Shown: positions 1-64,000 of the stretch, one piece after another
How positions within the stretch are numbered: position 1 is the stretch's first letter
Layout of the letters: each line of letters opens with the position of its first letter
From: Pseudobdellovibrionaceae bacterium
Lineage (GTDB): Bacteria; Bdellovibrionota; Bdellovibrionia; Bdellovibrionales; UBA1609
Reading direction: 5' to 3'
Length of the DNA: 64,000 bases
Assembly (NCBI GenBank): GCA_947444305.1
Contig: CANEZP010000002.1
Coordinates: forward strand, 124,001-188,000
Notes under the pieces: generated by a model
Databases searched by the model: none
Seen by the model: only the letters and a program-made list of their open reading frames with translations
Told to the model about the DNA's origin: nothing
Made by a program: the position numbers and the translations under genes

Positions 1-502
1 TCAAACGATCGTATTTTGCGATCTGCGCGCTGGTCAGACTTTGCTTCTCATCTTCGAAGATACCGGAGGAATACGTCATCGTGGGATCGAGCCAAAGACG
101 GAAGAACTCGTTGCCCAGATCGTAGTGGGCCATGATGTTCTTCTTCGCACCTTTGCGGCTGTTCATCGAAAGCAAGTGACGGATTTGCGAAATCAAAGTC
201 CCGCGGAGCGTGCCGTGAAGGGCCCTGCTCAAAGCTTGATCGTTGTTGCAAGCCCACTGTACGAGCGCGACCGTATCGTTCACTTCGATATCGCCGTCGA
301 TGATGGCTTCGGCCAATCCTAAGTCACCGCGGCTTACGAGTTGTGCGAAGACCGCCCAATTCTTCACGGTCACTTTAATCGTCGGTTCGCCCTCGCCGAA
401 GCATTCAACCTTGCCGTCGGGCATCGTGAGCTGGACCGTTCCTCCATGCGCATTCTTCAAGATCTGCAAGAAAAAGCGTGAAGCAAAAGTAGGCTTACTC
501 AT
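1..502 (-). CDS. cfa: Cyclopropane-fatty-acyl-phospholipid synthase, N-terminal part
   Basis: The gene runs leftward off the window, so only about the first 167 residues are visible. It reads MSKPTFASRFFLQIL at the start and contains AHYDLGNEFFRLWLDPTMTY followed by SSGIF, the hallmark of the CFA synthase / mycolic acid methyltransferase family just before the SAM-binding core. CFA synthases transfer a methylene from SAM onto cis double bonds of membrane phospholipid acyl chains. The start ATG (502-500) overlaps the TGA of the upstream DUF1365 gene by ATGA, so translation is probably coupled. The whole set (amine oxidase, DUF1365, CFA synthase) is a recurrent lipid-modifying cluster. The SAM-binding part lies outside the window and cannot be checked. 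Confidence 0.88.
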   Translation of the reverse strand, partial: MSKPTFASRFFLQILKNAHGGTVQLTMPDGKVECFGEGEPTIKVTVKNWAVFAQLVSRGDLGLAEAIIDGDIEVNDTVALVQWACNNDQALSRALHGTLRGTLISQIRHLLSMNSRKGAKKNIMAHYDLGNEFFRLWLDPTMTYSSGIFEDEKQSLTSAQIAKYDRL

Positions 503-1245
503 CGGGTCAACTCCTCGCGCGGGGGCGATGGTTTAGAAACATAAGGAACTTTGCGAATCCATAATATCAGAGCTTGATAGTGAATGCGGAAGACTACAAG
601 CGGAGTCATCCATCCGTAACGCGACAGCATAATCCAAAGTGATTTAGTCTGGGCCGGGGCGAGTTCGCCTTTGATCCAGGTGATGAGGCGCATCTCTTTA
701 CCGGTGCCCCGGTAATTGACGTCGATGCTTGAATTCGAATCGCTAAATTGAAAGCGAAACTCATAAGTGCCGGTCGTCGGTTGAAACGGCGAAACGTGAA
801 ACACCTTCTCGGCGGTATGCCATACGCCTTCGAGCGCGCCGTCGGGGTGAATCCAGTAAAAGTGGCGCTCGCCGAAAGTATTGTTTACTTCGCAAAGCAT
901 GGCTTCGGGTTTACCCGCGCGCTTCAGAATCCAGAAGTTGACCGGATTGAAACCGTATCCGAACATTCGCGGCATCGTTTGCAGCCAGATTTCTTCGGCG
1001 TCGTAATCCAAACGGCTTTTCAAAAAATCGCGGATACTTTGCGCCAAGGGGCGGTCTTCACCGGCGAGGTAGTCGCGCGGGCGCAGCGAAAGTACGCGAC
1101 CGAATTGCTTGTTCAACAGCGAACGCAAAGCTTGTTCTTCGTCGACGTTGAAATGCAAAAAAAATGTGCCGTACGTAAACTTAGTTTCCGTTTCGGTGCG
1201 ACGAGAATGAAAAACGTGGCCTTCGCCGATCTTCAGCGCGCTCAT
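499..1245 (-). CDS. DUF1365 family protein
   Basis: This 248-residue protein contains PRMFGYGFNPVNFWI and NNTFGERHFYW, both typical of DUF1365. The family has no proven enzymatic activity, but it is regularly encoded between a flavin amine oxidase-like protein and a CFA synthase, which suggests a part in modifying membrane fatty acids. I chose the ATG at 1245 because it overlaps the stop of the upstream amine oxidase (ATGA at 1245-1242); an open frame continues upstream to 1404 but lies within that gene. The C-terminus overlaps the cfa start by 4 bases. There is no signal peptide. Confidence 0.85.
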   Translation of the reverse strand: MSALKIGEGHVFHSRRTETETKFTYGTFFLHFNVDEEQALRSLLNKQFGRVLSLRPRDYLAGEDRPLAQSIRDFLKSRLDYDAEEIWLQTMPRMFGYGFNPVNFWILKRAGKPEAMLCEVNNTFGERHFYWIHPDGALEGVWHTAEKVFHVSPFQPTTGTYEFRFQFSDSNSSIDVNYRGTGKEMRLITWIKGELAPAQTKSLWIMLSRYGWMTPLVVFRIHYQALILWIRKVPYVSKPSPPREELTR

Positions 1246-2495
1246 GTCGTCTTCCAAGGCGTGGCGACGTTCAGATGCTCGGCTACGCGCACGGCGCTCA
1301 GCAAGCCGTCTTCGTGAAATCCGTAACGGGTCCAGGCGCCGGCATAATAAATTCCGCCTTGGCCTTGCACATCGGCCAGGCGCGCTTGCGCACGGATGGC
1401 GCATTGGTCGAACCGGGGATGATCGTAGGTAAACTCGCGATCGACGTTCTCGACATTCCCGTGCGGATTCAACGTCAGGTAAAATTCACGCTTCGTCGGC
1501 AACGGCTGGAGGCGGTTCAGGTGATAAGTGAGCGAAACCTTTTCGCTGCGCTGGTCTTCGTTGGCAAAAACATTCCACGCGGCCCAGCAGCGCTTTTCCA
1601 TCGGCATCAAGCTACGGTCCCGGTGCAAGACGGCGCGGTTCGGTTCGACTTCGAAAGCTTTGAGAACTTCCAACTCGGCGGCGTTGGCATTTTGCAAAAT
1701 CTTGCGGGTAACGGGCGCGTGCGTGGCGAAGATGACTTTGTCGAAGGAAGCGGATTCCTGTTTCGTACGGACCGTCACTTTATCGCCGGCGCGCTCAACC
1801 GCGAGGACCGGGGTCTCGAGGTGGATATTTTTGAGTTGAGCCGCGATCCGCTTTACGTACTCGATTGATCCACCGTTTACCGTGCGCCATTTTGGGCGAT
1901 CGTTCACCTGGACGAGTTTGTGATTGATCAAAAAATGTAAGAAGGTCGCCGCCGGAAATTCAAGCATACCTTTTTCGGGGGTGGACCAAATCGCCGCGGC
2001 CATGGGTAGCAAGTAGTTTTCACTAAACGCCGCGCCGTATTTTCTGTGCCGCAATAAATCACCGACGGTCCAGCCGTGGCGGCGCGCCAAATTTAAATTG
2101 CTCTCAACCTCACGGTGAAAACGCAAAATTTCGAGCAGCATACGGTGAAAGGAAATGCTAAACAGATTTTTTCGCTGCCCGAATACCGTGTTTAGGTCCG
2201 TCCCGCACCATTCTAAACCGCTGCGTTCGCTGCGAATCGACAAAGACATATCCGACTCGACCGTCGGCACGTTCAGGTGGGCGAAAAGCGCTTTGAGATG
2301 GGGATAAGTCAGTTCATTATATACCAGGAAACCGGAATCGACGGGGACTTGCTCGGAGCCATCTGGTATGTATGATGTGTGGGCATGACCACCGAGGCGA
2401 TTAGCCGCTTCGAAAAGGTGAACTTCATGTTGGCGCGAGAGTATGTAAGCCGCTCCCAAGCCACTGATACCGGATCCAATAACGGCAATTTTCAT
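1242..2495 (-). CDS. FAD-dependent amine oxidase-like oxidoreductase
   Basis: This is a 417-residue flavoprotein. The N-terminus MKIAVIGSGISGLGAAYIL is a Rossmann dinucleotide-binding motif (GxGxxG), followed about 25 residues later by the glutamate and RLGGHAHT motif that binds the FAD ribose. The C-terminal GGIYYAGAWTRYGFHEDGL is the FAD-contact segment seen in NAD(P)-binding amine oxidase / desaturase-like proteins of DUF1365-CFA clusters. It is first in a three-gene leftward operon with 4-base overlaps and is divergent from a TetR gene. The substrate is not known; by context it is probably a fatty-acyl chain rather than an amine. Confidence 0.82.
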   Translation of the reverse strand: MKIAVIGSGISGLGAAYILSRQHEVHLFEAANRLGGHAHTSYIPDGSEQVPVDSGFLVYNELTYPHLKALFAHLNVPTVESDMSLSIRSERSGLEWCGTDLNTVFGQRKNLFSISFHRMLLEILRFHREVESNLNLARRHGWTVGDLLRHRKYGAAFSENYLLPMAAAIWSTPEKGMLEFPAATFLHFLINHKLVQVNDRPKWRTVNGGSIEYVKRIAAQLKNIHLETPVLAVERAGDKVTVRTKQESASFDKVIFATHAPVTRKILQNANAAELEVLKAFEVEPNRAVLHRDRSLMPMEKRCWAAWNVFANEDQRSEKVSLTYHLNRLQPLPTKREFYLTLNPHGNVENVDREFTYDHPRFDQCAIRAQARLADVQGQGGIYYAGAWTRYGFHEDGLLSAVRVAEHLNVATPWKTT

Positions 2496-2541
2496 GTGTT
2501 GGACCCTTACCTTTCTTGCGTGCTCACCGTTTATTTAGTGG

Positions 2542-2552
2542 CAGTGATACTG
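2542..2552. promoter_or_regulatory. Small palindrome in the divergent promoter region
   Basis: The 11-bp sequence CAGTGATACTG is a perfect inverted repeat (4-bp arms, 3-bp spacer) in the space between the amine oxidase operon and the TetR gene. TetR proteins usually bind such palindromes between themselves and a divergent target. The arms are short, so this may be chance. Confidence 0.2.
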
Positions 2553-2644
2553 TCATTGAATCATTGTTTGTTGTACGAGTAAAGTCCGATGCTTAGAAAG
2601 GTGTTGATCTGGGCCGTCCTAAAAAGAAACGCGAATATAACAAT

Positions 2645-3196
2645 ATGGCCCGGCTCGAAAAGGTCGGTGAAACCCGTAAAGTCATTATAGAGACTTTGGT
2701 CGAGTTCCTTGTCGAGCGTAAAGGCGGCGTCGTTACTTTTGAGGAAATTGCCGAACGATCAGGCATATCGGTACGATCCATCTACCGTTTGTTCTCCGAC
2801 AAAGAGAGCCTTCATCGCGCGATGGACGAATATCTTCTGTCCTACCTCGCGGCGGGTGATCAAAATCTGGCCGAGCTCGATGTCCCGGGGTTCGGTAGGA
2901 AAGCATTTTCTCTTTTTGAAAAGCACGACAAGCTGATGATGGCATATTTGTATTCGCCTTTTGGTCAAGAAATGCGGATGCTGTTCCGCAAAAAACTGAA
3001 CACGGCGATGACCGCAAAAATTCTGGCGAAGAAAAAGATCGACCTAAATCCAGAAAATCGCCACCGTCTCGCGCTGATCGTTTCGCTGGTTAACGCCAAG
3101 ATCTGGCACGACATCAAGGTGGATACGGGGTTCACCGGCGATGAGATGGGTCCGGCTCTGGAATGGGCGCTAACCGCCCTGATCGACGCTCTCTGA
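2645..3196 (+). CDS. TetR family transcriptional regulator
   Basis: The N-terminal 60 residues form a TetR DNA-binding domain: a helix followed by the helix-turn-helix TFEEIAERSGISVRSIYRLF and then DKESLHRAMDEYL. The rest is the all-helical ligand-binding and dimerisation domain (183 residues in total). The gene is divergent from the amine oxidase/DUF1365/cfa operon and is the obvious candidate for its control (inference). The ATG at 2645 has no Shine-Dalgarno. Twelve codons upstream, a CTG at 2609 opens an extension starting LGRPKKKREYNN, a common N-terminus in this family, and AAAGG at 2598-2602 is well placed for it. The true start may therefore be the CTG. Confidence 0.85.
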   Translation: MARLEKVGETRKVIIETLVEFLVERKGGVVTFEEIAERSGISVRSIYRLFSDKESLHRAMDEYLLSYLAAGDQNLAELDVPGFGRKAFSLFEKHDKLMMAYLYSPFGQEMRMLFRKKLNTAMTAKILAKKKIDLNPENRHRLALIVSLVNAKIWHDIKVDTGFTGDEMGPALEWALTALIDAL

Positions 3197-3754
3197 TTTC
3201 GGCGTCTGTTCCTGTTTCGAATCCTGCTTAGAATCCTGTTTTGCAGCAAGCGCCTCTTGTTTCGAAATATTCGCCGCCGCGGACTTTAGCCAGGCCTGAT
3301 ACTTTTCATCGCTCGCGAAACTGGTACGCGGAATAATCAACGCCCATTGATTTGAAAAGTAAATGTAGATCCAACGGCGCGAACCGGTCACCTTATTGAA
3401 CTTTGCCCACGGCAAAATCTCGAACGCTTCGCCCACTTGGTAGAGCAGACCCTCTTCACGTTGGGTCAACGTAAAACCTTCGACGTACATGCGCGCCGCC
3501 GCCTTATTCCCACGCTCACGTGTGTAGTTGAAGGCGAGCCACGACCCGGCCACCGCCACGAACCCGACGGCAAGTTCTCCGATCGTCTCGACCGATCCGC
3601 CCGACAGCAAATTCGCGGCGGCCGATAGCGCAAACACCACGATGAGAATCAACCACCCGGACTTCTTCCGCAAAGGCAGCAAGTACAAGCCATTCAGCCT
3701 AGCGAGCGCAATCTCGTGCGCGGACATTTTGATTTCAATCGGCTCGGTCAACAT
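3170..3754 (-). CDS. YcxB-like membrane protein
   Basis: The protein has 194 residues. Two hydrophobic segments lie at about residues 33-51 and 60-76, followed by a C-terminal YcxB-like domain with FEILPWAKFNKVTGSRRWIY and ALIIPRTSF. The last 30 residues are a Lys/Gln/Ser-rich tail with a short repeat (KQDSKQDSKQE). YcxB family proteins are membrane proteins of unknown function. The gene is convergent with the TetR gene and the two 3' ends overlap by 27 bp. Confidence 0.7.
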   Translation of the reverse strand: MLTEPIEIKMSAHEIALARLNGLYLLPLRKKSGWLILIVVFALSAAANLLSGGSVETIGELAVGFVAVAGSWLAFNYTRERGNKAAARMYVEGFTLTQREEGLLYQVGEAFEILPWAKFNKVTGSRRWIYIYFSNQWALIIPRTSFASDEKYQAWLKSAAANISKQEALAAKQDSKQDSKQEQTPKSESVDQGG

Positions 3755-3924
3755 GGAGCGATCCTAACCCGCGACGAAGCCGCCGTCCATCAACGACAAA
3801 GCTGTGCGGTCACAACTTGGCAATGGTGACTTAACGGCCGCGGTGACCTGATGGCGACTGCAAGTTTACGACCGCGGTGATTTCACGATGCGGATGATTA
3901 CGCACCGTCTCTTTTCCAGAATTT

Positions 3925-3952
3925 AAACACCGAGTCAGTCCACTCGGTGTTT
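3925..3952. terminator. Perfect 11-bp hairpin, possible terminator
   Basis: AAACACCGAGT pairs perfectly with ACTCGGTGTTT across a 6-base loop (CAGTCC). A-rich and T-rich ends on the two sides would suit a bidirectional intrinsic terminator. It lies about 245 bp past the end of the leftward gene at 4198-5904 and directly abuts the hexanucleotide repeat. The T run is short, so termination is not certain. Confidence 0.45.
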
Positions 3953-3954
3953 GA

Positions 3955-4020
3955 ATCGCCATCGCCATCGCCATCGCCATCGCCATCGCCATCGCCATCG
4001 CCATCGCCATCGCCATCGCC
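3955..4020. repeat. Hexanucleotide tandem repeat (ATCGCC)11
   Basis: Eleven exact ATCGCC units sit in tandem, followed by a partial unit ATCG. The array lies in the 443-bp space between the YcxB-like gene and the large secreted protein. All long frames across it are artefacts of the repeat (Met-Ala, Gly-Asp or Arg-His runs) with no other coding signs. Such perfect short repeats are prone to slippage, so unit number may vary between strains. Confidence 0.95.
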
Positions 4021-4084
4021 ATCGTGAACATCGCTTCGCACGCGCCCTCGCCATCGTGAACATCGCTTCGCACGCGCCCTCGCT
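4021..4084. repeat. 32-bp direct repeat, two tandem copies
   Basis: A 32-base unit starting ATCGTGAACATCGCTTCGCA occurs at 4021-4052 and again at 4053-4084; the copies differ only in the last base. It follows directly on the ATCGCC array and its start looks derived from it. Apart from these repeats and the hairpin, I see no gene between 3755 and 4197. Confidence 0.92.
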
Positions 4085-4197
4085 CGCACGTAAGCTTCCC
4101 GACGGCGCGCTCTTCCGAGGCCTCACTGACCATCGCTCCTCTAGGATAAACATAACTTATTTATTAACGGTATGAACTCTCGGAAGCCCGGACCTGA

Positions 4198-5904
4198 TTA
4201 TTTTTCGCAGCCGAGCAGTTCACCCAGCCGGCACTTTTCTTGAATGCGTTCGGTGATGCGGTTCCAAATGTTGACCGACTGGCCGTTGATTTGGCCGGAA
4301 TAAATATCAATGCCGCCGACGCCGCGACGATTTGGATCTTTGTCGGCGCCGGGAAGGAATCTCCGAAGATCAATTCCGTTCGCGTCCGTCGCCGGTGGAC
4401 GGTTCGTGCCTTGTCCGTAACCGCCGAAGCCGCCGGCGCCACCGTCGGTGCTCGTATCGATCGCCGCCGCCGAGTAACCGCCGGCGCCACTAAATCCTTG
4501 CAGGACATCCGTCGTGTACCCGGGCGCGCCGCTCGGGCCGCGCGCGTTTTTACCGTCGAGCTTCGCGGGCGCTCCGCCTTCACCGCCGGGAATTCCGCCG
4601 CCGGAGTTATTCGCGATCGTGCCGTTCTTCACGCCCGTCGGTTGAAAACCGTTCGGGTCCGAATTCAAACCGCTCGCATCCGCACGTGGTTCTTGGATAT
4701 CAAAATCACCTTTGGTTTTTTTGCCCACGCCAGGGTCTACGCCGAACGAAGCTTCGCCCCGCTGTTCTTTTTCGTAGGCGAGCGCGCGGCACGCCGGTGA
4801 GTTTGGACTCGTGCTACAAGCCTGCGACATCGGATCATTTGCTGAGTCGAGCGACGCTTGGTTCATCGCGCCCGCATCGGCACCCGAACCAGGCGCGCCC
4901 GCGCCACCCGCGTTTTGCGGAGCGGCCGCGCTCATCTCTTGGCAAGCGGCGGCGGCTCCGCTCGAGCTTCCCGACGCGAGACCTTGGCTGCCCATTTGCG
5001 AAAGCAAAGACGAATAACCTTCGCAAGTGCTCACGCGATTGCGCAATTCACCGAGTGTTTGTTCGTAAATCTGCCGGCTATCGCAGCCCGAGCAATTCGA
5101 AAGGAGTTGATTGTATTTGTCGGCCATTTCTCCGCACGTGCCGGTGCAACTGCTGTAGCCCGAGTAGCAATTCGCGCCGGCGTTTTGATTCGCGTTCATG
5201 TTGCCGCCACCGGCTTGGTTGAGCTGCTGACAGTACGCCTGCATACTCGCGCGGTTCTGTTCGGCCGTTCCGTTTTGCGCGGGCGGGGCGGGCTGATTTG
5301 CGCTCGACTGCGAACCACTACAACTGTTTTTCGCTTTCGTTTGCAACTGACCACAAGCTTGCAAATCCTGCGAAGCCTGCTGCTGCGCCTGATTCCGATC
5401 CTGAGGCGTCGTCGCCGCGGGATCACTCTGACTCTTCGTCTTACCACCGGCCGAATCAGCCTTCTTCTCGCTTTGCTCTTTCGCGGCGGGACTCGGGCCA
5501 CGGCTAGGCGAAGGCTTGGGCGGATTAGTCCCTGGCGATGGACAGGGCTTATCCGAAAGTATGCGTCTTCCATTGCATATTTTCGTTGTTATCTCCGTAT
5601 CTGCGGAACAGCCGGTTTTACCTTTGCAGCCAGACTCTACCGAGCATGTTTTTTTCTGACACCAAGAGACTATCCACGTTTCACAGCTTACAACGTAATT
5701 GGCCAATCCCACATCAAGGATTCCGTGACAGATTGCTTTGCAACCGCCAAGTGCATTTGAATAAGTGGAATAGAGTGCACCTGACCTTTCAAGGCATTCA
5801 TTATATTTCGTTCGAGCAGCAGAGCCCTCTGACGAAAGACGGTCGGCGGCACTTATTTGAACAAAGGCTGCGAATGCCAGGGTGATAAGAATTCTGAACT
5901 GCAT
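4198..5904 (-). CDS. Large secreted Cys- and Gly-rich protein, unknown function
   Basis: This is a protein of about 568 residues. The ATG at 5904 begins a clear signal peptide (MQFRILITLAFAAFVQISAA). Residues 20-120 are Cys-rich, with about ten cysteines suggesting disulfides. A Pro/Ser/Lys linker follows (PSPGTNPPKPSPSRGPSP), then a Gln/Ala/Asn-rich segment with further Cys pairs (CSGCDSRQIYEQ). A long Gly/Ala/Ser/Asn low-complexity region ends in a more ordered tail (RRFLPGADKDPNRR onward) with two cysteines. I do not recognise the family. It points away from the serine peptidase array and is separated from it by 185 bp of shared intergenic DNA, so a functional link is possible but unproven. 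Confidence 0.75.
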   Translation of the reverse strand: MQFRILITLAFAAFVQISAADRLSSEGSAARTKYNECLERSGALYSTYSNALGGCKAICHGILDVGLANYVVSCETWIVSWCQKKTCSVESGCKGKTGCSADTEITTKICNGRRILSDKPCPSPGTNPPKPSPSRGPSPAAKEQSEKKADSAGGKTKSQSDPAATTPQDRNQAQQQASQDLQACGQLQTKAKNSCSGSQSSANQPAPPAQNGTAEQNRASMQAYCQQLNQAGGGNMNANQNAGANCYSGYSSCTGTCGEMADKYNQLLSNCSGCDSRQIYEQTLGELRNRVSTCEGYSSLLSQMGSQGLASGSSSGAAAACQEMSAAAPQNAGGAGAPGSGADAGAMNQASLDSANDPMSQACSTSPNSPACRALAYEKEQRGEASFGVDPGVGKKTKGDFDIQEPRADASGLNSDPNGFQPTGVKNGTIANNSGGGIPGGEGGAPAKLDGKNARGPSGAPGYTTDVLQGFSGAGGYSAAAIDTSTDGGAGGFGGYGQGTNRPPATDANGIDLRRFLPGADKDPNRRGVGGIDIYSGQINGQSVNIWNRITERIQEKCRLGELLGCEK

Positions 5905-6089
5905 CAACTAAATTGTATCTTCTTTAAAGCCATTTAGGGAAACTAGCTTTGTTTAGGCCTTATTGCTAAACGATCTGTACCTAGCCTAAGCCTTCGTATC
6001 ATCTTGAGTCAGGTCATTGGACTAGGTTTGGTGCCTTCAATCGGGTTCTTTACTCGATTTATAACCCGCTATTCGGAGATACTCACATA

Positions 6090-6911
6090 ATGATCAGTCT
6101 TAGGTGGTTGTCTTTATTCGTTATTCTTGCAAATGCTAATCTTGCTCTCGGGTATCCCTTTTGCCATAACCAAGGTTCACTTGAGGAGCAAGCGGCGCTC
6201 CTCCACCGAGCAACGAGAATCGGTAGAGAAAACCGGCGGCCCATCCCGAAGGCGATGGAGAAGAAGTTTGCCGGCACCGGCCTTATAGTCTGCGGTAACG
6301 ACACCGTGACCGCGCAAGTCACGGGAAGTGCGAACGTAATCACAACTGCGGGCCACGTGTTTAGTACTGATGATTGTCAGCCAAAGAACCGAGAAAAGTG
6401 CCATTTTGAGCGAACAATCAACGGGCGCATCAAAGAATTTCGCTTGAACATTAAATCGCTTAAAACGGGCGGTCCTTGTCCGAGTGGCGAAAGGATGACC
6501 GATTGGGCTGTCATCAAATTGGAAGATCCAATGCCTGATGTCTCGCCTTACGAGATTCCGGATGAAGATAATTTGCTTAAAGAAGGTGAAAATATCCTAC
6601 AGATTACCGGGATGAGCGTCGATTACAGCGTGAATGGTGCACTCCCGAAAGCGATGGAAATGTGTCGAGCTGAAAAAATTGACCTAACTGCGTTGGCACC
6701 CGTTAAACATAGTTGTGACACGGGGGGTGCTTCATCGGGGAGCGCTCAGTTCGTCAAACGTGGTGATAAAATGATCTTCGCCGCCATGAACGTGGCGGAG
6801 CATGGCCACTTGCCGCCGGGCAGTGGGTTTGACGAAGAAATGAACTACAATACGTCAACGCCGGTGACCGGGCGTTTCCTGAAAGCAATTCGCGAAGCGA
6901 TGAAGCCGTGA
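6090..6911 (+). CDS. Secreted trypsin/V8-like serine peptidase, array copy 1
   Basis: This 273-residue chymotrypsin-fold peptidase has a signal peptide (about residues 1-21, ending LALG). The triad can be read as His89 in VITTAGHVF, Asp138 in MTDWAVIKLE and Ser216 in CDTGGASSGSAQF. Seven cysteines in the mature part suggest disulfides. ATG start with GGAG about 10 bases upstream. It is the first of six tandem paralogues of 273-278 residues, all on the plus strand with 4-base overlaps, so a single mRNA is likely. It ends GTGA, giving the GTG start of copy 2. Its last 55 codons are nearly identical to those of copy 5. The substrate is unknown; it should act in the periplasm or outside the cell. 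Confidence 0.9.
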   Translation: MISLRWLSLFVILANANLALGYPFCHNQGSLEEQAALLHRATRIGRENRRPIPKAMEKKFAGTGLIVCGNDTVTAQVTGSANVITTAGHVFSTDDCQPKNREKCHFERTINGRIKEFRLNIKSLKTGGPCPSGERMTDWAVIKLEDPMPDVSPYEIPDEDNLLKEGENILQITGMSVDYSVNGALPKAMEMCRAEKIDLTALAPVKHSCDTGGASSGSAQFVKRGDKMIFAAMNVAEHGHLPPGSGFDEEMNYNTSTPVTGRFLKAIREAMKP

Positions 6912-7744
6912 GCCCGACGATCAGGACAATATACATAAAATTTTTAGCCTTTACCATGTTTGGCATGTCACCTAGTCAAAGCGAAGCTATCGCGAACTGT
7001 TATCCCCAATCGTCCTGCTATCAAAACGGTCTCTTTCAACTTGCAACAAGGTTCTCAAGAGAAAATCGAAAGGTAATTCCAAAATCTCTTGAATCGAAGT
7101 TCGCGGCCACCGGAACAATCGATTGCGGGGCAGGTGCCGCAACGGCGCAGATTACAGGGAAGTCGAATGTCATCACGACCGTTGGACACTTCTTTCACGA
7201 TGAAAATTGCCAACCAAAAAATCGGGGTAAGTGTATGTTTCAGGTGACCGTAAACGGTCGCTTCACTGAATACCCCTTAAAAATGGATGCATTGAAGACG
7301 GGTGGTCGCTGTCCCTTGGACAAAGGTTTAACGGATTGGGCGGTACTTAAGCTTGAAACGGCTGTGCCAGGAATAACGCCTTACGAAGTGCCGGATGAAG
7401 ACAATCTGCTCAAAGCGGGCGAACAAATCATGCAGGTGTCAGGCTACGCCACAAACTTCATGGTGAGCGGTGCTTATCCGAAATCTATGGAGAGTTGTCT
7501 CGCGGATCAAATAGATCTTACCCACACCGATCCCATCAAACACACCTGTGATACGGGAAAGGGATCCTCCGGAAGCGCTCAGTTCGTGGTGCGCTCGAAA
7601 AAGATGATCTTCGCAGCGATGAATATAAGTCAGCAAAAAGATTTCCCGGACGGTTCCGATTACAATGCCGACAGTGCCTTCAATACATCTACACCTGTCA
7701 GCGGAAATTTCCTTAGCGCAATCCGCGAAGCGATGAAGCCGTGA
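6908..7744 (+). CDS. Secreted trypsin/V8-like serine peptidase, array copy 2
   Basis: This is a 278-residue paralogue of copy 1 and the most diverged member. GTG start within the GTGA overlap with copy 1. The signal peptide is followed by IANCYPQSSCYQNG, so it has two N-terminal cysteines where the others have one. The triad is intact: His in VITTVGHFF, Asp in LTDWAVLKLE, Ser in CDTGKGSSGSAQF. It differs from its sisters around the specificity region (VSGYATNFMVSGAYPK instead of ITGMSxxYSVNG), so it may cleave different bonds (inference). It ends in the GTGA that starts copy 3. Confidence 0.9.
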   Translation: MSPTIRTIYIKFLAFTMFGMSPSQSEAIANCYPQSSCYQNGLFQLATRFSRENRKVIPKSLESKFAATGTIDCGAGAATAQITGKSNVITTVGHFFHDENCQPKNRGKCMFQVTVNGRFTEYPLKMDALKTGGRCPLDKGLTDWAVLKLETAVPGITPYEVPDEDNLLKAGEQIMQVSGYATNFMVSGAYPKSMESCLADQIDLTHTDPIKHTCDTGKGSSGSAQFVVRSKKMIFAAMNISQQKDFPDGSDYNADSAFNTSTPVSGNFLSAIREAMKP

Positions 7745-8571
7745 GAACGACTGAATTCTATCTATTTGTATTAGTAATCATTGGGTTGTTTCCTCATTCA
7801 CGTGCGCAAGCTTACGTTTATTGCCATAACCAACCCTCAATCGAAAAGCAGATCGAATTTATCCATCCGGCAACCAGGATGGGTAAGGAAAGCCGGCAAC
7901 CCATCCCTAAAGCAATGGAACAAAAGTTTGCGGCAACAGGCTTAATCGTCTGTGGAGAAGCAACTGCGACCGCCCAAATCACTGGTGTTTCAAATCTTAT
8001 CACCACTGCGGGTCACCACTTTTACGACGAGAATTGCCAACCTATTAACAGAGGTAATTGCAACTTCGAAGTAAAACGTCACGGGAAAATATCTTCGATT
8101 CCTGTGAAGCTAGAGTCGCTTAAGACCGGCGGCCCATGCCCTTCGGATGATTTCAATAATGATTGGGCGGTGGTTAAACTCCAATCGCCCGTTGATGGTG
8201 TCACGCCATACGAAGTTCCCGAGGAAGATAACATGCTCGTCGAAGGTGAACCAATCATGCAGGTTACCGGGATGAGTATCAACTATAGCGTTAACGGCGC
8301 GTTTCCAAAGTCTATGGAATCCTGCATCGCCGAAAAGATTGATCTCAATCATCCGTCACCAGTCAAGCATGGCTGTGACACCGGTGGAGTGTCTTCGGGA
8401 AGCGCGCAGTTTGCGGTGAGAAATAAAAAAATGATTTTTGCGGCGATGAATGTCGGCGGCACAAAGAATGCGATGGACGGCACCGAGTTCGACGCGGACA
8501 CCAACTACAATAGCTCAACGCCGGTGTCGGGCCGATTCCTTAGAGCAATCAAGACGGCGATGAAGCCTTGA
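7741..8571 (+). CDS. Secreted trypsin/V8-like serine peptidase, array copy 3
   Basis: This is a 276-residue paralogue with GTG start overlapping copy 2. The signal peptide ends HSRAQA, and the mature protein starts YVYCHNQPSIEKQ. The triad is complete: His in LITTAGHHF, Asp in NDWAVVKLQ, Ser in CDTGGVSSGSAQF. The conserved array motifs RQPIPKAMEQKFAATGLIVCG and TPVSGRFLRAIKTAMKP are present. It ends TTGA, which supplies an unusual TTG start for copy 4. Confidence 0.9.
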   Translation: MRTTEFYLFVLVIIGLFPHSRAQAYVYCHNQPSIEKQIEFIHPATRMGKESRQPIPKAMEQKFAATGLIVCGEATATAQITGVSNLITTAGHHFYDENCQPINRGNCNFEVKRHGKISSIPVKLESLKTGGPCPSDDFNNDWAVVKLQSPVDGVTPYEVPEEDNMLVEGEPIMQVTGMSINYSVNGAFPKSMESCIAEKIDLNHPSPVKHGCDTGGVSSGSAQFAVRNKKMIFAAMNVGGTKNAMDGTEFDADTNYNSSTPVSGRFLRAIKTAMKP

Positions 8572-9398
8572 GACCAACACCGTTGTTTATAGTTCTTTTG
8601 ACGATCGCCGGGATCATTTTTGGTTTCTCTGCCGATGCTTACAATTATTGCCATAACCAGTTTTCGATCGAAAAACAGTTTGAATTACTCCATCCTGTAA
8701 CCAGAATGGGTCGAGAAAGCCGACGCCCAATCCCGAAAGCAATGGAGTCGAAGTTTGCCGCTACCGGCTTGATCATTTGTGGCTCGGACTCGGTGACCGC
8801 ACAGGTTACGGGGAGTGCAAATGTTCTGACCACCGTAGGCCACATCTTTAGTACCACCGACTGTCAGCCGGTCAATCGAGACAACTGTCACTTTGAACGC
8901 ACGGTGAATGGCCGAATCAAAGAGTATCCCTTAAAAATGAAGTCCTTGAAAACAGGAGGCCCATGTTCGGATGATAATGGAAACAACGACTGGGCGGTCT
9001 TGAATCTAGAATCTCCCATTCCCGATGTGACCCCCTACGAAATTCCGGAAGACGATAATCTCCTAATCGAAGGTGAACAGATTCTTCAAATCACCGGCAT
9101 GAGCATCAACTATAGCGTAAACGGAAAGTTTCCAAAATCGATGGAGTTCTGTCGCGCCGAGCAGATTAATTTAAAACATCAGACTCCGGTAAAACACGGC
9201 TGTGATACGGGCGGCGTGTCTTCCGGATCTGCTCAATTCGTAAAACGAAACGATAAAATGATTTTCGCGTCGATGAATATCGATGAAAAAGCCAACGGCG
9301 CCGACGGCGAGAACTACGATTCAGAAACGAATTACAATGGCGCGACCCCGGTTTCGGGACGCTTCTTAAAAGCTATTCGTGCGGCGATGAAACCGTGA
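8568..9398 (+). CDS. Secreted trypsin/V8-like serine peptidase, array copy 4
   Basis: This is a 276-residue paralogue. The start is TTG inside the TTGA overlap with the stop of copy 3; no other start fits the signal peptide (MRPTPLFIVLLTIAGIIFGF...ADA). The triad is His in VLTTVGHIF, Asp in NDWAVLNLE and Ser in CDTGGVSSGSAQF. There are seven cysteines, as in copies 1, 3 and 5. Start by stop overlap with a TTG makes translational coupling likely and may lower expression relative to its neighbours (inference). Confidence 0.9.
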   Translation: MRPTPLFIVLLTIAGIIFGFSADAYNYCHNQFSIEKQFELLHPVTRMGRESRRPIPKAMESKFAATGLIICGSDSVTAQVTGSANVLTTVGHIFSTTDCQPVNRDNCHFERTVNGRIKEYPLKMKSLKTGGPCSDDNGNNDWAVLNLESPIPDVTPYEIPEDDNLLIEGEQILQITGMSINYSVNGKFPKSMEFCRAEQINLKHQTPVKHGCDTGGVSSGSAQFVKRNDKMIFASMNIDEKANGADGENYDSETNYNGATPVSGRFLKAIRAAMKP

Positions 9399-10228
9399 AG
9401 GAAGACAAACCTTATTTTATTTTTCTAACCCTCTTTCAATTGGCTTTTCACCCGTACGCTCAAGCGTACGTTTATTGCCATAACCAATCTTCGATCGAAA
9501 AACAAATAGAGTTTATTCAGCCGGCAACTAGGATCGGAGGGGAAAACCGTCGACCTATCCCAAAAGCTATGGAAAAGAAGTTTGCGGCGACAGGATTGAT
9601 TGTTTGCGGAACGGATACGGTAACTGCGCAGGTTACAGGAAGCGCAAATGTCATAACTACGGCCGGGCATCTCTTCGGGACTGACCATTGCCAACCCGTA
9701 AACCGGGATAACAAATGTAAATTTGAACGAACTATTAACGGAAAAATAAAATCATACCCACTCAATATCAAATCTTTAAAGATAGGCAGCCCTTGTGCTA
9801 GCGATGATCGAATAAACGATTGGGCGGTTTTGAAGTTGGAAGATCCAATATCGGACGTCACCCCGTATGAGATCCCTGAACAGGACAACCTTCTTATCGA
9901 GGGTGAAGACATCCTCCAGATCACTGGTATGAGCATCGACTATAGCGTAAACGGCACCTTTCCAAAATCTATGGAGATCTGCCGTGCGGAAAAAATCAAT
10001 CTCACCAATCGTTCACCCGTAAAGCATGGTTGTGATACCGGTGGCGTTTCCTCGGGAAGTGCGCAGTTCGTAAAACGTGGTGATAAAATGATCTTCGCCG
10101 CGATGAACGTGGCTGAGCATGGTCATCTGCCCCCGGGCAGTGGCTTTGACGAAGAGATGAACTACAATACATCAACCCCGGTGACCGGGCGTTTCCTTGC
10201 GGCAATTCGTGCGGCGATGAAGCCATGA
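9395..10228 (+). CDS. Secreted trypsin/V8-like serine peptidase, array copy 5
   Basis: This is a 277-residue paralogue with GTG start overlapping copy 4. The signal peptide ends HPYAQA, then YVYCHNQSSIEKQ. The triad is His in VITTAGHLF, Asp in INDWAVLKLE and Ser in CDTGGVSSGSAQF. The N-terminal half most resembles copies 3 and 4. From VKRGDKMIFAAMNVAEHGHL to the end it is almost identical to copy 1, also at synonymous positions, which suggests gene conversion. It ends ATGA, supplying the ATG of copy 6. Confidence 0.9.
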   Translation: MKEDKPYFIFLTLFQLAFHPYAQAYVYCHNQSSIEKQIEFIQPATRIGGENRRPIPKAMEKKFAATGLIVCGTDTVTAQVTGSANVITTAGHLFGTDHCQPVNRDNKCKFERTINGKIKSYPLNIKSLKIGSPCASDDRINDWAVLKLEDPISDVTPYEIPEQDNLLIEGEDILQITGMSIDYSVNGTFPKSMEICRAEKINLTNRSPVKHGCDTGGVSSGSAQFVKRGDKMIFAAMNVAEHGHLPPGSGFDEEMNYNTSTPVTGRFLAAIRAAMKP

Positions 10229-11051
10229 AAATAAAATCGGCGAGCTTGAGATTGGTCTACATCTTCATATCCTTCGTGCCCCTTATTCCGCGGCGCACGT
10301 ATACACTCACGGTCAAAGTTTATTGCAGAGGGAGAGATCCTTACGCCATCCCGCGAGCAGAATGGGTGTCGAGAATCGTAAACCCATCCCCAAGTCGCTG
10401 GAAAAAAAGTTCGCCGCAACGGGTTTGATTATATGCGGGACGGATGCCGCCACCGCCCAGGTCACCGGGGCGGAAAAAGTTTTGACAACGGCAGGCCACC
10501 AATTCGCCGATGATAAGTGTCAGCCGACCAATCGGGAAAAGTGTCATTTCGAGCGTACGGTGAACGGCCGGATAAAAGAGTATCCGCTGGACATGAAGTC
10601 TCTCAAGGTTGGTGGACCGTGCGCGGACGGCGTAAATGATTGGGCGGTCGTGAAGCTGAGAGCACCCATTCCCGGTGTCACGCCATACGAAATACCTGAA
10701 GAAGAAAATATTTTGATCGAGGGCGAAGAGATCGTCCAGATTTCTGGGTTTCACGATAACTACAGCATAAACGGAAGTTATCCCCGGACGATGGAGATCT
10801 GCCGGGCTGAGCATATCGATCTGAAACATACGATAGCGCCGATTAAACATAGCTGCGACACCGGTGGTGGTTCTTCCGGCAGCGCTCAATTTGTAACAAG
10901 GAACGGCAAGATGATCTTTGTTGCAATCAACATCAATCACCAAAATAAACAGAGCGATGGGGACGATTACTACGCAGACACCAACTATAATGGTGCGACT
11001 CCTGTTTCGGGAAGATTACTTAAAGCTATTCGCGACGCGATGAAGCCCTAA
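10225..11051 (+). pseudogene. Serine peptidase array copy 6, single frameshift near the signal peptide
   Basis: An ATG overlapping the copy 5 stop opens a frame coding a signal-peptide-like start (MKIKSASLRLVYIFISFV). The homologous mature region, from AAHVYTHGQS onward, lies in the -1 frame and runs to 11051. The switch maps to the CCCC run at 10279-10282; one extra C there would restore a 275-residue protein with a normal ...SAA cleavage site. The triad is otherwise intact: His in VLTTAGHQF, Asp in VNDWAVVKL, Ser in CDTGGGSSGSAQF. The N-terminal Cys found in its sisters is Thr here. It is either a recent pseudogene, a phase-variable or recoded gene, or a sequence error; a conventional re-start (TTG 10323) would lack the signal peptide. 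Confidence 0.8.
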
Positions 11052-11104
11052 AAGCCCTCAAAACCTCGCTATTCCCAAAGAACGTATTATATTACTACAG
11101 GTAA

Positions 11105-11133
11105 TTGACGGATCTCTGATAACGTGACATAAT
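11105..11133 (+). promoter_or_regulatory. Sigma-70-type promoter for a leaderless mRNA
   Basis: TTGACG at 11105-11110 and CATAAT at 11128-11133 are separated by exactly 17 bp. The expected transcription start, about 7 bases past the -10 box, falls on the A of the ATG at 11141, and there is no ribosome-binding site before that ATG. The nuclease gene would then be translated from a leaderless message. Confidence 0.6.
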
Positions 11134-11140
11134 TCTTAGT

Positions 11141-12634
11141 ATGCGACCATTACCGAAGCTTCTCAGCAAAACGAAGATCATGCGCGGGTACCGGTGCGCA
11201 AAATCCATTTACCTGACGATACAACGACCGGATCTCGAGCCGCCGGTCGGTCCCGATCAGCAGGCCGTTTTCGATCAAGGCAACATGGTGGGTGAGGTCG
11301 CGCGCGGTTACTATCCGGGCGGCGTTTTGGTGGACAACAAGCCTTGGGATTTCGGCGGCTCGCTAAAGCGCACGCGAGAATTGTTAAAAGACGGCACCGA
11401 GTTCATTTACGAGGCCGCCTTCGAGTACAAAGGCTGTTACGCCCGCGCCGATATTTTGAAATACTCCAAAGAGACTAAGCGCTGGACGCTGATCGAAGTG
11501 AAATCGGGGATTAAGGTGAAGCCCGAATACCTCGAGGACGTCGGGCTCCAAGCATGGATCATCGCGAACGGCGGCATCCAGCTCGAAAAAATTTGTATTC
11601 TGCACCTTAATCCGGAGTGCCGGTTTCCGAACTTAAAAAACCTTTTCGTTGAGGTCGACGTCACCGATCAGCTGCGCGAAACCTACCGTGACATCGCGCC
11701 GAGGCTGAACGCGATCTTCACCGCGCTTCGGTCGCAGGATATTCCCGATGTGGATATCGGCCCGCAGTGTTCGGTGAACCGAGACTGCGAATTTAAATCC
11801 TTCTGTTTCGGTCAGCGCGAAATTCCGGAAGTGAGTATCTTCAACATTCCACGCATTGGCGCAAAGGTTTGGGACTTCTATAAGAAGGGGCAGCTCGCGC
11901 TCTCGGACATCGACACTTCAGGACTCAACGAACAACAAAAATGCATGGTCGATGTTCACCTCAACGATCAGCCCTTCATCGATCGTGGTGCGATCCAAAG
12001 CGCGATGAGTGAGTGGAAGTATCCGCTGGTCTACCTCGATTTCGAGACGATTAATCCGCCGATCCCGCGTTACCCGGGAACGGGGCCTTACCAGCAAACG
12101 CCGTTTCAATTTAGCGTGCATATTCAACAGGAACCGGGCGGACCGCTTGAACACAAAGAGTTCTTGCATGACACGGCCACCGATCCGCGGCCGTCTTTAA
12201 TTCCCGCATTGCTCGAAGCTTGCGCGGGGCAGGGAACGATCGTCGCCTACTTCGCAACGTTCGAGAAAAAATGCATCACCGATCTCGCCGAGTTCTCAAA
12301 AGCGCATCGCGACGAGCTGCTCGCGCTGAACGAACGCTTCGCCGATCCGCTCGACATTATGCGTGCGGCCGTTTATCACCCGGGTTTTGCCGGCAGCTAC
12401 AGTCTGAAAGCGGTCGCGCCGGCTTTGCTCGGCAAACAATTTTCGTATGATGAGATGGAAGTGGGCGACGGTGGAGCCGCGCAACGCGCGTTTACCGAAC
12501 TTATCAATGAGACGACGAGTGAACCTCGCCGTCAGGAACTAACTCGCGCGATGCTGGACTACTGCCGGCAGGATACGCTCGCGATGGTCGAGGCGGTCAA
12601 TTGGCTCGGCCGTCAGGCGACGGCCGCGGGCTAA
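11141..12634 (+). CDS. DUF2779 protein: Cas4-like nuclease fused to a DEDDy exonuclease domain
   Basis: This 497-residue protein has two nuclease-like halves. The N-terminal half has GYRCAKSIYL (first Cys), ARADIL, then TLIEVKSGIKVK (the D...ExK of PD-(D/E)XK nucleases) and CSVNRDCEFKSFCF, giving the four cysteines of the Fe-S cluster seen in Cas4 and AddB nucleases. The C-terminal half starts LVYLDFETINPPIPRYPG (DxE of DEDD exonucleases) and ends with DYCRQDTLAMV, the tyrosine/aspartate motif of the DEDDy type; this half is DUF2779. It should be a DNA or RNA nuclease in the cytoplasm. It stands alone, with no cas genes or RecBCD partner nearby. The start follows the leaderless promoter at 11105-11133. 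Confidence 0.8.
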   Translation: MRPLPKLLSKTKIMRGYRCAKSIYLTIQRPDLEPPVGPDQQAVFDQGNMVGEVARGYYPGGVLVDNKPWDFGGSLKRTRELLKDGTEFIYEAAFEYKGCYARADILKYSKETKRWTLIEVKSGIKVKPEYLEDVGLQAWIIANGGIQLEKICILHLNPECRFPNLKNLFVEVDVTDQLRETYRDIAPRLNAIFTALRSQDIPDVDIGPQCSVNRDCEFKSFCFGQREIPEVSIFNIPRIGAKVWDFYKKGQLALSDIDTSGLNEQQKCMVDVHLNDQPFIDRGAIQSAMSEWKYPLVYLDFETINPPIPRYPGTGPYQQTPFQFSVHIQQEPGGPLEHKEFLHDTATDPRPSLIPALLEACAGQGTIVAYFATFEKKCITDLAEFSKAHRDELLALNERFADPLDIMRAAVYHPGFAGSYSLKAVAPALLGKQFSYDEMEVGDGGAAQRAFTELINETTSEPRRQELTRAMLDYCRQDTLAMVEAVNWLGRQATAAG

Positions 12635-12641
12635 GCAAAGA

Positions 12642-13523
12642 TCAATTCACCAAAAACCGCGCGAGCGACGGAATGTCCATCGCGCAGTGACCACCCCACT
12701 GCGGGCGCCATTCGTTGTGACGGCGGCGCGCGGTCAATAACGACGCGAACTTTTCGTTCCCCTCGTAGAGCGCGTACTTGTCGTAAAATCCCGCCGCGAT
12801 GTAAAGCATGGTGCGCGAGCGGCTCGTCTGTACCAAGTTGAGCGGATTCGCGCGGGCGTAGTCCGCTTCGGTCGGCATAAACGCTTGCACCAGTTGCGCG
12901 ATTTCTAGAGTGGTGTTGAGCACGAGATCAGGTTCGCTCTTTTTATAATAATCGTAAGCCGAGGACTTCTCGATGTGCGATTTGATCTCATCAACGGGAG
13001 CAAACGGCGAAACATCGCTCATTGGTGCGCAAAGGATCGCGGCCTTGTTAAATAAATTCGTCTTCAAAGCCAGTTGAGAAGTGTTGAACCCGCCCATCGA
13101 CTCACCGAAGATGATGCGGCGACCGCGCAAGCCACCGACGGCGTTCTCAAGTTGCGGCATCACTTGTTGCGTGAAGACTTCGAACAATCCGCTGTAGGGG
13201 CTCGCATTTTTTTCGGCCAATAACCAGACCTGACCGAACGAAACCGAGATCACGACCGGTAGGCGCGCGCGGCGCTTTTTCCATTCGGTGCGGATTTGTT
13301 GCGTGTAGTAAAACGAATCCTGCCAATCGGCCTGACTGCCGCCGCGGCCATGCAAGTGATAAACAATGTCGCGCGAGCGGTGATGAGTCGGTATGTGAAC
13401 GCAATAGCCGCCGGTCAATGGTGCGGCGAAATCGGCGCAAGTCGATGTGTAATCGGCATCCGCAAAGACGAGTGAGCCGTTGAGTAAAATCAAAGCTAAA
13501 AAAGTAAATAAGAAGTGGCGCAT
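12642..13523 (-). CDS. Secreted alpha/beta-hydrolase, esterase family
   Basis: This is a 293-residue protein. The ATG at 13523 follows GGGGGAATT and begins a signal peptide (MRHFLFTFLALILLNGSLVFA). The mature protein has HLHGRGGSQADW (oxyanion region), the nucleophile elbow IFGESMGGFN (GxSxG) and a late GGHCAMD that can supply the catalytic His. The overall layout resembles esterase D / putative esterase family enzymes. A role in hydrolysing esters of polymers or lipids outside the cytoplasm is inference. It is convergent with the nuclease gene, with 7 bp between stops. Confidence 0.8.
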   Translation of the reverse strand: MRHFLFTFLALILLNGSLVFADADYTSTCADFAAPLTGGYCVHIPTHHRSRDIVYHLHGRGGSQADWQDSFYYTQQIRTEWKKRRARLPVVISVSFGQVWLLAEKNASPYSGLFEVFTQQVMPQLENAVGGLRGRRIIFGESMGGFNTSQLALKTNLFNKAAILCAPMSDVSPFAPVDEIKSHIEKSSAYDYYKKSEPDLVLNTTLEIAQLVQAFMPTEADYARANPLNLVQTSRSRTMLYIAAGFYDKYALYEGNEKFASLLTARRRHNEWRPQWGGHCAMDIPSLARFLVN

Positions 13524-13581
13524 AATTCCCCCGATATGAGCTTGTAAGAACGAGCTTGGGAGAATCGTAGGTGGGAAAAAG

Positions 13582-13629
13582 AAAAACGGCAAGCCTAGGC
13601 GGGGAAACACCGTCTGACTTGCCGTTTTA
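13582..13629 (-). terminator. Intrinsic terminator downstream of the csbD-like gene
   Basis: AAAACGGCAAG (13583-13593) pairs with CTTGCCGTTTT (13618-13628), and an inner stem AGGCGG/CCGTCT extends it. Read on the minus strand, the stem ends in a T run and lies just after the CsbD stop codon. It separates that gene from the esterase. Confidence 0.75.
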
Positions 13630-13655
13630 GATCGCGAATTGAACCGCGATGCGGA

Positions 13656-13916
13656 TTAGTTCAGTTTATCCGTAGTGCTTTTAGCGTTGCTCTCGCGAAG
13701 TGAAGACTTCGTTTGCTCTGCAAAGCGATCCTTCATTTCGGTAAGCTTGGCCGACACTTCGTCTTTGGTGTGACCATACTTCTGCTGAACTAGTCCCGAA
13801 ATCGATTCCACATCGCCTTTGGTGCTCTCGAGCTCGTCGCCCGTGATCTTGCCCCAGACTTTGCGGATTTCACCTTTAAATTCAGTCCATGCGCCTTCGA
13901 ATACATTTTTGTCCAT
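13656..13916 (-). CDS. CsbD family stress protein
   Basis: This 86-residue hydrophilic protein starts MDKNVFEGAWTEFKGEIRK and continues VWGKITGDELESTKG, the CsbD signature. The C-terminal part (KDEVSAKLTEMKDRFAEQT) looks like an amphipathic helix. CsbD proteins are small general-stress proteins of unknown mechanism. It is followed by a strong terminator and preceded by a DUF1328 membrane-protein gene on the same strand, a frequent pairing of stress-induced small genes. Confidence 0.88.
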   Translation of the reverse strand: MDKNVFEGAWTEFKGEIRKVWGKITGDELESTKGDVESISGLVQQKYGHTKDEVSAKLTEMKDRFAEQTKSSLRESNAKSTTDKLN

Positions 13917-13958
13917 GACAAACCCCTTTCGAGAGTTCAGGAAATTTTGGTCAACAAA

Positions 13959-14141
13959 TTACGGAATGACGTTGGTGCGCTTGCCGCTCACCAAACCGAT
14001 AACGAGGCTGATCACAGCCAAAGCCAAGAACGCGAAAATCAAGATTTTGCCGATTTCCATCGACACACCACCGATGCCCGAAGCACCGAATAAAAACGCG
14101 ACCAGGGCCAATACGAAGAATGCGATTGCTGCTCTTAACAT
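13959..14141 (-). CDS. DUF1328 small membrane protein
   Basis: This 60-residue protein has two transmembrane helices: MLRAAIAFFVLALVAFLFG, a short GASGIGG loop, then ILIFAFLALAVISLVIGLV. The layout matches the YtjA/DUF1328 family of inner-membrane proteins. The function is unknown; members are often stress-induced, in agreement with the adjacent csbD-like gene. The start is preceded by AAGGAG (minus strand). Confidence 0.88.
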   Translation of the reverse strand: MLRAAIAFFVLALVAFLFGASGIGGVSMEIGKILIFAFLALAVISLVIGLVSGKRTNVIP

Positions 14142-14324
14142 TTTATATCTCCTTGTTTAGTCACACACTGTTCAACACCGGAGATGAATTGCAATGAGGG
14201 GTCCAACCTAAAAAAGGCTGATCTCAATTATAAGAAGATAAAGATGAAAATTTCACGGCGGTCCCGGGGTACATCGGGCCGCCGGGTACCAAAAGTGGAC
14301 TTTCGAGTCTGACTTCTGTCGATC

Positions 14325-14963
14325 TTACTGGATCTGTTTGCGGCAAGCGGCGATGGCGGTACGGGTACTCGCGATCAATTCCTCGTCGCCTTTTTGTAAG
14401 CGAATCTTTAACGCGGCGTCGAAGCTCTTCAAAGCTTGCGCGTACTCGCCCATCGTAAAATAAGTCTTGCCGGTGTGCTGGATGACAACGTCTTCGTATT
14501 TGTTCAGATCATCAACCGACGAAGTTTCCTTCAAAAGTTTTTCGAGATCAGTCAACGCTTCTTCCATGTGACCTTGGCGTCGCTTCACGTCGGCTAAACG
14601 AATGGCCTGTTGTACACGCCAGTTGGCCGGCAAGTTGTGCTTGAGGCAAAGATGCAGACTATATTTAAGAAGTTTTTCGGCTTCGTCTATTTTGCCGGTG
14701 ATCTTGCGAAGCGCGCCGGCCAGGCCCACGTTTTTCATGATTTCGACCCAGTCGCGTTTACCTTCGGCTTTTTCCAACTCAACGCGGGCGGCGGAAATTA
14801 AGGTTTCCGAATAATCGTCCATATCTTCGGGAATATCCGGCGATTCATTCAGTTCTTCATCGTAGCCGTAATCCAGATCGTAACGCTCGATATTGAGTTC
14901 GTAGGTACGCAAAATCTTCTGCGCTTTTTCGAGTTCAGCGGGGGTCATCTTAAAATAATCCAT
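14325..14963 (-). CDS. TPR-repeat protein
   Basis: This 212-residue, mostly helical cytoplasmic protein has at least three tetratricopeptide-type repeats. They run from VGLAGALRKITGKIDEAEKL to KTYFTMGEYAQALKSFDAAL. The N-terminus is acidic (DLDYGYDEELNESPD). TPR repeats bind protein partners; none is evident here. I chose the ATG at 14963 because the open frame before it (up to 14999) has no start signals. A later ATG at 14948 is possible. Confidence 0.75.
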   Translation of the reverse strand: MDYFKMTPAELEKAQKILRTYELNIERYDLDYGYDEELNESPDIPEDMDDYSETLISAARVELEKAEGKRDWVEIMKNVGLAGALRKITGKIDEAEKLLKYSLHLCLKHNLPANWRVQQAIRLADVKRRQGHMEEALTDLEKLLKETSSVDDLNKYEDVVIQHTGKTYFTMGEYAQALKSFDAALKIRLQKGDEELIASTRTAIAACRKQIQ

Positions 14964-15004
14964 GCGGGCGAAGATAAGGCAGCCGGGGGGCGCTGGCAAG
15001 AATC

Positions 15005-15220
15005 TTAACCCTCAATCAGCTCGAAACGGGGTTCGCCCGTGGGAATTTTACCTAAAAACAGATCGATCGGGCGCACCCAAAGCCGGCCCTGGGGATTGTC
15101 GTAGAGGCATTCGTAATAGACGACTTCCTCTAGCGTTTCGCTGTGACGGGCAACGCCCAAGACACGGTACTTCTGCTTTTTGTAGTGGAGATAAATTCCA
15201 CCGATTTTCACGCGGTCCAT
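15005..15220 (-). CDS. DUF1653 family protein
   Basis: This is a 71-residue protein with YRVLGVARHSETLEEVVYYE and GRLWVRPIDLFLG, the conserved core of DUF1653. The family is small, cytoplasmic and of unknown function. Its start overlaps the end of the upstream symporter gene by 13 bp, so the two are probably co-transcribed. Confidence 0.88.
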   Translation of the reverse strand: MDRVKIGGIYLHYKKQKYRVLGVARHSETLEEVVYYECLYDNPQGRLWVRPIDLFLGKIPTGEPRFELIEG

Positions 15221-16452
15221 GGTTTTCTTCCTTTCAATAAGGGATCCGTGGCATCCATCGCGATGGATAGAGTCATGTCACTCAAGACGTTCACGACCGA
15301 GCGGCCACGCGCGAGCATCCAGTCGACGGCTAAGAGCAGCGGCAACATCTCCGCGGGCAGGCCTAGCGTCGTGATCACCACCGACAGCGAGATGAAACCT
15401 GCTTCGGGGATTCCGGTGATTCCCATCGAGGCCACAATGCAGGCCAAGGCGGCGCCGAGCAACTGTAATTCGGTCATGGGAATACCCGCGACCTTCGCGA
15501 TGAAGAAAACGGCCATGGCTTCGTACAAAACAATACCGTCGTTGTTTAAGTTGGTGGCGACGCCCGCGCCGAGCGAGCTCGAGCGATCCGAAACACCCAT
15601 CTTTTTTAAAGCGTTAAGCGTGAGCGGCAGGGTCGCGAGCGAGGAGTTCACGCCGAAGGCGTACATGACCGGCTCGCGTGCGCAGCGCCAGAAATGTTTG
15701 AGCGGCATGCGTGCCACGGCCACGATCCACGTCCCATAAACTATAATAGTTTGCAGGGCGAATCCGAGCAAAACCACGCCGACGTATTTGATCAGCGCGT
15801 GGAAAATGCCGAAGCCATATTCGGAGACCGCACCCGCCACGACGGTCAGCACGGCGAGCGGGATGATGCGAATCAACCAGCCGAGAATAACCGCGGGCAC
15901 TCTCCTCACGTTTTCGAATTGCGAAGCGAGTTGCTTGAACTTCGCCTGGCCTTCTTCCCGGTACACGTGGCGGAGTGCGATGCCCACGAGCATCGCGAGG
16001 AAGGCGATGAGCAAAATCTCGTTATTCACGAACGGCGAGAAGAGGCTGTTCGGCATCATCGTTTTGATCCAGCTGCCAAAACCGATCGTCATTTCAGGAG
16101 CCTTCACGGCGGCTAAGTTTTCGCTCAAGCCCGCGATCTGAACATCGCCCAAAAACAGATGGGCGAGACCCATGCCCAAACCGATCGCGATGGCCGTATT
16201 GACGACGGCGATCACCACGAGCCGGAGCCCGTCACTGGCTTTCAATTCGACTTCGACGATCGAGGCGACGATCGTAAGGAACAGGAAAGGCCCGGCGATG
16301 AGCTTCACCCAGTGGATAACGGCTTTGCCGATTTCCGAAAGGGCGCTCAGTTGGCCGTTCGGGAAAAGCGCGCCCGCGAGCACCCCGATGACGACGGCCA
16401 GAACAATTTGAAGGGGGAGTGAATTCTTAAGTTGAGCCGTGATTCTTGCCAT
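15208..16452 (-). CDS. Dicarboxylate/amino acid:cation symporter (DAACS family)
   Basis: This 414-residue integral membrane protein takes up acidic amino acids or C4-dicarboxylates with protons or sodium. Family features seen include the start LPLQIVLAVVIGVLAGALFP, a serine-rich re-entrant loop (FGVNSSLATLPLTL), NLNNDGIVLYEAMAVFFIA (the ion-binding helix, here NxxxD-like) and ITGIPEAGFISLSVVITTLG (second re-entrant loop). The length fits the family. The first in-frame start is a TTG at 16458; I prefer the ATG at 16452. Substrate (glutamate, aspartate or dicarboxylate) cannot be settled by eye. Confidence 0.9.
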   Translation of the reverse strand: MARITAQLKNSLPLQIVLAVVIGVLAGALFPNGQLSALSEIGKAVIHWVKLIAGPFLFLTIVASIVEVELKASDGLRLVVIAVVNTAIAIGLGMGLAHLFLGDVQIAGLSENLAAVKAPEMTIGFGSWIKTMMPNSLFSPFVNNEILLIAFLAMLVGIALRHVYREEGQAKFKQLASQFENVRRVPAVILGWLIRIIPLAVLTVVAGAVSEYGFGIFHALIKYVGVVLLGFALQTIIVYGTWIVAVARMPLKHFWRCAREPVMYAFGVNSSLATLPLTLNALKKMGVSDRSSSLGAGVATNLNNDGIVLYEAMAVFFIAKVAGIPMTELQLLGAALACIVASMGITGIPEAGFISLSVVITTLGLPAEMLPLLLAVDWMLARGRSVVNVLSDMTLSIAMDATDPLLKGRKPWTA

Positions 16453-16520
16453 GCTCAATTCGACCCCGAACGAGACCTCGGCTCAATAAAAAACGTCAGT
16501 CGAGGGAATCGGTCGCGTTA

Positions 16521-17060
16521 TTAGGACATGCATTGGTTATATTCTATCGGGGTAGGTCGCTTTCGATCTTTGTACTTGGGATCGTCGGCGTTGACCTTCT
16601 CTAAATCTTCTTTCTTCACCCAAACGGAGCTGTCTTGCCCAATGGAATCGTGTCCTATCACGAGAATACGATCTTTCTCTTCCTTCAGGATTTTGACCAC
16701 GGCTACCGGATTGAAACATTCGTTCTTTTGATTCAAGAAGGCTGCGTCACTTAAATCCATCTTACCCGTCGCGCTTTTCCATCTTCCACTCGCGATGACG
16801 GCTCCGTTCTGAATGTCCTGCACAAAATTCGAAGTATTTCCTTCTGAGTTGGTTTGCGAGTGCACTAACCGGTAAGTTCCCTTCTTCGACCATACAAAAC
16901 ACTTACATTCGTATTTGGACGCGGCCGTTTCTTTAATGACGAACTCGTCTTTCTTCGGCGGAGCCGCGTAGGAACGGCCGTCCTCGGCGTCGGCAAGTTC
17001 GTTCGCGTGGCAGATGGCGGATATAGTCATAATAAATATAGTCAACGTCAGCTGTCTCAT
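16521..17060 (-). CDS. Secreted protein, unknown function
   Basis: This protein of about 179 residues has a signal peptide (MRQLTLTIFIMTISAICHA). The mature part contains five cysteines, a KYECKCFVWSKKGTYRLVH segment and GAVIASGRWKSATGKMDL, suggesting a small beta-rich fold. I do not recognise the family. A TTG at 17075 would add five residues. It stands alone between the symporter and a divergent gene. Confidence 0.65.
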   Translation of the reverse strand: MRQLTLTIFIMTISAICHANELADAEDGRSYAAPPKKDEFVIKETAASKYECKCFVWSKKGTYRLVHSQTNSEGNTSNFVQDIQNGAVIASGRWKSATGKMDLSDAAFLNQKNECFNPVAVVKILKEEKDRILVIGHDSIGQDSSVWVKKEDLEKVNADDPKYKDRKRPTPIEYNQCMS

Positions 17061-17162
17061 GAGTTCTATGTTCAAGGAACAGGATCAATTTTGCAAGCTC
17101 CCGGCCCGTAGCTAGCATTAATATAGGATTCGACCGCAAGCTCCGCTTGTAGCTATTGTTCG

Positions 17163-17180
17163 CGTAAATACTTATTTACG
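17163..17180. promoter_or_regulatory. Palindrome CGTAAATA-CT-TATTTACG, possible operator
   Basis: There are two perfect 8-bp inverted arms around a 2-bp centre, 58 bp before the ATG at 17238 and about 100 bp upstream of the divergent gene at 16521-17060. A symmetric AT-rich site in a divergent promoter region is typical of a dimeric repressor operator. Confidence 0.4.
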
Positions 17181-17237
17181 GTTTAGGCGAATATCGGTAG
17201 GTTCCGGCTCAACTTAACCCCCACACGTGGAGCTTTA

Positions 17238-17864
17238 ATGAAATTGGCCTTAATCTTCGTTTTCTCGCTCGCCGGGCAGGCCTTCGCTACGCAGGTCACG
17301 CCGAAATCTTTCGGGGTGCAGTACTTGTATAATTCCATCGCGGGCCAGCCGTTGATCATTTTCAACATCACGGTGAGCGCGGCCGATCTGCAGCCCGGTA
17401 ACTTCACCACCCTGACCGTGACCGTCGTGGACGCGAAAGACCCGGGGCGAATCATCGCGCCGGCTTGGGCTATTTACCGCAAAAGCAAAGGTACGACGAT
17501 CGTGGGCAGTGAAGTTTTCCCCTTTTCGTACGATGGCGTTCCGGCTTTAAAGATCATGAAAGCATTGCCGAACTCGCGACTCATCTTCAACGCCGACAAT
17601 GGCTTGGAGATTTCGATAAATCTCGCACAGCTTTGCAAAACAAATCCGGATTCTTTCCTTAATCTTGCGGGCGGCGCCGGCTGCGCGGTCGATGAAAAAG
17701 CGATCGATAAACTGTTGAGCAAGATGACCGAGCAGAAGCCCGACCAGGCCCGCCGCTGTAACGATGAGAAGTCACTAAAGGACCTCGTCCGCCTGGCATG
17801 CTCGGATGAAAGCTCGAAGAGAAAGATCGAAGCTCAATCCGATTGCCTTTTCGTCTGCCCATGA
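17238..17864 (+). CDS. Secreted protein, unknown function
   Basis: This 208-residue protein has the signal peptide MKLALIFVFSLAGQAFA. The first 130 mature residues are beta-rich (PLIIFNITVSAADL, FTTLTVTVVDAKDPG). The C-terminal 80 residues contain six cysteines and charged helices. I do not recognise it. The stop overlaps the ATG of the next gene (ATGA at 17861), so the pair is probably translated together. Confidence 0.7.
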   Translation: MKLALIFVFSLAGQAFATQVTPKSFGVQYLYNSIAGQPLIIFNITVSAADLQPGNFTTLTVTVVDAKDPGRIIAPAWAIYRKSKGTTIVGSEVFPFSYDGVPALKIMKALPNSRLIFNADNGLEISINLAQLCKTNPDSFLNLAGGAGCAVDEKAIDKLLSKMTEQKPDQARRCNDEKSLKDLVRLACSDESSKRKIEAQSDCLFVCP

Positions 17865-18274
17865 GAAAGCTCGTGAGATTTCTTTTTGCGGCTTTGCTGA
17901 TGGTGACCGGTGCCGCGATGGCGGCGGATTACAAACAAGAGGTCATGGCGGGTGGCGATTGCTTGTCCATACGCGGGCAGGGACCGATCGATATCCGGTT
18001 CTATGGTCCCGGTTATCTCTTTTCACATTTTATCTATAATCTGAGAATCGAACTAACCATGCACGCCGGTCTCGTCATTGAGAACGACTACGATTTGCGA
18101 GCCGTTCGATTTGTTCGAGGATCGCGTTGCGATTTGCAATCAAAGGATTGCGTGGCCTCGCTGAGGTACACGACCATGATGCTCGAACAAGCTATGGACA
18201 ATCCTTCTGGTCCGCTTAAGCCTAGCCAAATCGCAGCGCTCAGCTGCGCGATTCACATCCTCCAAAAGAATTGA
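17861..18274 (+). CDS. Small secreted protein, unknown function
   Basis: This 137-residue protein starts at the ATG that overlaps the previous stop codon. Signal peptide MRKLVRFLFAALLMVTGAAMA. The mature part carries four cysteines (GGDCLS, SRCDLQSKDC, LSCAIH) that could make two disulfides. No family recognised. An upstream in-frame ATG at 17843 lies within the previous gene and is less likely. Confidence 0.7.
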   Translation: MRKLVRFLFAALLMVTGAAMAADYKQEVMAGGDCLSIRGQGPIDIRFYGPGYLFSHFIYNLRIELTMHAGLVIENDYDLRAVRFVRGSRCDLQSKDCVASLRYTTMMLEQAMDNPSGPLKPSQIAALSCAIHILQKN

Positions 18275-18312
18275 TCAGCGGGTAAACCACGGCCGAAGAC
18301 AAAGGAGTTTTC

Positions 18313-18648
18313 ATGAATGCGCGTTTGCTGATGATGATTTTTAAGTTGGGCCTGGCCGGATTGCTGGCCGGGTGTCATGTCGAAGCGAAGAAATCCACCA
18401 AAGCGGAAGCGTACACTTACGACTTTACCGAGAATCAGTGCGCGACTGGGGCCCACTCATCGAACTCCGTGCCCGGTATTTGCGCGAAGCTTGAAGATCA
18501 CGTGCTTAACCGCAACTGCGCCTACGGCATGCGTGCCTCAAAATACCAGAGTTATAACTGCGCCGTAGTCTTAGGCAGCAAACCCGCCGCGCTGAGCGAA
18601 GAGGTTAATCTCAATTGCGATAGCGGAGACTGCGCTTACACGTACTGA
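18313..18648 (+). CDS. Small Cys-rich lipoprotein
   Basis: This 111-residue protein has a lipoprotein signal peptide ending in the lipobox LLAGC, so Cys21 should be lipidated. The mature part contains six more cysteines. It has a good ribosome-binding site (AAAGGAG, 7 bases before ATG). It is the third gene of a small-secreted-protein cluster. Its 3' end overlaps the convergent DoxX gene by 13 bp. Function unknown. Confidence 0.72.
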   Translation: MNARLLMMIFKLGLAGLLAGCHVEAKKSTKAEAYTYDFTENQCATGAHSSNSVPGICAKLEDHVLNRNCAYGMRASKYQSYNCAVVLGSKPAALSEEVNLNCDSGDCAYTY

Positions 18649-18989
18649 TAAACCCACCAAATCATTAGTCCCTGCACGGGAAGGCGCAACAGCAGCGCCC
18701 AGTCTTTATAGTTGGCGAAGACCGTGTGCCTAGCCTGGTACATGTAAATGTTTGCGGGGAAAACCGCGATCAACAGCGCGATCAATCCCCACGCTCCGTA
18801 GGTTCTCGTCGCCACGGGTAAGAGCAATAATCCTAAAGTGATTTCGGCCGCGCCGGCGATCCAATTCAATATGTGCGGGACGGGCAGGTAAGGCGGCATA
18901 ACCTTCAGGTAATAACCCGGGGTCGCGAAGTGAAAGACGCCGGCGACCACGAACATAAAGCTCAACAAATAAAGGCTCAAGTGGCGCAC
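18636..18989 (-). CDS. DoxX-family membrane protein
   Basis: This is a protein of about 117 residues with four transmembrane segments (LYLLSFMFVVAGVFHF, ILNWIAGAAEITLGLLLLP, AWGLIALLIAVFPANIYM, a last one near the C-terminus). The pattern FVVAGVxHF...P..Y...P is that of small DoxX-like proteins. I chose the GTG at 18989: it has GGAG 8 bases upstream and overlaps the radical SAM gene by 13 bp. Function in this family is poorly defined, with redox or quinone roles proposed. Confidence 0.72.
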   Translation of the reverse strand: MRHLSLYLLSFMFVVAGVFHFATPGYYLKVMPPYLPVPHILNWIAGAAEITLGLLLLPVATRTYGAWGLIALLIAVFPANIYMYQARHTVFANYKDWALLLRLPVQGLMIWWVYQYV

Positions 18990-19870
18990 GCGGTTTTCTC
19001 CTGGAAGCGTTCGATGTATTGGCAACGGCGGCAAAGTGGCTCGATGAGTTTGCCGTCGCTAAAACCTTTGCGGATGGCGACCGCGCGGGGGTTATTCAAA
19101 ATTTCGGTGATGGGAAGTTCGCGCGCGTTGCCGAGCGGAATCGAGCCCTCTTTATCAAGGCAGCAAGGCACCACGGTGCCGTCGACCAGAATACCGAAGT
19201 GGGATTTCATGCCGTAGCAAAAACCGCGTTCGTGTAATTCGGGCAAATGCATCTCGGGCCACGTGAACTCGGTGTCGAAGTGCAAATAGAGGCGGTTCTT
19301 GAGCTTGAAACTTTTCTTGTGACGAACATCTACCTCGCCGGGGAGGTCGGCGCCGAAGTGGGCCGCGATGCGCTTGAGCATATCGCGATTGCGTGGGCCC
19401 GAGCCGCGGGTTTCCTGCAAGTTCCATAACCGGTAATTGACGTAGAGGTCGGGCCGCTGTTCGAACGCCTTTTCGGTGAACGCAAAGATTCGGTTTAGGT
19501 ATTCCGTAGGATCTTTATCACCGTAATTATCGTGGAAACTATGAAGCGAAAAATTAATCTGCCGAAAGGCCGGGTTGAGAAGGAGCTCGGCCTTTTCAGG
19601 TTTAAGAAGGACCCCGTTCGTTACGAAGAAAATGCGGGCCCCGTAAGTCCGGCAGATTTCGATCATCTCGGTAAGTTTCGGGTGCACGAGCGGATCACCC
19701 ATCAAGTGGAAGGCCACCTGCTCGGTCATGGGGGCGACTTGCTTAATTAACGATTCGAAAAGATCCAAGTCCATCAGCTTTTTGGCGCGAATGACCTCGG
19801 GACAAAAACTGCACTGAAGGTTGCAGATATTTGAGATTTCAATATGGACTTTGGCGAACTTACCCTTCAT
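18977..19870 (-). CDS. Radical SAM protein with SPASM-like C-terminus
   Basis: This is a protein of about 297 residues. CNLQCSFC (CxxxCxxC) near residue 16 is the radical SAM 4Fe-4S motif. HLMGDPLVHPKL and FFVTNGVLL are further core motifs of the TIM barrel. The C-terminus has a second cysteine group (RGFCYGMKSHFGILVDG, VPCCLDKEG, LCRRCQYIERF), as in SPASM/Twitch proteins that carry auxiliary clusters. Such proteins often modify peptides or act on metabolites; no precursor peptide is seen nearby, so the substrate is open. The start chosen (ATG 19870) avoids overlap with the divergent gene. Confidence 0.82.
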   Translation of the reverse strand: MKGKFAKVHIEISNICNLQCSFCPEVIRAKKLMDLDLFESLIKQVAPMTEQVAFHLMGDPLVHPKLTEMIEICRTYGARIFFVTNGVLLKPEKAELLLNPAFRQINFSLHSFHDNYGDKDPTEYLNRIFAFTEKAFEQRPDLYVNYRLWNLQETRGSGPRNRDMLKRIAAHFGADLPGEVDVRHKKSFKLKNRLYLHFDTEFTWPEMHLPELHERGFCYGMKSHFGILVDGTVVPCCLDKEGSIPLGNARELPITEILNNPRAVAIRKGFSDGKLIEPLCRRCQYIERFQEKTACAT

Positions 19871-19902
19871 TTGGGCCGGAGAGTATGAGAGGGTGCTGGC
19901 CC

Positions 19903-21060
19903 ATGGCAAGACTCAAAGTAAAACTCTCGCGCAACCTCCGCCGCAATATCATGCGCGGCCACCCCTGGATCTATAAGGAAGCGTTGGCTCCCGTAGGCCA
20001 CGTCGAGCGGGCCCAGTTGGCGCAAGTTTCCGACGGCAAAGGAGATTTAGGCTGGGCGATTTACGATCCGCACGGGCCGCTTTCGTTACGCATGCTCAGC
20101 ACCGACAAAGTGCCGCCCACGCCCCCGATCTTAGCCAACCGTTTCGCGCGCGCCTTCGCCCTACGTAAAAGCGTGCGCTCGGCGCAGACCAACGCTTATC
20201 GCTTATTCAACGGTGAGGGCGATGTGCTCCCCGGCCTCGTGTGTGACGTTTACGATAAAGTCGCGGTTGTGCAGTTTGACGGGCAAGGTCCGTCGGAGTT
20301 CTGGGACCGCGAACACTTGACGGCCTGGTTGTTAGCCAACGCCGGCGTTGAAAGCGTAATCGAAAAAACCCGCCGCAACACCGATCGCACGACCGAACAC
20401 TTGGCGGGTAAGCCTGCCGAAGCCGAAGTCGTGGTTTTAGAGAATGGCGTGAAGTTCAAAGTGAATTTAGAAAAAGGCCAGAAGACCGGGTTCTTCTTGG
20501 ATCAACGCGAGAACCGCGATTACATCCGCCGCAGCTCGGCCGGTAAATCCTTGCTTAACTTGTTCAGCTACACGGGCGGTTTTTCGGTTTACGCCGGTCT
20601 CGGCCAAGCGTCTAAGGTAGCGAGCCTCGACATTTCAAAAGGCGCGGTCGATCAAGCCTGCGAAAACTGGGCGTTGAACGGTTTAGATCCCGCCAAGCAC
20701 ACCGGCCTTTGCGTCGACGTGTTTGAATACTTAAGCGGACAAAGTGAAATGTGGGATCACATCGTGGTCGACCCGCCGTCGATGGGCCACTCCGAAGCCC
20801 AGCGCGCGATGGCGAAGACGAAGTACATCGAAGTCTTCACGGCCGCGGCCAAGCGGGTAGCGCCGGGAGGGGAGCTGTCGTTAAGCTCGTGCTCCAGTCA
20901 CGTTTCGTTCGAAGATTTTTTTGAAATTATCGACGAGTCATTATCCCAAGCGCGCCGCAAGGGCCAGATCCTTCGTGTGTCGGGTCAGGGATCCGATCAC
21001 CCCTTCCCGCACTCGGCCCACGAACTTCGTTACCTAAAGTTCGTGCATCTGACGTTATGA
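19903..21060 (+). CDS. rlmI: Class I SAM-dependent rRNA methyltransferase (RlmI-like)
   Basis: This 385-residue protein has an N-terminal PUA domain (HPWIYKEAL, GDLGWAIYDP), a central region (NGEGDVLPGLVCDVY) and a C-terminal Rossmann methyltransferase domain with LLNLFSYTGGFSVYAGLG (SAM binding) and VVDPPSMGHSE (catalytic loop), as well as SLSSCSSH carrying the catalytic cysteine. RlmI makes m5C1962 in 23S rRNA; target site in this organism is inferred. The upstream in-frame ATG at 19831 falls inside the divergent radical SAM gene, so I chose 19903. Confidence 0.85.
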   Translation: MARLKVKLSRNLRRNIMRGHPWIYKEALAPVGHVERAQLAQVSDGKGDLGWAIYDPHGPLSLRMLSTDKVPPTPPILANRFARAFALRKSVRSAQTNAYRLFNGEGDVLPGLVCDVYDKVAVVQFDGQGPSEFWDREHLTAWLLANAGVESVIEKTRRNTDRTTEHLAGKPAEAEVVVLENGVKFKVNLEKGQKTGFFLDQRENRDYIRRSSAGKSLLNLFSYTGGFSVYAGLGQASKVASLDISKGAVDQACENWALNGLDPAKHTGLCVDVFEYLSGQSEMWDHIVVDPPSMGHSEAQRAMAKTKYIEVFTAAAKRVAPGGELSLSSCSSHVSFEDFFEIIDESLSQARRKGQILRVSGQGSDHPFPHSAHELRYLKFVHLTL

Positions 21061-22035
21061 TTATTGGGTGGTCGTAGCGTCGCGCGCGCCGGGTAATATA
21101 GGATTGGCTTGTTTGCTCTCGTTAAGTTTTTCTTGCAGTTCTTTGTTGCCGCGCTGATTGTGCGCTTCAAGCTCACAATAGGTTTTCATCTTCGCGATGA
21201 CTTTTTCGCGTTTCGTATCGACTTCCGGCGTTTTATCTTCTACCGATTGTAACGATTTAAATATTTTCGCCATACCGTAGCGTTCATCTTTCGGTTGATC
21301 TTTACCTTTCGGTTTTCCACCGCCGAGCAGATTATTGTTTTCTTTGTCTTTAAGTACTTCAACGAGGGCCATCGTGATCCCGCAGCGCAGATTAAGGTGC
21401 CCATCCATAGTGGGATCAGACTGTTTTTGATCGTCTGTTTTATTAGGAATTTCGCAACCACATTTGTATTCGGGTTTTTCCATATCAGCTTTGTTCAGGC
21501 CGAAAATGCCACAGTCGGTCTCACATTTAACGCCGCGATCTTGACCCGCGTTTCCCTTATAGTTCACCTGCCATTTCGATTCTTGTATGGCGATGTTTGC
21601 GAACAATTGCATTAGAACGGTGCTGAATTTCGTCGGGTCTTTTAGAATCTTGTCCATATTTTCTTCAGCGGCATTGTTTTGACCGTCACACTGAAATCCA
21701 AGATTGAGTTTCTCTGGATTTTTGAGTCCCTGCTTCTGAAGCTTGGCTTTACTCTCGTCGTCATCTAGCGCACGAAGCCGAACTTGCTCGACCATTTTAG
21801 CCACGCAGTTTTCGGGATCGCCGCCTTGTTTCGTCAAAGTCTCCCAAATGGTTTTGCAGTGGCCCGAAGTAAAATAATGGTTCTTGTTGTTGTTCTGATT
21901 GGCCGTGCAAAGTCCTACAACGGTAAAATGATCATCGTAATTCGGATGAACGGGGGCTTCCGTACCCGGGCGCGCGAATGCGCTTTGGGAAATTAAAAGC
22001 GCGCCGCAGAACAAAAGCAAATTCCGCAGCATCAT
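21061..22035 (-). CDS. Secreted protein with a lysozyme-like (transglycosylase-type) core, tentative
   Basis: This protein of about 324 residues has the signal peptide MMLRNLLLFCGALLISQSAFA. In the middle, ANIAIQESKWQVNY followed by CGIFGLNKADM and LNLRCGITMALVEVL resembles the ESxW ... GxFxL ... N...G layout of SLT lytic transglycosylases. The Glu in QESKW would be catalytic. Ten or so cysteines suggest disulfides. The match is by pattern only. Its ATG overlaps the TGA of the upstream gene (ATGA), so the two are likely made together. Confidence 0.6.
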   Translation of the reverse strand: MMLRNLLLFCGALLISQSAFARPGTEAPVHPNYDDHFTVVGLCTANQNNNKNHYFTSGHCKTIWETLTKQGGDPENCVAKMVEQVRLRALDDDESKAKLQKQGLKNPEKLNLGFQCDGQNNAAEENMDKILKDPTKFSTVLMQLFANIAIQESKWQVNYKGNAGQDRGVKCETDCGIFGLNKADMEKPEYKCGCEIPNKTDDQKQSDPTMDGHLNLRCGITMALVEVLKDKENNNLLGGGKPKGKDQPKDERYGMAKIFKSLQSVEDKTPEVDTKREKVIAKMKTYCELEAHNQRGNKELQEKLNESKQANPILPGARDATTTQ

Positions 22036-22907
22036 AACGACCTCACCGGTAACGGCAGCACTTGCGCGGCCGGCGGAGAAGTCAGTGAGCGTGAACCATC
22101 CCAGGTCGTGAAGCTTTGTATGATGTCGACCGCTTTGAAGTTCGGGGATTTGCTCCACAGATTCTTTTTGCCGGTGGGGATGTCGCCGAACAAGGCCGTC
22201 ATCTCGCCGGTTGGGTAGGTCATGTCGCCGATGGCTTCTTCTTTGGTGGCGACCCAGAAGCAAACCGTGCCCGTTGAGATAGAGCGCGAACCCAGCGGAT
22301 CGCCGTTTTCGGCGACGAAGCTTTCGATCGGCTGGCCCGAATCATCGTTTAACAATTGAAACACGCGTTTGCCCGCGGCGTCTTTTGCGCCCAACAAACT
22401 TAACTGCCCAACTTGGTTGCGGCCGTTTTCTTCGAAGAAGGCGGTGTAGGAATATTTTTTGCCGGGTTGAAACTTTCCGAGGTCCGCGAGGTAAAACATA
22501 AACGCGCTCGGGTAGGCGGGGTTCGAAGCGGTTTCAACGCTACCGGCTTTACGCGCGTTGTTCGAGTGGTAACCGATCGTCGCCTTGCCGTTTTTGAACT
22601 GCGCGTGAATCTTGTAAGGCGCGCCCGAACTGTTCGAGACGTGCGTAGTTTCAATCGGCGAACCTTTGCCGGCCTTCGCGACGGATTTCACCGCCGTGTA
22701 GCTTTCGCGATCGCCCACGCGTGAGCGGATGTACGTGCTCAAAAGTTTGTTGCCCTTGGCATCGCTCGATAATCTTTGGATGAGGTAGCCGGTGTGCCGG
22801 TTGTTTCTTTCGAGCCGGTAAAAGGATTCAAACAGAACTTCGCCGTGCGCGTGAAGGGACAGGAAAAGGCCGCAGAACAAGGCGATAAAGGCTTTTTTCG
22901 AAGTCAT
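22032..22907 (-). CDS. Secreted protein, unknown function
   Basis: This 291-residue protein has the signal peptide MTSKKAFIALFCGLFLSLHAHG. The mature protein looks beta-rich: EVLFESFYRLERNNRHTGYL, KIHAQFKNGKATIGYH, KYSYTAFFEENG. The last part mentions CFWVATKEE and AVDIIQSFTTWDG. I do not recognise the family. Translationally coupled with the transglycosylase-like gene that follows, which hints at a shared periplasmic task. Confidence 0.65.
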   Translation of the reverse strand: MTSKKAFIALFCGLFLSLHAHGEVLFESFYRLERNNRHTGYLIQRLSSDAKGNKLLSTYIRSRVGDRESYTAVKSVAKAGKGSPIETTHVSNSSGAPYKIHAQFKNGKATIGYHSNNARKAGSVETASNPAYPSAFMFYLADLGKFQPGKKYSYTAFFEENGRNQVGQLSLLGAKDAAGKRVFQLLNDDSGQPIESFVAENGDPLGSRSISTGTVCFWVATKEEAIGDMTYPTGEMTALFGDIPTGKKNLWSKSPNFKAVDIIQSFTTWDGSRSLTSPPAAQVLPLPVRSL

Positions 22908-23014
22908 TCTAAAATTGTAGACTAAGGCGCTCTTAAGTCAAAATACTCTCTGCAATCAATTTTCCCGCTGTCGAAAGCTTAGACAGGGGGCCAGTTCCTA
23001 GACTGCGGCGAGCG

Positions 23015-23545
23015 TTAGGTTTCGGGCTCGCTCGCGATGCAGAGGTATTCAAGAGTTTCGGAATTGCGGCAGGTAGACGCAAGATCTTCTTCGGGGCGGA
23101 TTTTAAGGATGGTGGCCATCCGGCGGCCCGACGGTGCGTGTACGCCTAAGCCGAAAAAGAAATCATGACCAAGACCGTGGCGCTCGATTCCGGAGAGCAT
23201 GTTGAGCGGAACCGAGCGACCGCCCAGTAGGGGGCCGTTGATAATCGGTAAGCGTGTGGGTATCAAAGGTGCGCGCGAACCTTCGACCAGGCGATTCAAG
23301 ATAACGGAATCGGCCTCGAGCCTCCGCACTTGGGTGGCGCTGGCTTGCATCGAAAGCATGATCGGTTCGTTTGGGTCGAGGCGCCAGTAACAGACGTAAT
23401 CGGCTTCGGTCGACACTTGGGCAGGCATCACGACCGGGCCCACCTGATGCATTTGTTGGAGTTGTTCAAAGCGCGTTGCCGCGTCGGCATCCAAAACAAG
23501 ACTCAGCAGCACGGCGGCCGCGAGGATCAAAATCGTAATTCGCAT
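23015..23545 (-). CDS. Secreted protein, unknown function
   Basis: This 176-residue protein starts at the ATG preceded by AAAGGT. Signal peptide MRITILILAAAVLLSLVLDADA. The mature part has three cysteines and mixed hydrophobic segments (PLIPTRLPIINGPLLGG). No family recognised. It lies 110 bp after the thioredoxin gene on the same strand. Confidence 0.62.
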   Translation of the reverse strand: MRITILILAAAVLLSLVLDADAATRFEQLQQMHQVGPVVMPAQVSTEADYVCYWRLDPNEPIMLSMQASATQVRRLEADSVILNRLVEGSRAPLIPTRLPIINGPLLGGRSVPLNMLSGIERHGLGHDFFFGLGVHAPSGRRMATILKIRPEEDLASTCRNSETLEYLCIASEPET

Positions 23546-23654
23546 GAACGTACCTTTAGCAAGACGCCCGCCAAGGTCAAGGCCGCGAGAAGCGCAGGAG
23601 GACATATTCCTCGTGCAGATCTGTTGGACGGAGCAGAACATTATTTCAAAGAAT

Positions 23655-23978
23655 TCACTTCGCGTTTTTAACCTTCGCGATGAGTTGCGCGAAGACGGGT
23701 GGGGTAACGGCCCCGACGCGCGCTTCGACGATGGTTCCGTCTTTCACGGCGATCATGGTGGGAATGCTTAAGACTTCGAACTGCTTGGCCAAGACTTTTT
23801 GCGCATCGCAATCGATTTTACCGAATAGAATTTCGGGATGCTCTTTGGCGGCGGCTTCAAAGACCGGCGCGAAAGCCTTGCACGGCTGGCACCACGCGGC
23901 CCAAAAATCTAAAAAGATGAGCGGGTATTTGTCGGTTTCGTCGTCAAAATTCTCGGTTGTCAAATCTAAGAGTGGCAT
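23655..23978 (-). CDS. Thioredoxin
   Basis: This 107-residue protein of the normal thioredoxin length has the active site FWAAWCQPCK (CxPC, with Gln in place of the usual Gly) and the cis-proline loop VLSIPTMIAVKDG. It lacks a signal peptide, so it should reduce cytoplasmic disulfides. The Gly-to-Gln change in the active site may shift its redox potential (inference). Confidence 0.92.
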   Translation of the reverse strand: MPLLDLTTENFDDETDKYPLIFLDFWAAWCQPCKAFAPVFEAAAKEHPEILFGKIDCDAQKVLAKQFEVLSIPTMIAVKDGTIVEARVGAVTPPVFAQLIAKVKNAK

Positions 23979-24010
23979 CGCATCAACGTCGCACGACGCT
24001 TAAGAGCGGG

Positions 24011-24796
24011 TCAATACGGAGCCCGTAAAAAATCGGCTAAGAACTGCGCTACGGGTTGCCAATGGCCGCCGAAGCCGTGACCACAACCCGGAAACACTTC
24101 GACATGAATCGGTTTCTTAGCCGCTAGCTTATTGAGGTCGGAAAGGGTTGATTTGAGATCAATCGTTTTGTCGCGCGCGCCGAGAATCGCTAAGGCGGGT
24201 TGGCGCATCTTCTTAAGCGCTTGAAGAGTTCTGTCTTCGCGGTACGAATGCCAAGTCGCGAACGAAAAGTCGTTCCACTTCTCAGCTGAATTTGCACGCT
24301 TCCCGATTTTAGCGATTTGTTTTCGGATCGCCGCCTTTTCACGCGCGTTCGCGGCGTTGCCCAATTCTTCTTTAAGCCAGCCGCGGGTCCCGCCGCCGAT
24401 CATCGCGACGGCGATCACGCGGGCGTCGGCCCCGGCGATTTCGGGCGCTAGGTAAGCCCCTTCTGAGTAGCCAACCAGGCAAATTTTGTCGTGTTTAGGG
24501 ATGATTTCTTTAAGGGTGGCGAGCGCGTCGCTTACCCGGTAATGGCGGCGGAAGGAGCGTTCGAAAGCCAAGGCATCGGTTTTGCCGGGGCCCGCTCCGG
24601 GGTGATTGACGACGAGGAAATTGAAGCGGGCTGCCTGGGCCGAGCCTATAAGGCTTTTAAGTTCGCGCCGGGATCCGCGCTGAAAATGAGCCCTGGATTG
24701 CGGCAGATAAACGATCCAATCGCGCGATTTCACCGGGGCTAATGAGTAGCCGGCAATGAGGTTTCGGTTTTCGCTTAATTGAATGAGGCGGCGCAT
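24011..24796 (-). CDS. Alpha/beta-hydrolase
   Basis: This is a 261-residue cytoplasmic protein with the nucleophile elbow LVGYSEGAYLAPE (GxSxG), an acid candidate in ILGARDKTID and the catalytic His in FPGCGHGFGGHW. The order and spacing fit dienelactone hydrolase-like or prolyl oligopeptidase-like hydrolases. Substrate unknown. Good start context (AGGGGC before ATG). Confidence 0.8.
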   Translation of the reverse strand: MRRLIQLSENRNLIAGYSLAPVKSRDWIVYLPQSRAHFQRGSRRELKSLIGSAQAARFNFLVVNHPGAGPGKTDALAFERSFRRHYRVSDALATLKEIIPKHDKICLVGYSEGAYLAPEIAGADARVIAVAMIGGGTRGWLKEELGNAANAREKAAIRKQIAKIGKRANSAEKWNDFSFATWHSYREDRTLQALKKMRQPALAILGARDKTIDLKSTLSDLNKLAAKKPIHVEVFPGCGHGFGGHWQPVAQFLADFLRAPY

Positions 24797-24849
24797 GCCC
24801 CTAATTTCTGCAGGTCACGTGCCACCGTATAACCGATTTAAAAACGATT

Positions 24850-25221
24850 TTAGAGAAAGACGGGAAGCAGAAAGAGCACCGTTCCGAGCACAAAAACGCC
24901 GCTCAAAACAAACATGGATTTCTGTTTGTGGCGTAGAAAAAGAAATTGCTCACACAAACGCCCCGCCCAAAAACAACCCATGCCGATGAGCAAAGCGCGG
25001 CCTACCGGCGTGGTGCGCATCTCAAGCGGGTAAGCGAGGCAGATCACGCCGACCGCGATGAATACGTAGATCAAACGTAAATTTAAAATCTGCATGATGG
25101 CGCGATTAGCAAAATTCAATTTTTCCAATTCCTTCGGCCAATCGAAAATCCGCCAGAATAAAACATGAAAAATTGCGAAGCCGAAACTGAATAAGGCACA
25201 GGCCAAGATGAGTGGATCCAT
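24850..25221 (-). CDS. Small four-helix membrane protein
   Basis: This 123-residue protein has four hydrophobic stretches (LILACALFSFGFAIFHVLF, LIYVFIAVGVICLAY, ALLIGMGCFWAG, FVLSGVFVLGTVLFLLPVF). No catalytic residues stand out. It lies 10 bp after the monoamine oxidase gene on the same strand and is probably in its operon. Function unknown. Confidence 0.72.
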   Translation of the reverse strand: MDPLILACALFSFGFAIFHVLFWRIFDWPKELEKLNFANRAIMQILNLRLIYVFIAVGVICLAYPLEMRTTPVGRALLIGMGCFWAGRLCEQFLFLRHKQKSMFVLSGVFVLGTVLFLLPVFL

Positions 25222-25230
25222 GGCAACAGC

Positions 25231-26532
25231 TTACAGAATGGAAATGATTTGTCGAGCGGCGCGTTCGCCGGAGCGAAAAGCTCCGTGGACCGTCGCCATC
25301 GCGCTGTCCGGGGCGGTTGCTTCGCCGGCGAAGAGCAAAGTGTCGCCGAAGGGTTTGGCAAGCCTTCGTGATTTTTCCAAACCGTTAACGCCGACGTAAG
25401 AATACGCACCCATTGCGTAGGGATCCGAATCCCAGTTATGGAAATGGGCGGAGACCATAAGTTTTTTTAGCGCGGCCGGAGTCTTGCCCGATATCTTCGC
25501 TAAGGTTTTCAGCGCGACGTTGATTTGTTTTTCGCGGGGCCAAGCGGCGATCTCGCGAGCTTTATTGCCGCCTTGCCACGCGCAGAGGAAGGGCGTGCGC
25601 AACGGAGCCTTAGTCCACCAAACCGGGAAGTACGCGCCGGCCGGGCCGTGAATAAAACTGATCGGCTCATCGTGCAGCTTTTCCCAAAAGCGTTCTTTGA
25701 ATTCAAAAGTGATGCGTTCAACGTGGCCCACTTCAAGGCCCGAAAGCGCTTCGTTGAGGCCGGCGGGTTGCGGATCAAATTTAATTTGCGAGAGCGGGTT
25801 TGAAGACTTCAAAATCCCGAGTGGAACGGTGATCACCGCGCTTTTTGCGGTTACGGGCGCGAACGGCCGGCCCGAAACGGTGACTAGGCCCTTACTCCAT
25901 TCGATTTTTTGCACCAACGCCTCGAGCAGAAGCCAGTCGGACGATTCACCCATTTCTTGGATCCAGCGTTCGATCAGCGCGGAGTAACCGGCGACGGGGC
26001 GAAACTGTTCGGTGCCGTTGAGATTCTCGGCTTCGCCTTGCTCGGAACGGGCTAAGGCTTTTTCGCTCACTTTATTAATGTCGGCGGCGTGAAAACCTTC
26101 GATGTACTGTACGAAGAGTGGTCGTAAAGCCGGATCGATGCGCGAACTTCGTTGCTCGAGAAAAGTGGCCACCGAGCGATCGGCTTTAAGCTTTGCGTTG
26201 AAGCGATCGAGAATGGCCCGCATGGCTTCGAACAGTTCCGGTTTCTTGACGAGCTTGCCTTTTTCGAAATGAAAATGGGCTTCGGGCAGGTCCGCGAACG
26301 ATTGCCCCGCGTCGGCGAAAATTTGAAGGAAATCTTTATCGGCGGTGTGCATGAACTCGGCGCCGAGTTCTACCGGCGAGCTGAGATGTTGCAACGTGTG
26401 AGCGCGGCCACCCGCACGGGCGCGTGCTTCGAGCACGAGCACCTTAAGGCCCGCGGCGCGGAGCTTACGCGCGCAAGCGAGTCCCGCGAAACCGGCGCCG
26501 ATGATAATGGTGTCGTATTCAGGCCGGCTCAT
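25231..26532 (-). CDS. Flavin monoamine oxidase family protein
   Basis: This 433-residue flavoprotein has the N-terminal FAD-binding motif YDTIIIGAGFAGLACARKL, then VLVLEARARAGGRAHT, and the C-terminal FAD motif DTLLFAGEATAPDSAMATVH GAFRSG split over two strands. YSYVGVNG near the end corresponds to the region lining the substrate cage. The family oxidises primary or poly-amines, making an aldehyde and H2O2. It begins 3 bp after the upstream lipoprotein stop. This is the second amine oxidase-type flavoprotein in the window; it is clearly different from the one in the cfa operon. Confidence 0.85.
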   Translation of the reverse strand: MSRPEYDTIIIGAGFAGLACARKLRAAGLKVLVLEARARAGGRAHTLQHLSSPVELGAEFMHTADKDFLQIFADAGQSFADLPEAHFHFEKGKLVKKPELFEAMRAILDRFNAKLKADRSVATFLEQRSSRIDPALRPLFVQYIEGFHAADINKVSEKALARSEQGEAENLNGTEQFRPVAGYSALIERWIQEMGESSDWLLLEALVQKIEWSKGLVTVSGRPFAPVTAKSAVITVPLGILKSSNPLSQIKFDPQPAGLNEALSGLEVGHVERITFEFKERFWEKLHDEPISFIHGPAGAYFPVWWTKAPLRTPFLCAWQGGNKAREIAAWPREKQINVALKTLAKISGKTPAALKKLMVSAHFHNWDSDPYAMGAYSYVGVNGLEKSRRLAKPFGDTLLFAGEATAPDSAMATVHGAFRSGERAARQIISIL

Positions 26533-26535
26533 CGG

Positions 26536-27147
26536 TCATCGGGTCATGGTTTGTTTGAAGTCACCGTTGCTGACCATCTTTTCGACCATGAGGTTCAAGC
26601 AACCGGCGAGCGTCGCCGCGGTGGCGGCGGTCGTGTCGATCAACGTCCCGCGATTTTGAAATTCAACTTTGCCGGTCCACTTAAAAGGTTTAGCTTTGCT
26701 TTTGGCACCCGGTTCAACCGAGACTTCCATGCGTGCGCTGCAGATCGAAGCTTCGGGCGCCAAGCCCACGCGCGTTTCGCGTACTTCAAGTTCTTGAACC
26801 TTAATCTTCAAATCAACGTCGGCGGGGTTACCAAGTTTAAGACCCCGCTGCTTCAATTCGTTTTCCATCTGGGATTTTACCACCGTGGCGACCGGGCGTT
26901 CGAGTTCGACGGGGGTGGGCTTATTTCGAACGCCGGTGCCGGCCGTGCCGACCCAGTACTCGGGTTTTTGCCGTTGATCCTCCACCTGACTAATCGAGAA
27001 TGTTTGCGCCGCCCAAACTTGGGTACGTTCGCTTGCGTCTTTCGCCGGCACGAGCTCGCGATCTTTGAGCACCACCTGCGGGGTCGCGCAACGGACAAGA
27101 AGCAGGGACAACAAAGTAGAATAGATTATGCGTTTTAAATTAATCAT
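26536..27147 (-). CDS. Lipoprotein, unknown function
   Basis: This protein of about 203 residues has a lipoprotein signal (MINLKRIIYSTLLSLLLVRC, Cys20 the lipidation site). The mature domain has VATVVKSQMENELKQRGLKL and DVDLKIKVQELEV, a pattern seen in outer-membrane lipoproteins of the YajG type with an alpha/beta fold. The family call is tentative. Upstream in-frame starts reach 27180, but they lengthen the n-region without a ribosome site. Confidence 0.65.
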   Translation of the reverse strand: MINLKRIIYSTLLSLLLVRCATPQVVLKDRELVPAKDASERTQVWAAQTFSISQVEDQRQKPEYWVGTAGTGVRNKPTPVELERPVATVVKSQMENELKQRGLKLGNPADVDLKIKVQELEVRETRVGLAPEASICSARMEVSVEPGAKSKAKPFKWTGKVEFQNRGTLIDTTAATAATLAGCLNLMVEKMVSNGDFKQTMTR

Positions 27148-27212
27148 GCCGAAGCCTACCACAAGGCAGCCGCTCGCCAATCGCGGATGCGCAAGGTCAA
27201 AACAACATCTAA

Positions 27213-28160
27213 CTAATAACGATATTCGTGACCTACTTCGGGGACGAGAAACGCTTTTGGCTCGACGCCGTACTTTGTTAGCGCGATTTTCAAATCTTTC
27301 GCCGGATCACCGATGTCTTCGGCGGTGAGCTGGAAGGTGCCGAAGTGACACGCCACACTTTGTTTTGATTTCAGGTCAAGGTGAGTCAGAACGGCATCTT
27401 CGGGATTGTTATGCATCTCTTTAAAAAATTCGCGCGGCTCGTAAGCTCCGATCGGGATGATCGCGAGATCCATTTGGCCGGTGCGCCGCTCAATTTCTTT
27501 TACGAAAGGTCCGTACCCGGAATCGCCGCCGAAATAAATCTTCTTGCCGTTGGGCGTGGTCATCAGAAAACCTCCCCATAATGTCTCGTTGCGATCATCA
27601 ATCCAACGGCCCGAGAAATGTTGCGCGGGAAGGTAAGTGAAGCGAAAGCCTTCCTCGGTCGCCTCGTCCCACCATTTCATTTCGACCACGCGCATAATAC
27701 CTTCGGATTTTAAAAAAGCCTCGTTACCGAATCCCGTCAGGACGAGTGGTGAGCCGGTCTCTTCAATTTTCTTAAGGGTATCGATATCCATGTGATCGTA
27801 GTGATTATGACTAACGAGCACCACGTCGATTTGCGGTAGCTCGCCAAGTTCAATCCCCGGTAGGTGCGTGCGGCTTGGCCCGGCCCATTTGAACGGGCTG
27901 ACCCGCTTAGACCAAACCGGATCGGTAAGGATGTTGAGCTTCTCCGTTTGGATAAGGAACGTCGAGTGCCCTACGAACGTGATCTTGATGTCACTATCGA
28001 CCCGGGCTACGGGTTTGCTCACGGTTACCGGAAGGTTCTTCGGCCATTTCGCCCACTTGTTCGTCAAACGCGCTTTGAGCAATCCCGCAAAGCTCTTTTT
28101 CTCGCGCATGGGATCTAACCAGGGATTAAAAAATTTCTTACCGTTAAAATAATCTTTCAA
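27213..28160 (-). CDS. MBL-fold metallo-hydrolase (NAPE-PLD/UlaG-like)
   Basis: This is a 315-residue protein with ITFVGHSTFLIQ, then the zinc-binding motif VSHNHYDHMD (HxHxDH), IYFGGDSGYGP and the final LVPEVGHEYRY. The layout follows the NAPE-PLD-like branch of beta-lactamase-fold phosphodiesterases, which also starts with a WLDP-type segment. The start is TTG at 28160 with GAGG 9 bases upstream. Substrate unknown, possibly a phospholipid. Confidence 0.85.
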   Translation of the reverse strand: MKDYFNGKKFFNPWLDPMREKKSFAGLLKARLTNKWAKWPKNLPVTVSKPVARVDSDIKITFVGHSTFLIQTEKLNILTDPVWSKRVSPFKWAGPSRTHLPGIELGELPQIDVVLVSHNHYDHMDIDTLKKIEETGSPLVLTGFGNEAFLKSEGIMRVVEMKWWDEATEEGFRFTYLPAQHFSGRWIDDRNETLWGGFLMTTPNGKKIYFGGDSGYGPFVKEIERRTGQMDLAIIPIGAYEPREFFKEMHNNPEDAVLTHLDLKSKQSVACHFGTFQLTAEDIGDPAKDLKIALTKYGVEPKAFLVPEVGHEYRY

Positions 28161-28210
28161 TGTGCCCGGCCTCTTTCACTTTGAAACACGAAGGTATAGA
28201 TTCAACCGCG

Positions 28211-28633
28211 ATGAAGAAAAACAATAGATCAAAGAAGATGAAGAAGAAAGTTTCGAAGCGTAAGGGCAATGACGGCTTCGTTTACGGCGAACCGAAAAGC
28301 ATCGGTGAGCTAATCCGATCCGCCGAAAACGAGGATCTGACCGACGCTTGGGATAAGCTTCTTAGCTTCGAGGAGACTCTAGGCGAGCAACGCATCTACA
28401 CCTCCGAAAAAGCAATCATGTTTGCCCGCCGCATTTGCCACGCCTTCGTACGGCCGAAAAAAGCTTACCTCGAACTTTGCTTTTTCTTAGATCATCCGCT
28501 GGACAGTTCGGACGTAAAGGTGCAGGAGCGTTCGAGCAAGAAATACGGGCATACGATTCGCGTCGTGCACGCCGATCAGATTGAAGAGCCGTTAACCGAT
28601 TGGTTAAAAGAAGCCTACGAACTGGGCGTATGA
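28211..28633 (+). CDS. Small cytoplasmic protein, unknown function
   Basis: This is a protein of about 140 residues with a very basic start (MKKNNRSKKMKKKVSKRKG) that could bind nucleic acid, followed by an acidic helical part (ELIRSAENEDLTDAWDKLL) and a compact domain (FVRPKKAYLELCFFLDHPLD). I do not recognise it. Earlier in-frame starts (28160) overlap the divergent MBL gene. Convergent with the next gene. Confidence 0.6.
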   Translation: MKKNNRSKKMKKKVSKRKGNDGFVYGEPKSIGELIRSAENEDLTDAWDKLLSFEETLGEQRIYTSEKAIMFARRICHAFVRPKKAYLELCFFLDHPLDSSDVKVQERSSKKYGHTIRVVHADQIEEPLTDWLKEAYELGV

Positions 28634-28668
28634 TCGAGCGTCGACCAAGGCCCAGCATTGAAGCCCAA

Positions 28669-29088
28669 CTAAATTTTCTTGATATTGCCGCAGCGAAGTT
28701 TGGACGAGGTCTTCGTTCGCCAGTTGTGATGGATTATTTCGAAAGCACCGGGACCTTCAAATCGTTGACCGTGAATCATCTCGATCACGAAAGCCTTCGC
28801 GCCGTTGGAATCCGGATTGATCCCTTGAAAAAGATCATGGTTAAAGGTGACCTGCGCCGACTCACGAACAACGGATGAGGGATGGCCGACGCGAAAGATT
28901 TCGCCGCCGTAGTCGATTACGACACGTTCGGTGAGCGGGTGGTGCACGCCGCCTTCAAAGCTCATTTCTACCGCCCGCATTTCGCAAGGTTTGCCTTCGG
29001 GCGTTGCGCCACGGTAAAGACCAGGTTCTACATGCGCGTGAGCTATTGTCCCGCTCATCAGTGCGATGCTGAATATAAGTAGTTTCAT
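28669..29088 (-). CDS. Secreted protein, unknown function
   Basis: This 139-residue protein has the signal peptide MKLLIFSIALMSGTIAHAHV. The mature protein is beta-rich, with EPGLYRGATPEGKPCEMRAV and a second Cys near the C-terminus (LRCGNIKKI), possibly one disulfide. No family recognised. Confidence 0.65.
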   Translation of the reverse strand: MKLLIFSIALMSGTIAHAHVEPGLYRGATPEGKPCEMRAVEMSFEGGVHHPLTERVVIDYGGEIFRVGHPSSVVRESAQVTFNHDLFQGINPDSNGAKAFVIEMIHGQRFEGPGAFEIIHHNWRTKTSSKLRCGNIKKI

Positions 29089-29230
29089 TGGTCCCCCTGA
29101 ATATTTTTAAAATTTGCTTCTAAAAGTGCCCGAATTGCCCCGTGGGGGTCAAAGATTAGCCATTCCGTTTTCATTGCGGTTGCATCGGCGAGTGAGACCG
29201 CGTCTATCCGCATCTCCTGACGACCGATCC

Positions 29231-29246
29231 TGGCACTACGTATGCA
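29231..29246 (+). promoter_or_regulatory. Sigma-54-like promoter element
   Basis: TGGCACTACGTATGCA carries GG and GC exactly 10 bp apart, as needed for -24/-12 sigma-54 promoters, with one mismatch in the TTGC box. It is 60 bp before the ATG at 29306. No enhancer site was recognised. Confidence 0.33.
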
Positions 29247-29305
29247 CGACTTGATTGAGGAATGTTTAATGGGGCTGGATGGCCCATCAACCTAAGGAGT
29301 ATCTT

Positions 29306-29764
29306 ATGAGCCCGAGAATTTTTGCCCTCTGGGGCGGTATCGCAATGATCGTCGTCGCGGCGCTGGCTTTTTTCGTTCCGGGATCTATGAACGGACTTCC
29401 GCCCCTCATGATTGAGAATAGTTACGGTTTATTTCTAGGCCTAATCCCGATGAACATTATAAATAAAGCGGCCTTGGTTATCGTTGGACTCATGGGAATT
29501 TACTCGGCGTTCGCGGCCAATGTCGAATTGCCGAGATCAAAATGGTATTCACGTTCTGTGATGTTGCTCATGGGGTTGTTGACCGTTCTTGGCCTCATTC
29601 CCGAAACGAACACGCTCTTCGGTTATTGGCCGTTGTTCGGTGGCAATATCGTTTTCTACGCCGCCGTGGGTTTGGTCGCCGCATTCTATGGTTTCGCGCT
29701 GACTTCGCGCGTACCCGCCGATCGTACCGGCAAACACATGACTCGCGAAAGTTTAGCGCACTAA
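29306..29764 (+). CDS. DUF4383-like four-helix membrane protein, tentative
   Basis: This 152-residue protein has four transmembrane segments (ALWGGIAMIVVAALAFFVP, MNIINKAALVIVGLMGIY, SVMLLMGLLTVLGLIP, NIVFYAAVGLVAAFYGFAL). The ATG at 29306 follows AAGGAG at ideal spacing. The LFGYWPLFGGNIVFYAAVG stretch resembles small DUF4383-type proteins. Function unknown. Confidence 0.68.
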   Translation: MSPRIFALWGGIAMIVVAALAFFVPGSMNGLPPLMIENSYGLFLGLIPMNIINKAALVIVGLMGIYSAFAANVELPRSKWYSRSVMLLMGLLTVLGLIPETNTLFGYWPLFGGNIVFYAAVGLVAAFYGFALTSRVPADRTGKHMTRESLAH

Positions 29765-29789
29765 CGAACTATAAATTAGGGAGGATCAG

Positions 29790-30158
29790 ATGAGTATCGG
29801 CAAATATGTTTCAATCGCGGCGGTGACCGCCGCGATGTCCGCACCGGCCTTCGCCCAAACGGGCAGTGCCGCACAGTCGCCTAGCGGAGCGGCATCAGCT
29901 ACCGGAACGGGTACGGGTTCGAATACCTCGGGCACAAGCGGCAGCGTCGGCACTAAATCTACCGGCACGACGATGACGAACACGAGCACGACGGATACGA
30001 GCACAACGAACGGCACCACTTCCCGCAGCGGGCGTGGGTCCACCTCGAACTCGACCTTTTCAGATTCAAACCCCGGCACTTCAACCGGCCAAATGGGCGC
30101 CGGTGGTTCGCAAAGCGGCGGCGCGAATTCAGGATCGACGAGCGGTAGCGATCAATAG
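29790..30158 (+). CDS. Secreted Ser/Thr/Gly-rich low-complexity protein
   Basis: This 122-residue protein has a signal peptide (MSIGKYVSIAAVTAAMSAPAFA). The mature part is almost only Ser, Thr, Gly and Asn with no cysteines (for example TGTGTGSNTSGTSGS) and is surely disordered. It has a strong ribosome site (GGGAGG). A terminator follows directly. Function unknown; a surface or matrix role is only a guess. Confidence 0.72.
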   Translation: MSIGKYVSIAAVTAAMSAPAFAQTGSAAQSPSGAASATGTGTGSNTSGTSGSVGTKSTGTTMTNTSTTDTSTTNGTTSRSGRGSTSNSTFSDSNPGTSTGQMGAGGSQSGGANSGSTSGSDQ

Positions 30159-30172
30159 TCTTAATTGAAATG

Positions 30173-30198
30173 CCGCGCCTTTAACGGCGCGGTTTTTT
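30173..30198 (+). terminator. Intrinsic terminator
   Basis: CCGCGCC and GGCGCGG form a 7-bp GC stem with a 6-base loop, followed by TTTTTT. It lies 15 bp past the stop of the Ser/Thr-rich gene. Confidence 0.92.
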
Positions 30199-30216
30199 CG
30201 TATCTAATGCTTCCCT

Positions 30217-31194
30217 ATGACTTCAAAAAAAGTTCTCGTGATTCTTGCCTTGCTCGTGGCCCTCATCGTTGCCGCCTATCTTAAAGCAAATTCAAAATCG
30301 TTCCTCACTAAAAATTCGGACGCAGAAGCTTTAAATTCCGCTACGGAGGGAGCCGGTCAGATGGCGACTTTCTTTGAAGCACATCCTCAATCGTTAACGA
30401 GTGCGGCAACCAAAATCGATTGCCGGAAGCCGGGTGCGGCGCGCCTCTCCGTAGGACAGGGATTAAGCCATTTTTGGCAAGACGCCGAGGACGATGAGAT
30501 TCAGACATTTATCCACTTCGAGCCCGCGTCGCGGATCCTGAGCGTGTGCCATAAGGGCCGGGCCGTTGCCGCGATTCTTCCCGCCGATCCCGAAATTAAG
30601 GACAACGAGTCGGTACGTGTTTCCGAAGCGCAGTTTGAAGACTTGAACGGCGACGGAAAGAATGAACTCTTCGTCTACCAAGGTCAATGCAAGGACGGGG
30701 CGTGCCTTGGCGATTACCTGCTTTTGCAAATCGACGGCGAGAATATAAAAAAGCTGTACGATCTGCACGCCGAAACGGTCGAAGTCGCAAAGGAGAACGG
30801 ACGAAACGGTCTTCGCTTCGAACGATATTGCTACACCAAAGATTTAGGAATGGGCCCGGCGTTCTTCTCGGTGGCCGAATTCACTAAGGAAGGGGCACTT
30901 AATGTCGTGCCTTACCAAGAACTTCGCGAAAAGTTTCCGGAAGCGGTCGCGCAGATGAAGCCGAGCCAAGATCTAGGCTTAGGCGATGATTCACCGGTTC
31001 AACAAAAGGCGTACTTGAAGATTCACGATCTGATCGTGCAGGCTTACCAAGGCAAATCTTCGGAGGCTTTATTGAATGAACTCGGTCAAATCACCGCGAC
31101 GCTTCCGCCCATCGATGGGGAGACCAGCCCGGCGGCCCGCCTAAATCTATCGTGCGATCCCGGTAAAATTCTAGAATTGATTTCAGGCCGCTAG
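30217..31194 (+). CDS. Membrane-anchored or secreted protein with one FG-GAP/VCBS-like motif
   Basis: This is a 325-residue protein. The N-terminus has an uncleaved-looking signal anchor (MTSKKVLVILALLVALIVAAY). Near residue 140, FEDLNGDGKNELFVYQGQC is a calcium-binding DxNxDG motif of the kind found in FG-GAP/VCBS propeller repeats; only one copy is visible. Cysteines occur in pairs. Family otherwise not recognised. Confidence 0.65.
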   Translation: MTSKKVLVILALLVALIVAAYLKANSKSFLTKNSDAEALNSATEGAGQMATFFEAHPQSLTSAATKIDCRKPGAARLSVGQGLSHFWQDAEDDEIQTFIHFEPASRILSVCHKGRAVAAILPADPEIKDNESVRVSEAQFEDLNGDGKNELFVYQGQCKDGACLGDYLLLQIDGENIKKLYDLHAETVEVAKENGRNGLRFERYCYTKDLGMGPAFFSVAEFTKEGALNVVPYQELREKFPEAVAQMKPSQDLGLGDDSPVQQKAYLKIHDLIVQAYQGKSSEALLNELGQITATLPPIDGETSPAARLNLSCDPGKILELISGR

Positions 31195-31238
31195 CATTGT
31201 TACTGTCTCGGCACACCAAACACGAACCGGAGAAATTA

Positions 31239-31538
31239 ATGAAGATCTTTTTCCTCTCGGTGACGCTGCTGCTGGCGACTGCCTGCTCGACCGTTACCAT
31301 AACCGCGAAAGGCTCATCGAAGCGTTCGACCGCGCCGACGTACAGCGAGCGTAAACCGTTTTTCCTCGGCGGCTTAATCGGCGAAGCGAACATCGACGCC
31401 AAAGCCATTTGTAACGGTAAGAACATCCAGCAGATCCAGACCAAAGAATACTTTTTGGACGGATTCCTCAACGTAATTACCCTAAGTATTTATTCACCGC
31501 GGGTCGTACAAGTTTGGTGCGAAGGGGGTAAAGCGTGA
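31239..31538 (+). CDS. Bor-family lipoprotein, copy 1
   Basis: This 99-residue protein starts at an ATG with GGAG 8 bases upstream. Lipoprotein signal MKIFFLSVTLLLATAC. The mature part has KPFFLGGLIGEANIDAKAIC and FLDGFLNVITLSIYSPRVVQ then a C-terminal VWC, closely following the Bor / Lambda Bor family pattern (two conserved cysteines). Bor of phage lambda is an outer-membrane lipoprotein linked to serum resistance; the role here is unknown. The stop overlaps the GTG start of the next gene. Confidence 0.78.
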   Translation: MKIFFLSVTLLLATACSTVTITAKGSSKRSTAPTYSERKPFFLGGLIGEANIDAKAICNGKNIQQIQTKEYFLDGFLNVITLSIYSPRVVQVWCEGGKA

Positions 31539-31831
31539 GGAATCTAATTCTCCTCGCGGCGCTGACGGTTCTGTCTAGCGCTTGCCACACCATCGTCGTC
31601 CGTAACGGCGAAAACGCCACGACGTCTATGAATCGTGAACAGTGGCACCACATCGGGATTATCCGGTTAGTGGAATACAGCAAACCCGTAGATTTGAACG
31701 CACAGTGTGACGGTAAAGGCTGGAACGCGGTTCAAACCCGTACCGGTCCGCTTCAAGTCCTGATCGGGGCCATCCCCTACGTGTCGACCTTCTACTCACC
31801 CGAAGAAGTGCAGATTAGCTGTAAGGATTAA
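31535..31831 (+). CDS. Bor-like lipoprotein, copy 2
   Basis: This 98-residue protein begins at a GTG in a GTGA overlap with copy 1. Lipoprotein signal ends LSSAC. The mature part aligns loosely with copy 1: a WHHIGIIRLVEYSKPVDLNAQC segment in place of FFLGGLIGEANIDAKAIC, then LQVLIGAIPYVSTFYSPEEV and a last cysteine (ISCKD). It is probably a diverged tandem duplicate (inference). Confidence 0.7.
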   Translation: MRNLILLAALTVLSSACHTIVVRNGENATTSMNREQWHHIGIIRLVEYSKPVDLNAQCDGKGWNAVQTRTGPLQVLIGAIPYVSTFYSPEEVQISCKD

Positions 31832-31841
31832 AAACTTTTGT

Positions 31842-31865
31842 TTCCGCCCCCGAGCCGGGGCGGAA
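31842..31865. terminator. Hairpin between convergent genes, probable terminator
   Basis: TTCCGCCCC pairs with GGGGCGGAA across CGAGCC. It lies between the Bor-like pair and the convergent zinc-ribbon gene and ends one base before the latter's stop codon. The T run is weak on both sides. Confidence 0.6.
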
Positions 31866-32360
31866 CTATTTAAGCAACTTTAGCGCTCTCAAAAATTTTC
31901 GGACCGCGAACGCTTCCCCGTACATTTTGCGTATTTCCGAGGCCAAGGCGCGCACGTCCTCGCGCACACTTTGGGTCAGTTTCAAAGATTCCATAAGATT
32001 AATCATCTGCCTGAGCGGCATCCACATCCCGTGACAGCGGCCGCAGCGGTAAAGCCGAACCCCCGTGTTGTACCCGTAGTGAAACTCCTCGAGCACTTGG
32101 CGGCAATTCGCGCACGAGCTGACGAAGTAGGCGTTGTCGTCATCCGGCGAAAGATAAATTTGTAGATCGGCGTAATTAAACTTTTCCAGCGCACGGCGGA
32201 AGACGCCTAGTTTGCGCCCACCGCTTAACCAAACGCCGTGACAGTTTGAACATTTAAAAAGCAGAGATCCATGGCAGCGGTACGCCCGCAGGCTCAATTC
32301 GCAGTCGGGACAAAGCGGGGCCGAGTCCGCGCTGACATTCTGTTTTAATACTAGATCCAT
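31866..32360 (-). CDS. Zinc-ribbon (zf-TFIIB type) protein
   Basis: This 164-residue cytoplasmic protein has two zinc-ribbon units, each with two CxxC motifs: CPDC ... CSNCHGVWLSGGRKLGVF and CANC ... CGRCHGMWMPLRQM. The CxxCxGxW form is typical of the TFIIB-type zinc finger family in bacteria. The C-terminal 40 residues are helical and basic. Function unknown; nucleic-acid or protein binding is likely. Confidence 0.82.
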   Translation of the reverse strand: MDLVLKQNVSADSAPLCPDCELSLRAYRCHGSLLFKCSNCHGVWLSGGRKLGVFRRALEKFNYADLQIYLSPDDDNAYFVSSCANCRQVLEEFHYGYNTGVRLYRCGRCHGMWMPLRQMINLMESLKLTQSVREDVRALASEIRKMYGEAFAVRKFLRALKLLK

Positions 32361-32427
32361 GACGAAGCACCGTTACTACCTACAGCTACGCCTTGCAAAT
32401 GAAGCGCCGGTGAAACTCCGATGAATT

Positions 32428-33636
32428 CTACTTCACCCAGCGTAAGAGAGGCCCGGTCATGAAAGTCGTCACGAGCGCCATGATCACCAGCATGGTGAAC
32501 AACGCCGGGCTTAAGATTCCGACCGACAAGCCGATGTTCAAGACGATGAGTTCGACGAGACCGCGCGTATTCATAAGAATACCCAAGATCGCCGAGTCTT
32601 TGCTGCCGTTCCCCGAAAGCTTCGCCCCGACGAAGGCACCCCCAAATTTACCGGCAATCGCGAGAACAATGATCATCGCACAAATCAACCAATCCCCCGG
32701 AGTGTTCAAAAGGCCGACTTGAGTTTTTAAGCCCGTCAGCGCGAAGAAGGCCGGCAAAAATAGGATAGCGACGAAATCCTGCAACCGTGCGGTCGTATCG
32801 CGCGCGATCAGGCTGTCGTGCGGAATCGTTGCGCCGAACATAAACGCGCCGAAGAACGCGTGGATTCCGATCAGTTCGGTCAACGTTGCCGAGCCTAGCG
32901 CACCAAGCACAACGAAGGCGAGCAACGACTGCGGCAGACGTTCGGCATTTCGCTCAAGCTTCGGAATAATTTTTTCGATCAAGGGCCTCACCACCAAAAG
33001 CATCGCGGCGACGTAAACAATCGTTAATCCGATCGTGAGTAGGGCCGCGCCGGGCGTGGCTCCCATGATTCCGGTAATGACTGCGACCAGGCACCACGCG
33101 GTCATGTCGTCGATCGCGGCGCAGGTTAAGGCAAGGTCGCCGAGGCGGGTCTTATGCAGGGGGGAGTCGGCCAAGATTCTGGCCAAAACCGGAAACGCGG
33201 TGATCGAGAGTGACACGCCTATGAAAAGCGCAAATTCAAACGAGCCGATGCCCGCGGGCGCATAATCCGCGAAGATTTGGTGAGCGAGGGCTACCCCTAA
33301 TAGAAAAGGGAACACGATGCTCAACTGCGAAATAATCACGGCCGACCGCGCCGATTGACGCAACCGTGGCAAGTTGATCTCTAGACCCATGACGAAAAGG
33401 TAAAGCGTGATTCCAAGCTCGGCGATGTGACGAAGAAACATCATCGACTGTGGATGAAACGCGGCTTTCGAAAACTCAGGAAATAAAAACCCGATGACCG
33501 ACGGCCCGAGCAATATTCCGCCCAGCACTTCACCCATCACGGAGGGCTGACCACACCGCCGAAAGATCCAACCCACAAAACGGGCGACGACGATAACCAA
33601 AATCAAAGTCAAAAAATTCGGGAACAAAACAGGCAT
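32428..33636 (-). CDS. Kef-type cation:proton antiporter (CPA2 family)
   Basis: This 402-residue integral membrane protein has about 12 transmembrane helices. Family motifs are GQPSVMGEVLGGILLGPSVI in the N-terminal part, LALTCAAIDDMTAWCLVAVI (the paired acidic residues of the ion-binding site) and ILMNTRGLVELIVLNIGL near the end. There is no RCK/TrkA-N domain, so it is the short transporter-only form. It should exchange Na+ or K+ for protons. Confidence 0.9.
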   Translation of the reverse strand: MPVLFPNFLTLILVIVVARFVGWIFRRCGQPSVMGEVLGGILLGPSVIGFLFPEFSKAAFHPQSMMFLRHIAELGITLYLFVMGLEINLPRLRQSARSAVIISQLSIVFPFLLGVALAHQIFADYAPAGIGSFEFALFIGVSLSITAFPVLARILADSPLHKTRLGDLALTCAAIDDMTAWCLVAVITGIMGATPGAALLTIGLTIVYVAAMLLVVRPLIEKIIPKLERNAERLPQSLLAFVVLGALGSATLTELIGIHAFFGAFMFGATIPHDSLIARDTTARLQDFVAILFLPAFFALTGLKTQVGLLNTPGDWLICAMIIVLAIAGKFGGAFVGAKLSGNGSKDSAILGILMNTRGLVELIVLNIGLSVGILSPALFTMLVIMALVTTFMTGPLLRWVK

Positions 33637-33672
33637 GCCAAATTTTTAGATATTCAAACTGAGATGGGAAGA

Positions 33673-33698
33673 AAAAAGGGCACGCGAGTGCCCTTTTT
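33673..33698 (-). terminator. Intrinsic terminator, hairpin 1 of 3
   Basis: A perfect 11-bp stem AAAAAGGGCAC/GTGCCCTTTTT with GCGA loop. The A and T runs at the two ends make it suitable in both directions. It lies between the antiporter and the small secreted protein gene at 33765. Confidence 0.85.
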
Positions 33699-33710
33699 CA
33701 GAAGATCTAT

Positions 33711-33757
33711 GGGCACGTGAGTGCCCTTTCCAGAAAAGCTACCGGCACTTACGTGCC
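33711..33757. repeat. Two further hairpins with the same GGGCAC/GTGCCC stem
   Basis: GGGCAC-GTGA-GTGCCC (33711-33726) and GGCAC-TTAC-GTGCC (33744-33757) follow the terminator with the same stem but changed loops. With hairpin 1 they form a series of three related hairpins in 85 bp. They look like decayed duplicates of one element. Confidence 0.7.
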
Positions 33758-33764
33758 CCGTCGC

Positions 33765-34037
33765 TTAGTGGCTTTCCGACTTTTCGTCGGCTTCGACTTC
33801 TTTCGACTTCTCAACTTTGCCGCTCGGCATAGTTTTGGTCTTCTCGGTGATTTCTACTTCGCCTTTTCCCTTGGCGCCTTTTTTCTTTACTTTAGTGGTT
33901 TTGGTGACGGTATCGCTACCGGTGACGTAGTTGTGCGACTTATCGACTTCAACTTTTTTGCTGTCTTCCATGTCGGCCGCAAAAGCGGGCGAGGTTAACG
34001 CGGCGATCGTAAGCGCTAAGATTGTTTTGTTCATCAT
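33765..34037 (-). CDS. Small secreted Lys/Glu-rich protein
   Basis: This 90-residue protein has the signal peptide MMNKTILALTIAALTSPAFA. The mature part is highly charged and low-complexity (KKVEVDK, VTKTTKVKKKGAKGKGEVEI). There are no cysteines. AAAGGAG lies just before a double ATG; the second ATG (34034) has better spacing. Function unknown. Confidence 0.75.
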   Translation of the reverse strand: MMNKTILALTIAALTSPAFAADMEDSKKVEVDKSHNYVTGSDTVTKTTKVKKKGAKGKGEVEITEKTKTMPSGKVEKSKEVEADEKSESH

Positions 34038-34195
34038 GTCTCCTTTGTGTTGATGGGAACATTTCGATCGTTTGACGCCCTATCGCCAGAGGCGAATATG
34101 GACGGAAAAACGAAAAAATCTTACGCAAACACCAAGTCTGCGCACCCCACCATCAACTCTGCAATTCACGGGCTAGCAAATCGACGCTCCGTCCC

Positions 34196-35224
34196 TCACG
34201 CTCTTTCTTCGGGACGCCATTTCTTTAGAATCGTCGGCAGCAACGATTCCACGAAGGCCTCAACGGACTTTTTATTCTTCTGGTATTGCACACCCAAAAA
34301 CAAGATGCAGATGCCGAGCAACGCGACCGCGATGGGAAAAGTGAATGAGTCTTGAAAGACTTTGTAAGTGAGATGACTCAGATAAATTAATACACCCAAC
34401 GTGCCAAAAATCGCGAAGACGCGCCGGCGCAAAAATACGGCAACGATCATGAACCCCACGTTGAGCAGACAATAAATAAATTTCCCCAGCTCACTGTCAC
34501 TATCCATCAGCGAGAGTCCGCCCCAGAAGGCGAGCAAGCCATAGAGATAGGTCCAAAAAGCAAAATCATCATCCTTGAATCGCCGGTCGATATGAAAGGA
34601 AGCCGCCAGCATGATCAAACCAAAAATGCAGGAGACAAGCTTGCGGTCATCCCAAGTGAAATCTGCTTTACCGAACAACAGAGGCGTTAAATCCATGGAC
34701 ATGTACCATAAGGTCACGGCAACCGGAAAAGTCAGGAACGGAAATTTGTAGAATCGTAGCGCCGATAAACCCGCCGCGATCGTGGCCCCTTCCATGAAGA
34801 ACCACTGGCCCCTCACGTATTGGTGATATCCGCCGTAGAGATCCGTCACCGTCCACATCCCGGTAAAGCTCTGAAAGCCATAGACAAAGACGGGCGTAAG
34901 ACCCACCGCCGCGGTAATCAGCAACCCGCCCGGGATTTTCAGATTTTGTTTTTTCCAAAGTGAATTGCCCGCGACCATGTACAGCAGCGCGAACAAACCC
35001 GAGATCATCATGATCGCCAAACCGTCGTTCCAAGCGAGCGTTAAGAACCAAGACATCGACGCCAGAATTAAAACGCCACCAAAATAGTAGATGACGTGTA
35101 AGCCTTGAAACCGACTTTGATCAGGACGCAATGATTCGAAATGCAGCCAAAGCTTGTCGGCCTGAACGTCGTCGATAATGCCGGCGCTTACGGCCGAACC
35201 TAAATCTGCCTTCAGTATATTCAT
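34196..35224 (-). CDS. DUF2157-like multi-pass membrane protein
   Basis: This is a 342-residue protein. A soluble N-terminal 45-residue segment (VSAGIIDDVQADKLWLHFES) is followed by about nine transmembrane helices, such as YFGGVLILASMSWFLTLAW and LLITAAVGLTPVFVYGF. The N-terminal helix-turn motif followed by a GxxLIxxG helix is seen in DUF2157 proteins. Function unknown. Confidence 0.68.
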   Translation of the reverse strand: MNILKADLGSAVSAGIIDDVQADKLWLHFESLRPDQSRFQGLHVIYYFGGVLILASMSWFLTLAWNDGLAIMMISGLFALLYMVAGNSLWKKQNLKIPGGLLITAAVGLTPVFVYGFQSFTGMWTVTDLYGGYHQYVRGQWFFMEGATIAAGLSALRFYKFPFLTFPVAVTLWYMSMDLTPLLFGKADFTWDDRKLVSCIFGLIMLAASFHIDRRFKDDDFAFWTYLYGLLAFWGGLSLMDSDSELGKFIYCLLNVGFMIVAVFLRRRVFAIFGTLGVLIYLSHLTYKVFQDSFTFPIAVALLGICILFLGVQYQKNKKSVEAFVESLLPTILKKWRPEERA

Positions 35225-35293
35225 AAAGATATTCTAGGGAAGCCACCTTGCGCGGGCAAACGGTGAGATAGGTTCCGCAAAAACTAGACTGAT

Positions 35294-35725
35294 TCAGCCG
35301 AACTCAACGACCACCGATTTTGCCGAGCGCTTAGCCGGGCCGTGAAAAACAGCTTCGATGTTGTTGCCGTCAGGATCTAGAAAGAAGGCAGCGTAATAGC
35401 CGGGATGATACGGACGCTCGCCCGGTGCGCCATTGTCCTTGCCGCCGGCGGCGAGCGCGGCTTTGTAACAGGCATCTACCATCGCGCGGTCCGCGGCCTG
35501 AAAAGCTAAATGCACTCGACCCGTGCGTTGCCCTTGCGCGGCCAAACTTTTAGCCGTCGATACGAAAAGCTCGTCGTACCAAAAATAATCTTCGGCCTTG
35601 CCACCTTCGGGCACTCCTAAAACTTTGAAAATGGATTGATAGAATTTATGGCTCGTCGCTAAATCGGCAACGACGAGTTGCAGGTGATCAATCAAGCGCC
35701 CGCGATGAAGTGAATTCGTTTCCAT
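35294..35725 (-). CDS. VOC family protein (glyoxalase/bleomycin resistance-like)
   Basis: This 143-residue protein has IDHLQLVVADLATSHKFYQ at the start and YHPGYYAAFFLDPDGNNIEA with VFHG near the end, the two ends of a vicinal-oxygen-chelate fold with metal ligands His and Glu. The middle GRVHLAFQAADRAMVDA supplies another His. Substrate unknown; a lyase/dioxygenase-like role is likely. Confidence 0.86.
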   Translation of the reverse strand: METNSLHRGRLIDHLQLVVADLATSHKFYQSIFKVLGVPEGGKAEDYFWYDELFVSTAKSLAAQGQRTGRVHLAFQAADRAMVDACYKAALAAGGKDNGAPGERPYHPGYYAAFFLDPDGNNIEAVFHGPAKRSAKSVVVEFG

Positions 35726-35834
35726 TATATATCCCTCCCATAAGTGAAAATAACATAGGGATTTGGCGCCCTAAAGTAAAAGAGTGTAGCTTGCGGCGGG
35801 GCGCCTAAGTCGTCCTTACCGATGACGCCTTTAC

Positions 35835-36410
35835 ATGGCTATGTTACTTCGTCAGACCATGTTGGGTTCACATACGCCAGATTTATCGAGGGTCAATGTC
35901 GTCGGGACTTCCGGCGTAGGTAAGTCGACCTTCGCTAAAAAGCTTGCCGAAAAACTGCGGCAACCATTCATTCAGATGGATGTTCTGTTTTGGGGGCCAA
36001 ACTGGAAACAGCCGGCCGATGAAATCTTCTTTCCGAAAATCGCCTCCGCTTTAGCTCAACCGACTTGGATTCTTGACGGCAATTACGACCGCACACTGCC
36101 TGTTAAATGGAAGAACGTGACGACGGTCATCTGGATTGATTACTCATTTCGCCGCACGATCTACCAAGCCGTTACCCGCGCTCTCAAACGTTCCATCAAA
36201 CGTGAAGAACTTTGGCCCGGCACCGGCAACCTGGAATCTTTTCGTATGACCTTTATGAGCAAAGACTCAATCATCTGGTGGACACTCAAAACCTTTTACC
36301 GAAACCGCGCCCGCTACGAAACCCGCATGGCCGACCCGATCTTCTCCCACATCCGATTCGTCCGTCTGACCAACCCCAGGGCCGCCCAAAAGTTCCTTCG
36401 CGATCTGTGA
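35835..36410 (+). CDS. P-loop NTPase, adenylate kinase-like
   Basis: This 191-residue protein has the Walker A motif VVGTSGVGKSTFAKKLA, then PFIQMDVLFWGPNWKQP and WILDGNYDRTLPVKW, the layout of small uncharacterised kinases similar to adenylate kinase / FLAR-like topology proteins. The substrate is unknown. Two in-frame ATGs at 35835 and 35841 are close; neither has a strong ribosome site. Confidence 0.78.
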   Translation: MAMLLRQTMLGSHTPDLSRVNVVGTSGVGKSTFAKKLAEKLRQPFIQMDVLFWGPNWKQPADEIFFPKIASALAQPTWILDGNYDRTLPVKWKNVTTVIWIDYSFRRTIYQAVTRALKRSIKREELWPGTGNLESFRMTFMSKDSIIWWTLKTFYRNRARYETRMADPIFSHIRFVRLTNPRAAQKFLRDL

Positions 36411-36513
36411 ATTATTTCAGCTTAGAATAAAACATTTTATTGGTTTTCTTGTTTCGTTGAAAGTCTGGTTAGTTGCGTCTTGTTAATAACGGGAGGCGAA
36501 GTAACCTCGAAGC

Positions 36514-37206
36514 ATGGGATTATTCAGAATCTTTGCGTATGTTTTTGTGCCGTTTTTCGCTGGAACTCTTGCCGAGGCGGGGACGAAGCCGCCAGAAAAA
36601 ATCCTGGGACTTGTAGAAATCCCAAAGGTGTTCGGCGAGGTCGATCGAAGCGGTCCTCCAGGGCAAACTCAGCCAAAAAAGGTGGGCATTCTTAGGTTGC
36701 AAGCGGAACCCGACAAGAACTCAAAAGTCGTCACGCAGCTGTCAAAGCCGGATGAAATCGAGTCACGAGAGCATGGCTACGACGAATCATCCGCTGTCGT
36801 CTACGCCCGCAACGGCGGTTGGTACCTGATCAAAACCAAAACGAGCAAAGGATGGTTAGCGCCCGAAGCTGCCGGTCGCTTTCATTCTTACGAAAAACTA
36901 CTTAAGGACGATGGCTATCTCAACAAGAACTGGGACGGCCGTCTGTACTCATCACCGGGTGCGACCAAGCACTCTGACCAATTAACATTGAAAGACGAAG
37001 ATCAAGGTGACTACGCCGCGTGGATGCTCGCCCGCTCAAGCGTCCGCATTCTATCGAAAAAGAAAGTTGCCGAAGAACTATGGGTCGAAGTGCAACTGTT
37101 TCAGGGCGGGTGCGGTGACCCAGAAGTGCTAGGCAAAAAAGGCTGGGTCCCTGCGTACAACAAATCAGGCACCGAAAACCTATGGTTCCACTCCCGCGGC
37201 TGCTAA
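36514..37206 (+). CDS. Secreted SH3-like domain protein
   Basis: This 230-residue protein has the signal peptide MGLFRIFAYVFVPFFAGTLAEA. The central part (VGILRLQAEPDKNSKVVTQL then GGWYLIKTKTSKGWLAPEAA) reads like a bacterial SH3 domain, a fold that often binds cell-wall peptides. A C-terminal part has two cysteines in a second possible SH3-like unit (LWVEVQLFQGGCGDP, GWVPAYN). Tentative. Confidence 0.65.
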   Translation: MGLFRIFAYVFVPFFAGTLAEAGTKPPEKILGLVEIPKVFGEVDRSGPPGQTQPKKVGILRLQAEPDKNSKVVTQLSKPDEIESREHGYDESSAVVYARNGGWYLIKTKTSKGWLAPEAAGRFHSYEKLLKDDGYLNKNWDGRLYSSPGATKHSDQLTLKDEDQGDYAAWMLARSSVRILSKKKVAEELWVEVQLFQGGCGDPEVLGKKGWVPAYNKSGTENLWFHSRGC

Positions 37207-37259
37207 TGTGGCTAATTGATCCGATGTAGGTGCGTGTGCGACCGCTATCACGAGTATGA

Positions 37260-37619
37260 TCATTTAGGTTCGTGAGCTTTAATCAGGTTCGTTAACATGC
37301 GGCCGAGATGATCAAGCTGGTCGCGATACTTTTCGAAATCTAAAGGCCCGAGCAATTTCTTCCTTTTCAACATTTCGAGCAGTGGTACGCATTCGAATAC
37401 AGAACCGCGTGCAATCCAAAAGAATTGCCGTTTTTCGGCGACGTGCCAACGGCCGTTGCCTTCAGCGATATTTAATGGAACCGAGAGTGAGGCGCGTTGA
37501 AATTGATCAATGAAGGCGTGGGTGAGGTCGTTCTTTGCGCGCGTGCAAAGCGTGTCGACGGTTTCGACCCAGTCTAATGAGAGTTGGTAAACTTTTAAGT
37601 TTTCGAATGGAAATGGCAT
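37260..37619 (-). CDS. Four-helix bundle protein (S23 family)
   Basis: This 119-residue protein begins MPFPFENLKVYQLSLDWVET and contains QFQRASLSVPLNIAEGNGR, the signature of the four-helix bundle / 23S rRNA intervening-sequence protein family. I chose the ATG at 37619 because it gives the family's normal length; the open frame to 37730 adds unrelated residues. Such proteins are found free-standing as well as in rRNA inserts; here it is next to two tRNA genes. Function unknown. Confidence 0.85.
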   Translation of the reverse strand: MPFPFENLKVYQLSLDWVETVDTLCTRAKNDLTHAFIDQFQRASLSVPLNIAEGNGRWHVAEKRQFFWIARGSVFECVPLLEMLKRKKLLGPLDFEKYRDQLDHLGRMLTNLIKAHEPK

Positions 37620-37805
37620 TCGATCTGATGTTGCAAAGTCAGCGATGAGGCTGAAAGAAGTAAAACTTAGGTTAGTCGATTTTCGAGCGATTGTCGGATT
37701 TCGATATTCGATTCTCGAATTTTTGCGCATTGATTGTGTTCGGTGTGAAAAACGGCGAAAAAATCGATAATAGAAAATCGATGAAATTTTTGTTGGGCAA
37801 AAATT

Positions 37806-37881
37806 TGGCGTCCCCTACGAGATTCGAACTCGTGTCTACTCCGTGAAAGGGAGTTGTCCTAGGCCTCTAGACGAAGGGGAC
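37806..37881 (-). tRNA. tRNA-Glu (anticodon TTC)
   Basis: This is a 76-base cloverleaf on the minus strand with acceptor GTCCCCT/AGGGGAC, anticodon loop CTTTCAC (TTC), T-arm GTTCGAATC and an encoded 3' CCA. It lies 44 bp after tRNA-Lys and is probably in the same transcript. Confidence 0.97.
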
Positions 37882-37925
37882 CTGAAAAGCAGAACCTTTT
37901 GCGCAGACATCTTTCGAGAGAAAGA

Positions 37926-38001
37926 TGGTGACCCGTGATGGACTTGAACCATCGACCCCTTCATTAAAAGTGAAGTGCTCTACCAATTGAGCTAACGGGT
38001 C
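37926..38001 (-). tRNA. tRNA-Lys (anticodon TTT)
   Basis: This is a 76-base cloverleaf on the minus strand with acceptor GACCCGT/ACGGGTC, D-arm AGCTCAATTGGTAGAGC, anticodon loop CTTTTAA (TTT), T-arm GTTCAAGTC and an encoded CCA. It lies 66 bp downstream of purA on the same strand. Confidence 0.97.
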
Positions 38002-38067
38002 AATTGCAAAAGAGTAACCGTTTTGCCGAACTTGGCGGTCACGGTCAACCCTAAGTTTAAGGAAGCA

Positions 38068-39363
38068 CTAACTAAATAGCGGTTTGATCCACAGTGTCTG
38101 ATCGCGGCCGGGGCCAACGCTCACCACATCGATCGGAACCGCGACACTTGCCCCAATAAATTGCACATATTCTTGCGCGTAGCGGGGCAAATCTTGAACG
38201 CTCTTAGCCTGAGTAAGGTCCTCTTTCCAACCGTTTAGCGATTCGTAGAGGGGTTTACAGCGCGCCAGATCGCCGGGCGACACCGGATATTCGGTAATTC
38301 GCTGGCCATCCAACTCGTAGGCGTTACAAACGTCAATTTTTTCGAATCCACTTAAGACATCGAGCTTCATCAGCGCCAAAGACGTGATTCCGCTTAATCT
38401 GATGGCATATTTTAACGCTACGAGATCAAGCCAGCCGCAACGGCGCGAGCGGCCTGTGGTAGCTCCGAACTCGGCGCCGGTCTGGCGCAAGCGTTCGCCG
38501 ATTTCGTTATCGCACTCGGTGGGGAAGGGACCCGAGCCGACGCGCGTGGTGTACGCCTTCGTGATGCCCATGACCTGATTGATCGTGCCGGGACCGATGC
38601 CCGCGCCGATCATGGCCGATCCGCTCAACGTCGACGAAGACGTCACGAACGGGTAGGTGCCGTGGAGCAAATCTAACAAGCTGCCTTGCGCACCTTCGAA
38701 CAAAACTTTTTTGGTGGCCTTAAGCGCTTTATAAATTTGTAGCGAGGTATCGCGTGAGCGATAGGGCTCGAGGTACTTCGCGACTTTGTCGATCAACGTG
38801 ATCATCTCATCCACGCTGACGGGTTTCTCGTTATAGAATTTCTCGAGCAAAAAGTTTTTCTCTTTCAGCGCGACTTCTAATTTCCCGCGCAAAGAATCTT
38901 TTTGAAAGAGGTCGCCGAACAAAAGGGCTTTGCGTGAAGCACGCTCTTCGTAAGCGGGACCTATGCCGCGACCGGTGGTGCCGATCTTCTCGAGGCCGGC
39001 GGCTTTCTCGCGCGCTTGGTCCAAAACCTTATGGTACGGCAAGATGACCGTGGCCGAATCGCTGATCTGCAATTGGGCGTCGTCTTTGAGTAAGCCGTTC
39101 TCTTTAAGCGCGCGGATTTCGTCGGATAGCTTTTCAATATCGAGCACGCAACCGGCCGCGATGATGCACGTGGTGTGCGGATGCAAAACTCCCGAGGGAA
39201 TCAAATGCAAAACGGTTTTTTTGCCGTCGACGACGAGCGTGTGACCGGCGTTTGCGCCGCCTTGGTAACGTACGACGAAGTCCGCTTTCTGCGAAAATAC
39301 GTCGACGACTTTACCTTTTCCTTCGTCGCCCCATTGGGAACCGACGACAATAATGCCTGGCAT
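38068..39363 (-). CDS. purA: Adenylosuccinate synthase
   Basis: This 431-residue enzyme joins IMP and aspartate with GTP, the first step from IMP to AMP. The start IIVVGSQWGDEGKGKVVD is the GTP-binding glycine-rich motif with the catalytic Asp, followed by RYQGGANAGHT (IMP-binding, catalytic His), GIGPAYEERASR and SSTLSGSAMIGAGIGPG. GRSRRCGWLDLVALKYA is the C-terminal nucleotide region. The ATG at 39363 gives the normal length; the open frame to 39453 is not expected to be translated. Confidence 0.97.
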   Translation of the reverse strand: MPGIIVVGSQWGDEGKGKVVDVFSQKADFVVRYQGGANAGHTLVVDGKKTVLHLIPSGVLHPHTTCIIAAGCVLDIEKLSDEIRALKENGLLKDDAQLQISDSATVILPYHKVLDQAREKAAGLEKIGTTGRGIGPAYEERASRKALLFGDLFQKDSLRGKLEVALKEKNFLLEKFYNEKPVSVDEMITLIDKVAKYLEPYRSRDTSLQIYKALKATKKVLFEGAQGSLLDLLHGTYPFVTSSSTLSGSAMIGAGIGPGTINQVMGITKAYTTRVGSGPFPTECDNEIGERLRQTGAEFGATTGRSRRCGWLDLVALKYAIRLSGITSLALMKLDVLSGFEKIDVCNAYELDGQRITEYPVSPGDLARCKPLYESLNGWKEDLTQAKSVQDLPRYAQEYVQFIGASVAVPIDVVSVGPGRDQTLWIKPLFS

Positions 39364-39474
39364 TTTGTGCTCCTGAGTTGTCAGGTTTTCGTATCCCGAA
39401 TGTGGAGTGGAATACGCGCCATATTGGCATAAACAGGCCGTGAGCGGAAGCAAAGACCCGGCGATGCGCGCCGC

Positions 39475-40680
39475 TTAATGGGCCTCTTCCGTGTAAAATT
39501 TCATGTAATTGGGCGTGGCGATCGTGGAGATGACCGCCGCGACGGCCCGGCGTACGTACGGAATTCGTGCGGGGTTCGGCGTTGGCCACAGTCCCGAGGT
39601 GTCCGACCCGTCAATACTGTGGAGGTCATGGTTCATAAGCGGATTGGCGGATGCCACGGATCTCTGGGAAACAAATCTAAAATCGTCAACTTCGCAAAGC
39701 GTCTCCAAGCGTTCGCGAACGCGGCGGGCTTCCGCGATTGGTTTTGTGAAATCAATTTCCATCGGGGCTCGAGGCTCGAAGTAATCGCTGAACGCGATGA
39801 AAACATTCGCCGACTCGTGAGCCGCCGTACAGATTCCGAGGTCGGGTTTCATCCGGTCTTCGATTTCTTTTGGAAAGCCCTTAAACCACGTAGCCGACAA
39901 CAGCCCCGGCCAACCGTAGCTCGTGCGCATGAGAGCCAGCGCCGTTTCCGTCTCGACCGTACCGTAGTCAACGGCGTGCGAGAACTCGGCAAGCTTCGGT
40001 TCGTACTTCAAGAAGCCGACCGCAACCATTGACCCGATCAAACTATCCATCGAATAACTAAGTTCGGCCAGTTTTCGAAACATGACCAAACCCTTGTGCG
40101 TCTCGCTTCTCTTCATGGCTTGAACGAAATAAACAATTCCGAAATAACGAAGTTCATTCGTTTCGGGTAGGGGCATGTTCGCGAAAGCACCGATTCGGCC
40201 GAGATTATTCAATTGCTTGGCGCGTTCTATTTCCAATTTTATTCTTGGATGAGTCGACGGGTTCCAGTGATCAAATCCGTTCAAGCCTTCCATCCAGGCC
40301 GTATCGATCTGAGCGATGAGCGAATCCGCGGAAAATTTCTCAAAATCTTCCTGCGTCCGAACGCCACGGGGAAATTTCGCGAAGAGTTCGCGTAGCGCTT
40401 CGTGCGACGGCGTCTTGATCGGTCCAAAACCTTTGCCGGTAAATGAGATGTTTTGTGACAGTAAGGATTCGGCATTGCGCAAACGCGAGCGCTTCGGGAA
40501 AGGCCAATTCTTTTCGAGACGATCAAGATCCGCGATGAACTTCGGTAATAATTCGCGGATGTTTGCTTCGTGAGCCGTAAGCACCTTCACACGGTCTTCC
40601 GTATACGAATTGCAAACGAGCGGGAGCGCGAAGAGCGCGGATAAGACACCAAAGAATGAAAACCAGAATATCCACTTCAT
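39475..40680 (-). CDS. Secreted or anchored protein, unknown function
   Basis: This 401-residue protein has a signal peptide or anchor at the N-terminus (MKWIFWFSFFGVLSALFALP). The rest is helical, with LRYFGIVYFVQAMKRSETH and LAELSYSMDSLIGSMVAVGF resembling uncharacterised proteins that hold a long helical domain. No catalytic motif recognised. It follows the trypsin-like peptidase gene by 30 bp on the same strand and may share its operon. Confidence 0.65.
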   Translation of the reverse strand: MKWIFWFSFFGVLSALFALPLVCNSYTEDRVKVLTAHEANIRELLPKFIADLDRLEKNWPFPKRSRLRNAESLLSQNISFTGKGFGPIKTPSHEALRELFAKFPRGVRTQEDFEKFSADSLIAQIDTAWMEGLNGFDHWNPSTHPRIKLEIERAKQLNNLGRIGAFANMPLPETNELRYFGIVYFVQAMKRSETHKGLVMFRKLAELSYSMDSLIGSMVAVGFLKYEPKLAEFSHAVDYGTVETETALALMRTSYGWPGLLSATWFKGFPKEIEDRMKPDLGICTAAHESANVFIAFSDYFEPRAPMEIDFTKPIAEARRVRERLETLCEVDDFRFVSQRSVASANPLMNHDLHSIDGSDTSGLWPTPNPARIPYVRRAVAAVISTIATPNYMKFYTEEAH

Positions 40681-40710
40681 GGATATTTTTCGGCAATATA
40701 TAGAGCGGGC

Positions 40711-41862
40711 TTAAGTGCGCGCGGCGTTGCTCATCGCCCAGACCATGGGCCGTGATAGACGCAAGCGGCGATCGGCTAAAAAGTGGGGGCTTGTGATCGA
40801 CACGCCGACGGCCGAGTTGATGCCGAGTACGCGGCCCTCTTCGTCGAAGGTCGCGCCGCCGCTCATGCCGCCGTGAGCGTCGGCGTTCGTGATGATTAAG
40901 GTGCCGTCTTGGCCAAGTACTTGGCCTAGGGTGAACTGGTGATCGAAGTTCGTGGCATCGCGATGGGGAAAGCGGGTTCCGCTTAAAAGTTTTTCGTCGA
41001 TGGAGCCGTAGCGATCGGTGCAACCCGTGCAGGCCGGATAGCCTACGGAGTAAACATTTTCGCCGGCTTTGATTTCGGGCGCGATCGTTAGACCGCGACC
41101 CAAAGATTTCTCAAGTTCGAAGCGAATGTTGTCGGTTTTGATTTCGGGATTCAAACGGGGAATTATGTTTTCGCTGGCCGAGTAAACGAGTTTCACGACG
41201 TTATTGAAGGGATGCGCGACGAGGCGGCTTTCAGAATCAAAAATCAAAACCTTGAAGGTTTTTTGCGCACGCACGAGCGCTTGAACGTCGGTTAATTTCA
41301 TTCTCTGAAGCGCTTGCCGGAAAGGTTCTTCAAATACGTGGCCCGCCGTCCAGAGCTCGGTGCCCTTATCGCCCATGAGCACGGCCGAGCCCCCGGCGAT
41401 CGCGCCGGTTTGTAGCGGTGCTCGGCACAGCGCTTTGCCTTCGGCCTTGCAATGTTCAAAATAAGCCTTCGCGACGAGCGCCACGCGGCGGGTTTGCGCG
41501 ACGGGCGATTGCGACCAAAGTTTAAATTTTTCTTCGAGCACGTGCGTGAAGAATTCGGGATACGAGCTTTCGTCTTCGTTGACGACGATCAAAGAGAACA
41601 CCGATTTGCCGGCCTCTTTCACTTTCGCGGGAATCTCGGCTTGATCGGCGGTATAAAAGCCCGGCTTCAATGTCAGCGCGGAGGTGGAAGTTTTTGCGAG
41701 CACGTTGCGTTTTTGGTTATTGAAGAACTGCAGTCCCGTGAGATCACAACCGGGACATTGCCGCGAGAAAAACTGCGCTATGGCTTGGTCTTCCGGATTC
41801 GCCGGCGCGAAGGCGAACGCTTGGTTGGTGAGCAAGAATGCGAAGACAAAGAGCAGTTTCAT
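40711..41862 (-). CDS. Secreted trypsin-like serine peptidase
   Basis: This 383-residue protein has the signal peptide MKLLFVFAFLLTNQAFA. An N-terminal region of about 150 residues with CPGC precedes the peptidase domain. His lies in LWTAGHVFEEP and the nucleophile in AHGGMSGGATFDEEGRVLGI (GxSGG). The catalytic Asp is probably in the FELEKSLG region or the IKTDNIRFELE segment. It is not a copy of the six-gene array: the size and serine-loop differ. Inserted between cysteines, GYPACTGCTDRYG may bind a metal or form a disulfide. Confidence 0.8.
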   Translation of the reverse strand: MKLLFVFAFLLTNQAFAFAPANPEDQAIAQFFSRQCPGCDLTGLQFFNNQKRNVLAKTSTSALTLKPGFYTADQAEIPAKVKEAGKSVFSLIVVNEDESSYPEFFTHVLEEKFKLWSQSPVAQTRRVALVAKAYFEHCKAEGKALCRAPLQTGAIAGGSAVLMGDKGTELWTAGHVFEEPFRQALQRMKLTDVQALVRAQKTFKVLIFDSESRLVAHPFNNVVKLVYSASENIIPRLNPEIKTDNIRFELEKSLGRGLTIAPEIKAGENVYSVGYPACTGCTDRYGSIDEKLLSGTRFPHRDATNFDHQFTLGQVLGQDGTLIITNADAHGGMSGGATFDEEGRVLGINSAVGVSITSPHFLADRRLRLSRPMVWAMSNAART

Positions 41863-42006
41863 GCTCTTCCATAGAGCAAAGCCACCACCAGCGGGTAGCC
41901 CACGTAACTACCGGAATTATTTAAGAAGACGGGAGCGTCTCAAAATGAGACGTGTCGAAGTCACGCCACCGGGCCGTAATTCGGCATGGCCCGCAAGCGT
42001 AGAAAT

Positions 42007-42948
42007 CTAAGCGTGGTGAAACCAACCCGTTTCGAGCGGGAGAAGATCGCCGACCGGTTGCGCCGCTTGAAAGCGCATGACCTTATCGACCGCTTCGTTA
42101 CAGCCTTTGTTCCAAGCGGTTTCGGTGTACGCGCCGATGTGCGGGGTCATCAACAATTTCGGGTGACCAAGGACGCGGTGACCGGTGGGCGGCGGTTCAC
42201 GTTCGATCACGTCGACGGCGGCGCCGGCGATTTTGCCGGTGTCGAGCGCGTCGAGCAAATCGTTTTGGCTCACGACGCCGCCGCGGCACGTGTTGATGAG
42301 CACCGCTTCGCTCTGCATTTCGTTGAGCGTGGGATTGTTCATCAGATGCTTCGTTTCTTTGGTGAGCGGGACGTGCAAGCTTACGATATCTGACGAGGTC
42401 AAAATCTCGATCAGACCCATGCGTTCGCAGTGAAAGGCGGGGAACATCATCTCGTCGACGTAAGGGTCGTGCGCTTGCAGGCGCATGCCGAACGTGTACG
42501 CCATGCGCGCGACCTTTTGGCCGACGCGGCCTAGGCCGATGATGCCCAAGATCTTGCCGTCTAAGCCGTGAGGCCGCTTCATATTGTCGCGCCACTTGCT
42601 GCCCTTGACGTTTTTGTGCGCAAACATCAATTGGCGCTCGAGCGCGATCATCAAACCTAAAGTGAGTTCGGCGGTGCTTTGCGCGTTTGCGGCGGGTGTG
42701 AAGGTGGCTTGGATGCCGCGCTCATTGCACGCGCGCCAGTCGATATGGTCGAAGCCGCTGGTGGCCGACACGATCAGCTGTAATTTCGGTGCGCGCGCTA
42801 AAAAATCAGCGTTGATTTCGGTCTTTGAACGGATCAAAAGAATTTCGGCCTCAGCGAGGGCGGCGGCGTCTTCGTGCACATCGAAACCACCGGCTTTCAA
42901 ACGGGCTTTGGAGTGGAGCGAGTAAGGTTCGGTAATCAATACTTTCAT
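42007..42948 (-). CDS. D-2-hydroxyacid dehydrogenase, likely 3-phosphoglycerate dehydrogenase
   Basis: This 313-residue enzyme has GKILGIIGLGRVGQKVARMA (NAD-binding GxGxxG), VSLHVPLTKETKHLMN, VLINTCRGGVVSQNDLLDAL (catalytic Arg) and LLMTPHIGAYTETAW (catalytic His in the PHIG motif). It is the short form without an ACT domain. It overlaps an upstream class V aminotransferase gene by 4 bases, which suggests that the pair makes serine from 3-phosphoglycerate (inference). Confidence 0.87.
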   Translation of the reverse strand: MKVLITEPYSLHSKARLKAGGFDVHEDAAALAEAEILLIRSKTEINADFLARAPKLQLIVSATSGFDHIDWRACNERGIQATFTPAANAQSTAELTLGLMIALERQLMFAHKNVKGSKWRDNMKRPHGLDGKILGIIGLGRVGQKVARMAYTFGMRLQAHDPYVDEMMFPAFHCERMGLIEILTSSDIVSLHVPLTKETKHLMNNPTLNEMQSEAVLINTCRGGVVSQNDLLDALDTGKIAGAAVDVIEREPPPTGHRVLGHPKLLMTPHIGAYTETAWNKGCNEAVDKVMRFQAAQPVGDLLPLETGWFHHA

Positions 42949-44093
42949 GGGAACAACACCGGCGCTTGGGCCAAACGGGTTTCGAGATCGGTTGAGTCTA
43001 TCTTCACTTCAAGTTTGTCGGACAGGCTTTCGAATAAAGCGGACATGTCCTCGTTTCGTACATCGCCCATGTGGCCGACGCGTACGATTTTACCTTTGAG
43101 CTGATCCTGGCCGCCCATGATCGTGATGTTGCGCTCACGCTCGAGCCAATCACGTAGGCCCGCGCCGTCGGTACCCGCGGGCGTACGGAGCGCCGTCACG
43201 GAAGGTGAGGGTGAGGTTGAGTAAACCTTTAAGCCGGCGCGTTCGCCGAATTCCCGGGTGACGCCGGCGAGAGCTTCGCAGCGCGCGGCGACTTGGCCCA
43301 AGCCAACTTCCTGAATGCGATTCAACACGGCGGTTAAGCCGGAAACCAGCGGGGTGGGTGTCGAGAAGTGAGTTTCGTTTTTAAGATTCGCTTTTTTCTC
43401 GAGCGCAAGGTCGAGATAATACTTAGGACACTTCGAAGTTTTTTGCGCGGTCCACGCGCGTTCCGAAAGTGCGATGAAGCTTAGGCCCGTCGGGATCATG
43501 AACGCTTTTTGTGAACCCGCGATTACTACGTCGAGTTGCCAGTCGTCCATCGGAAGCGGCAAACAGCCTACCGCGGTGATCGCGTCGACCGCGAACAGTG
43601 TACCCGGCGATTCGCGACGGATCAGCTCACTCATTTTTTGGATGGGGTGCAACGTTGCCGTAGACGTTTCACAAACCTGGCTGAAGACCGCGCTGAACTT
43701 TTTAGTTTTTAGCGCGGCCGCGAGCAAATCTAAATTGACCGCTTGGCCCCACTCAACTTCGATCGTTTCGGTTTTGATGCCGTAGCGTTGGCAGATCTCG
43801 GCCCAGCGCTCACCGAATTTGCCCGAAACGATGACGAGGACTTCGTCACCGGGTGAGCAAATATTGATCACCGCCGCTTCCATCGCCGACGTGCCGGTGC
43901 CCGTCAGAATTTGTACGCTTTGTTCCGTATTGAAAACGTATTTTAAACCGCGCCATGACTCGGCCAAGATCTTTTCAAATTCGGGTGTGCGATGGTGCAA
44001 CACCTTTTCGCTCATTTTACTCATCACGGCTTTAGGAACGGGCACGGGGCCGGGCGCCAGCAATCGGTAAGGCCACTTTTGAGTCTGATTCAT
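42945..44093 (-). CDS. Class V aminotransferase (alanine-glyoxylate / phosphoserine type)
   Basis: This 382-residue PLP enzyme starts with LLAPGPVPVPKAVMSKM and SEKVLHHRTPEFEKIL, the hallmark of the serine-pyruvate/alanine-glyoxylate aminotransferase group. FAVDAITAVGCLPLPMDDW holds the Asp that contacts PLP, and VVIAGSQKAFMIPTGLSF the Schiff-base lysine. Coupled by ATGA to the hydroxyacid dehydrogenase gene, it probably supplies the amino group in the phosphorylated serine pathway; a serine-glyoxylate role is the alternative. Confidence 0.87.
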   Translation of the reverse strand: MNQTQKWPYRLLAPGPVPVPKAVMSKMSEKVLHHRTPEFEKILAESWRGLKYVFNTEQSVQILTGTGTSAMEAAVINICSPGDEVLVIVSGKFGERWAEICQRYGIKTETIEVEWGQAVNLDLLAAALKTKKFSAVFSQVCETSTATLHPIQKMSELIRRESPGTLFAVDAITAVGCLPLPMDDWQLDVVIAGSQKAFMIPTGLSFIALSERAWTAQKTSKCPKYYLDLALEKKANLKNETHFSTPTPLVSGLTAVLNRIQEVGLGQVAARCEALAGVTREFGERAGLKVYSTSPSPSVTALRTPAGTDGAGLRDWLERERNITIMGGQDQLKGKIVRVGHMGDVRNEDMSALFESLSDKLEVKIDSTDLETRLAQAPVLFP

Positions 44094-44145
44094 ACGACGT
44101 AATTTAGATCATTAACTTGACCCGTCAAGGGCAATTGATTAGCGT

Positions 44146-44718
44146 TTGCTCGTGTATCCCATTCTTATTTTCGCTCTTCTTTTAAACACTTCCGCATGCG
44201 CTTACCGCTTCGGCTTGAGCGAGCGTGCGTTGCCCGGTGGCTACACTCAAGTCGCCATCCCGATGTTCAAGAATCAAAGCAACGAAGTAGGGATCGAACC
44301 GTTTTTTACAAACTCTTTGATCCGGCGCTTCTCGCGCAGCCAAGTGGCGCGCGTTACCGAAAAAGAATCGTCGCCGTTACTGCTCATGGGTTTCATCGAC
44401 GCGGTTCAAGTGGTTAACGGTCCCGCCGTCGACAACAAAGCGAGTCAGCTCACGGCGCTTCCTGATCAATCCGTTCTCATTACCGAATATCGTTTGCTCG
44501 TTAAAACTCACATCATCTTGAAACGTAAAAGTGACGACAAGATTTTGTGGCAGGGTGCCTTCGCGAACGAAAAAGTCTACACGCCTCCGCGCATCGGCGG
44601 CGATGTCATCAACTCGGCCAACGCAACCTACAATCAATCCGTGAAGATGGAGACGATTTCGCAACTCGCCGAAGACATGATGGCCGAAGCGCACGACCGC
44701 ATGACGGAGAATTTTTAA
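44146..44718 (+). CDS. lptE: LPS-assembly lipoprotein, LptE family
   Basis: This protein of about 190 residues has a lipoprotein signal (ILIFALLLNTSAC). The next residues AYRFG, then YTQVAIPMFKNQSNEVGIEP and FTNSLIRRFSRS, are typical of LptE, which plugs the LptD barrel in the outer membrane. The gene is directly followed by holA, as in many proteobacteria. Start uncertain: TTG 44146 or GTG 44152, neither with a strong ribosome site. Confidence 0.82.
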   Translation: MLVYPILIFALLLNTSACAYRFGLSERALPGGYTQVAIPMFKNQSNEVGIEPFFTNSLIRRFSRSQVARVTEKESSPLLLMGFIDAVQVVNGPAVDNKASQLTALPDQSVLITEYRLLVKTHIILKRKSDDKILWQGAFANEKVYTPPRIGGDVINSANATYNQSVKMETISQLAEDMMAEAHDRMTENF

Positions 44719-45714
44719 GTGATACTCGACCTGCGAAGATTACAGCAACGCTTAGAATCCAACCCGCCGGCTTCCATCTACGTCCTCATCGGTGAAGAAA
44801 CGTTTCTCGTCCAAGAAGCGCTTCACTTGCTTAAACATAAAAGCGTAGACGCCGCCGCCATCGATTTTAACTGCGATGTTTTCGACGCGAGCGAGACGGA
44901 CGCCGTCGTCGTGAAAGATGCCGCCGAGATGCTGCCCATGATGAGCGCCCGCCGGTTCGTCGCTTACCGCGGTGTCGACGAGCTTAAAGATAAAGAGTGG
45001 GAGCACCTTTATCCCTTATTCGAGAACCCGGTCGATTCGACGACGCTCGTTTTAACCTGCGAAGCGCTCGACAAACGCAAAAAATCCTACAAAAGAATCA
45101 ACGAAGTCGCCGTGATCGTCGAGTGCAAACGGCCCTACGACAATCAAGTTCCCGACTGGATTGAGTACTTAGCGTTTCGCCAAGGCCTTAAGGTCGTGCG
45201 TGAAGCTTCGCATTTGCTCAAACAGTTCGTGGGCACTAATTTGACCGAACTGAACAATGAACTCTCGAAACTCAAAGATTATCTCGGTGACCGCACGAGC
45301 GTCGAAGCCAAAGACGTTCTGCAAATCGTCTCGCAGACTCGCGTTGATCGCATCTTCGATCTGACCGACGCCATCGGGCGCCGTGATCGCGCAACGGCTT
45401 TGCATTCGCTCGCCAATTTACTCGAGCACGGGCAAAGTGAAGTCGGCATTCTCGCGATGATCACGCGTCACTTCCGGATCTTAGGCCAGCTTAAAGAAGG
45501 ACAGAAGGACGGCCTGACGGGCACGCGCCTCAGCACCAAAGCGGGCATCCCCCAATTTTTACTGACGCAATATCTCGAACAGATTCGCAATTGGGACGAG
45601 AAGAAGATCGAAAAGACCTTCGGCGTGCTCGAAGACACCGACCGTGCGCTCAAATCTTCCGGCGTTCCGCCCCACGTTTGGCTAGAGAACTTCGTGTTAA
45701 AGACCTGTTCCTAG
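44719..45714 (+). CDS. holA: DNA polymerase III subunit delta
   Basis: This 331-residue protein opens the sliding clamp as part of the clamp loader. The start LQQRLESNPPASIYVLIGEE and FLVQEALHLL match the delta N-terminus; VILVLTCEALDKRKKSYK-like text reads as TTLVLTCEALDKRKKSYKR. The C-terminal half has VDRIFDLTDAIGRRDRATAL and GILAMITRHFRILGQLK, standard for HolA. GTG start immediately after the lptE TAA. Confidence 0.93.
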   Translation: MILDLRRLQQRLESNPPASIYVLIGEETFLVQEALHLLKHKSVDAAAIDFNCDVFDASETDAVVVKDAAEMLPMMSARRFVAYRGVDELKDKEWEHLYPLFENPVDSTTLVLTCEALDKRKKSYKRINEVAVIVECKRPYDNQVPDWIEYLAFRQGLKVVREASHLLKQFVGTNLTELNNELSKLKDYLGDRTSVEAKDVLQIVSQTRVDRIFDLTDAIGRRDRATALHSLANLLEHGQSEVGILAMITRHFRILGQLKEGQKDGLTGTRLSTKAGIPQFLLTQYLEQIRNWDEKKIEKTFGVLEDTDRALKSSGVPPHVWLENFVLKTCS

Positions 45715-45759
45715 ACCGATAAAATTTCAAAATTCCTTACGGTAAACCGATAAATAGCC

Positions 45760-46179
45760 ATGACTTTCCAAAAGTGGCTCAGGGCTTTTTATCTTTGCGT
45801 GACGCTGATGTGCTGGACCGCATTCGCAAAAGATAAAGCAAAGCCCGTAGAACAAAAACCAACCGTTACCGTTTGGACCGCCGGTTCAATCGATAGCGCG
45901 AAAGCGATGTTCGCGCCGAACACCAACGTCCGCGTACTTTCGGCCGCGACGGAAAAACAGCGCGAGCTCAAAGCCGGCTATTTGCCGCCGCACGAACGCG
46001 ATCTTTTATTCCGCAAAATAGGCATCGAGACGGGCGTGTCGGGCATGGACGAATTCGACAAAGACGTGTTGATGATGAGCGCTCGTGAGTACACGCTTCG
46101 TGAGTTGGTCAGCGACTTCCCGATGCTCTCCGAGGCTCAACTTAAACGTTTGCGCGACGAAATGAGAAAAGTGAAGTGA
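45760..46179 (+). CDS. Small secreted protein, unknown function
   Basis: This 139-residue protein has a signal peptide (FYLCVTLMCWTAFA). The mature part is helical and charged, with LPPHERDLLFRKIGIETGVS and SEAQLKRLRDEMRKVK at the end. No family recognised. It ends GTGA, giving the start of the next gene; the two are probably co-translated. Confidence 0.68.
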   Translation: MTFQKWLRAFYLCVTLMCWTAFAKDKAKPVEQKPTVTVWTAGSIDSAKAMFAPNTNVRVLSAATEKQRELKAGYLPPHERDLLFRKIGIETGVSGMDEFDKDVLMMSAREYTLRELVSDFPMLSEAQLKRLRDEMRKVK

Positions 46180-47615
46180 GATACCTCACCACGTTTCTCC
46201 TTCTATTTTCGTTCGCGGCACGGGGGGAGCTCATCTACCTCGACATGAACAACGCGGGCGAAGAGATCAAAGCTTGTCAGGCGGGGATCGAAGCAAAGAA
46301 TGCGAAAAAGCTCTGGCAAGAGCCGGAGCAACTGCACGTCGTGAAGGGCGTCGCGGGTGAATCGAATTTCAAAAGTAAAACGTACTACGCTCTTCGCGCG
46401 AAGATCATGGACATGATTAATCGAAACATCAAGATCGACGGCATCGTCATTTCCGGCGAACATGGCGACGGCCACTTCTTCGGGTCACAAGGCGATTTTT
46501 ACCAACGCGAACTCGTCGCCTTGACCAAAGAATTTCCCGAAGTGGGGAAGAGCCTTAAGACCGCCGCCCTTTGGGGATGCTACCCGACGAGCGTGCACGG
46601 CGCCGAACAGTACTGGGTCAATAAACTTCCGAACATGCAATTCACCATGGGCTTCGTCACGCAAGGGCCGGATAAAACCCGTGAAGCAAATCACGTTTTG
46701 CTCAAACAGTTTTGCGAACGCCGCGAAGAAGCCGCCGAAGCGACGACCTTGGATCAACTTTGCAAGTTCTACGACAGTTTGCACCAGGTTGTGCCCACGT
46801 CGCTCGGACTTTGTAACCGGGCCGGAATCGCGAGCAAAGAATACGCTCAGGGACCCAACGGCGAAAAGTGTCTTACCTATAAGCAACTTCATGATCGTTG
46901 CCCGGCCTTCATCAACAATCCCGCACTCGAAGGCGTTTACGAGCGCTACATGAGCGGCGAAAGCGAGCCGCCGGCCGAAGTGCCCGGCCGCGTGTCGGAA
47001 CTCCGCAACTTTCACAACGAAGCGCAGAAATGGCGGCAGTGCGCAGCCAAGTATAAAGCCCAGCGCGGAACCGACATGCCGTTTCCGCCCGATCTTATTC
47101 GGTTGATCAAATACAAAAAGATTAAGGAAAACTTGGCGAGAATAAACGCGCAAGAACTTGCTGAATACGATAGTGCGCTCGAACGACGTGGTCTCGGCGC
47201 CCTGAAGCTCGGCGACATCACCAAGACTTCCCGCAAGTCGATGAACCAAAAAATCGAAGCGGCGATGAAAGCCCTCGAAGGCGAAGATGTCGAAGTGCCG
47301 GTCGCGAGCCCGCCGCGGCCGGCGGCCAACCGCAGCCGTCCACCTTGCGTAGGTGCCGGTTTTCTTTTTAGTGACTGCGACGATTCCGCCGGCGCGGGTC
47401 GAGCGAGCGAAGCGGCACCGTCGCGCAGAATCGTGCGCGCGGTTTCCGAAGATCCGACGTTATTGCGGATGGCGCATTGTATGAAAGAAACGTTCATATC
47501 GATGAACGGTGAATGCTCGGCGTTCGACGTCGTCAGCGGTCACGCCCGAACGCAGAGTCCATGTTTAATGAAATACGAAAGAGCCCGGGAGAAAAACGAA
47601 GATGACGCCTGCTAA
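46176..47615 (+). CDS. Secreted protein with a caspase-like (clan CD) dyad, tentative peptidase
   Basis: This 479-residue protein has GTG start overlapping the previous stop. Signal peptide MRYLTTFLLLFSFAARG. IDGIVISGEHGDGHFFG (His96) and LKTAALWGCYPTSVHG (Cys135) follow the strand-His-Gly ... strand-Cys pattern of the caspase/CHAT/C25 fold. The C-terminal half is charged helices, then a Pro/Arg-rich linker and a Cys-containing tail. It sits in an otherwise conserved lptE-holA-rpsT-murJ block. The assignment rests on two motifs alone; another Cys-His hydrolase is possible. Confidence 0.6.
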   Translation: MRYLTTFLLLFSFAARGELIYLDMNNAGEEIKACQAGIEAKNAKKLWQEPEQLHVVKGVAGESNFKSKTYYALRAKIMDMINRNIKIDGIVISGEHGDGHFFGSQGDFYQRELVALTKEFPEVGKSLKTAALWGCYPTSVHGAEQYWVNKLPNMQFTMGFVTQGPDKTREANHVLLKQFCERREEAAEATTLDQLCKFYDSLHQVVPTSLGLCNRAGIASKEYAQGPNGEKCLTYKQLHDRCPAFINNPALEGVYERYMSGESEPPAEVPGRVSELRNFHNEAQKWRQCAAKYKAQRGTDMPFPPDLIRLIKYKKIKENLARINAQELAEYDSALERRGLGALKLGDITKTSRKSMNQKIEAAMKALEGEDVEVPVASPPRPAANRSRPPCVGAGFLFSDCDDSAGAGRASEAAPSRRIVRAVSEDPTLLRMAHCMKETFISMNGECSAFDVVSGHARTQSPCLMKYERAREKNEDDAC

Positions 47616-48006
47616 AAAGACCACGACCGATAACGAAGAAGAATCAGGCATCCACCGTCGCCGGGTTCCGCGCCGCACGTTCAAAGCACCGGTCGGAGTT
47701 TTGATGGACGGAAAATACGTCGTTCAGCGTGCTTACCAATTAGGTGAGGGCGGGATGATGGTGGATTGCAAAAGTCGCAAGCTGGTGGCCGGAAAAAATC
47801 TCGTGCTCAATTTCTTTTTGCCGGACGGGAGCATCGTGATGGTGCGGGGAATCGTTCGCGCGGTCGTGCCCGCGAAAGACGGACAGCCCGAACGTTACGG
47901 GCTTGAGTTCTTAAATTTAGAATTTCAAAGTAAAAGAGCGATCAGGAACTTCGTGGCCGCCGCTTCGAGAGAAGACGGCCACTCGACGACAACGTCGTTG
48001 TTCTAA
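47602..48006 (+). CDS. PilZ-domain protein, degenerate second motif
   Basis: This 134-residue protein begins with a charged tail (HRRRVPRRTFKAPVGVLMD), in which RRxxR/K is the first c-di-GMP-binding motif of PilZ. The second motif, normally D/NxSxxG, reads YQLGEGGMMVD, with Gly in place of Ser. c-di-GMP affinity is thus doubtful. It starts 14 bp before the end of the previous gene and has GGGAG upstream. Confidence 0.72.
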   Translation: MTPAKKTTTDNEEESGIHRRRVPRRTFKAPVGVLMDGKYVVQRAYQLGEGGMMVDCKSRKLVAGKNLVLNFFLPDGSIVMVRGIVRAVVPAKDGQPERYGLEFLNLEFQSKRAIRNFVAAASREDGHSTTTSLF

Positions 48007-48035
48007 ACCTGATCCTGAAGCCTTGAGCCCTGAGA

Positions 48036-48305
48036 CTAGGCTTTATTTAAAGCGGCGACGGCTTTTGCCAGACGACCGATTTTGCGGGAAGCGGTACGAT
48101 AGTGAACGCGGCCTTTTTGGGCGGCTTTCGCGATCGTGCTTTCGAACTGAGTCAACATGGTGGTTGAATCTTCTTTTTGTTTCGCCGTAACAGATTTACG
48201 CAATTTCTTTTCGATTTTGCGAACGCCGCTCAAAGTTTTAGTATTGATGGCATTTTTGCGTACGGAACTACGTGCGCGCTTTTCTGCCGACTTATGGTTT
48301 GCCAA
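48036..48305 (-). CDS. rpsT: 30S ribosomal protein S20
   Basis: This 89-residue basic helical protein starts with ANHKSAEKRARSSVRKNAIN, the S20 signature, and ends with GRVHYRTASRKIGRLAKAV. The start codon is TTG (48305) with GGAGG 5 bases upstream, and no ATG is available near it. E. coli rpsT also uses UUG, where it supports feedback control of translation. It is divergent from murJ by 63 bp. Confidence 0.96.
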   Translation of the reverse strand: MANHKSAEKRARSSVRKNAINTKTLSGVRKIEKKLRKSVTAKQKEDSTTMLTQFESTIAKAAQKGRVHYRTASRKIGRLAKAVAALNKA

Positions 48306-48368
48306 GAGAGAACCTCCAATGATTCAATCGATATATAAGAGAAAGATGGGATTATCACAGTCATTTCG

Positions 48369-49991
48369 ATGACACAAGTGACCATCGCAGGAGTTCCCGT
48401 CTTGAGCGATCAAAAAGTCCCGCCGAAGATATCGAAACCTGAACAAAAACGCTCGGTTATGCAGCTCGCGCTGAGCATGGCGCTGGGTACTTTTTCGAGC
48501 CGGATCCTCGGGTTTTTGCGCGACAAGATCATGTTCCACCTCTTTCCCACGGTCGTGACCGATGCGTTCGTGGTGGCCTTCCGGTTGCCCAATATTTTTC
48601 GCCGTTTGCTGGGTGAGGGTTCCCTCAGCGTAAGTTTCATTCCCGTGTACGTCGGCGCGCGCGCCGAGTCGGCGGAAAAGGCCAAACACGTTTCGAATGC
48701 CGTTTACACGATCGTGCTTTCCCTTTCGATTTTCATCTCGGTCGCCTGCTTCGTTTTCATGGAGCCGATCATGCGTTATCTGGTCGACGATCCGAACGGC
48801 TTCGCGGCTACCCCGGGCAAGGTCGAGCAAACGATCTACCTTGCCCGCATCATGATTTTTTATCTCATCTTAGTTTCGACTTACGCATTTCATACGGCGA
48901 TCGCGAACACTCTCGGGCACTTTTTTATTCCAGCGATCGGGCCGACGTTATTTAATCTCGGATTAATTATTTTTACCGTTATGCCTTTCGAGATGGGCGC
49001 TTACGCAGGCTCGTCCCAATCTTGGGGCGTGATCGCGGGTGGGGTCTTGCAGGCCGGGCTCGTGTTTTGGCTTTTGGCAAAACTCGGTTACTTGCCGCGG
49101 CTCACGTGGAACTGGCAGGGGCCCGAGGTTCGAAAAGTTTTTCTCAACATGGTTCCCGGCTTATTCGGCCTGGGCGTGTACCAAGTGATGATGCTGGTGA
49201 ATACGAAGTTCGCCGCCTCTTTGAGCGAAGGAACGCAGAGCTATATTTATCTCGCCGACCGGATTTTGGAATTGCCGCAGTCGATGATCGCGGTTTCATT
49301 AGGCGCGGCGCTGCTGCCGCGTTTTTCTGATCTGCATTCTTCCGGCGAAAAGCACAAGTTTTTGGCCGAGGCTAATCACGCCGTACGCTTACTTTTGTAT
49401 CTCACTTTGCCGGCCGCGGCGGGCATGTGGGTATTGTCGTTACCTCTGACCGAAGTGTTATTCATGGGTGGTTCGTTCGGGGCGGCCGACGCGGCAAAGA
49501 CCGCGAGCGTCGTTGAAATTTACGCGGGCCTTATGCTGTTCTCCAGTTTATCACGCGTCACATCGCCGGCGTTCTACGCGCTTAAAAACACTTGGCTCCC
49601 GGCTTCGATCGCGTTCTTCGTTTTGATCGTGCACATCATGGTCGCGCCGCATTTCGTTAAGATGTACGGGTTGACGGGCCTCGCAACGGCGACGACGTGT
49701 TCGTCGATTTTAAATATTGTCATCTTACAAATCTTCTTCCACTTTTGGATCGGGCCGCTTGGTTACGCGTCGATTTTCGCGAGCGCTCTGCGCTTGGTTC
49801 CGGCGCTCGCGGGCATGTCGGCGTTTTGTTACTACGTCTATCCGCTTTTGAAACCCTTCACGGGGCGAACGCTCGGATTAACGTTGATCATCATCGGCAG
49901 CATCTTTATTTATTTTGCGCTGACGCTGCTATGCCGGTCCGAGTCGGCGACTAAGGTGAGCGACATGGTGAAGCGGCGCTTTAATCGTTAG
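48369..49991 (+). CDS. murJ: Lipid II flippase MurJ
   Basis: This 540-residue, 14-helix membrane protein flips lipid II across the inner membrane for peptidoglycan synthesis. After a 30-residue cytoplasmic tail, it has GTFSSRILGFLRDKIMFHLF and TDAFVVAFRLPNIFRRLLGE followed by GSLSVSFIPVY, the classical MviN/MurJ core with its essential arginines. SLGAALLPRFSDLHSSGE is the mid-protein conserved segment. Start ATG 48369; a start at 48462 would give a more usual N-terminus but loses nothing conserved. Confidence 0.95.
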   Translation: MTQVTIAGVPVLSDQKVPPKISKPEQKRSVMQLALSMALGTFSSRILGFLRDKIMFHLFPTVVTDAFVVAFRLPNIFRRLLGEGSLSVSFIPVYVGARAESAEKAKHVSNAVYTIVLSLSIFISVACFVFMEPIMRYLVDDPNGFAATPGKVEQTIYLARIMIFYLILVSTYAFHTAIANTLGHFFIPAIGPTLFNLGLIIFTVMPFEMGAYAGSSQSWGVIAGGVLQAGLVFWLLAKLGYLPRLTWNWQGPEVRKVFLNMVPGLFGLGVYQVMMLVNTKFAASLSEGTQSYIYLADRILELPQSMIAVSLGAALLPRFSDLHSSGEKHKFLAEANHAVRLLLYLTLPAAAGMWVLSLPLTEVLFMGGSFGAADAAKTASVVEIYAGLMLFSSLSRVTSPAFYALKNTWLPASIAFFVLIVHIMVAPHFVKMYGLTGLATATTCSSILNIVILQIFFHFWIGPLGYASIFASALRLVPALAGMSAFCYYVYPLLKPFTGRTLGLTLIIIGSIFIYFALTLLCRSESATKVSDMVKRRFNR

Positions 49992-50046
49992 TGCACGCAC
50001 GCGGCCGTGAAAGAGAGTTTGCCCGCGTGAGAAAGTTGCGGCGATA

Positions 50047-51303
50047 ATGGCCGCACAAATTATGAGTACAAATTCAAATAAAAAAGCGCTCATTGCTTTA
50101 ACCGCGTTGAGTTTCTTCATGGCCGACATGCAATCCGGGATCGGCCCGTTCCTCGGCGTTTATCTGCAGGGACACGGGTGGAGCAGCGGGCTGATCGGCA
50201 CCGTTCTGACGATCGGGGCCATCGCCGGAATGCTCATGACCGCGCCCGCGGGAGCTCTCATCGACGGCACAAAATCAAAACGTGCCTACGTCATCGGCTG
50301 CGGAATCGCGACGCTGCTCGCTTCGGGTTTGGTGTTGATCTCAAAAGACTTTTGGGTCGTGGCCTTATCGCAGGTGGCAACGTCGATCGCCGGCGCGACG
50401 ATCGTGCCCGCGGTGACGGGCATTACTTTAGGCATCGTCAGGCAAAAAGGTTTTAACCGCCAGAACGGTCGCAATCAGGCCTTCAACCACGCGGGCAATG
50501 CCGTGGGCGCGGCGCTCTCGGGCTACCTTGGATACAAATATGGTTTTACGGCGGTGTTTTATTTAGCGGCCGGATTCGGCGTCGTGACGATGTTCTGTAC
50601 GCTCATGATTCCACGCAAGGCCATCAACGACCGGGCCGCGCGCGGGATGAAGAAAGAAGACGATGACGACGACAACGAAGTCAGCGGCGTCTCCGTACTG
50701 CTAAAGTGTAAACCGCTTTTGATCCTGGCGTCCGCGCTCGCGCTTTTTCACATGGGTAACGCGGCGATGTTGCCGCTTTACGGAATGGCCGTGACCGCGG
50801 CCTCGCCCGACAAAACGAACGGCGCGGATTTCGTCGCGCTCACGATCGTCATCGCGCAAGTTTCGATGATCGTGATGTCGGTGCTCGGCATGCGCGTGGC
50901 CGAGAAGCACGGCTACTGGCATATTTTATTGATCTCTTTTCTCGCGCTACCGTTGCGCGGAATATTAGCCTCGCAGTGGATCGGGGCGCTCGGTGTTTAC
51001 CCGGTGCAGATCCTCGATGGGGTGGGCGCCGGTTTACAAAGCGTCGCCGTTCCGGGTTTGGTCGCGCGTATTCTTAACGGCACGGGCCGCGTGAACGTAG
51101 GCCAAGGCGCTTTGATGACCGTACAGAGTTTAGGCGCTTCGGTAAGCCCCGCGCTCGGCGGTTGGATGGCGCAGTACCTCGGTTACCCAATCACCTTCGC
51201 CACCCTGGGAGCCATCGCGATCGGTTCGGTCGTGATTTGGATCGCTTTCCGGGACCACTTGAATTTCGACGATCAAGGTAAACAAGTTCGCTCACGCGCC
51301 TAA
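50047..51303 (+). CDS. MFS transporter
   Basis: This 418-residue protein has about 12 transmembrane helices. LSFFMADMQSGIGPFLGVYL is helix 1, AGALIDGTKSKRAYVIGCG is the MFS loop 2-3 motif (GxxxDxxxRR-like), and an acidic central loop (KKEDDDDDNEVSG) separates the halves. No substrate is apparent. A second ATG at 50068 gives a seven-residue shorter N-terminus. Confidence 0.85.
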   Translation: MAAQIMSTNSNKKALIALTALSFFMADMQSGIGPFLGVYLQGHGWSSGLIGTVLTIGAIAGMLMTAPAGALIDGTKSKRAYVIGCGIATLLASGLVLISKDFWVVALSQVATSIAGATIVPAVTGITLGIVRQKGFNRQNGRNQAFNHAGNAVGAALSGYLGYKYGFTAVFYLAAGFGVVTMFCTLMIPRKAINDRAARGMKKEDDDDDNEVSGVSVLLKCKPLLILASALALFHMGNAAMLPLYGMAVTAASPDKTNGADFVALTIVIAQVSMIVMSVLGMRVAEKHGYWHILLISFLALPLRGILASQWIGALGVYPVQILDGVGAGLQSVAVPGLVARILNGTGRVNVGQGALMTVQSLGASVSPALGGWMAQYLGYPITFATLGAIAIGSVVIWIAFRDHLNFDDQGKQVRSRA

Positions 51304-51417
51304 ATATTCGTGGCATAAAAAGTGTAATTATCCCGACTGATCGGATTTAAGCTCGCTGTGGCGATGCGAAGTTCTATTAATTTCATGACTGGCTCAAACT
51401 TATCACTAGGAGTGATT

Positions 51418-52191
51418 GTGAACGCGAAATGGTTTTTACCGGTGCTAGGTATGGTGTTTGTCGTAGGTTGCGACGTGGGGAACGTTGAGAAATTTAAATA
51501 CACCCCTCCTGACATGCCTATGCCGAAACCTTTCGAAGGTAAAATGGGTAAAGACCTTGAAGACAGTCTGAAGAAGTTAGGAGAGATGCTTGCGTGCAAG
51601 GAATCTAAAGCGGTCGCGATCAAGCTCTCCGGCAACCTGGATCCTGATCGCGTCAAAGATCTTACGGGTGGGAAGGTCGAACGCGGGGAGGCACGTGGGT
51701 CATCTTTCAAGCAAGACGAAAAAAAGAAGGAACAATTGATTCACAACGGTTGCCCGGCAGAGCTCGTCAAAGCCGAGGCGGGTGATCTAGAAGTGGTATT
51801 ACTAAGCTCGTTCGCTGCCTCCGCAAAAAAGGTTTTATTATGCGGTAACAAGACGGCAAATTCCGGTTTTCTTACGATCAACGCCGGTGAACTAGTTTTG
51901 AGCGATTTCGACTATGAGGCTTTCGGGACCGGCGGCGTATTGATTAACGCCGGACTTCTCGTTCTCGAAGGAAGCAATCGTATCCGCGCTACGAGCATTC
52001 CTAGTATGATCTTTAGATCAGACGTTGCGCATTTCTCAATCAACGTTCAAACCGGTGTGATGGGCCTCGGAACGCTTGAACTAGACAGCAAGGTCTACAC
52101 CTGTGCGGAAGCAAAAGAAAAAAGTAAGGAGACGGATGAGAGGAAAGAAAAAGAAAGACTAGAAAGAGAAAAGTTAAAAAAAGATTTCTAG
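51418..52191 (+). CDS. Lipoprotein, unknown function
   Basis: This protein of about 257 residues starts at GTG 51418 with AGGAG 7 bases upstream. Lipobox VFVVGC in the signal peptide VNAKWFLPVLGMVFVVGC. The mature part has two further cysteine-containing regions and a repetitive beta-looking core (FLTINAGELVLSDF, GVLINAGLLVLEGSNRI) that could be a short beta-helix. The C-terminal 35 residues are a charged helix (DERKEKERLEREKLKKDF). No family recognised. Confidence 0.7.
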   Translation: MNAKWFLPVLGMVFVVGCDVGNVEKFKYTPPDMPMPKPFEGKMGKDLEDSLKKLGEMLACKESKAVAIKLSGNLDPDRVKDLTGGKVERGEARGSSFKQDEKKKEQLIHNGCPAELVKAEAGDLEVVLLSSFAASAKKVLLCGNKTANSGFLTINAGELVLSDFDYEAFGTGGVLINAGLLVLEGSNRIRATSIPSMIFRSDVAHFSINVQTGVMGLGTLELDSKVYTCAEAKEKSKETDERKEKERLEREKLKKDF

Positions 52192-52213
52192 TCCGAAAAA
52201 ATCGGTCGAAAAA

Positions 52214-52990
52214 CTAAGCCTTCGCCTGTTTCCAGAATTTTTCTTTTTGATCCGCTGGTAAGTTGGTCCACTCCAGACCGGCGGATTTCACCAACGCCTG
52301 CATTTTTTTAAATCTCACTTCAAAACTCATGTTTGTTTTTCGTAAGGCTTGCTCGGCGTCGAGATCGTTGTGCCTCGCCCATTGCGAGAGCGAGAAGAGC
52401 AGATCGCCGAGTTCGGCTTCGACCTCGTCGCGGTTTTTCAGCGCGACGGCCTCTTTTAACTCACCCATTTCTTCTTCAACTTTATCCCAGCATTGATCCG
52501 CGTTGTCCCAATCGAAGGCGACCTTTTTTGTTTTCTCGCCGATCTTGTGCGCGCGGAGCAGGGCGGGGAGGCCCTTCGGGATATCGAACGGATCTTTATG
52601 GCCTTTTTCTTTGGCTTTGATTTCGGCCCAATTGTCGAGCACGTCTTCCGAAGTTTTCGCGACGACGTCGGCAAAAACGTGCGGATGGCGGCGCACCATC
52701 TTTTCGGAAATATTCTGGATCACGTCGTTGATGTCGAAACGTTTTTCTTGGCTTGCGATTTCGGAGTGAAGCACCACTTGTAAAAGCAAATCGCCGAGTT
52801 CATCGCGAATCGCTTTTTCATCGCGCGCGTCGATGGCTTCGCCGAGTTCATGCGCCTCTTCAATCGCGAAGCGGGTGAGTGTCTGGTGCGTCTGTTCTTT
52901 ATCCCATGGGCAGCCGTCAGGGCCCCGCAGATGTTCAACGACCTTCAATAGACCGGCAAATTCTCGTAAATTTTCGGGTGGTTTCGGCAT
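52214..52990 (-). CDS. mazG: Nucleoside triphosphate pyrophosphohydrolase MazG
   Basis: This 258-residue enzyme hydrolyses NTPs to NMPs and PPi, cleaning up abnormal nucleotides. GPDGCPWDKEQTHQTLTRFA and IEEAHELGEAI with RDELGDLLLQVVLHS are the first MazG EExxE...ExxD unit. KVEEEMGELKEAVA and EAELGDLLFSLSQWA are the second. KGLPALLRAHKIGEKTKKVA is the linker. Complete, family length. Confidence 0.94.
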   Translation of the reverse strand: MPKPPENLREFAGLLKVVEHLRGPDGCPWDKEQTHQTLTRFAIEEAHELGEAIDARDEKAIRDELGDLLLQVVLHSEIASQEKRFDINDVIQNISEKMVRRHPHVFADVVAKTSEDVLDNWAEIKAKEKGHKDPFDIPKGLPALLRAHKIGEKTKKVAFDWDNADQCWDKVEEEMGELKEAVALKNRDEVEAELGDLLFSLSQWARHNDLDAEQALRKTNMSFEVRFKKMQALVKSAGLEWTNLPADQKEKFWKQAKA

Positions 52991-53183
52991 GCGGCCCAGA
53001 CTAGCCGAGGTCGCCCGAAAAGCGCAACCCGGTGCAGTAGACCCGTCTGTGGTGCTGGACCGCGCCGTAGGTCAAGGGTCTTAACTCACCTAAGAGCTAG
53101 ATAAGGGCAAGCCATACCTCGAAACAATGATAATATTGATCGGTTCTGCCGAAAATGAGAGAAGAGCTTCTTCAAAGAGTGAC

Positions 53184-55646
53184 ATGGATAAACGTAAGAA
53201 CTTGTTCAAGAAAAACGATGAAGTGCACACGCGCTCGAAATACAGCGCACCGTCGCACCGCTTTCATGATTGGATCAGCGATCTACGTTTAGAGCAGACC
53301 TTTCTCGGACGCTTAATCCCCCGCATCGAAGAACGTTTTAATCTTAAAAACTGGCTGTTCGTTTTTCTGTTTTGCTTGATGTTGTCGTTCGTTATTTTTT
53401 GGGACGTTAACGTCTTCCACGAAGTTGCGGCCGGGGACGTGGCGCCCGCCGATATTAAATCTCCGATTTCGTTTCAGATGGTCGACACTTCCGCGTCGGA
53501 AGAAAAGCGCAAAGTCGCCGAAGATAGCATCCCGCCCGTATTTGATTTCGACGAAGACACTTACGAGCAATTGATCACGCGTGTGTACCGCAGTTTCCGC
53601 CGCATGCGCCGTGAAATCAAAACGATCCGTTGGCCGACGAACCAAGCGGCGCGTGAACAAGAAATCAAAGACTTCACGCAGTTCAAACCGGTGTTCGAAA
53701 AAGAACTCGGCGTGGAAATGCCCGACCGCATGTTCGAATGGTTGACCGAAAACCGCTTCGCCGCGCCCATCGAAAATATTTTGATCCGCGCGCTGATGAA
53801 GTGGAAGTCGCGCAAAATCATGGACGGACAGACGACGCTGTTCCGCAGCGCCGACGCGCCTTTGATTTACCGCGCGGTCGGCCCCCGCAATAGCGAAGGT
53901 GACACCGAGTTCACCATGAGACGCGACGAAGTTTTCGATGTCAAAAAACTAAGTGAGTTCAACTTTGACGACGTCGACGGCGTGGATCGTTTGAACCCGC
54001 GCGACAAGCGGGTGGCGATGGACATCGCGCATTTGCTGGTCGTGCCGAACCTTTCTTTCAACCGCACCGAAACTTTACAACGCCGCGGCCGCTCGAGCGA
54101 GGCGATCTTGCCGGTGACGGTTTCGATCAAAAAAGGCCAGACGATCGTGTCGGCGGGCAGCGTGATCCAACCTTTGCAAGTTGGGCTGATCAACGAGTTG
54201 AATAAGTTGCGCAGCTCGCGCCATACGGATTTCGTGTCGTTAGTTGTCGCCTTCTTATTCTTGATTCTCGTCGTGGTTTTCTTTTCGTACTTAAGGCGTG
54301 CGACCTCGCACAAGATTAGCATCGGCCTCAAAGATATTTACGCGATGGGGACGGTCGTGTTGTTCATCGTCGTCATGGCGAAGGTCTACATGTTCGTGAC
54401 CGATGCGTTCTTGGCTACGAAGGGTGCGCCCATTCCCGCTAATTCGATTTTATTCGCGGCACCGGTTGCGGCCGGCCCGATGCTCGTCGGTTTGATGATC
54501 ACCGCGGGCGAGATCGTTTGGTTGTTCACGATCTTTACGGCCATCACGCTGGCCTTCATGGTCGACCCCAATTTCAATTTTATATTTTTGCTCGTCACCG
54601 CCATCGGCGGGATCGCGGCGGCACGCGGGGTCGTTTCGTGCACCAAGCGTAACGACATCTACTGGGCGGGTGTACGCACCGGTTTGGTTCAGGCGTCCGT
54701 CTTGGCGGTCGTTACGTTCTTGCAGCCGGGTGAACATCCGCTCTCGACTTTACTGATCTGGAACGTGCCGCTGGGTTTCGTCGGCGGGATGTTCTCGGCA
54801 CTCGTGACCATGGCTTTGATTCCGCTGTTCGAAACGATGTTCAATTACACGACCGACGTGAAGTTGCTCGAGCTCTCGTCATTGAATCACCCGTTGATGA
54901 AAGACATGATCGTCAAGGCGGCGGGCACCTACCACCACTCGCTCGTGGTCGGATCGATGTGCGAAGCCGCGGCCGAAGAAATCGGCGCGAATCCTTTGCT
55001 CGCGAAAGTTATGGCTTACTACCACGACATCGGCAAAATGGAGCACGCCCACTACTTCATCGAGAACCAGCGCGGCGGCCACAACCCGCACGATCATATC
55101 TCACCGAACATGTCGAAGACGGTTTTGATCGCGCACGTGAAAGACGGCGCCGAGATGGGCCATTCGCACAAGCTCGGGCCCGCGATCATCGACGGGATTT
55201 TGCAGCATCACGGCACCACGCTTATCGCTTACTTTTATAACAAAGCTTTAGAAGAACAGAACGAAGACATCGACACCGTTCACGAAGACGACTTCCGTTA
55301 CCCGGGACCCAAACCTCAGTTCAAAGAAGCGGCCTTACTCATGCTCGCCGATTCGATCGAGGCCGCGGCCCGCTCGCTCGACGAACCTACGCCGGGTCGT
55401 TTGACCTCGCTCGTGCGGAACATCATTCAATCAAAGTTTTTGGACGGGCAGTTGGAAGAATGCGATCTGACCTTACGCGATCTCTCGATCATCGAGGAGA
55501 GCTACCGCCGCGTGATCTTGGGCATCTACCACCAGCGCATAGATTATCCGACGCATTCGCCACGCTTGCCGGCCGCCTTGCCGCCGGGTCCGAACCTTTC
55601 GGCGCACAACAAGCATCGCAAAAAAGGCACGCACCACGCGACATGA
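53184..55646 (+). CDS. HD-domain phosphohydrolase PgpH-like (7TM-7TMR-HDED)
   Basis: This protein of about 820 residues has one TM helix (NWLFVFLFCLMLSFVIFW), then a large outside domain of about 250 residues (7TMR-HDED), seven TM helices, and a C-terminal HD phosphodiesterase. The HD core reads KAAGTYHHSLVVGSMCEAAA (first His), YYHDIGKMEHAHYF (HD motif) and IIDGILQHHGTTLI. In other bacteria PgpH degrades cyclic di-AMP. The next gene is ybeY, a conserved arrangement. Start ATG 53184 rather than 53127, where no ribosome site is seen. Confidence 0.9.
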   Translation: MDKRKNLFKKNDEVHTRSKYSAPSHRFHDWISDLRLEQTFLGRLIPRIEERFNLKNWLFVFLFCLMLSFVIFWDVNVFHEVAAGDVAPADIKSPISFQMVDTSASEEKRKVAEDSIPPVFDFDEDTYEQLITRVYRSFRRMRREIKTIRWPTNQAAREQEIKDFTQFKPVFEKELGVEMPDRMFEWLTENRFAAPIENILIRALMKWKSRKIMDGQTTLFRSADAPLIYRAVGPRNSEGDTEFTMRRDEVFDVKKLSEFNFDDVDGVDRLNPRDKRVAMDIAHLLVVPNLSFNRTETLQRRGRSSEAILPVTVSIKKGQTIVSAGSVIQPLQVGLINELNKLRSSRHTDFVSLVVAFLFLILVVVFFSYLRRATSHKISIGLKDIYAMGTVVLFIVVMAKVYMFVTDAFLATKGAPIPANSILFAAPVAAGPMLVGLMITAGEIVWLFTIFTAITLAFMVDPNFNFIFLLVTAIGGIAAARGVVSCTKRNDIYWAGVRTGLVQASVLAVVTFLQPGEHPLSTLLIWNVPLGFVGGMFSALVTMALIPLFETMFNYTTDVKLLELSSLNHPLMKDMIVKAAGTYHHSLVVGSMCEAAAEEIGANPLLAKVMAYYHDIGKMEHAHYFIENQRGGHNPHDHISPNMSKTVLIAHVKDGAEMGHSHKLGPAIIDGILQHHGTTLIAYFYNKALEEQNEDIDTVHEDDFRYPGPKPQFKEAALLMLADSIEAAARSLDEPTPGRLTSLVRNIIQSKFLDGQLEECDLTLRDLSIIEESYRRVILGIYHQRIDYPTHSPRLPAALPPGPNLSAHNKHRKKGTHHAT

Positions 55647-56089
55647 AGCTTTTATTAGTGAATAACTCGCGCGACCGCGTCCCCGAAAAATGGCTAGCGA
55701 AATGGGTGGCGGCTCTGAGTCGCGAACTCTCCCGCCGTGGGCATAAAAAACAAGGCCGGCTCGAGCTGGTCTGCGCCTTTATCACTTCCGTAGAAATGAA
55801 ACGCATGAACCGGCAATTCCGCGGCAAAGACTACGCGACCGACGTGCTGAGTTTTGAATCGATGGATCCGACCTCGGCCGGTGAACTCGTGATGTGCATG
55901 CCGGTCATCCGCCGGCAGGCTAAACGTACGGGCTTGGGCGAGCGTGGCGAACTCGGCTACATGATCGTGCACGGCGTGCTGCACCTACTCGGCTACGACC
56001 ACGAAACGGGCCCCGACGACGAGGCCCGCATGTTTAAACTCCAAGACGCGATTTATTCGCGCTTGGAGAAGTCGGTGAGTTTGCGCTAG
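55643..56089 (+). CDS. ybeY: Endoribonuclease YbeY
   Basis: This 148-residue protein has NRQFRGKDYATDVLSFE and the zinc motif IVHGVLHLLGYDHETG (HxxxHxxGxDH), diagnostic of YbeY, which processes the 3' end of 16S rRNA and controls ribosome quality. Its ATG overlaps the pgpH-like TGA (ATGA at 55643), so they are translated together. Confidence 0.95.
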   Translation: MKLLLVNNSRDRVPEKWLAKWVAALSRELSRRGHKKQGRLELVCAFITSVEMKRMNRQFRGKDYATDVLSFESMDPTSAGELVMCMPVIRRQAKRTGLGERGELGYMIVHGVLHLLGYDHETGPDDEARMFKLQDAIYSRLEKSVSLR

Positions 56090-56158
56090 CGTCCTGACCG
56101 GTGATGGCCTCTTTTTTGCTCAAATTACCTCCTAATGCAGATCTATAGCGACAGGCTC

Positions 56159-57250
56159 ATGCGGCTGACAAATTTCGGCTTTTTCGGGACTCTTCTCGCG
56201 ACGATCTTTATGAGTTCCGTCGTATCTGCGGACTCTTGCGACGGTCTGCTTAAACTAGTTAAAGCGGTTCGTGTTTCAAATGAAATGTGTGGCCAGCTCA
56301 CTTCTTCAGATCTATGGCTGAAAGCGGATCAAGAACTTCCGAAGAGCGAGTTATCTGCTCTCATCGAACAGCTTTGGTTAAATCATCACGTCGCGGTGTT
56401 TTCCTCAGATCGAGCGAAGGGTTCGGCAAACGCTAAAGTTCTTTGTGCAAGCTCGCGCAAAGTTCCGCTTATTTCTGAACGTGCCGTACTTCTACCCGCG
56501 GTGGCTACGGAGTCTGAAGCGGTGAGAGATCTTCGTCGCATGCGTGAATTTTTAGCGCGGGGGAAATCGTTTGCGGAGTTGAATCATTACCTTCATTACC
56601 TAGGGGAAGGTGATCGTGCGAGTGCACTTGACGCAAATCATTCGGTTGAATCTCCGGACTCTAGGATTAAATTTGATTCGAACCTTTACGTTCAGGCCAC
56701 AGATATCGAGGCGGCGGCAAGAGTCCTCGCCGAGAATGATGATCCATCAATAATTATGCAGAAGATATTTGATATCTATCTTAATGCTCGAACGAGAAAG
56801 TTGTCTCCGCACGCACGTTGGACGGCACGCTACTCAGCTAATCACGCGCGCAAAGATTTGTTAGATCGTGAAAGAAAAGAGCGCAGGGGCGCGTGCGAGA
56901 GGGGATGGCTCACGAGCCGCTTGAGTGTCAATTGCGCAAAGGGGACATGGGGGTACTATGCCACCCTCGCTCACGAACTTGAGCATCACTTTCAAGTCAA
57001 CGTGGATACAAAATTACCGACTGAGCAAAAAATCGAATTGCTCTACCGAGATGAATTAGAATGCATTCGGGCAGAGTTTGATTTTTTAAGGCTCATCCCT
57101 CGGGATCGACGGGGCGAGATGCCTGCGGCCGGCGGCGGCGACGCCAGGATTGATTTATGGAAACTCGCGCGTGCCGGTAATTTCACTGACTTTCACAAGC
57201 AATCCTCCTACCCAGATCGGCAGGCGGTACGCGACACTTACAAACTCTAG
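56159..57250 (+). CDS. Secreted HExxH protein, possible zinc metallopeptidase
   Basis: This protein of about 363 residues starts with the signal peptide MRLTNFGFFGTLLATIFMSS. Toward the C-terminus, YYATLAHELEHHFQVN contains HExxH, the zinc-binding motif of metallopeptidases. About 25 residues later YRDELECIRAEFDF offers a glutamate that could be the third ligand. The rest is not recognised. A start at 56135 would add eight residues. Protease activity is inference from the motif. Confidence 0.6.
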   Translation: MRLTNFGFFGTLLATIFMSSVVSADSCDGLLKLVKAVRVSNEMCGQLTSSDLWLKADQELPKSELSALIEQLWLNHHVAVFSSDRAKGSANAKVLCASSRKVPLISERAVLLPAVATESEAVRDLRRMREFLARGKSFAELNHYLHYLGEGDRASALDANHSVESPDSRIKFDSNLYVQATDIEAAARVLAENDDPSIIMQKIFDIYLNARTRKLSPHARWTARYSANHARKDLLDRERKERRGACERGWLTSRLSVNCAKGTWGYYATLAHELEHHFQVNVDTKLPTEQKIELLYRDELECIRAEFDFLRLIPRDRRGEMPAAGGGDARIDLWKLARAGNFTDFHKQSSYPDRQAVRDTYKL

Positions 57251-57282
57251 ATAAGAGCTTCACTTCACGCTTTAGGGCGATG

Positions 57283-58428
57283 CTACGGTAATTGAGGGCA
57301 ACGTAAAGTGACCGAGGTGCCCTTGCCTAATTCGGATCGAATGACGACGTCGCCGCCGCAGGCGCGAAGTGTATTGATGGCGTGGGAGAGGCCAAGGCCG
57401 CTTCCCCCGACCTTGCCTTCGGTGACGCCCGCATGACCCACGCGGCTCAGTAGTTCGTCGGTCATTCCTTTTCCGTTATCGGTTACGGTATATTCGCTGA
57501 ACGAGGCGGCCGTAGTTCCGCTCACGATAATTTCGCCTTTCGTGCCCAAAACTTCGACCGCGTTATTCAAAATGTTTGAAAACACCCGCGTTAAACCGGC
57601 CGGCGAAACTGCGAGGGGTGCCGTAGGTAAAGACTGAATGATGATTTTAATTTCTGAACGCGGGCCTAATGAAAAACTCTTTTCCGCGATGACTTGGCGA
57701 AGCAATTCATCGGGACTTTGCGCGACTTCGACCGGCCGGCTGCCGTCGAGAAGGTCTTGGGCAATCTCGTTGATGCGCCCGGCGGCGCCGGCGAGCAATT
57801 TGCGATGATCATCGGGAATGTTCTTTAAGCTCTTCTCAACAATCATCAGTGCGGAGAGTGGCGAGCGAATATCATGGGCAACCTGTCTTGCCATCGCGGC
57901 TTTGGCGTTGGCCCTTTCGAACGCTAACGATTCTTCGTGACGGGCGACGATCAGCGCACGGGCCCAACGGGAAAACGGCAGCGCGAAGCTCAACAGAACA
58001 AGCCAGACGAAGAACGCCACGCGGGTCGATGTCCAGCCGTCGTAATAAAAAGACAAAGTACCGACGTTACCCGCCGAGGGAGTCACCGGATCGTTCAACA
58101 CCTGAACCGGTATGCGTAGTTGAAAAAGACCGCGCGCGCCCGTTTCCGAAACGTCGGAGGGGAGTGAGAATACCGGGTGGCCCTCCGAAGTTTCAAAACG
58201 AACGGAATCGAAGTTACTTTTCAACGCAGGATTTAGAGTTAGCATCGCTTGCCGGAGGTCGTTGATCATGATGCTCGTGCGCGCCGACAGCGCGAACGAT
58301 TCCGCCAAGGACTTCTGGTGAAAATAATTGAGAACAAAGAACGCGGATAGAGAGATGACGAGAGCCGCCGCGTAAGCGCCGATCAAAGCTGTTCTTAATT
58401 TCTTCAAGGTGGCGTTTAAGTTGTTCAT
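57283..58428 (-). CDS. Sensor histidine kinase, last gene of the YcaO operon
   Basis: This 381-residue protein has TM1 (about residues 13-34), a periplasmic loop of about 100 residues, TM2 (about 137-155), then the HisKA domain with ARQVAHDIRSPLSALM (phospho-acceptor His185) and the ATPase domain with the N box SNILNNAVEVLG, G1 TDNGKGMTDE and G2 GGSGLGLSHAI. All catalytic motifs are intact. No response regulator is encoded next to it. It starts 5 bp after the YcaO stop, so it should be made with the YcaO protein and the binding protein. Confidence 0.9.
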   Translation of the reverse strand: MNNLNATLKKLRTALIGAYAAALVISLSAFFVLNYFHQKSLAESFALSARTSIMINDLRQAMLTLNPALKSNFDSVRFETSEGHPVFSLPSDVSETGARGLFQLRIPVQVLNDPVTPSAGNVGTLSFYYDGWTSTRVAFFVWLVLLSFALPFSRWARALIVARHEESLAFERANAKAAMARQVAHDIRSPLSALMIVEKSLKNIPDDHRKLLAGAAGRINEIAQDLLDGSRPVEVAQSPDELLRQVIAEKSFSLGPRSEIKIIIQSLPTAPLAVSPAGLTRVFSNILNNAVEVLGTKGEIIVSGTTAASFSEYTVTDNGKGMTDELLSRVGHAGVTEGKVGGSGLGLSHAINTLRACGGDVVIRSELGKGTSVTLRCPQLP

Positions 58429-58433
58429 GATTT

Positions 58434-59411
58434 CTAGTTAAATGGGTGAGGTAGTTTTGGCAATTGAACAAAAGTCCGGGGCGTTCCCAAAAACTCGGCG
58501 ATTCGGTTGACGTTCAGGTTGCGCGAATTCGGCGCGCCTAAAAACAGATCTTGGGCGCCGGAAGATTGCGCCCTCGCAAAGTACAAAGGACAGCCCGCCA
58601 ATTCGAGACTTTTACTGGTGATCATTTCAGTCTTGATCTTTTCGGCATCCATGGCGAACGACGGCTTCGCTTCGGCCGGCTTGAATAAGTGTTCGATCCT
58701 GGCGGCGTAAGCAAGATTCAACGCCAAGTTTCCATGATCGCGGAACGTGGGATTTGGGATCCGCAAGAAATCTTCCAAGGATTTTCCGGTTAAACCTCCG
58801 TCGGATTCAAGCAGGTGGGCCAACTGGCGCGTCGCCTCGAAGGCGGCCGCGGTTAAGGATTCGGACGGCGTACTTTTGTTACCGGCCCCGAGAATAAAGC
58901 CGAAAGGCCGCGCCTTATATTCTCGTCCATCGATAACCCAAAGGACCCCGGCCGTGCCGAGCTCAAAAAGTTGAAACGAGATTCCCTTATCGGCAAACCA
59001 CGGCGTGAGTTCGCGGATCAGGGGCGTTTGCGGAACGTCCTTACTTAACGCTACGAACGGGCGTTCTCCGTAGAAATGACAGAGGATGCCGTCGCGTTCG
59101 ATCAATTCACCGCGGGCCGAAGCGGCGGCGGCTTCCGGCGTGGCGTGGGCGGCGAGACCGTTCGTCGTCGGGAAATTGAATTCCTCACTGACGGCCCGCT
59201 CGACCGCTTCGGCGGTTGCTTTGACCAAGGCGAGATCCGCGTCTTCGTCGGCCGAAAAGCCCGTAAATATTTTGCCGCCGATCGAGACCTGAACGCGTAG
59301 ATCGGTGAATCGCGGCAGGACGGACCGAACCCAGCTGAGTTGATCGATTTTCAACTTCAGGGGACCGGCATTGCTAAGAATCCATAGGACTATTTCTTTT
59401 GCATCCGCCAT
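58434..59411 (-). CDS. YcaO-domain protein, candidate peptide cyclodehydratase
   Basis: This is a protein of about 325 residues. ATP-binding motifs of YcaO enzymes are seen in order: ALVKATAEAVERAV (residues 61-74), NGLAAHATPEAAAASAR and GELIERDGILCHFYG (101-115), then ESLTAAAFEATRQLAHLL with the E...Q pair. The C-terminus is QLPKLPHPFN, close to the PxPxP tail that azoline-forming YcaO proteins need. YcaO enzymes use ATP to activate peptide backbone amides, forming azolines, thioamides or amidines. The partner (E1-like or Ocin-ThiF domain) is absent. The ATG at 59411 overlaps the upstream SBP gene by 22 bp; a histidine kinase follows. Confidence 0.82.
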   Translation of the reverse strand: MADAKEIVLWILSNAGPLKLKIDQLSWVRSVLPRFTDLRVQVSIGGKIFTGFSADEDADLALVKATAEAVERAVSEEFNFPTTNGLAAHATPEAAAASARGELIERDGILCHFYGERPFVALSKDVPQTPLIRELTPWFADKGISFQLFELGTAGVLWVIDGREYKARPFGFILGAGNKSTPSESLTAAAFEATRQLAHLLESDGGLTGKSLEDFLRIPNPTFRDHGNLALNLAYAARIEHLFKPAEAKPSFAMDAEKIKTEMITSKSLELAGCPLYFARAQSSGAQDLFLGAPNSRNLNVNRIAEFLGTPRTFVQLPKLPHPFN

Positions 59412-60853
59412 AGATCCGTCGTTGAAGATAAGTTGGAAAAGTTTAATGACCACTCGCTTGAGGCGACCGCGTAATAGGGTGAAGCCGAGAAAGGATAGAT
59501 GACGACGTTTTTGAGTAACTCAAAATGAAGCCGGTTCAGCTTAACGATGCGCTCTTCTTTAGAACTTGTCGCTAGATAATCGTCGAGCCACGAGTCGGTT
59601 GAAAGACCATCCAGATGAAAAATGCCGACCTCGAAATTATGCCCCAATAAAGATAGATTCTCGTTCCAAGCCGAATCGGTTGCGCCGAAATACATGTCCG
59701 GACGTTGCTTCATCTCATATTCAAAAGGAAAGCGTTCCATCCCGACGACCTTGATGTCCGTTTGCGCAGAAAATTCTTTTTTATAAGCCTCGGCGTAATT
59801 GAATTGCACACCGAGGGTGATCGGCTTGTGTAATGTTTCGGCGGTGCGGCGCACTTCCTCGACGTCCACGGCTTGCTCTGCCGTCAGTGAACCGTCACTG
59901 AGCGCTTGGAAAAATTGAAATGTAGGCCGGCCCGTCGGTGAGGGATAGAGCTTCGTCTTTGCGGCGGCGTAGGTCTGTGCCGCGCGTAATCTTTCTTGAA
60001 CGGAAAAGTTCTTTACCGCCGCTTTAGAAAAGCAAACGAGATCGACTCGGAAAGGTTGCGAAGAAAAAATAGAAAAATTTGACGATTCGGAAAGGAGTCT
60101 GGCCACCGCCTCCCCCGAGTAATATTCCGAAGTCGTGACCAAATCGACTTGGCCACTCTCGAGCAGAGCCGGCCCGGCACCCATCGCCGTCGGGACCATG
60201 TGAACGGTTTGCGGCATGGTCGGCTTATAATGAAAGTGACCGGGATTCGCCTGGAGGGTTATCCGGCCGTCGGCTGAATCGATCGAGACGAAGTAAGGTC
60301 CCGAGGTATTTCTAAAGTCGATGATTGTACGACCGTCTTCGTTCAACGAGGAACGCGGAATAATTCCGTAGTCGGCGCTCTCCAGCGCTGAGATCAAAAG
60401 CGGGACGTAGTGGGCTTGAACCGGGGTGAGCACGAGTTTATTCCCGTCCGTGCGGATGCCCGGGCAATGATCCATGACGGATTTTAAAGTGAAGTTCGGG
60501 CAAAGGAGCCTACGTATATCGCCGTGCCCGCTGCGGCCCAACGCGATCAAACGTTTGAGAGAAAATGCTGCGTCGTCGGCGGTGATAAGGTGACCGTCGA
60601 TCGTCGTGATCTTTTTGCCGAAGGTAAAAACAACTTCAGCGTTTTGTGCCTTAAAAGAGTCGGCGGCGCCGGCGACGAGTTGGTGATCGGCGTTATATTC
60701 GATCAAACGGGTGAATAGATTATTGGCTAAATTATATTGGGTGAGCGTGTGCAGCTTTGCCGTGTCTAGCGCTTTGATGCTTTCAAAGTACGGATATGAA
60801 ACACGCAAAACGGCATCCTTAAGTTCTGGTGAGGGCGTATGACGGGGAAGCAA
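59390..60853 (-). CDS. Peptide-type substrate-binding protein (SBP_bac_5), membrane anchored
   Basis: This is a protein of 487 residues from the nearest conventional start, TTG 60853. It has LTQYNLANNLFTRLIEYNAD, FGKKITTIDGHLITADDAAF and SLKRLI, the N-terminal pattern of OppA/DppA-type binding proteins. The same frame stays open upstream, without ATG, GTG or TTG, and codes RLNSNPALKLIAAGLVIAAA then AAIFLLP, a clear membrane anchor. An ATT at 60928, two bases after the small-peptide stop, could be the true start (512 residues). No permease or ATPase genes are near, so uptake by its own ABC system is not implied. It overlaps the YcaO start by 22 bp. Confidence 0.82.
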   Translation of the reverse strand: MLPRHTPSPELKDAVLRVSYPYFESIKALDTAKLHTLTQYNLANNLFTRLIEYNADHQLVAGAADSFKAQNAEVVFTFGKKITTIDGHLITADDAAFSLKRLIALGRSGHGDIRRLLCPNFTLKSVMDHCPGIRTDGNKLVLTPVQAHYVPLLISALESADYGIIPRSSLNEDGRTIIDFRNTSGPYFVSIDSADGRITLQANPGHFHYKPTMPQTVHMVPTAMGAGPALLESGQVDLVTTSEYYSGEAVARLLSESSNFSIFSSQPFRVDLVCFSKAAVKNFSVQERLRAAQTYAAAKTKLYPSPTGRPTFQFFQALSDGSLTAEQAVDVEEVRRTAETLHKPITLGVQFNYAEAYKKEFSAQTDIKVVGMERFPFEYEMKQRPDMYFGATDSAWNENLSLLGHNFEVGIFHLDGLSTDSWLDDYLATSSKEERIVKLNRLHFELLKNVVIYPFSASPYYAVASSEWSLNFSNLSSTTDLWRMQKK

Positions 60854-60929
60854 AAAGATAGCGGCCGCGGCCGCTATGACGAGCCCGGCAGCAATTAACT
60901 TAAGTGCCGGGTTTGAATTAAGTCGAATA

Positions 60930-61211
60930 CTAACAACCGCCGCCGACCGAGCTGCTGCAGTTCACTCCGGCTTCAACTTGGCTGGGCTGCAGTTCGTTCA
61001 CGGCTCCAAGGCTGCGCAACATTTCAAGGACCGACGAGTTGACGGTCAATTTACCACTTTGATCAACCTTGATTTGACCTGCCTGGATGAGCGCGGCCAT
61101 CGCCTCCGCGGATTCAACATCTGCGGTGCTGGGTAAGCCTGCGCCGGAAGTCGAAGCGGTGATAAGTGATGAAACGAGAGCGAGGGACTTAAGGAATTGA
61201 TTTGCGTTCAA
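60930..61211 (-). CDS. Candidate RiPP precursor peptide with Cys/Ser/Gly-rich C-terminus
   Basis: This 93-residue protein starts at TTG 61211, with GGAG 6 bases upstream. Residues 1-25 (NANQFLKSLALVSSLITAS) are hydrophobic and could be a signal or leader. The middle is helical and acidic (VESAEAMAALIQAGQIKVD, VLEMLRSLGAVNEL). The last ten residues are NCSSSVGGGC, containing both cysteines of the protein. Such a tail resembles cores of azole-modified peptides. It is the first gene of the SBP-YcaO-kinase operon. An upstream open frame to 61349 has no ribosome site. Alternative: an ordinary small secreted protein. Confidence 0.6.
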   Translation of the reverse strand: MNANQFLKSLALVSSLITASTSGAGLPSTADVESAEAMAALIQAGQIKVDQSGKLTVNSSVLEMLRSLGAVNELQPSQVEAGVNCSSSVGGGC

Positions 61212-61590
61212 GGAGCACTCCGCTAATTTTGTTTTAGATCGACCGAGATTCGCAAACTGATTTTGCAATCCCCAGACCGGTTTATAGCCACCCATTAAGC
61301 TTTTGGCGCGCAAAACTTTGATCCCTCTGTCGATTGCTCGTCTATCCATGAATAATTTCTAAAACCCGCGGCACTAAACCCAAAAAGCATCCACTCCCCA
61401 AAAATTCCTGCATTTTAACCTTCTTAAACAAGAACTTTTCCTACTCCTTAACTCTTGCCGCCGCGGACGGCGGCAAGAAGGACCTCTCACGGACGGAAGA
61501 TCTTCGCGCCTAACGAATCAGCCTCTCGAAGAAGCGATAACGCGAACCACGCAACTATCAAAAGGAGCGATGGTTTGCTAGGTTGCTGAA
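61212..61590. other. 379-bp intergenic region between divergent operon and RAYT gene
   Basis: It must carry the promoter of the leftward YcaO operon and that of the rightward transposase gene. I see the ribosome-binding site GGAG at 61218-61221 (minus), a hairpin at 61453-61478 and AT-rich DNA at 61350-61450, but no clear -35/-10 pair. A 31-codon frame (61390-61295, minus) after GGGGAG is probably not a gene. Confidence 0.7.
61453..61478. repeat. Perfect 11-bp GC-rich hairpin, REP-like
   Basis: TCTTGCCGCCG and CGGCGGCAAGA form a perfect stem with a CGGA tetraloop, 113 bp before the start of the RAYT transposase. RAYT enzymes act on such short palindromes (REPs), often in pairs beside their own gene. 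It could also be a terminator, but no T run follows. A second copy was not found close by. Confidence 0.5.
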
Positions 61591-62121
61591 ATGAGAAGAA
61601 AAGCCCAACAAGAGTTTAAAGGTGAAGGTCTGCAAAGGCCGGCCGATGGCTTTGGCGGGCATCTTCTCAAAGGTAATCCGAAGACCAAACGTCCCTTGCA
61701 TTCGAAGCTACCCATCCATCTCACCATGCGGGCGACGAAGAGCGTGATGCGCCATCCGAAAACGTTTGGGAAAGTGGAGGGGTTGATTTACTCGGTCGCG
61801 CGGAAGCATGGGGTGAAGGTTTATAAGCACGCGAACGTCGGCAATCATTTGCACCTGGCCATCAAAATTTCGCACGTGCGCCGGTGGGCTGGATTTATTC
61901 GTGAGTTAAGCGGGCGCATTGCTTTGGCGTGCCGGCATATTAAAGGCGACGGCGGTTTCTGGCTTTACCGGCCTCACACCCGGGTCGTTCGGGGCTGGAA
62001 AAAGGCTTGGCAGATCGTGAAGGACTACGTGGACCTCAATCAGCTTGAGGCGGATGGGTTTATATCGCGGCGTGAGATTAAGACCTTGAAGGATCTGCGC
62101 GATATTTTTTCGACCGGTTAG
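61591..62121 (+). CDS. REP-associated tyrosine transposase (RAYT, Y1 family)
   Basis: This 176-residue protein has SKLPIHLTMRATKSVM in the first part, the HUH motif HANVGNHLHLAIKISHVRRW, and the nucleophile tyrosine in VKDYVDLNQLEADGF. This is the full set of Y1 transposase motifs. RAYTs are single-copy, domesticated relatives of IS200/IS605 transposases linked to the spread of REP palindromes. Length and motifs are complete, so it may be active. A REP-like hairpin lies upstream and a GATC-rich stretch downstream. Confidence 0.85.
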   Translation: MRRKAQQEFKGEGLQRPADGFGGHLLKGNPKTKRPLHSKLPIHLTMRATKSVMRHPKTFGKVEGLIYSVARKHGVKVYKHANVGNHLHLAIKISHVRRWAGFIRELSGRIALACRHIKGDGGFWLYRPHTRVVRGWKKAWQIVKDYVDLNQLEADGFISRREIKTLKDLRDIFSTG

Positions 62122-62140
62122 GTAGGGAGTTTGCAGGCCA

Positions 62141-62234
62141 GATCAGATCGGATCAAATCAGATTAGCCGGCCGGATCAGTCTAGCCTGGGTTTGCCCGTC
62201 AGATCAGTCCGGTTGGATCGCTCAGCTATAGATC
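62141..62234. other. GATC-dense stretch after the RAYT gene
   Basis: Seven GATC tetramers lie within about 95 bp, several in the form AGATCAG or GGATCAG, with a CCGGCCGG palindrome in the middle. It occupies most of the 137-bp space before the next gene. It could be remnants of short repeats or a transposon-end region; no gene or terminator is seen. Confidence 0.45.
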
Positions 62235-62263
62235 GGTCGAGCGTTTCTAGATAAAATGTGCAG

Positions 62264-62650
62264 ATGAGAAGATTTGAATTAAAAATTCTGTGGGTCTTTT
62301 TATTCGTGGGGTGTGCCAATTTTTCGAAAGCACGCTTGAGCAACTTATCTGCGATCAAAGTGGGGCAGGCGCCGGCGGAGACCACTGCGGCCTTGGGCCA
62401 ACCTTCAGAGAAGATAAAGAAGGGCGAGGCGGAGACCTGGTATTACGAGATCTATTCCGATGACAGCTCGCGCACCTATCCCTACAAAGCCGTGTTCCAG
62501 AGCGGGAAGCTTAAAAGCTTCGAAGCCGATTATTCCCGCTCGGCCAAAAATCGCGAGCTCTGCCGGGAGCGTAAGCGCAGCGATCAAAGGTTCGTGCAGA
62601 TCCACGGCGTCAACAACGCCGGTGAGGTTAAAGTCGATTGTGCCGACTAG
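62264..62650 (+). CDS. Small lipoprotein, BamE/SmpA-like fold
   Basis: This is a protein of about 128 residues with a lipoprotein signal (FELKILWVFLFVGC). The mature part LSAIKVGQAPAETTAALGQP followed by TWYYEIYS and KAVFQSGKLKSFE resembles the BamE/SmpA-OmlA fold (GxxxxxVxxxLGxP...WxY...VxFxxGkL). BamE itself is part of the outer-membrane barrel assembly machine; this relative may have another role. A GTG start at 62258 is an alternative. Confidence 0.68.
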   Translation: MRRFELKILWVFLFVGCANFSKARLSNLSAIKVGQAPAETTAALGQPSEKIKKGEAETWYYEIYSDDSSRTYPYKAVFQSGKLKSFEADYSRSAKNRELCRERKRSDQRFVQIHGVNNAGEVKVDCAD

Positions 62651-62699
62651 GCGCACCCTCCGCTTGCCATCGCCGACGGCTCCGGCTTAGGATGCCTGC

Positions 62700-63843
62700 A
62701 TGTCTGTAAGCACGCAAAGTTCCGAAACGAAGTCTGAGTTGATGAAGATGAAAGATAAAGTCTCCGAATTGCGGAGGTATCTTTGACATCGATATTAAAT
62801 CGAAACGCCTCGAAGAACTAGAGCAAAAAGCGCAAGATCCCTCGATCTGGAACAATCACCAGCAGATGCAGAAGCTCAACCAGGAAAAGGTTTTGCTCGA
62901 GCGTGCGGTCGCTGATTACAACGAACTCAATCAAAAAGTTGAAGACAACCTCGTGCTGCTCGAGATGGCGGTCGAGGCGCAAGACGAAGACAGCTTTAAA
63001 GAAGTAAAAGGCGATCTCGCGAACATCCGCGCTAGAATTGAAGATCTTGAACTAAAAAGTTTGTTGAACGGCGAGTTGGACGGGAACGGCGCTTACCTTT
63101 CGCTCCACGCGGGAGCGGGCGGGACCGAGTCGCAGGATTGGGCTTCCATCCTTTTACGGATGTACACGCGCTACGCCGAAAAACAGGGCTATAAGGTCGA
63201 AGTGCTGTCGATCAACGAAGGTGAAGAAGCAGGGATCAAGTCGGCCTCGCTGCTCATCCAAGGGCCTTACGCTTACGGAAATTTAAAAGCCGAATCCGGG
63301 GTCCACCGCCTGGTGCGCATCAGTCCGTTCGATTCGAACGCGCGCCGCCACACAAGTTTCGCCAGCGTACTCACCTGGCCCGAGATCAACGACGAAGTGA
63401 ACATCGACGTCAAAGACGAGGAAGTTCGAATCGACACCTACCGGTCGAGCGGGGCCGGCGGGCAGCACGTCAACAAAACCGATTCGGCGATTCGGATCAC
63501 GCACATTCCTACTGGGATTGTGGTCACCTGCCAAAACCAGCGCTCGCAACATGAAAATAGGGCTTTCGCTTGGAAGATGCTCAAAGCGCAACTTTACGAG
63601 CGCGAGATAGAAAAGCGCAAAGCAGACCTCAACGCCATCGCCGGCGAGAAAAAAGCGAACGAGTGGGGCTCGCAAATCCGCTCCTACGTTTTACATCCTT
63701 ACCAATTGGCCAAAGATCATCGCACCGAATTCGAAACCGGGAATCCCGCCGCCGTCCTCGATGGAGATTTAAGCGGGTTCATCCACGCATTTTTGCGCGA
63801 CAAAGCGCTTGAGGGCAAAGCGGCCGAGAAAGGCCCCGAGTGA
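62700..63843 (+). CDS. prfB: Peptide chain release factor 2, with programmed +1 frameshift
   Basis: RF2 ends translation at UGA and UAA. A 28-codon first frame runs from ATG 62700 to CTT then TGA (62784-62786). Shifting +1 at CTT TGA C continues as DIDIKSKRLEELEQK and on to 63843, about 380 residues in all. The RF2-specific SPF tripeptide is in VRISPFDSNARR, and the catalytic GGQ in SSGAGGQHVNKT. The upstream GGAGG-like stimulator is in place. A start at 62866 would lack the N-terminal domain and is wrong. The next gene overlaps the stop by GTGA. Confidence 0.96.
62772..62787 (+). promoter_or_regulatory. prfB +1 frameshift site
   Basis: CGGAGGTATCTTTGAC holds the internal Shine-Dalgarno-like AGG (GGAGG with the preceding base), the slippery CTT, the in-frame TGA stop and the C that weakens it. 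The layout is the classic RF2 autoregulation site: low RF2 leads to more frameshifting and more RF2. Confidence 0.95.
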
Positions 63844-64000
63844 CCTCATGGTGGCTCGCGCTCCGTTATTTCGGAAGCTTTCGTCGCTTCTTCAATTTAT
63901 CGACGACGCTCGCCGTGCTCGGCATGGCGATCGGGGTTGCGAGTCTCGTGGTCAGCATGGCGGTGTTCAGCGGTTACGTATCAACGCTTGAAAAAACCGT
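63840..64000 (+). CDS. Lipoprotein-releasing ABC permease (LolC/LolE type), N-terminal part
   Basis: The GTG at 63840 overlaps the prfB TGA (GTGA). The 53 visible residues read TSWWLALRYFGSFRRFFN, then LSTTLAVLGMAIGVASLVVS and MAVFSGYVSTLEKT. This is the start of MacB/LolC-like permeases: a short cytoplasmic segment with RYF/RYL, then TM1 with GxAxGVAxLVV and MxVFxGY. LolCE pulls outer-membrane lipoproteins from the inner membrane. The gene continues outside the window. Confidence 0.85.
   Translation, partial: MTSWWLALRYFGSFRRFFNLSTTLAVLGMAIGVASLVVSMAVFSGYVSTLEKT

What the first reader, a model, noticed from the sequence alone, without database searches (positions are those of the whole stretch)
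6090..11051. Six tandem paralogous secreted serine peptidases joined by stop/start overlaps
Six genes of 273-278 codons sit head to tail in 5 kb. Each start overlaps the previous stop by four bases (GTGA, GTGA, TTGA, GTGA, ATGA), so the array should be read as one translationally coupled message. All keep a His-Asp-Ser triad and a signal peptide but differ in surface and specificity regions, as expected for a set of peptidases attacking varied protein targets. A gene array of this kind would suit a predatory or scavenging bacterium.
Basis: partly seen in the sequence, partly recalled or inferred. Interest (0 to 1): 0.75.

Follow-up and report, generated by a model that had tools for sequence, protein, structure and literature searches.

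The report
Protease array paired with adhesion genes
A relative of the predatory bacterium Bdellovibrio carries a row of six related secreted protein-cutting enzymes beside a cysteine-rich secreted protein, a pairing that recurs in related genomes at a pilus-linked locus whose Bdellovibrio counterparts appear tied to gripping prey, so the array is probably part of a contact-attack kit rather than a loose set of digestive enzymes.

Summary
The array is real: five intact genes (273-278 aa) joined by 4-base stop/start overlaps, His-Asp-Ser triad in all six copies. Copy six is not intact as printed: its overlapping ATG is in another frame from its peptidase body (10323-11051). Synonymous sites are saturated, so this is no collapsed assembly. 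The proteins are divergent chymotrypsin-fold (S1/V8-like) peptidases with Asp at the trypsin-189 position. The same peptidase family adjoins CYS at both other peptidase loci of this genome and at 11 loci in seven related genomes, always directly upstream or divergent (14 of 14). In three genomes the pair sits in or beside a core locus with a TadG-like minor pilin and a second secreted protein, X. CYS corresponds to Bdellovibrio HD100 Bd0149 and X probably to Bd0150, whose mutant cannot attach to prey. Most likely the peptidases are exported effectors working with a Tad-linked contact complex. The linkage is well supported; the biochemistry is inferred. The paper searches made here found no description of this module.

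The parts
4198..5907 (-). CYS: cysteine-rich secreted protein, 569 aa; N-terminal signal peptide (by eye), Pro/Ala/Gln-rich stretch, Cys-rich helical region (about residues 168-308), Gly-rich linker, about 44-residue C-terminal domain shared with protein X
   Evidence: ORF; family; helical region from a low-confidence AF2 model, well scored only in parts of 168-308; C-terminal domain; no Pfam or NCBIfam family
5908..6089 (.). 182-base gap between the divergent CYS and peptidase genes; probable two-way control region (inference)
   Evidence: coordinates; the same divergent layout with 114-120 bases at three other loci
6090..6911 (+). peptidase gene 1, 273 aa
6908..7744 (+). peptidase gene 2, 278 aa, GTG start overlapping gene 1 stop
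7741..8571 (+). peptidase gene 3, 276 aa, GTG start overlap
8568..9398 (+). peptidase gene 4, 276 aa, TTG start overlap
9395..10228 (+). peptidase gene 5, 277 aa, GTG start overlap
10225..11051 (+). peptidase copy 6: overlapping ATG at 10225 and peptidase body (10323-11051) lie in different frames; triad intact in the body
6700..6908 (+). 3' part of gene 1 in a probable gene-conversion tract with gene 5 (partner about 10017-10225): 83-90% DNA identity against about 62-73% over most of the rest of the pair
   Evidence: sliding identity; boundaries approximate

Best explanation
The six genes are a local expansion of a family of exported chymotrypsin-fold serine peptidases (PROT) that belongs with a cysteine-rich secreted protein (CYS). 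Shown by computation: PROT and CYS genes recur side by side at three loci of this genome and at 11 loci of seven other Bdellovibrionales genomes, in only two of four possible arrangements; the core copy of the pair sits in a locus TadG-like minor pilin - PROT - CYS - X, and CYS and X share a C-terminal domain. Inferred: CYS and X are surface or pilus-tip-associated proteins used in prey or surface contact, and the peptidases are exported with them and cut proteins at the contact site. Because most genomes of the order have CYS without PROT, PROT is more likely an added effector that uses CYS as partner or dock than an enzyme needed to mature CYS. Expansion to six copies, with one conserved pocket base (Asp at position 189, basic P1 expected) and a variable loop after the catalytic Ser, would widen the range of targets. 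The 4-base overlaps give coupled translation so that all copies are made together.
For: Fold: the AF2 model of gene 1 matches Bacillus intermedius glutamyl endopeptidase 1p3c at Z 16.0, rmsd 3.6, 203 aligned residues; 864 PDB chains at Foldseek E<=1e-3, the 50 shown dominated by chymotrypsin-fold proteases; the family profile hits 7uxg (1.5e-8), 1p3c (7.7e-6), V8-type 1wcz (6.3e-5); Trypsin_2 PF13365 in 16 of 24 family members at E<=1, best 3.1e-9. Triad in 31 aligned sequences: His in 30 of 30 and Ser in 29 of 29 that reach the site, Asp in 28 of 30 (Glu in two). Linkage: with gene 5 alone as query, 2 of 2 other PROT loci in this genome adjoin a CYS gene; three of three loci within 500 bases of one of four CYS genes has a chance near 2e-8. 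CYS-fetched loci outside this genome: 9 of 21 in the same family carry PROT (8 by profiles made from this genome only; the ninth after iteration), 0 of 11 in other families. Layout: 10 PROT-then-CYS, 4 divergent, 0 other, of 14. Independent expansion: window six, C14 three, C3 b-d and the four satellite genes of G003 each form their own group. PROT and CYS distances correlate over 14 loci (rho 0.45, 1 of 3000 shuffles as high). Core locus: TadG-like (PF13400) with PROT, CYS and X in G000 C3 and G003, and in G001 on two contigs. CYS/X shared C-terminal domain: hhalign probability 90.7, E 1.2e-6; CYS against PROT as contrast, probability 0.8. Function of relatives: Bd0149 G256V in host-independent biofilm formers fits CYS of the HD100-length genome (residue 256 Gly, codon GGT); the Bd0150 transposon mutant fails attachment, killing and rounding (PMC6561027).
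Against: The window locus itself holds no TadG or X (G000 has one TadG-like match, on another contig). 12 of 21 same-family CYS loci have no PROT in view (several end at contig ends), the fourth CYS locus of this genome (C7, L055) has none, and one PROT locus (G008:C12, L076) has no CYS. With gene 5 alone, only 1 of 3 loci outside this genome adjoins CYS (one of the others is cut by a contig end beside the TadG-like gene). The PROT profile A3 was built partly from genes found next to CYS, so counts made with it lean towards linkage. Within the genus alone the distance correlation is weak (112 of 3000 shuffles as high). No step shows contact between PROT and CYS, export through a pilus, or action on prey. 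PROT lacks the shared C-terminal domain. The mapping of X to Bd0150 rests on gene order. Position 193 (oxyanion hole) is Ala or Val in four of the six window copies, which may lower activity.
Confidence: 0.5

Rival explanations
1. Cognate processing: the peptidases mature or trim CYS (and X), for example in the Arg-rich stretch between the Gly-rich linker and the C-terminal domain, releasing or activating it at the surface.
For: Tight pairing and shared control layout; Asp at position 189 predicts cleavage after Arg/Lys, and the CYS stretch before its C-terminal domain keeps Arg residues.
Against: CYS is kept without PROT in most genomes of the order (CYS in 83 of 140 genomes; 0 of 11 CYS loci outside the family carry PROT). 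Six, three or four peptidases per CYS is more than a processing step needs.
Confidence: 0.2
2. Ordinary secreted digestive peptidases, amplified for dosage; the CYS neighbour is incidental.
For: Tandem amplification of secreted peptidases is common (general knowledge); members of the fold are widespread in the order at weak similarity (91 of 140 genomes at E<=1e-3).
Against: Three separate loci in one genome and independent expansions in other genomes keep the same neighbour in the same two arrangements.
Confidence: 0.17
3. CYS is an inhibitor, chaperone or immunity partner that holds the peptidases inactive until release.
For: Cys-rich exported partner encoded next to the peptidases; 14 of 14 pairs are laid out so that they can be co-expressed.
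Against: CYS stands in operons with TadG and X without any peptidase in most genomes, and in tandem CYS arrays in Bdellovibrio-like genomes. No solved fold was matched (the model is of low confidence, so this is weak).
Confidence: 0.08
4. The chymotrypsin fold is used as a binding module and the peptidases are not enzymes.
For: Non-Gly at position 193 in four of six window copies; the trypsin-fold component of an umbrella toxin particle (8w20_G) and inactivated mite paralogues are among the structural matches.
Against: The triad is kept in all six window copies while the genes are under purifying selection (pN far below saturated pS).
Confidence: 0.05

Closest known systems
S1B glutamyl endopeptidases / V8-like peptidases (1p3c, 1wcz) and E. 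coli YdgD (7uxg)
   Same: Chymotrypsin fold, triad, secreted; a V-I-G-x-D-D-R-like motif near the mature N-terminus in several family members (the S1B motif is recalled)
   Different: Asp at position 189 and no His seen by eye at the Glu-binding position, so basic rather than Glu specificity is expected; window copies have a 20-25 residue pro-stretch ending in Arg; found as arrays next to CYS
Bdellovibrio secreted serine proteases BspK and BspE (PMC5288813, PMC6510308; search listing only)
   Same: Serine proteases of a bacterium of the same order
   Different: Not compared by sequence here; the listing mentions no CYS or Tad neighbour
Kil/Tad pilus Tip complexes of Myxococcus (KilLMN, TadEFG-like; PMC12075869, sections 16-17 and passages read)
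   Same: TadG-like large minor pilin in the core locus; paralogous exchangeable accessory loci; link to predation; a Bdellovibrio Tip is predicted there
   Different: CYS, X and PROT do not look like pilins; no peptidase arrays are described in the sections read; the window locus has no pilin gene
HD100 locus TadG - Bd0149 - Bd0150/0151 (counterparts of CYS and X)
   Same: TadG-CYS-X order; Bd0149 and Bd0150 mutants are reported in biofilm formation and prey attachment
   Different: No PROT gene in that locus; CYS also occurs there as a separate tandem array

Membership tests
PA clan, family S1 serine peptidases | Chymotrypsin two-barrel fold | tested here: met
   Z 16.0 to 1p3c, model residues 41-273; 864 chains at Foldseek E<=1e-3; model mean pLDDT only 56.8
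PA clan, family S1 serine peptidases | His-Asp-Ser triad in order with a G-x-S-G-like Ser motif | tested here: met
   6 of 6 window copies; His 30/30, Asp 28/30, Ser 29/29 of family sequences that reach the site
PA clan, family S1 serine peptidases | Curated profile match of the window proteins themselves | tested here: not met
   0 of 6 window proteins match Pfam at E<=1e-3; relatives match Trypsin_2 (16 of 24 members at E<=1), so the family is divergent rather than foreign
S1B glutamyl endopeptidases | Glu-specific pocket (His at 213, Thr/Ser at 190; recalled) | tested here: inconclusive
   Thr at position 190 in the window copies but Asp at 189; no His seen at 213 by eye; no residue-level structural alignment was available
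Trypsin-type zymogen activation | Asp194 to pair with the new N-terminus | tested here: not met
   Position 194 is Ser in all six
Tad/Flp pilus locus | TadE/TadG-like minor pilin gene in the locus | tested here: inconclusive
   Met at the core loci (PF13400 in 4 of 4 TadG-like proteins scanned; loci); not met at the window locus, since the only TadG-like match of the genome is on contig C3
Kil-type Tip complex | CYS or X with a pilin fold (N-terminal hydrophobic helix plus beta head) | tested here: inconclusive
   CYS model shows a helical region and disorder only (mean pLDDT 41.1); X was not modelled

The most novel reading that the evidence does not exclude
Bdellovibrionales arm a Tad-type prey-contact complex with interchangeable arrays of peptidases: CYS and X form a tip-associated or surface scaffold held near TadG through their shared C-terminal domain, and PROT arrays are its payload, multiplied and diversified (with gene conversion) in satellite loci: a contact-delivered proteolytic weapon on a pilus system.
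Probability: 0.25. Interest if true: 0.8.

Novelty: new variant of a known kind. Interest (0 to 1): 0.58.

Why it matters
The peptidases alone are ordinary. The recurrent unit is not: it ties a peptidase family to a Tad-linked operon (TadG-CYS-X) that spans the order of Bdellovibrio and whose HD100 members are listed as hypothetical or uncharacterized in mutant screens for attachment and biofilm. It turns several unexplained genes into one testable system and gives a sequence-based route to the accessory parts of predator pili, an open question named in PMC12075869.

Tried and rejected
Collapsed or recent assembly duplication: rejected by saturated synonymous sites. Positive selection on the pocket: not testable for the same reason. 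Named relatives with gene 5 alone: the genome-contig scan found none. Known family for CYS or X: none in Pfam or NCBIfam at useful E-values (X was scanned against Pfam only). The CYS model gave no PDB match at E<=1e-3, best 0.21 to a designed helical protein. CYS and PROT as homologues: no. Literature on the module: searches listed no paper that by title or abstract start describes CYS, X or a Tad-linked peptidase array; the library lacks most subscription papers and preprints, and supplements could not be read. A first guess of locus tags for the HD100 genes gave nothing useful; the residue-256 check then placed CYS at Bd0149.
Full report
The observation. Five genes at 6090-10228 are as described: 273-278 aa, head to tail, with 4-base overlaps. 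The sixth copy is different. Its ATG at 10225 makes the ATGA overlap, but that frame does not lead into the peptidase; the body 10323-11051 is in another frame, so a frame change lies in the signal-peptide stretch. The body keeps the triad. I cannot say whether the lesion is real. A promoter-like site (10 of 12 matches) lies at 11105-11133 before the DUF2779 gene at 11141, though such sites are no more frequent than chance in the region.

What the proteins are. None of the six matches Pfam at 1e-3, and gene 5 matches nothing in the PDB by phmmer at E<=1. With relatives added, the profile reaches solved V8-like peptidases and E. coli YdgD, 16 of 24 members touch Trypsin_2 at E<=1, and the model of gene 1 is a chymotrypsin fold (mean pLDDT 56.8, so details are not reliable). 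The triad is H89, D138, S216. Six residues before the Ser is Asp, the trypsin-189 place, in 6 of 6 window copies; position 190 is Thr in all six; position 194 is Ser; position 193 is Ala, Gly, Val, Val, Val, Gly in order (the numbering is by counting from the Ser motif, with chymotrypsin numbers recalled). An Arg stands just before [IFM]-[GS]-x-E-x-R in all six, where the mature end of this fold begins (model residue 45 aligns to chain number 17 of mammalian proteases), so a pro-stretch cut at Arg is plausible; the usual Asp194 partner is missing, so trypsin-style activation is not supported.

Evolution of the array. All 15 pairs are saturated at synonymous sites (pS 0.74-0.85) while pN is 0.11-0.29: old copies under purifying selection. 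Genes 1 and 5 share a 3' tract at 83-90% DNA identity against about 62-73% over most of the rest, which fits gene conversion. The least conserved mature blocks are residues 231-250.

Other loci in this genome. With gene 5 as query the genome shows 11 matches: the six here, three on contig C14 and two on C3. ORF reading and profiles give three genes on C14 (L015) and four on C3 (L016). At each locus a cysteine-rich secreted protein of 563-625 aa stands next to the peptidases; in the window it is 4198-5907 on the minus strand. I call it CYS.

The pairing elsewhere. Window CYS searched alone hit 22 of 98 genomes, this one included. Of 21 loci fetched from other genomes of the same family, 8 carry PROT by profiles made only from this genome and 9 after iteration; of 11 loci outside the family, 0 do. 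Several of the 12 negatives end at contig ends. In the other direction, gene 5 alone found three loci outside this genome: one beside CYS (G001:C4), one beside the TadG-like gene at a contig end (G001:C307), one with neither (G008:C12). Later profile searches added G008:C8 and G028:C71; these use a profile partly built from CYS neighbours, so they lean towards linkage. Over 14 PROT-CYS loci (G000 x3, G003 x3, G001 x2, G014 x2, G021, G024, G008, G028), PROT lies directly upstream on the same strand in 10 and divergent in 4 (gaps 114-182 bases), never otherwise (chance 6e-5 if four layouts were equally likely). A tree of 28 sequences puts the window six, the C14 three, C3 b-d and the four satellite genes of G003 in separate groups, with window and C14 as sisters (three short sequences were left out of the tree, and several long branches make deep forks unsure). 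CYS of window and C14 are likewise closer to each other (distance 0.53) than either is to C3. Distances correlate over all 14 loci (rho 0.45, 1 of 3000 shuffles as high) and weakly within the genus (rho 0.41, 112 of 3000).

The core locus. In several genomes CYS follows a TadG-like protein with PF13400 and precedes X, a ~340 aa protein with a signal-like N-terminus: L049, L072, L075 (TadG-CYS-X); in L050 the order is TadG-X-CYS. In G003 the order is TadG, PROT, CYS, X on one strand, with a 674 aa gene (Y) on the other strand in between; the C3 locus of this genome has TadG upstream, a Y homologue (28% identity, E 5e-71) opposite, four PROT, CYS, X. In G001 TadG-PROT and PROT-CYS-X lie on two contigs. 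TadG-like genes occur in 42 of 47 family genomes, X in 123 of 140 order genomes, CYS in 83 of 140 (E<=1e-3). Across the phylum CYS at E<=1e-6 is in 78 of 368 genomes, only one of them outside the order. CYS and X share a C-terminal domain, which in this genome is found clearly in five proteins (four CYS, X) and weakly in two or three more.

What relatives do. The genome G071 has one contig of 3,782,950 bases, the length I recall for B. bacteriovorus HD100. Its TadG-CYS-X lies at 131,949-136,742, followed by a gene that by eye resembles an exo-muramidase (NamZ type, recalled). PMC11656739 names Bd0152 a muramidase (one passage). PMC11323537 (passages) reports Bd0149 G256V (c.767G>T) in two biofilm-forming host-independent strains; of eight genes checked here only CYS and the muramidase-like gene have Gly at 256, so Bd0149 is most likely CYS. 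X is then Bd0150 or Bd0151. PMC6561027 (passages) lists the Bd0150 transposon mutant as unable to attach, kill or round prey. These are pointers from relatives without the peptidases, not tests of this array. PMC5430801 and PMC12546842 (passages) and PMC12622784 (one passage) added nothing decisive.

Reading. The most economical account is an exported peptidase payload joined to a Tad-linked contact complex, multiplied in satellite loci. PROT is an option, not a requirement, of that complex, which argues against a pure processing role. Everything after genetic linkage is inference.

Noticed in passing
L089:4114-8574, L062:5297-11236, L065:5896-10645 and others: Bdellovibrio-like genomes carry tandem arrays of two to four CYS genes without peptidases, next to glutathione-peroxidase-like and aspartate-kinase-like genes in several (names by eye).
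   Followed up: partly
L083:12264-14743 (G071, HD100-length genome): CYS fits Bd0149 by the published G256V change; X is probably Bd0150, an attachment gene; both are called hypothetical or uncharacterized in the passages seen.
   Followed up: partly
G000:C1:84468-84560 (L091:5569-6702), G000:C9:91863-91952: Other ORFs end in a weak match to the C-terminal domain shared by CYS and X, hinting at a wider set of proteins with one sorting or docking tail.
   Followed up: no
L016:2160-4043 and L094:5866-7890: Protein Y (627-674 aa) lies on the opposite strand between the TadG-like gene and the peptidases in two core loci; no family was looked up.
   Followed up: no
G003:C1 end, C13 end, C5 end, C14 start; G001:C12 end (L060, L064, L079, L080, L061): CYS genes are often cut at contig ends, and two G003 contig ends give identically scoring CYS C-terminal fragments, as if a shared CYS stretch broke the assembly.
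   Followed up: no
window 9453-9470: A 7-pair hairpin followed by TTTATT lies inside the signal-peptide coding stretch of gene 5; terminator-like sites in the region are no more than chance.
   Followed up: no

Follow-up and report, generated by a model that had tools for sequence, protein, structure and literature searches.

Precursor, modifying enzyme, histidine kinase and response regulator are encoded together in comQXPA (the Bacillus ComX pheromone) and in agrBDCA. In the nisin and subtilin systems (NisRK, SpaRK), a RiPP induces its own genes through a histidine kinase that senses it, and in LuxP-LuxQ and ChvE-VirA a periplasmic binding protein is coupled to a membrane kinase. The operon described here looks like a peptide-signalling system that was previously undescribed. 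We lean towards the reading that a peptide modified by a YcaO enzyme is exported, captured by a tethered solute-binding protein (SBP) and reported by a histidine kinase (HK). The literature on YcaO with kinases, SBPs or Bdellovibrio did not describe this combination, subscription journals and preprints being largely outside the coverage.

The window, i.e. the whole stretch of 64,000 nt that was analysed (G000:C2:124001-188000), belongs to a genome of 4.17 Mb in 29 contigs. The first-pass annotation had claimed four packed minus-strand genes, and all of them were confirmed at 57283-61211 by coordinates, Pfam and fold. Reading of the ORFs gave the order pep-SBP-YcaO-HK:

60930..61211, minus strand: small exported precursor-like protein, 93 aa (from sequence; same-genus homologue L016:11828-12097, blast E 3e-6)
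60933..60959, minus strand: putative core CSSSVGGGC, Cys85-Cys93
59390..60928, minus strand: membrane-anchored OppA-fold SBP (weak Pfam match, AlphaFold model, N-terminal helix)
58434..59411 (open frame to 59453), minus strand: YcaO enzyme, cytoplasmic (Pfam PF02624, ATP/Mg motifs)
57283..58428, minus strand: sensor histidine kinase (Pfam HATPase_c, topology read from sequence)

No exporter, protease, TfuA, SagB partner or immunity gene was present within the operon. An Rfam search gave no match, and a sigma70 scan of the operon gave no score above those of shuffled sequences. Upstream and divergent lies a REP-associated-transposase-like gene (61591-62121, plus strand; Y1-type, HLHLAIK motif), and genes of similar look also flank the operons L121 and L122. 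On the other side, an exported protein with a HELEHHF zinc-protease-like motif (56135-57250, plus strand) converges on the 3' end of the operon, 32 bp off; it had no Pfam match, and no counterpart adjoins the operons of relatives.

The four-gene operon is more than a chance arrangement and is strongly conserved, since the pep-SBP-YcaO-HK order repeats in dozens of divergent loci, with genes overlapping or nearly abutting (median gaps of -22 bp for SBP-YcaO and -4 bp for YcaO-HK). The neighbourhood comparison proposed by the first-pass annotation came out in its favour. An unbiased YcaO search of 59 related genomes gave 14 matches. Each of them adjoins a histidine kinase and an SBP of this type, and upstream of the SBP there is a small ORF whose product looks exported; none was a YcaO gene lacking the small ORF or the SBP, the case that had been named as contrary evidence. 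In four of the 14 (L024, L026-L028) the order was YcaO-pep-SBP-HK-RR. SBP profile searches detected 21 loci in the named genomes, 52 in 37 of 369 genomes of the phylum, and 13 in 12 of 295 Elusimicrobiota genomes. The SBP-led searches yielded a tree set of 61 non-redundant loci, chiefly from Bdellovibrionota. A search of viral contigs with the SBP alignment and of plasmids with the SBP protein gave no match; neither did a single-sequence YcaO scan of genome contigs, from which the SBP alignment did recover loci.

In the tree, the window copy clusters with L016, L111 and L112 (support 100/99). Distances between SBP, YcaO and HK sequences correlate (Mantel 0.73-0.85, 0 of 2000 permutations), as shared ancestry alone would also make them do. 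Two genomes (G242, G246) carry several loci each with differing cores, as expected of separate signal types. A dense direct-repeat array, probably CRISPR, was seen immediately upstream of one operon (L020:11700-15900, in a closed genome of 2,657,893 bases).

YcaO was present in 57 of the 61 tree-set loci. The remaining four were two contig ends (L030, L104), a genome with no YcaO match (L047) and a decayed-looking copy (L117). In addition, five Elusimicrobiota loci (L142, L148, L150, L151, L152) encode SBP and HK without YcaO, and in four of the five a small exported ORF adjoins the SBP. Persistence of pep-SBP-HK in these copies suggests a system built around peptide and receptor, to which YcaO adds a layer of modification. 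The self-contained modified-peptide sensing unit proposed at first thus held for its gene order, its exported small protein and the conserved Cys, but YcaO proved dispensable to the architecture. One of the YcaO-less loci, L150, has two short exported ORFs in tandem, with no terminal Cys.

The small protein was said to end in NCSSSVGGGC, which was confirmed for a product of 93 aa read from a TTG start at 61211 with a GGAG-like ribosome-binding site. It has a hydrophobic signal-like N-terminus, a middle segment IKVDQSGKLTVNSSVLEMLRSLGAV and this C-terminal tail. A positively charged, hydrophobic signal-like N-terminus was found in 52 of 58 small proteins, and a hydrophobic N-terminus in 4 of 58 YcaOs; the small protein would, from its sequence, be made with an export signal. 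A Cys was present within the last 20 aa of 51 of 59 small proteins, versus 40% of control small ORFs. Its context is mostly [S/T/V]-[I/V]-C, with I or V preceding the Cys in 27 of 46, and core regions of relatives include PTTICVGGGAF, SSDVICVGGA, RGGTICF and GEGTVCI. The window and sister tails have two Cys (NCSSSVGGGC, GCGSSVGNGC). The rest of the sequence changes fast among loci, and Ser/Gly richness of the tail was seen in some loci only. Of the conserved Cys/Ser/Gly tail expected by the first-pass annotation, conservation extends to the Cys with its preceding residues but not to the Ser/Gly part. A C-terminal Cys is missing from the YcaO-adjoining peptides of L027, L045, L143, L147, L122 and L021. 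In L112 (8350-8748, minus strand), the precursor frame apparently breaks off shortly ahead of a core-like SSCQRTTGGC, which is read in the next frame.

The place of the Cys, which lies at the very C-terminus or close to it between variable flanks, bears on another possible role of the small protein: it might assist or inhibit the SBP-kinase pair in the periplasm (CpxP-like), with its Cys used for disulfides and YcaO acting on another target. Many small proteins would suit such a role, having a mature part of at least 70 aa with a common beta-beta-helix-like segment and, in many cases, two Cys. The same can be said of the weak helix/strand signal in the structure prediction, itself of low confidence (pLDDT 53), and of the pep-SBP-HK sets that persist without YcaO in Elusimicrobiota. 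However, besides the position of the Cys, a Ser stands near the usual Cys place in L122, L111 carries a tandem pair of precursor genes whose C-terminal cores are repeated (KSTAKCNMA, KTTGRCETI, KSSGKCEGI), and the YcaO of the tree-set loci adjoins both peptide and SBP. We regard the accessory role as unlikely and keep to the small protein as precursor of a modified signal.

The YcaO gene matched PF02624 with E=4e-13 (49.7 bits, for a cut-off of 25.7), and its product is intact: the window copy has the ExxER...ExxER...E motifs and a C-terminal PHPF, and the ATP/Mg residues E82, E85, R86, E116, E119, R120 and E206 are 95-100% conserved over 58 loci. PHPxx ends many of the YcaOs, and those of one clade have no PHP part. 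Among proteins of solved structure, MJ1094 comes closest, together with the TOMM cyclodehydratases MusD, McbD, TruD and LynD. Translation probably starts at ATG 59411, overlapping the end of the SBP gene, since relatives share M(A/E)xxx..WL from that point. YcaO would modify the C-terminal Cys region of the small protein. Most plausibly, Cys/Ser would be heterocyclised with the preceding residue; because no C protein (E1/ocin-ThiF, leader binding) is encoded in the operon, and neither SagB nor TfuA stands beside YcaO, this chemistry is a guess from family knowledge. In the window genome, which holds a single YcaO, there was no TIGR03605 match (SagB-type dehydrogenase) and no PF07812 match (TfuA). 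The sole TIGR03882-scoring protein, an E1-like protein on G000:C3, was considered as a YcaO partner and rejected; relatives carrying the system hold only distant ThiF/MoeB-like matches. That protein, which has an N-terminal extension and scores over the cut-off, belongs to a separate RiPP-like cluster (L132:5185-10392, about 19-24 kb on G000:C3), with genes for an MFS protein, an HTTM/VKGC-like membrane protein, a GNAT protein and a further product that has a TldD/PmbA-like motif (HESLGHRLESDDF).

The modified product would then be exported and trimmed by proteases, and its C-terminal peptide bound by the SBP. For the latter, a membrane-anchored SBP_bac_5 protein had been claimed. The Pfam match is sub-threshold (E=2.6e-4, 20.7 bits, for a cut-off of 32.4), but the AlphaFold model (pLDDT about 88) clearly predicts an OppA/AapF/NikA fold, with VIA Z of 26-30 over about 445 residues (29.7 for AapF, 7kz8) and a Foldseek E of 7e-27 to OppA. 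The window SBP has an N-terminal anchoring helix and no lipobox; a lipobox was found in 6 of 78 SBPs, duplicates included. No ATG, GTG or TTG precedes the membrane helix in the frame. An ATT at 60928, immediately past the first base of the upstream stop, would yield the N-terminus seen in relatives, which points either to a rare ATT start or to a sequence error. In E. coli OppA, D445 is the Asp that docks the peptide N-terminus (PMC5736914); the invariant Asp418 of the SBP aligns two residues off. Among the loci read, no ABC permease or ATPase gene was found in the operon. The SBP would thus be tethered outside the inner membrane without a permease, its fold being predicted and its ligand presumed, and would present the peptide to the kinase at its periplasmic loop.

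The window kinase consists of a TM segment, a periplasmic loop of about 100 aa, a second TM segment, HisKA (HDIRSP) and HATPase, with no fused receiver domain. Its HATPase_c match was strong (E=7e-16) and its HisKA match sub-threshold; 43 of 56 kinases have a strict H-box pattern. The kinase would phosphorylate a response regulator, which in most relatives would be an NtrC-type sigma54 activator from the same operon: 36 relatives have such an in-line regulator (REC + Sigma54_activat), contiguous with precursor, YcaO and kinase, and in many of these loci the kinase is longer by a further region at its C-terminus. Using a matrix written by us from the known consensus, a sigma54-like site was detected at the operon head in 29 of the 36 regulator loci, versus 6 of 23 regulator-less loci and 6% of control upstream regions; the site of L023 is a strong one. 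Such a regulator with a matching promoter-like site suggests autoinduction, in which the promoter heading the operon would give positive feedback. No regulator lies beside the window copy, whose best sigma54-like site is weak (p about 0.16); NtrC-type matches number at least 14 in the window genome, none of them adjacent, and the copy presumably uses one of these from elsewhere in the genome. The absence of a regulator noted in the first-pass annotation thus applies to the clade of the window copy and to certain other clades, but not to the 36 relatives.

The fold of the SBP is shared by MppA, which binds a murein tripeptide, and by nutrient SBPs, and the hosts are related to predatory bacteria, so that the SBP-kinase pair might instead sense outside peptides derived from prey or murein, peptide and YcaO being the output, e.g. 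a RiPP antimicrobial. Two-component systems can indeed occur in RiPP clusters (PMC10352776). An output of this kind fits poorly with an operon that has no exporter or immunity gene and a precursor with a Sec-like signal, with the enzyme gene sandwiched between SBP and kinase, and with a promoter-like site that precedes the entire operon, sensor included. We judge it quite improbable and retain the reading in which the operon's own peptide is the signal.

Linkage to conjugation was marked in part of the loci. A VirB4/TraC gene lies within 20 kb of 20 of 56 SBP loci, where about 1.8% would be expected; a simple binomial, which takes no account of how closely the loci are related, gives P about 4e-21. 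Downstream of the L022 operon, Pfam supports TraC, VirB8 and CagX, and TraL weakly. Small genes recur between the kinase and TraL/TraC of the conjugative module in L022, L086, L088, L089 and L091, with a CPKCGS zinc-ribbon, 'SRTLKDK' and 'NNVVPIRK'. Sigma54 sites between kinase and tra genes were found in L022, L091 and L105 only, too few for a claim. The proximity to VirB4/TraC could mean that conjugative elements carry the operon for defence or addiction, with no signalling peptide. This is very improbable, as the operon encodes a full two-component chain and no toxin-like or nuclease gene, and many copies have no VirB4 nearby or even in the genome. The window genome itself has no such VirB4, nor is there one near L016, L111 or L112; the window copy is a member of a chromosomal clade without in-line regulator.

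Under the signalling reading, conjugative transfer is a likely output where the operon adjoins a type IV secretion locus, and the peptide might serve a quorum or mating function. It is conceivable, though we think it somewhat doubtful, that this is a RiPP pheromone of diderm bacteria, YcaO-modified, Sec-exported and perceived by a tethered OppA-like receptor with its kinase, which on conjugative elements of Bdellovibrionota would time DNA transfer by sensing neighbours with or without the same element. If true, it would represent a separate class of peptide signalling beyond Gram-positives and an undescribed role for stand-alone YcaO enzymes, in making signals rather than antibiotics. It would also give a handle on the communication of relatives of predatory bacteria and of their conjugative elements. 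The conserved sigma54-like promoter and the short C-terminal core open it to direct tests in which synthetic peptides are combined with a reporter.

Compared with OppA/PrgZ/AapF-type binding proteins, the SBP has the same fold, but it is membrane-anchored and encoded beside a kinase gene, without ABC permease or ATPase. Its pairing with a membrane kinase is shared with LuxP-LuxQ and ChvE-VirA, which use sugar-type ligands and other SBP families, and whose operons encode neither a precursor nor a modifying enzyme. A short precursor close to YcaO is likewise found in TOMM/LAP and stand-alone YcaO clusters (bottromycin, thioamitides); in the present loci it mostly has a C-terminal Cys, and in some of them Ser/Gly richness as well. 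In contrast to those clusters, the operon lacks a C protein, a SagB dehydrogenase, TfuA, a radical SAM enzyme and an exporter; its precursor has an export signal, and sensor genes are found instead. Nisin and subtilin autoinduction likewise involves a kinase-sensed RiPP driving its own genes, but with lanthipeptide machinery, exporter and immunity, and without SBP. As in comQXPA and agrBDCA, enzyme, precursor and kinase occur together, joined by the regulator in 36 relatives, with a likely positive feedback, whereas the enzyme here is a YcaO and not an isoprenyl transferase or AgrB, and an SBP, an NtrC/sigma54 regulator and didermal hosts set it apart. By membership, the operon is none of the comQXPA, agr and nisin systems, nor a standard TOMM cluster; by logic, our best reading is that it would work like comQXPA, agr or nisin autoinduction, with unrelated parts.

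Follow-up and report, generated by a model that had tools for sequence, protein, structure and literature searches.

Gene organization at the locus

The window (the whole stretch of DNA analysed, 64,000 nucleotides) contains an operon of four genes on the same strand, encoding in order a small protein, a substrate-binding protein (SBP), a YcaO enzyme and a sensor histidine kinase (HK). Its features are as follows.

60930 to 61211, minus strand: proposed YcaO substrate (RiPP precursor), a small Sec-type protein of 93 aa with a TTG start (ORF list, family comparison)
61218 to 61221, minus strand: ribosome-binding site GGAG, 6 nt before the TTG (read from the sequence)
61137 to 61211, minus strand: N-terminal signal peptide, about residues 1-25 (hydrophobic N-terminus here and in homologues; heuristic)
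61002 to 61127, minus strand: compact helix-strand-strand-helix domain, residues 29-70, proposed recognition part (AlphaFold2 pLDDT about 90; conserved Leu/Gly positions)
60933 to 60962, minus strand: disordered tail NCSSSVGGGC, residues 84-93, proposed core (low pLDDT; Cys column)
59390 to 60928, minus strand: OppA-like SBP, membrane-anchored (SBP_bac_5 match below cut-off; profile matches to OppA, MppA and PrgZ)
58434 to 59411, minus strand: YcaO enzyme of 325 aa, ending LPHPFN and overlapping the end of the SBP gene (Pfam 4e-13; profile and structure comparisons)
57283 to 58428, minus strand: sensor HK with two TM segments and a periplasmic domain (domain search, TM segments)

The 93-residue small protein reads LNANQFLKSLALVSSLITASTSGAGLPS...VEAGVNCSSSVGGGC, and Cys85 and Cys93 are its only cysteines. 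An earlier note on this DNA had described a 93-codon gene with a TTG start and a ribosome site, placed first in an operon with a YcaO gene and encoding both cysteines within the last ten residues. All of this was confirmed, the SBP gene being located between the small gene and that for YcaO. Upstream of the TTG the frame stays open as far as an ATG at 61349, which would give a protein of 139 aa; the TTG was favoured since a protein begun there has the length (about 93 aa) and the N-terminal signal common to the family. Searches of Pfam, NCBIfam and PADLOC gave no credible match for the small protein.

No ATG, GTG or TTG is found ahead of the membrane anchor of the SBP (window 60853-60931), the first listed start being a TTG at 60853. 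Translation of the SBP probably starts at an ATT at 60928, directly behind the stop codon of the precursor, a position that suggests translational coupling of the two genes. The TM segments of the HK (about 13-35 and 134-155) flank its periplasmic domain, and no response regulator gene adjoins the HK gene. The earlier note had left out the peptide-binding protein and the sensor kinase, both of which point to signalling.

Elsewhere in the window, the release factor 2 gene (about 62701-63843, plus strand) has an apparent classic programmed frameshift site at 62773-62786 (aggtatctttgac, with an in-frame TGA). At 6090-11051, six paralogues in tandem encode secreted proteins of about 242-278 aa with a shared CDTGG.SSGSAQF motif, similar to the active site of a serine protease; the two of the six that were scanned had no match in Pfam.

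Conservation of the module in Bdellovibrionota

Relatives were sought with the window YcaO and then with the profiles A1 (order) and A2 (phylum). At the level of the order, A1 (E up to 1e-8) had matches in 51 of 140 genomes, and at that of the phylum A2 (E up to 1e-12) had them in 104 of 368, the weakest matches including other YcaOs. Among the named records, MAGs of Bdellovibrionaceae, Bacteriovoracales and Oligoflexia predominate. In a scan of contigs with the SBP alignment, which favours close relatives, all strong matches were from Bdellovibrionota or unclassified MAGs, and the weak matches in other phyla (L213-L220) cover short stretches only. No relatives were found in the viral contigs or plasmids searched.

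Two layouts were seen, type A being (response regulator)-small protein-SBP-YcaO-HK and type B YcaO-small protein-SBP-HK-response regulator. The small gene was assigned by a fixed rule, as the longest ORF with a hydrophobic N-terminus that ends near the SBP start. By this rule a small secreted ORF lies directly upstream of the SBP gene in 72 of 78 non-redundant modules with SBP and YcaO. The small gene is not a chance ORF, because homologues fill the same slot in these modules and dN/dS between close homologues is 0.05-0.33 (purifying selection). Judged from this selection, the small proteins are a true gene family. Many relatives add an NtrC-type response regulator with sigma-54 and receiver domains. 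No further conserved gene, and no transporter gene, was found in the conserved module. A sigma-54 promoter motif was seen upstream of 3 of the 72 precursors against 0.08 expected from a simple shuffle, too few to use, and was absent upstream of the window precursor.

Two genomes (G135 and G089) have four to five YcaO modules each with differing tails, as expected for parallel insulated channels. At one locus (L076, oriented 4500-5090), copies resembling the precursor are arranged in tandem ahead of a single SBP gene and have repeated Lys/Arg-Cys tails (AKCNMADVN, GRCETI, SGKCEGI). Adjoining another module (L040:8900-13530) are long, regularly spaced repeat arrays (ORFs SDWLTDSHLLF / NNRWESVSQSE), probably CRISPR arrays.

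The tail cysteine, signal and domain of the small proteins

A cysteine was present in the last 20 residues of 56 of the 72 small proteins, where the Cys content of the remainder of these proteins predicts 15% (binomial p 1.3e-31; this value overstates independence since the members are related by descent, but their tails differ strongly around the Cys). By the same measure, 2/78 SBPs, taken as a control, and 14/78 YcaOs have such a Cys. For alignment, 46 type-A sequences were picked by layout and divergent members were left out. Conserved in these are a charged-hydrophobic N-terminus, a Leu/Gly block and one Cys. This tail Cys, with which Cys85 of the window protein aligns, is invariant (46/46), and the rest of the tail is variable (SSICVGG, GVVCTDS, SGKCEGI, TGAICD, SSICY). 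The tail pattern in type B is Pro-[Ser/Thr]-Cys-[Ile/Val/Trp]. Leader and tail are found as separate conserved blocks in the type-A family, the point on which the earlier note had wished to see orthologues aligned.

Three divergent members (L101, L105, L154) have Ser in place of the tail Cys, and these swaps fit a heterocyclisable residue rather than a disulfide. In seven others, also divergent, the expected position is occupied by neither of these residues, or the motif is internal (L041, L096, L100, L109, L169, L171, L172), which counts against the mechanism proposed below. The earlier note had proposed a candidate azole-type precursor from the two cysteines and the run of Ser and Gly in the tail. 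A YcaO substrate with leader and tail blocks survives from this proposal; the azole-forming run does not, as the family conserves one Cys only.

Signal character, assessed by heuristic, is a family trait: Lys or Arg occurs in the first eight residues of 70 of 72 members, and an AxA-like site in 51 of 72. The Sec-like N-terminus remarked on in the earlier note is thus upheld. The conflict that it had seen between such a signal and modification in the cytoplasm falls away with the precedent of bufferins, for which Sec export was demonstrated experimentally and a partner protein of the enzyme was suggested to mask the signal peptide until modification is done (PMC12452194).

The AlphaFold2 model of the window protein has a compact domain at residues 29-67, or to 70 as listed above (pLDDT about 90), moderate overall confidence (pLDDT 70, pTM 0.43) and pLDDT below 50 over residues 78-88 and 90-93. 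A fold search with this model gave chance-level matches only (best E 0.87) and no solved fold, which does not imply a new one. The earlier note had named two grounds for giving up its proposal, orthologous tails lacking Cys or Ser and a structural match to a known secreted family. Most orthologues keep the tail Cys, with Ser in the three divergent members, and no such family appeared in the fold search.

The YcaO enzyme and its probable chemistry

The window YcaO matches the Pfam family (PF02624) with 49.7 bits against a curated cut-off of 25.7, and its ATP/Mg glutamates E68, E102 and E105 are invariant in all 78 YcaOs. Its AlphaFold2 model (pLDDT 92) is closest to LynD (Z 21.9, 3.2 A, 282 residues), followed by MusD (Z 21.7, 3.3 A, 287 residues) and McbD (Z 19.9, 3.6 A, 275 residues), in each case through the C-terminus, whereas the alignment with thioamide-forming YcaOs (Z about 19) stops at residue 310. 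Rows resembling dsRBDs in the structural list were taken as a common alpha-beta arrangement and not as relatedness. In the comparison of the YcaO profile with PDB sequences, the M. jannaschii YcaO, a thioamide-forming enzyme, ranked best (2e-14) and McbD next. The small protein is very probably the substrate of this enzyme and a Sec-exported RiPP precursor, because its tail Cys is conserved, its slot upstream of the SBP is constant, the ATP/Mg site is retained and the YcaO model fits azoline-forming YcaOs best.

In azoline formation a YcaO is usually assisted by an E1-like or ocin-ThiF partner, and the absence of one from the operon counts against the mechanism proposed below; neither such a partner nor an FMN dehydrogenase is present among the four identified operon genes or conserved in the modules of relatives. 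The bottromycin YcaOs are exceptions to the partner requirement (PMC8442711). A C-terminal PxPxP motif is a feature of azoline-forming YcaOs (PMC12670281); the end P-H-P-x or a relative of it was found in 52 of 78 YcaOs, including most of the long ones and the window enzyme (LPHPFN). Many element-borne copies have short YcaOs (about 265 aa) without the Pro-His-Pro end, a second point against that mechanism. With one conserved Cys and no dehydrogenase, an azoline or another single YcaO modification is likelier than azoles. The azole product expected in the earlier note is not borne out, the operon having no azole oxidase.

It is unlikely, though deserving the most serious consideration among the alternatives, that the same system employs other chemistry, the YcaO installing a backbone thioamide or amidine in a Gly-rich tail or releasing the tail as an ATP-dependent peptidase. 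The rank of the M. jannaschii enzyme in the profile search is in keeping with this, as is the closeness of MusD, structurally equal to that of LynD, since the title of the MusD entry reports ATP-dependent peptidase activity. Several tails are Gly-rich and some are without Cys (L158 SKGGGGA, L162), and an amidine formed between the last two residues has been reported for ItfB (PMC10352776). However, the conserved residue is Cys (or Ser) and not Gly, and the C-terminal segment of the model superposes on heterocyclases rather than on thioamide enzymes. TfuA and a second YcaO are both absent from the genome of the window. The modelled structure, the lone YcaO and the lack of TfuA favour putative azoline chemistry over thioamide, amidine or peptidase chemistry.

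The substrate-binding protein and alternative roles of the small protein

The SBP profile matches oligopeptide binders, namely OppA (9e-14), MppA (2e-13) and the pheromone-binding PrgZ (1e-7), much better than metal binders, the match to NikA being weak (2e-4). Import is not an evident purpose of the module because no transporter gene belongs to it.

SBP family 5 includes nickel and metallophore binders such as NikA. The tail with its Cys, Ser, Gly and His could be an exported periplasmic metal ligand, the SBP and kinase sensing its metal complex; some tails have His or several Cys (L142, L173, L178), and bufferins are Sec-exported Cys-bearing RiPPs of this kind (PMC12452194). Such a role is improbable, since the module encodes neither an ABC permease nor a TonB receptor, only one tail Cys is present in most members (replaced by Ser in three), and metal binders are outscored in the profile search.

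A slim chance is left to a CpxP-like role, in which the small protein would itself be a periplasmic regulator of the kinase, its Cys forming a disulfide and the YcaO modifying something else. The small protein is exported by sequence, has a predicted folded domain and contains extra domain cysteines in some members (L035, L036, L044). Yet a second Cys for pairing is absent in many, the Cys lies in the disordered tail and can be swapped for Ser, and this protein is the constant small neighbour in the module. An antibacterial or anti-prey secreted peptide, with the SBP-kinase pair merely regulating or resisting it, comes to mind since many YcaO products are antibiotics and the host phylum is known for predators, but it is quite improbable for a conserved module that has no transporter, immunity or protease gene and in which a peptide-binding protein and kinase are linked nearly every time.

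Association with conjugation genes

Homologues of the conjugation proteins TraC, TraL or TrbC, or of a small protein encoded beside them, were found at 16 of the 78 modules, for which a few kb were fetched. Across the order, a TraC gene is located within 20 kb of 30 of the 75 YcaO matches; random placement within these genomes would give 2.06, and the 200,000 simulations never exceeded 10. Further links may be hidden by fragmented assemblies. Two of the TraC-linked regions encode VirB8, CagX/VirB9, TrbI/VirB10, a VirB6-like protein, a coupling protein and a serine recombinase; by this gene content, they hold parts of an integrative conjugative element. Modules beside a T4SS operon were noted at L043, L044, L085, L089, L090, L093, L097, L102, L105, L107, G055:C19 (L222-L223) and G135:C153 (L224). 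Two of these loci also have a large serine recombinase, and together the loci point to an apparently undescribed family of integrative conjugative elements in Bdellovibrionota.

Proximity to TraC was seen for 21 of 28 modules with an adjacent response regulator and for 0 of 15 without (p 1.5e-6). The window module is of the subtype without response regulator, and no TraC match was found in its genome (G000); for this copy, both points weigh against the mechanism proposed below.

Proposed mechanism

We consider it probable that the operon specifies a Sec-exported RiPP precursor whose tail is modified by the operon YcaO, bound by the SBP and reported to the HK. Modification of the C-terminal tail by the YcaO would take place in the cytoplasm, ahead of export through Sec, and the folded domain that follows the signal peptide would be the recognition element. 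The most likely chemistry would be an ATP-dependent cyclodehydration converting the conserved Cys to a thiazoline or, in a few relatives, Ser to an oxazoline. Once in the periplasm, and probably trimmed, the modified tail would be bound by the membrane-anchored OppA-like protein, which would in turn signal its presence to the sensor kinase. Many relatives encode a sigma-54 (NtrC-type) response regulator together with the kinase.

More tentatively, and with less than even expectation, the module may be a Gram-negative pheromone system in which a YcaO-modified, Sec-exported RiPP, sensed through an OppA-like periplasmic receptor and a two-component pathway, controls the transfer of integrative conjugative elements of Bdellovibrionota. 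Offshoots on the chromosome without an adjacent response regulator, of which the window copy would be one, may serve host signalling.

Comparison with known systems

No published description of a YcaO with an SBP and a kinase, or of a YcaO peptide in Bdellovibrionota, was found in the open-access literature. To our knowledge, modified-peptide signalling with a dedicated periplasmic receptor has not been described for Gram-negative bacteria. The module looks like an undescribed system of this kind, often on mobile DNA, with putative chemistry and signalling as proposed above. It would add a RiPP family in which the leader is a Sec signal peptide and the enzyme a partnerless YcaO, and would give a complete, testable circuit of signal, maker, receptor and output in predatory-type bacteria. 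It would also suggest how conjugative elements of these bacteria may sense each other.

The general features of a RiPP are present, i.e., a ribosomal precursor, leader and core as separate conserved blocks and a modifying enzyme alongside. Membership in the LAP, YcaO-TfuA thioamide and bufferin classes fails for want of an E1-like partner or dehydrogenase, of TfuA and of MNIO, respectively. Azoline-forming YcaOs (LynD, McbD, MusD and the bottromycin thiazoline YcaO) share with the window enzyme the whole-length fold, the ATP/Mg glutamates and a Pro-containing C-terminus, but the window system differs in having no E1-like/ocin-ThiF partner or dehydrogenase, one conserved target residue and a substrate with a Sec signal. 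Bufferins and oxazolins (PMC12452194) are alike in that a Sec signal replaces the classical leader of a Cys-containing core bound for the periplasm, export here being assigned by heuristic. They use an iron-dependent MNIO enzyme with a DUF2063-type partner, neither of which is found among the window operon genes, in place of the YcaO, SBP and kinase seen here. Streptamidine and other standalone-YcaO RiPPs (PMC8442711) likewise have a standalone YcaO beside a short precursor; these are actinobacterial, with other precursor and tailoring genes and no SBP-kinase module described.

The pCF10 PrgZ/PrgX and ICEBs1 PhrI/RapI systems (PMC6540685) resemble the module in the secreted peptide derived from a longer precursor, the OppA-family binder and the frequent conjugative location, which holds for many relatives (30/75) and not for the window copy. 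The differences lie in the Gram-negative hosts, the proposed modification of the peptide by a YcaO and the proposed sensing by a kinase in the periplasm, as against import to a cytoplasmic RRNPP receptor.
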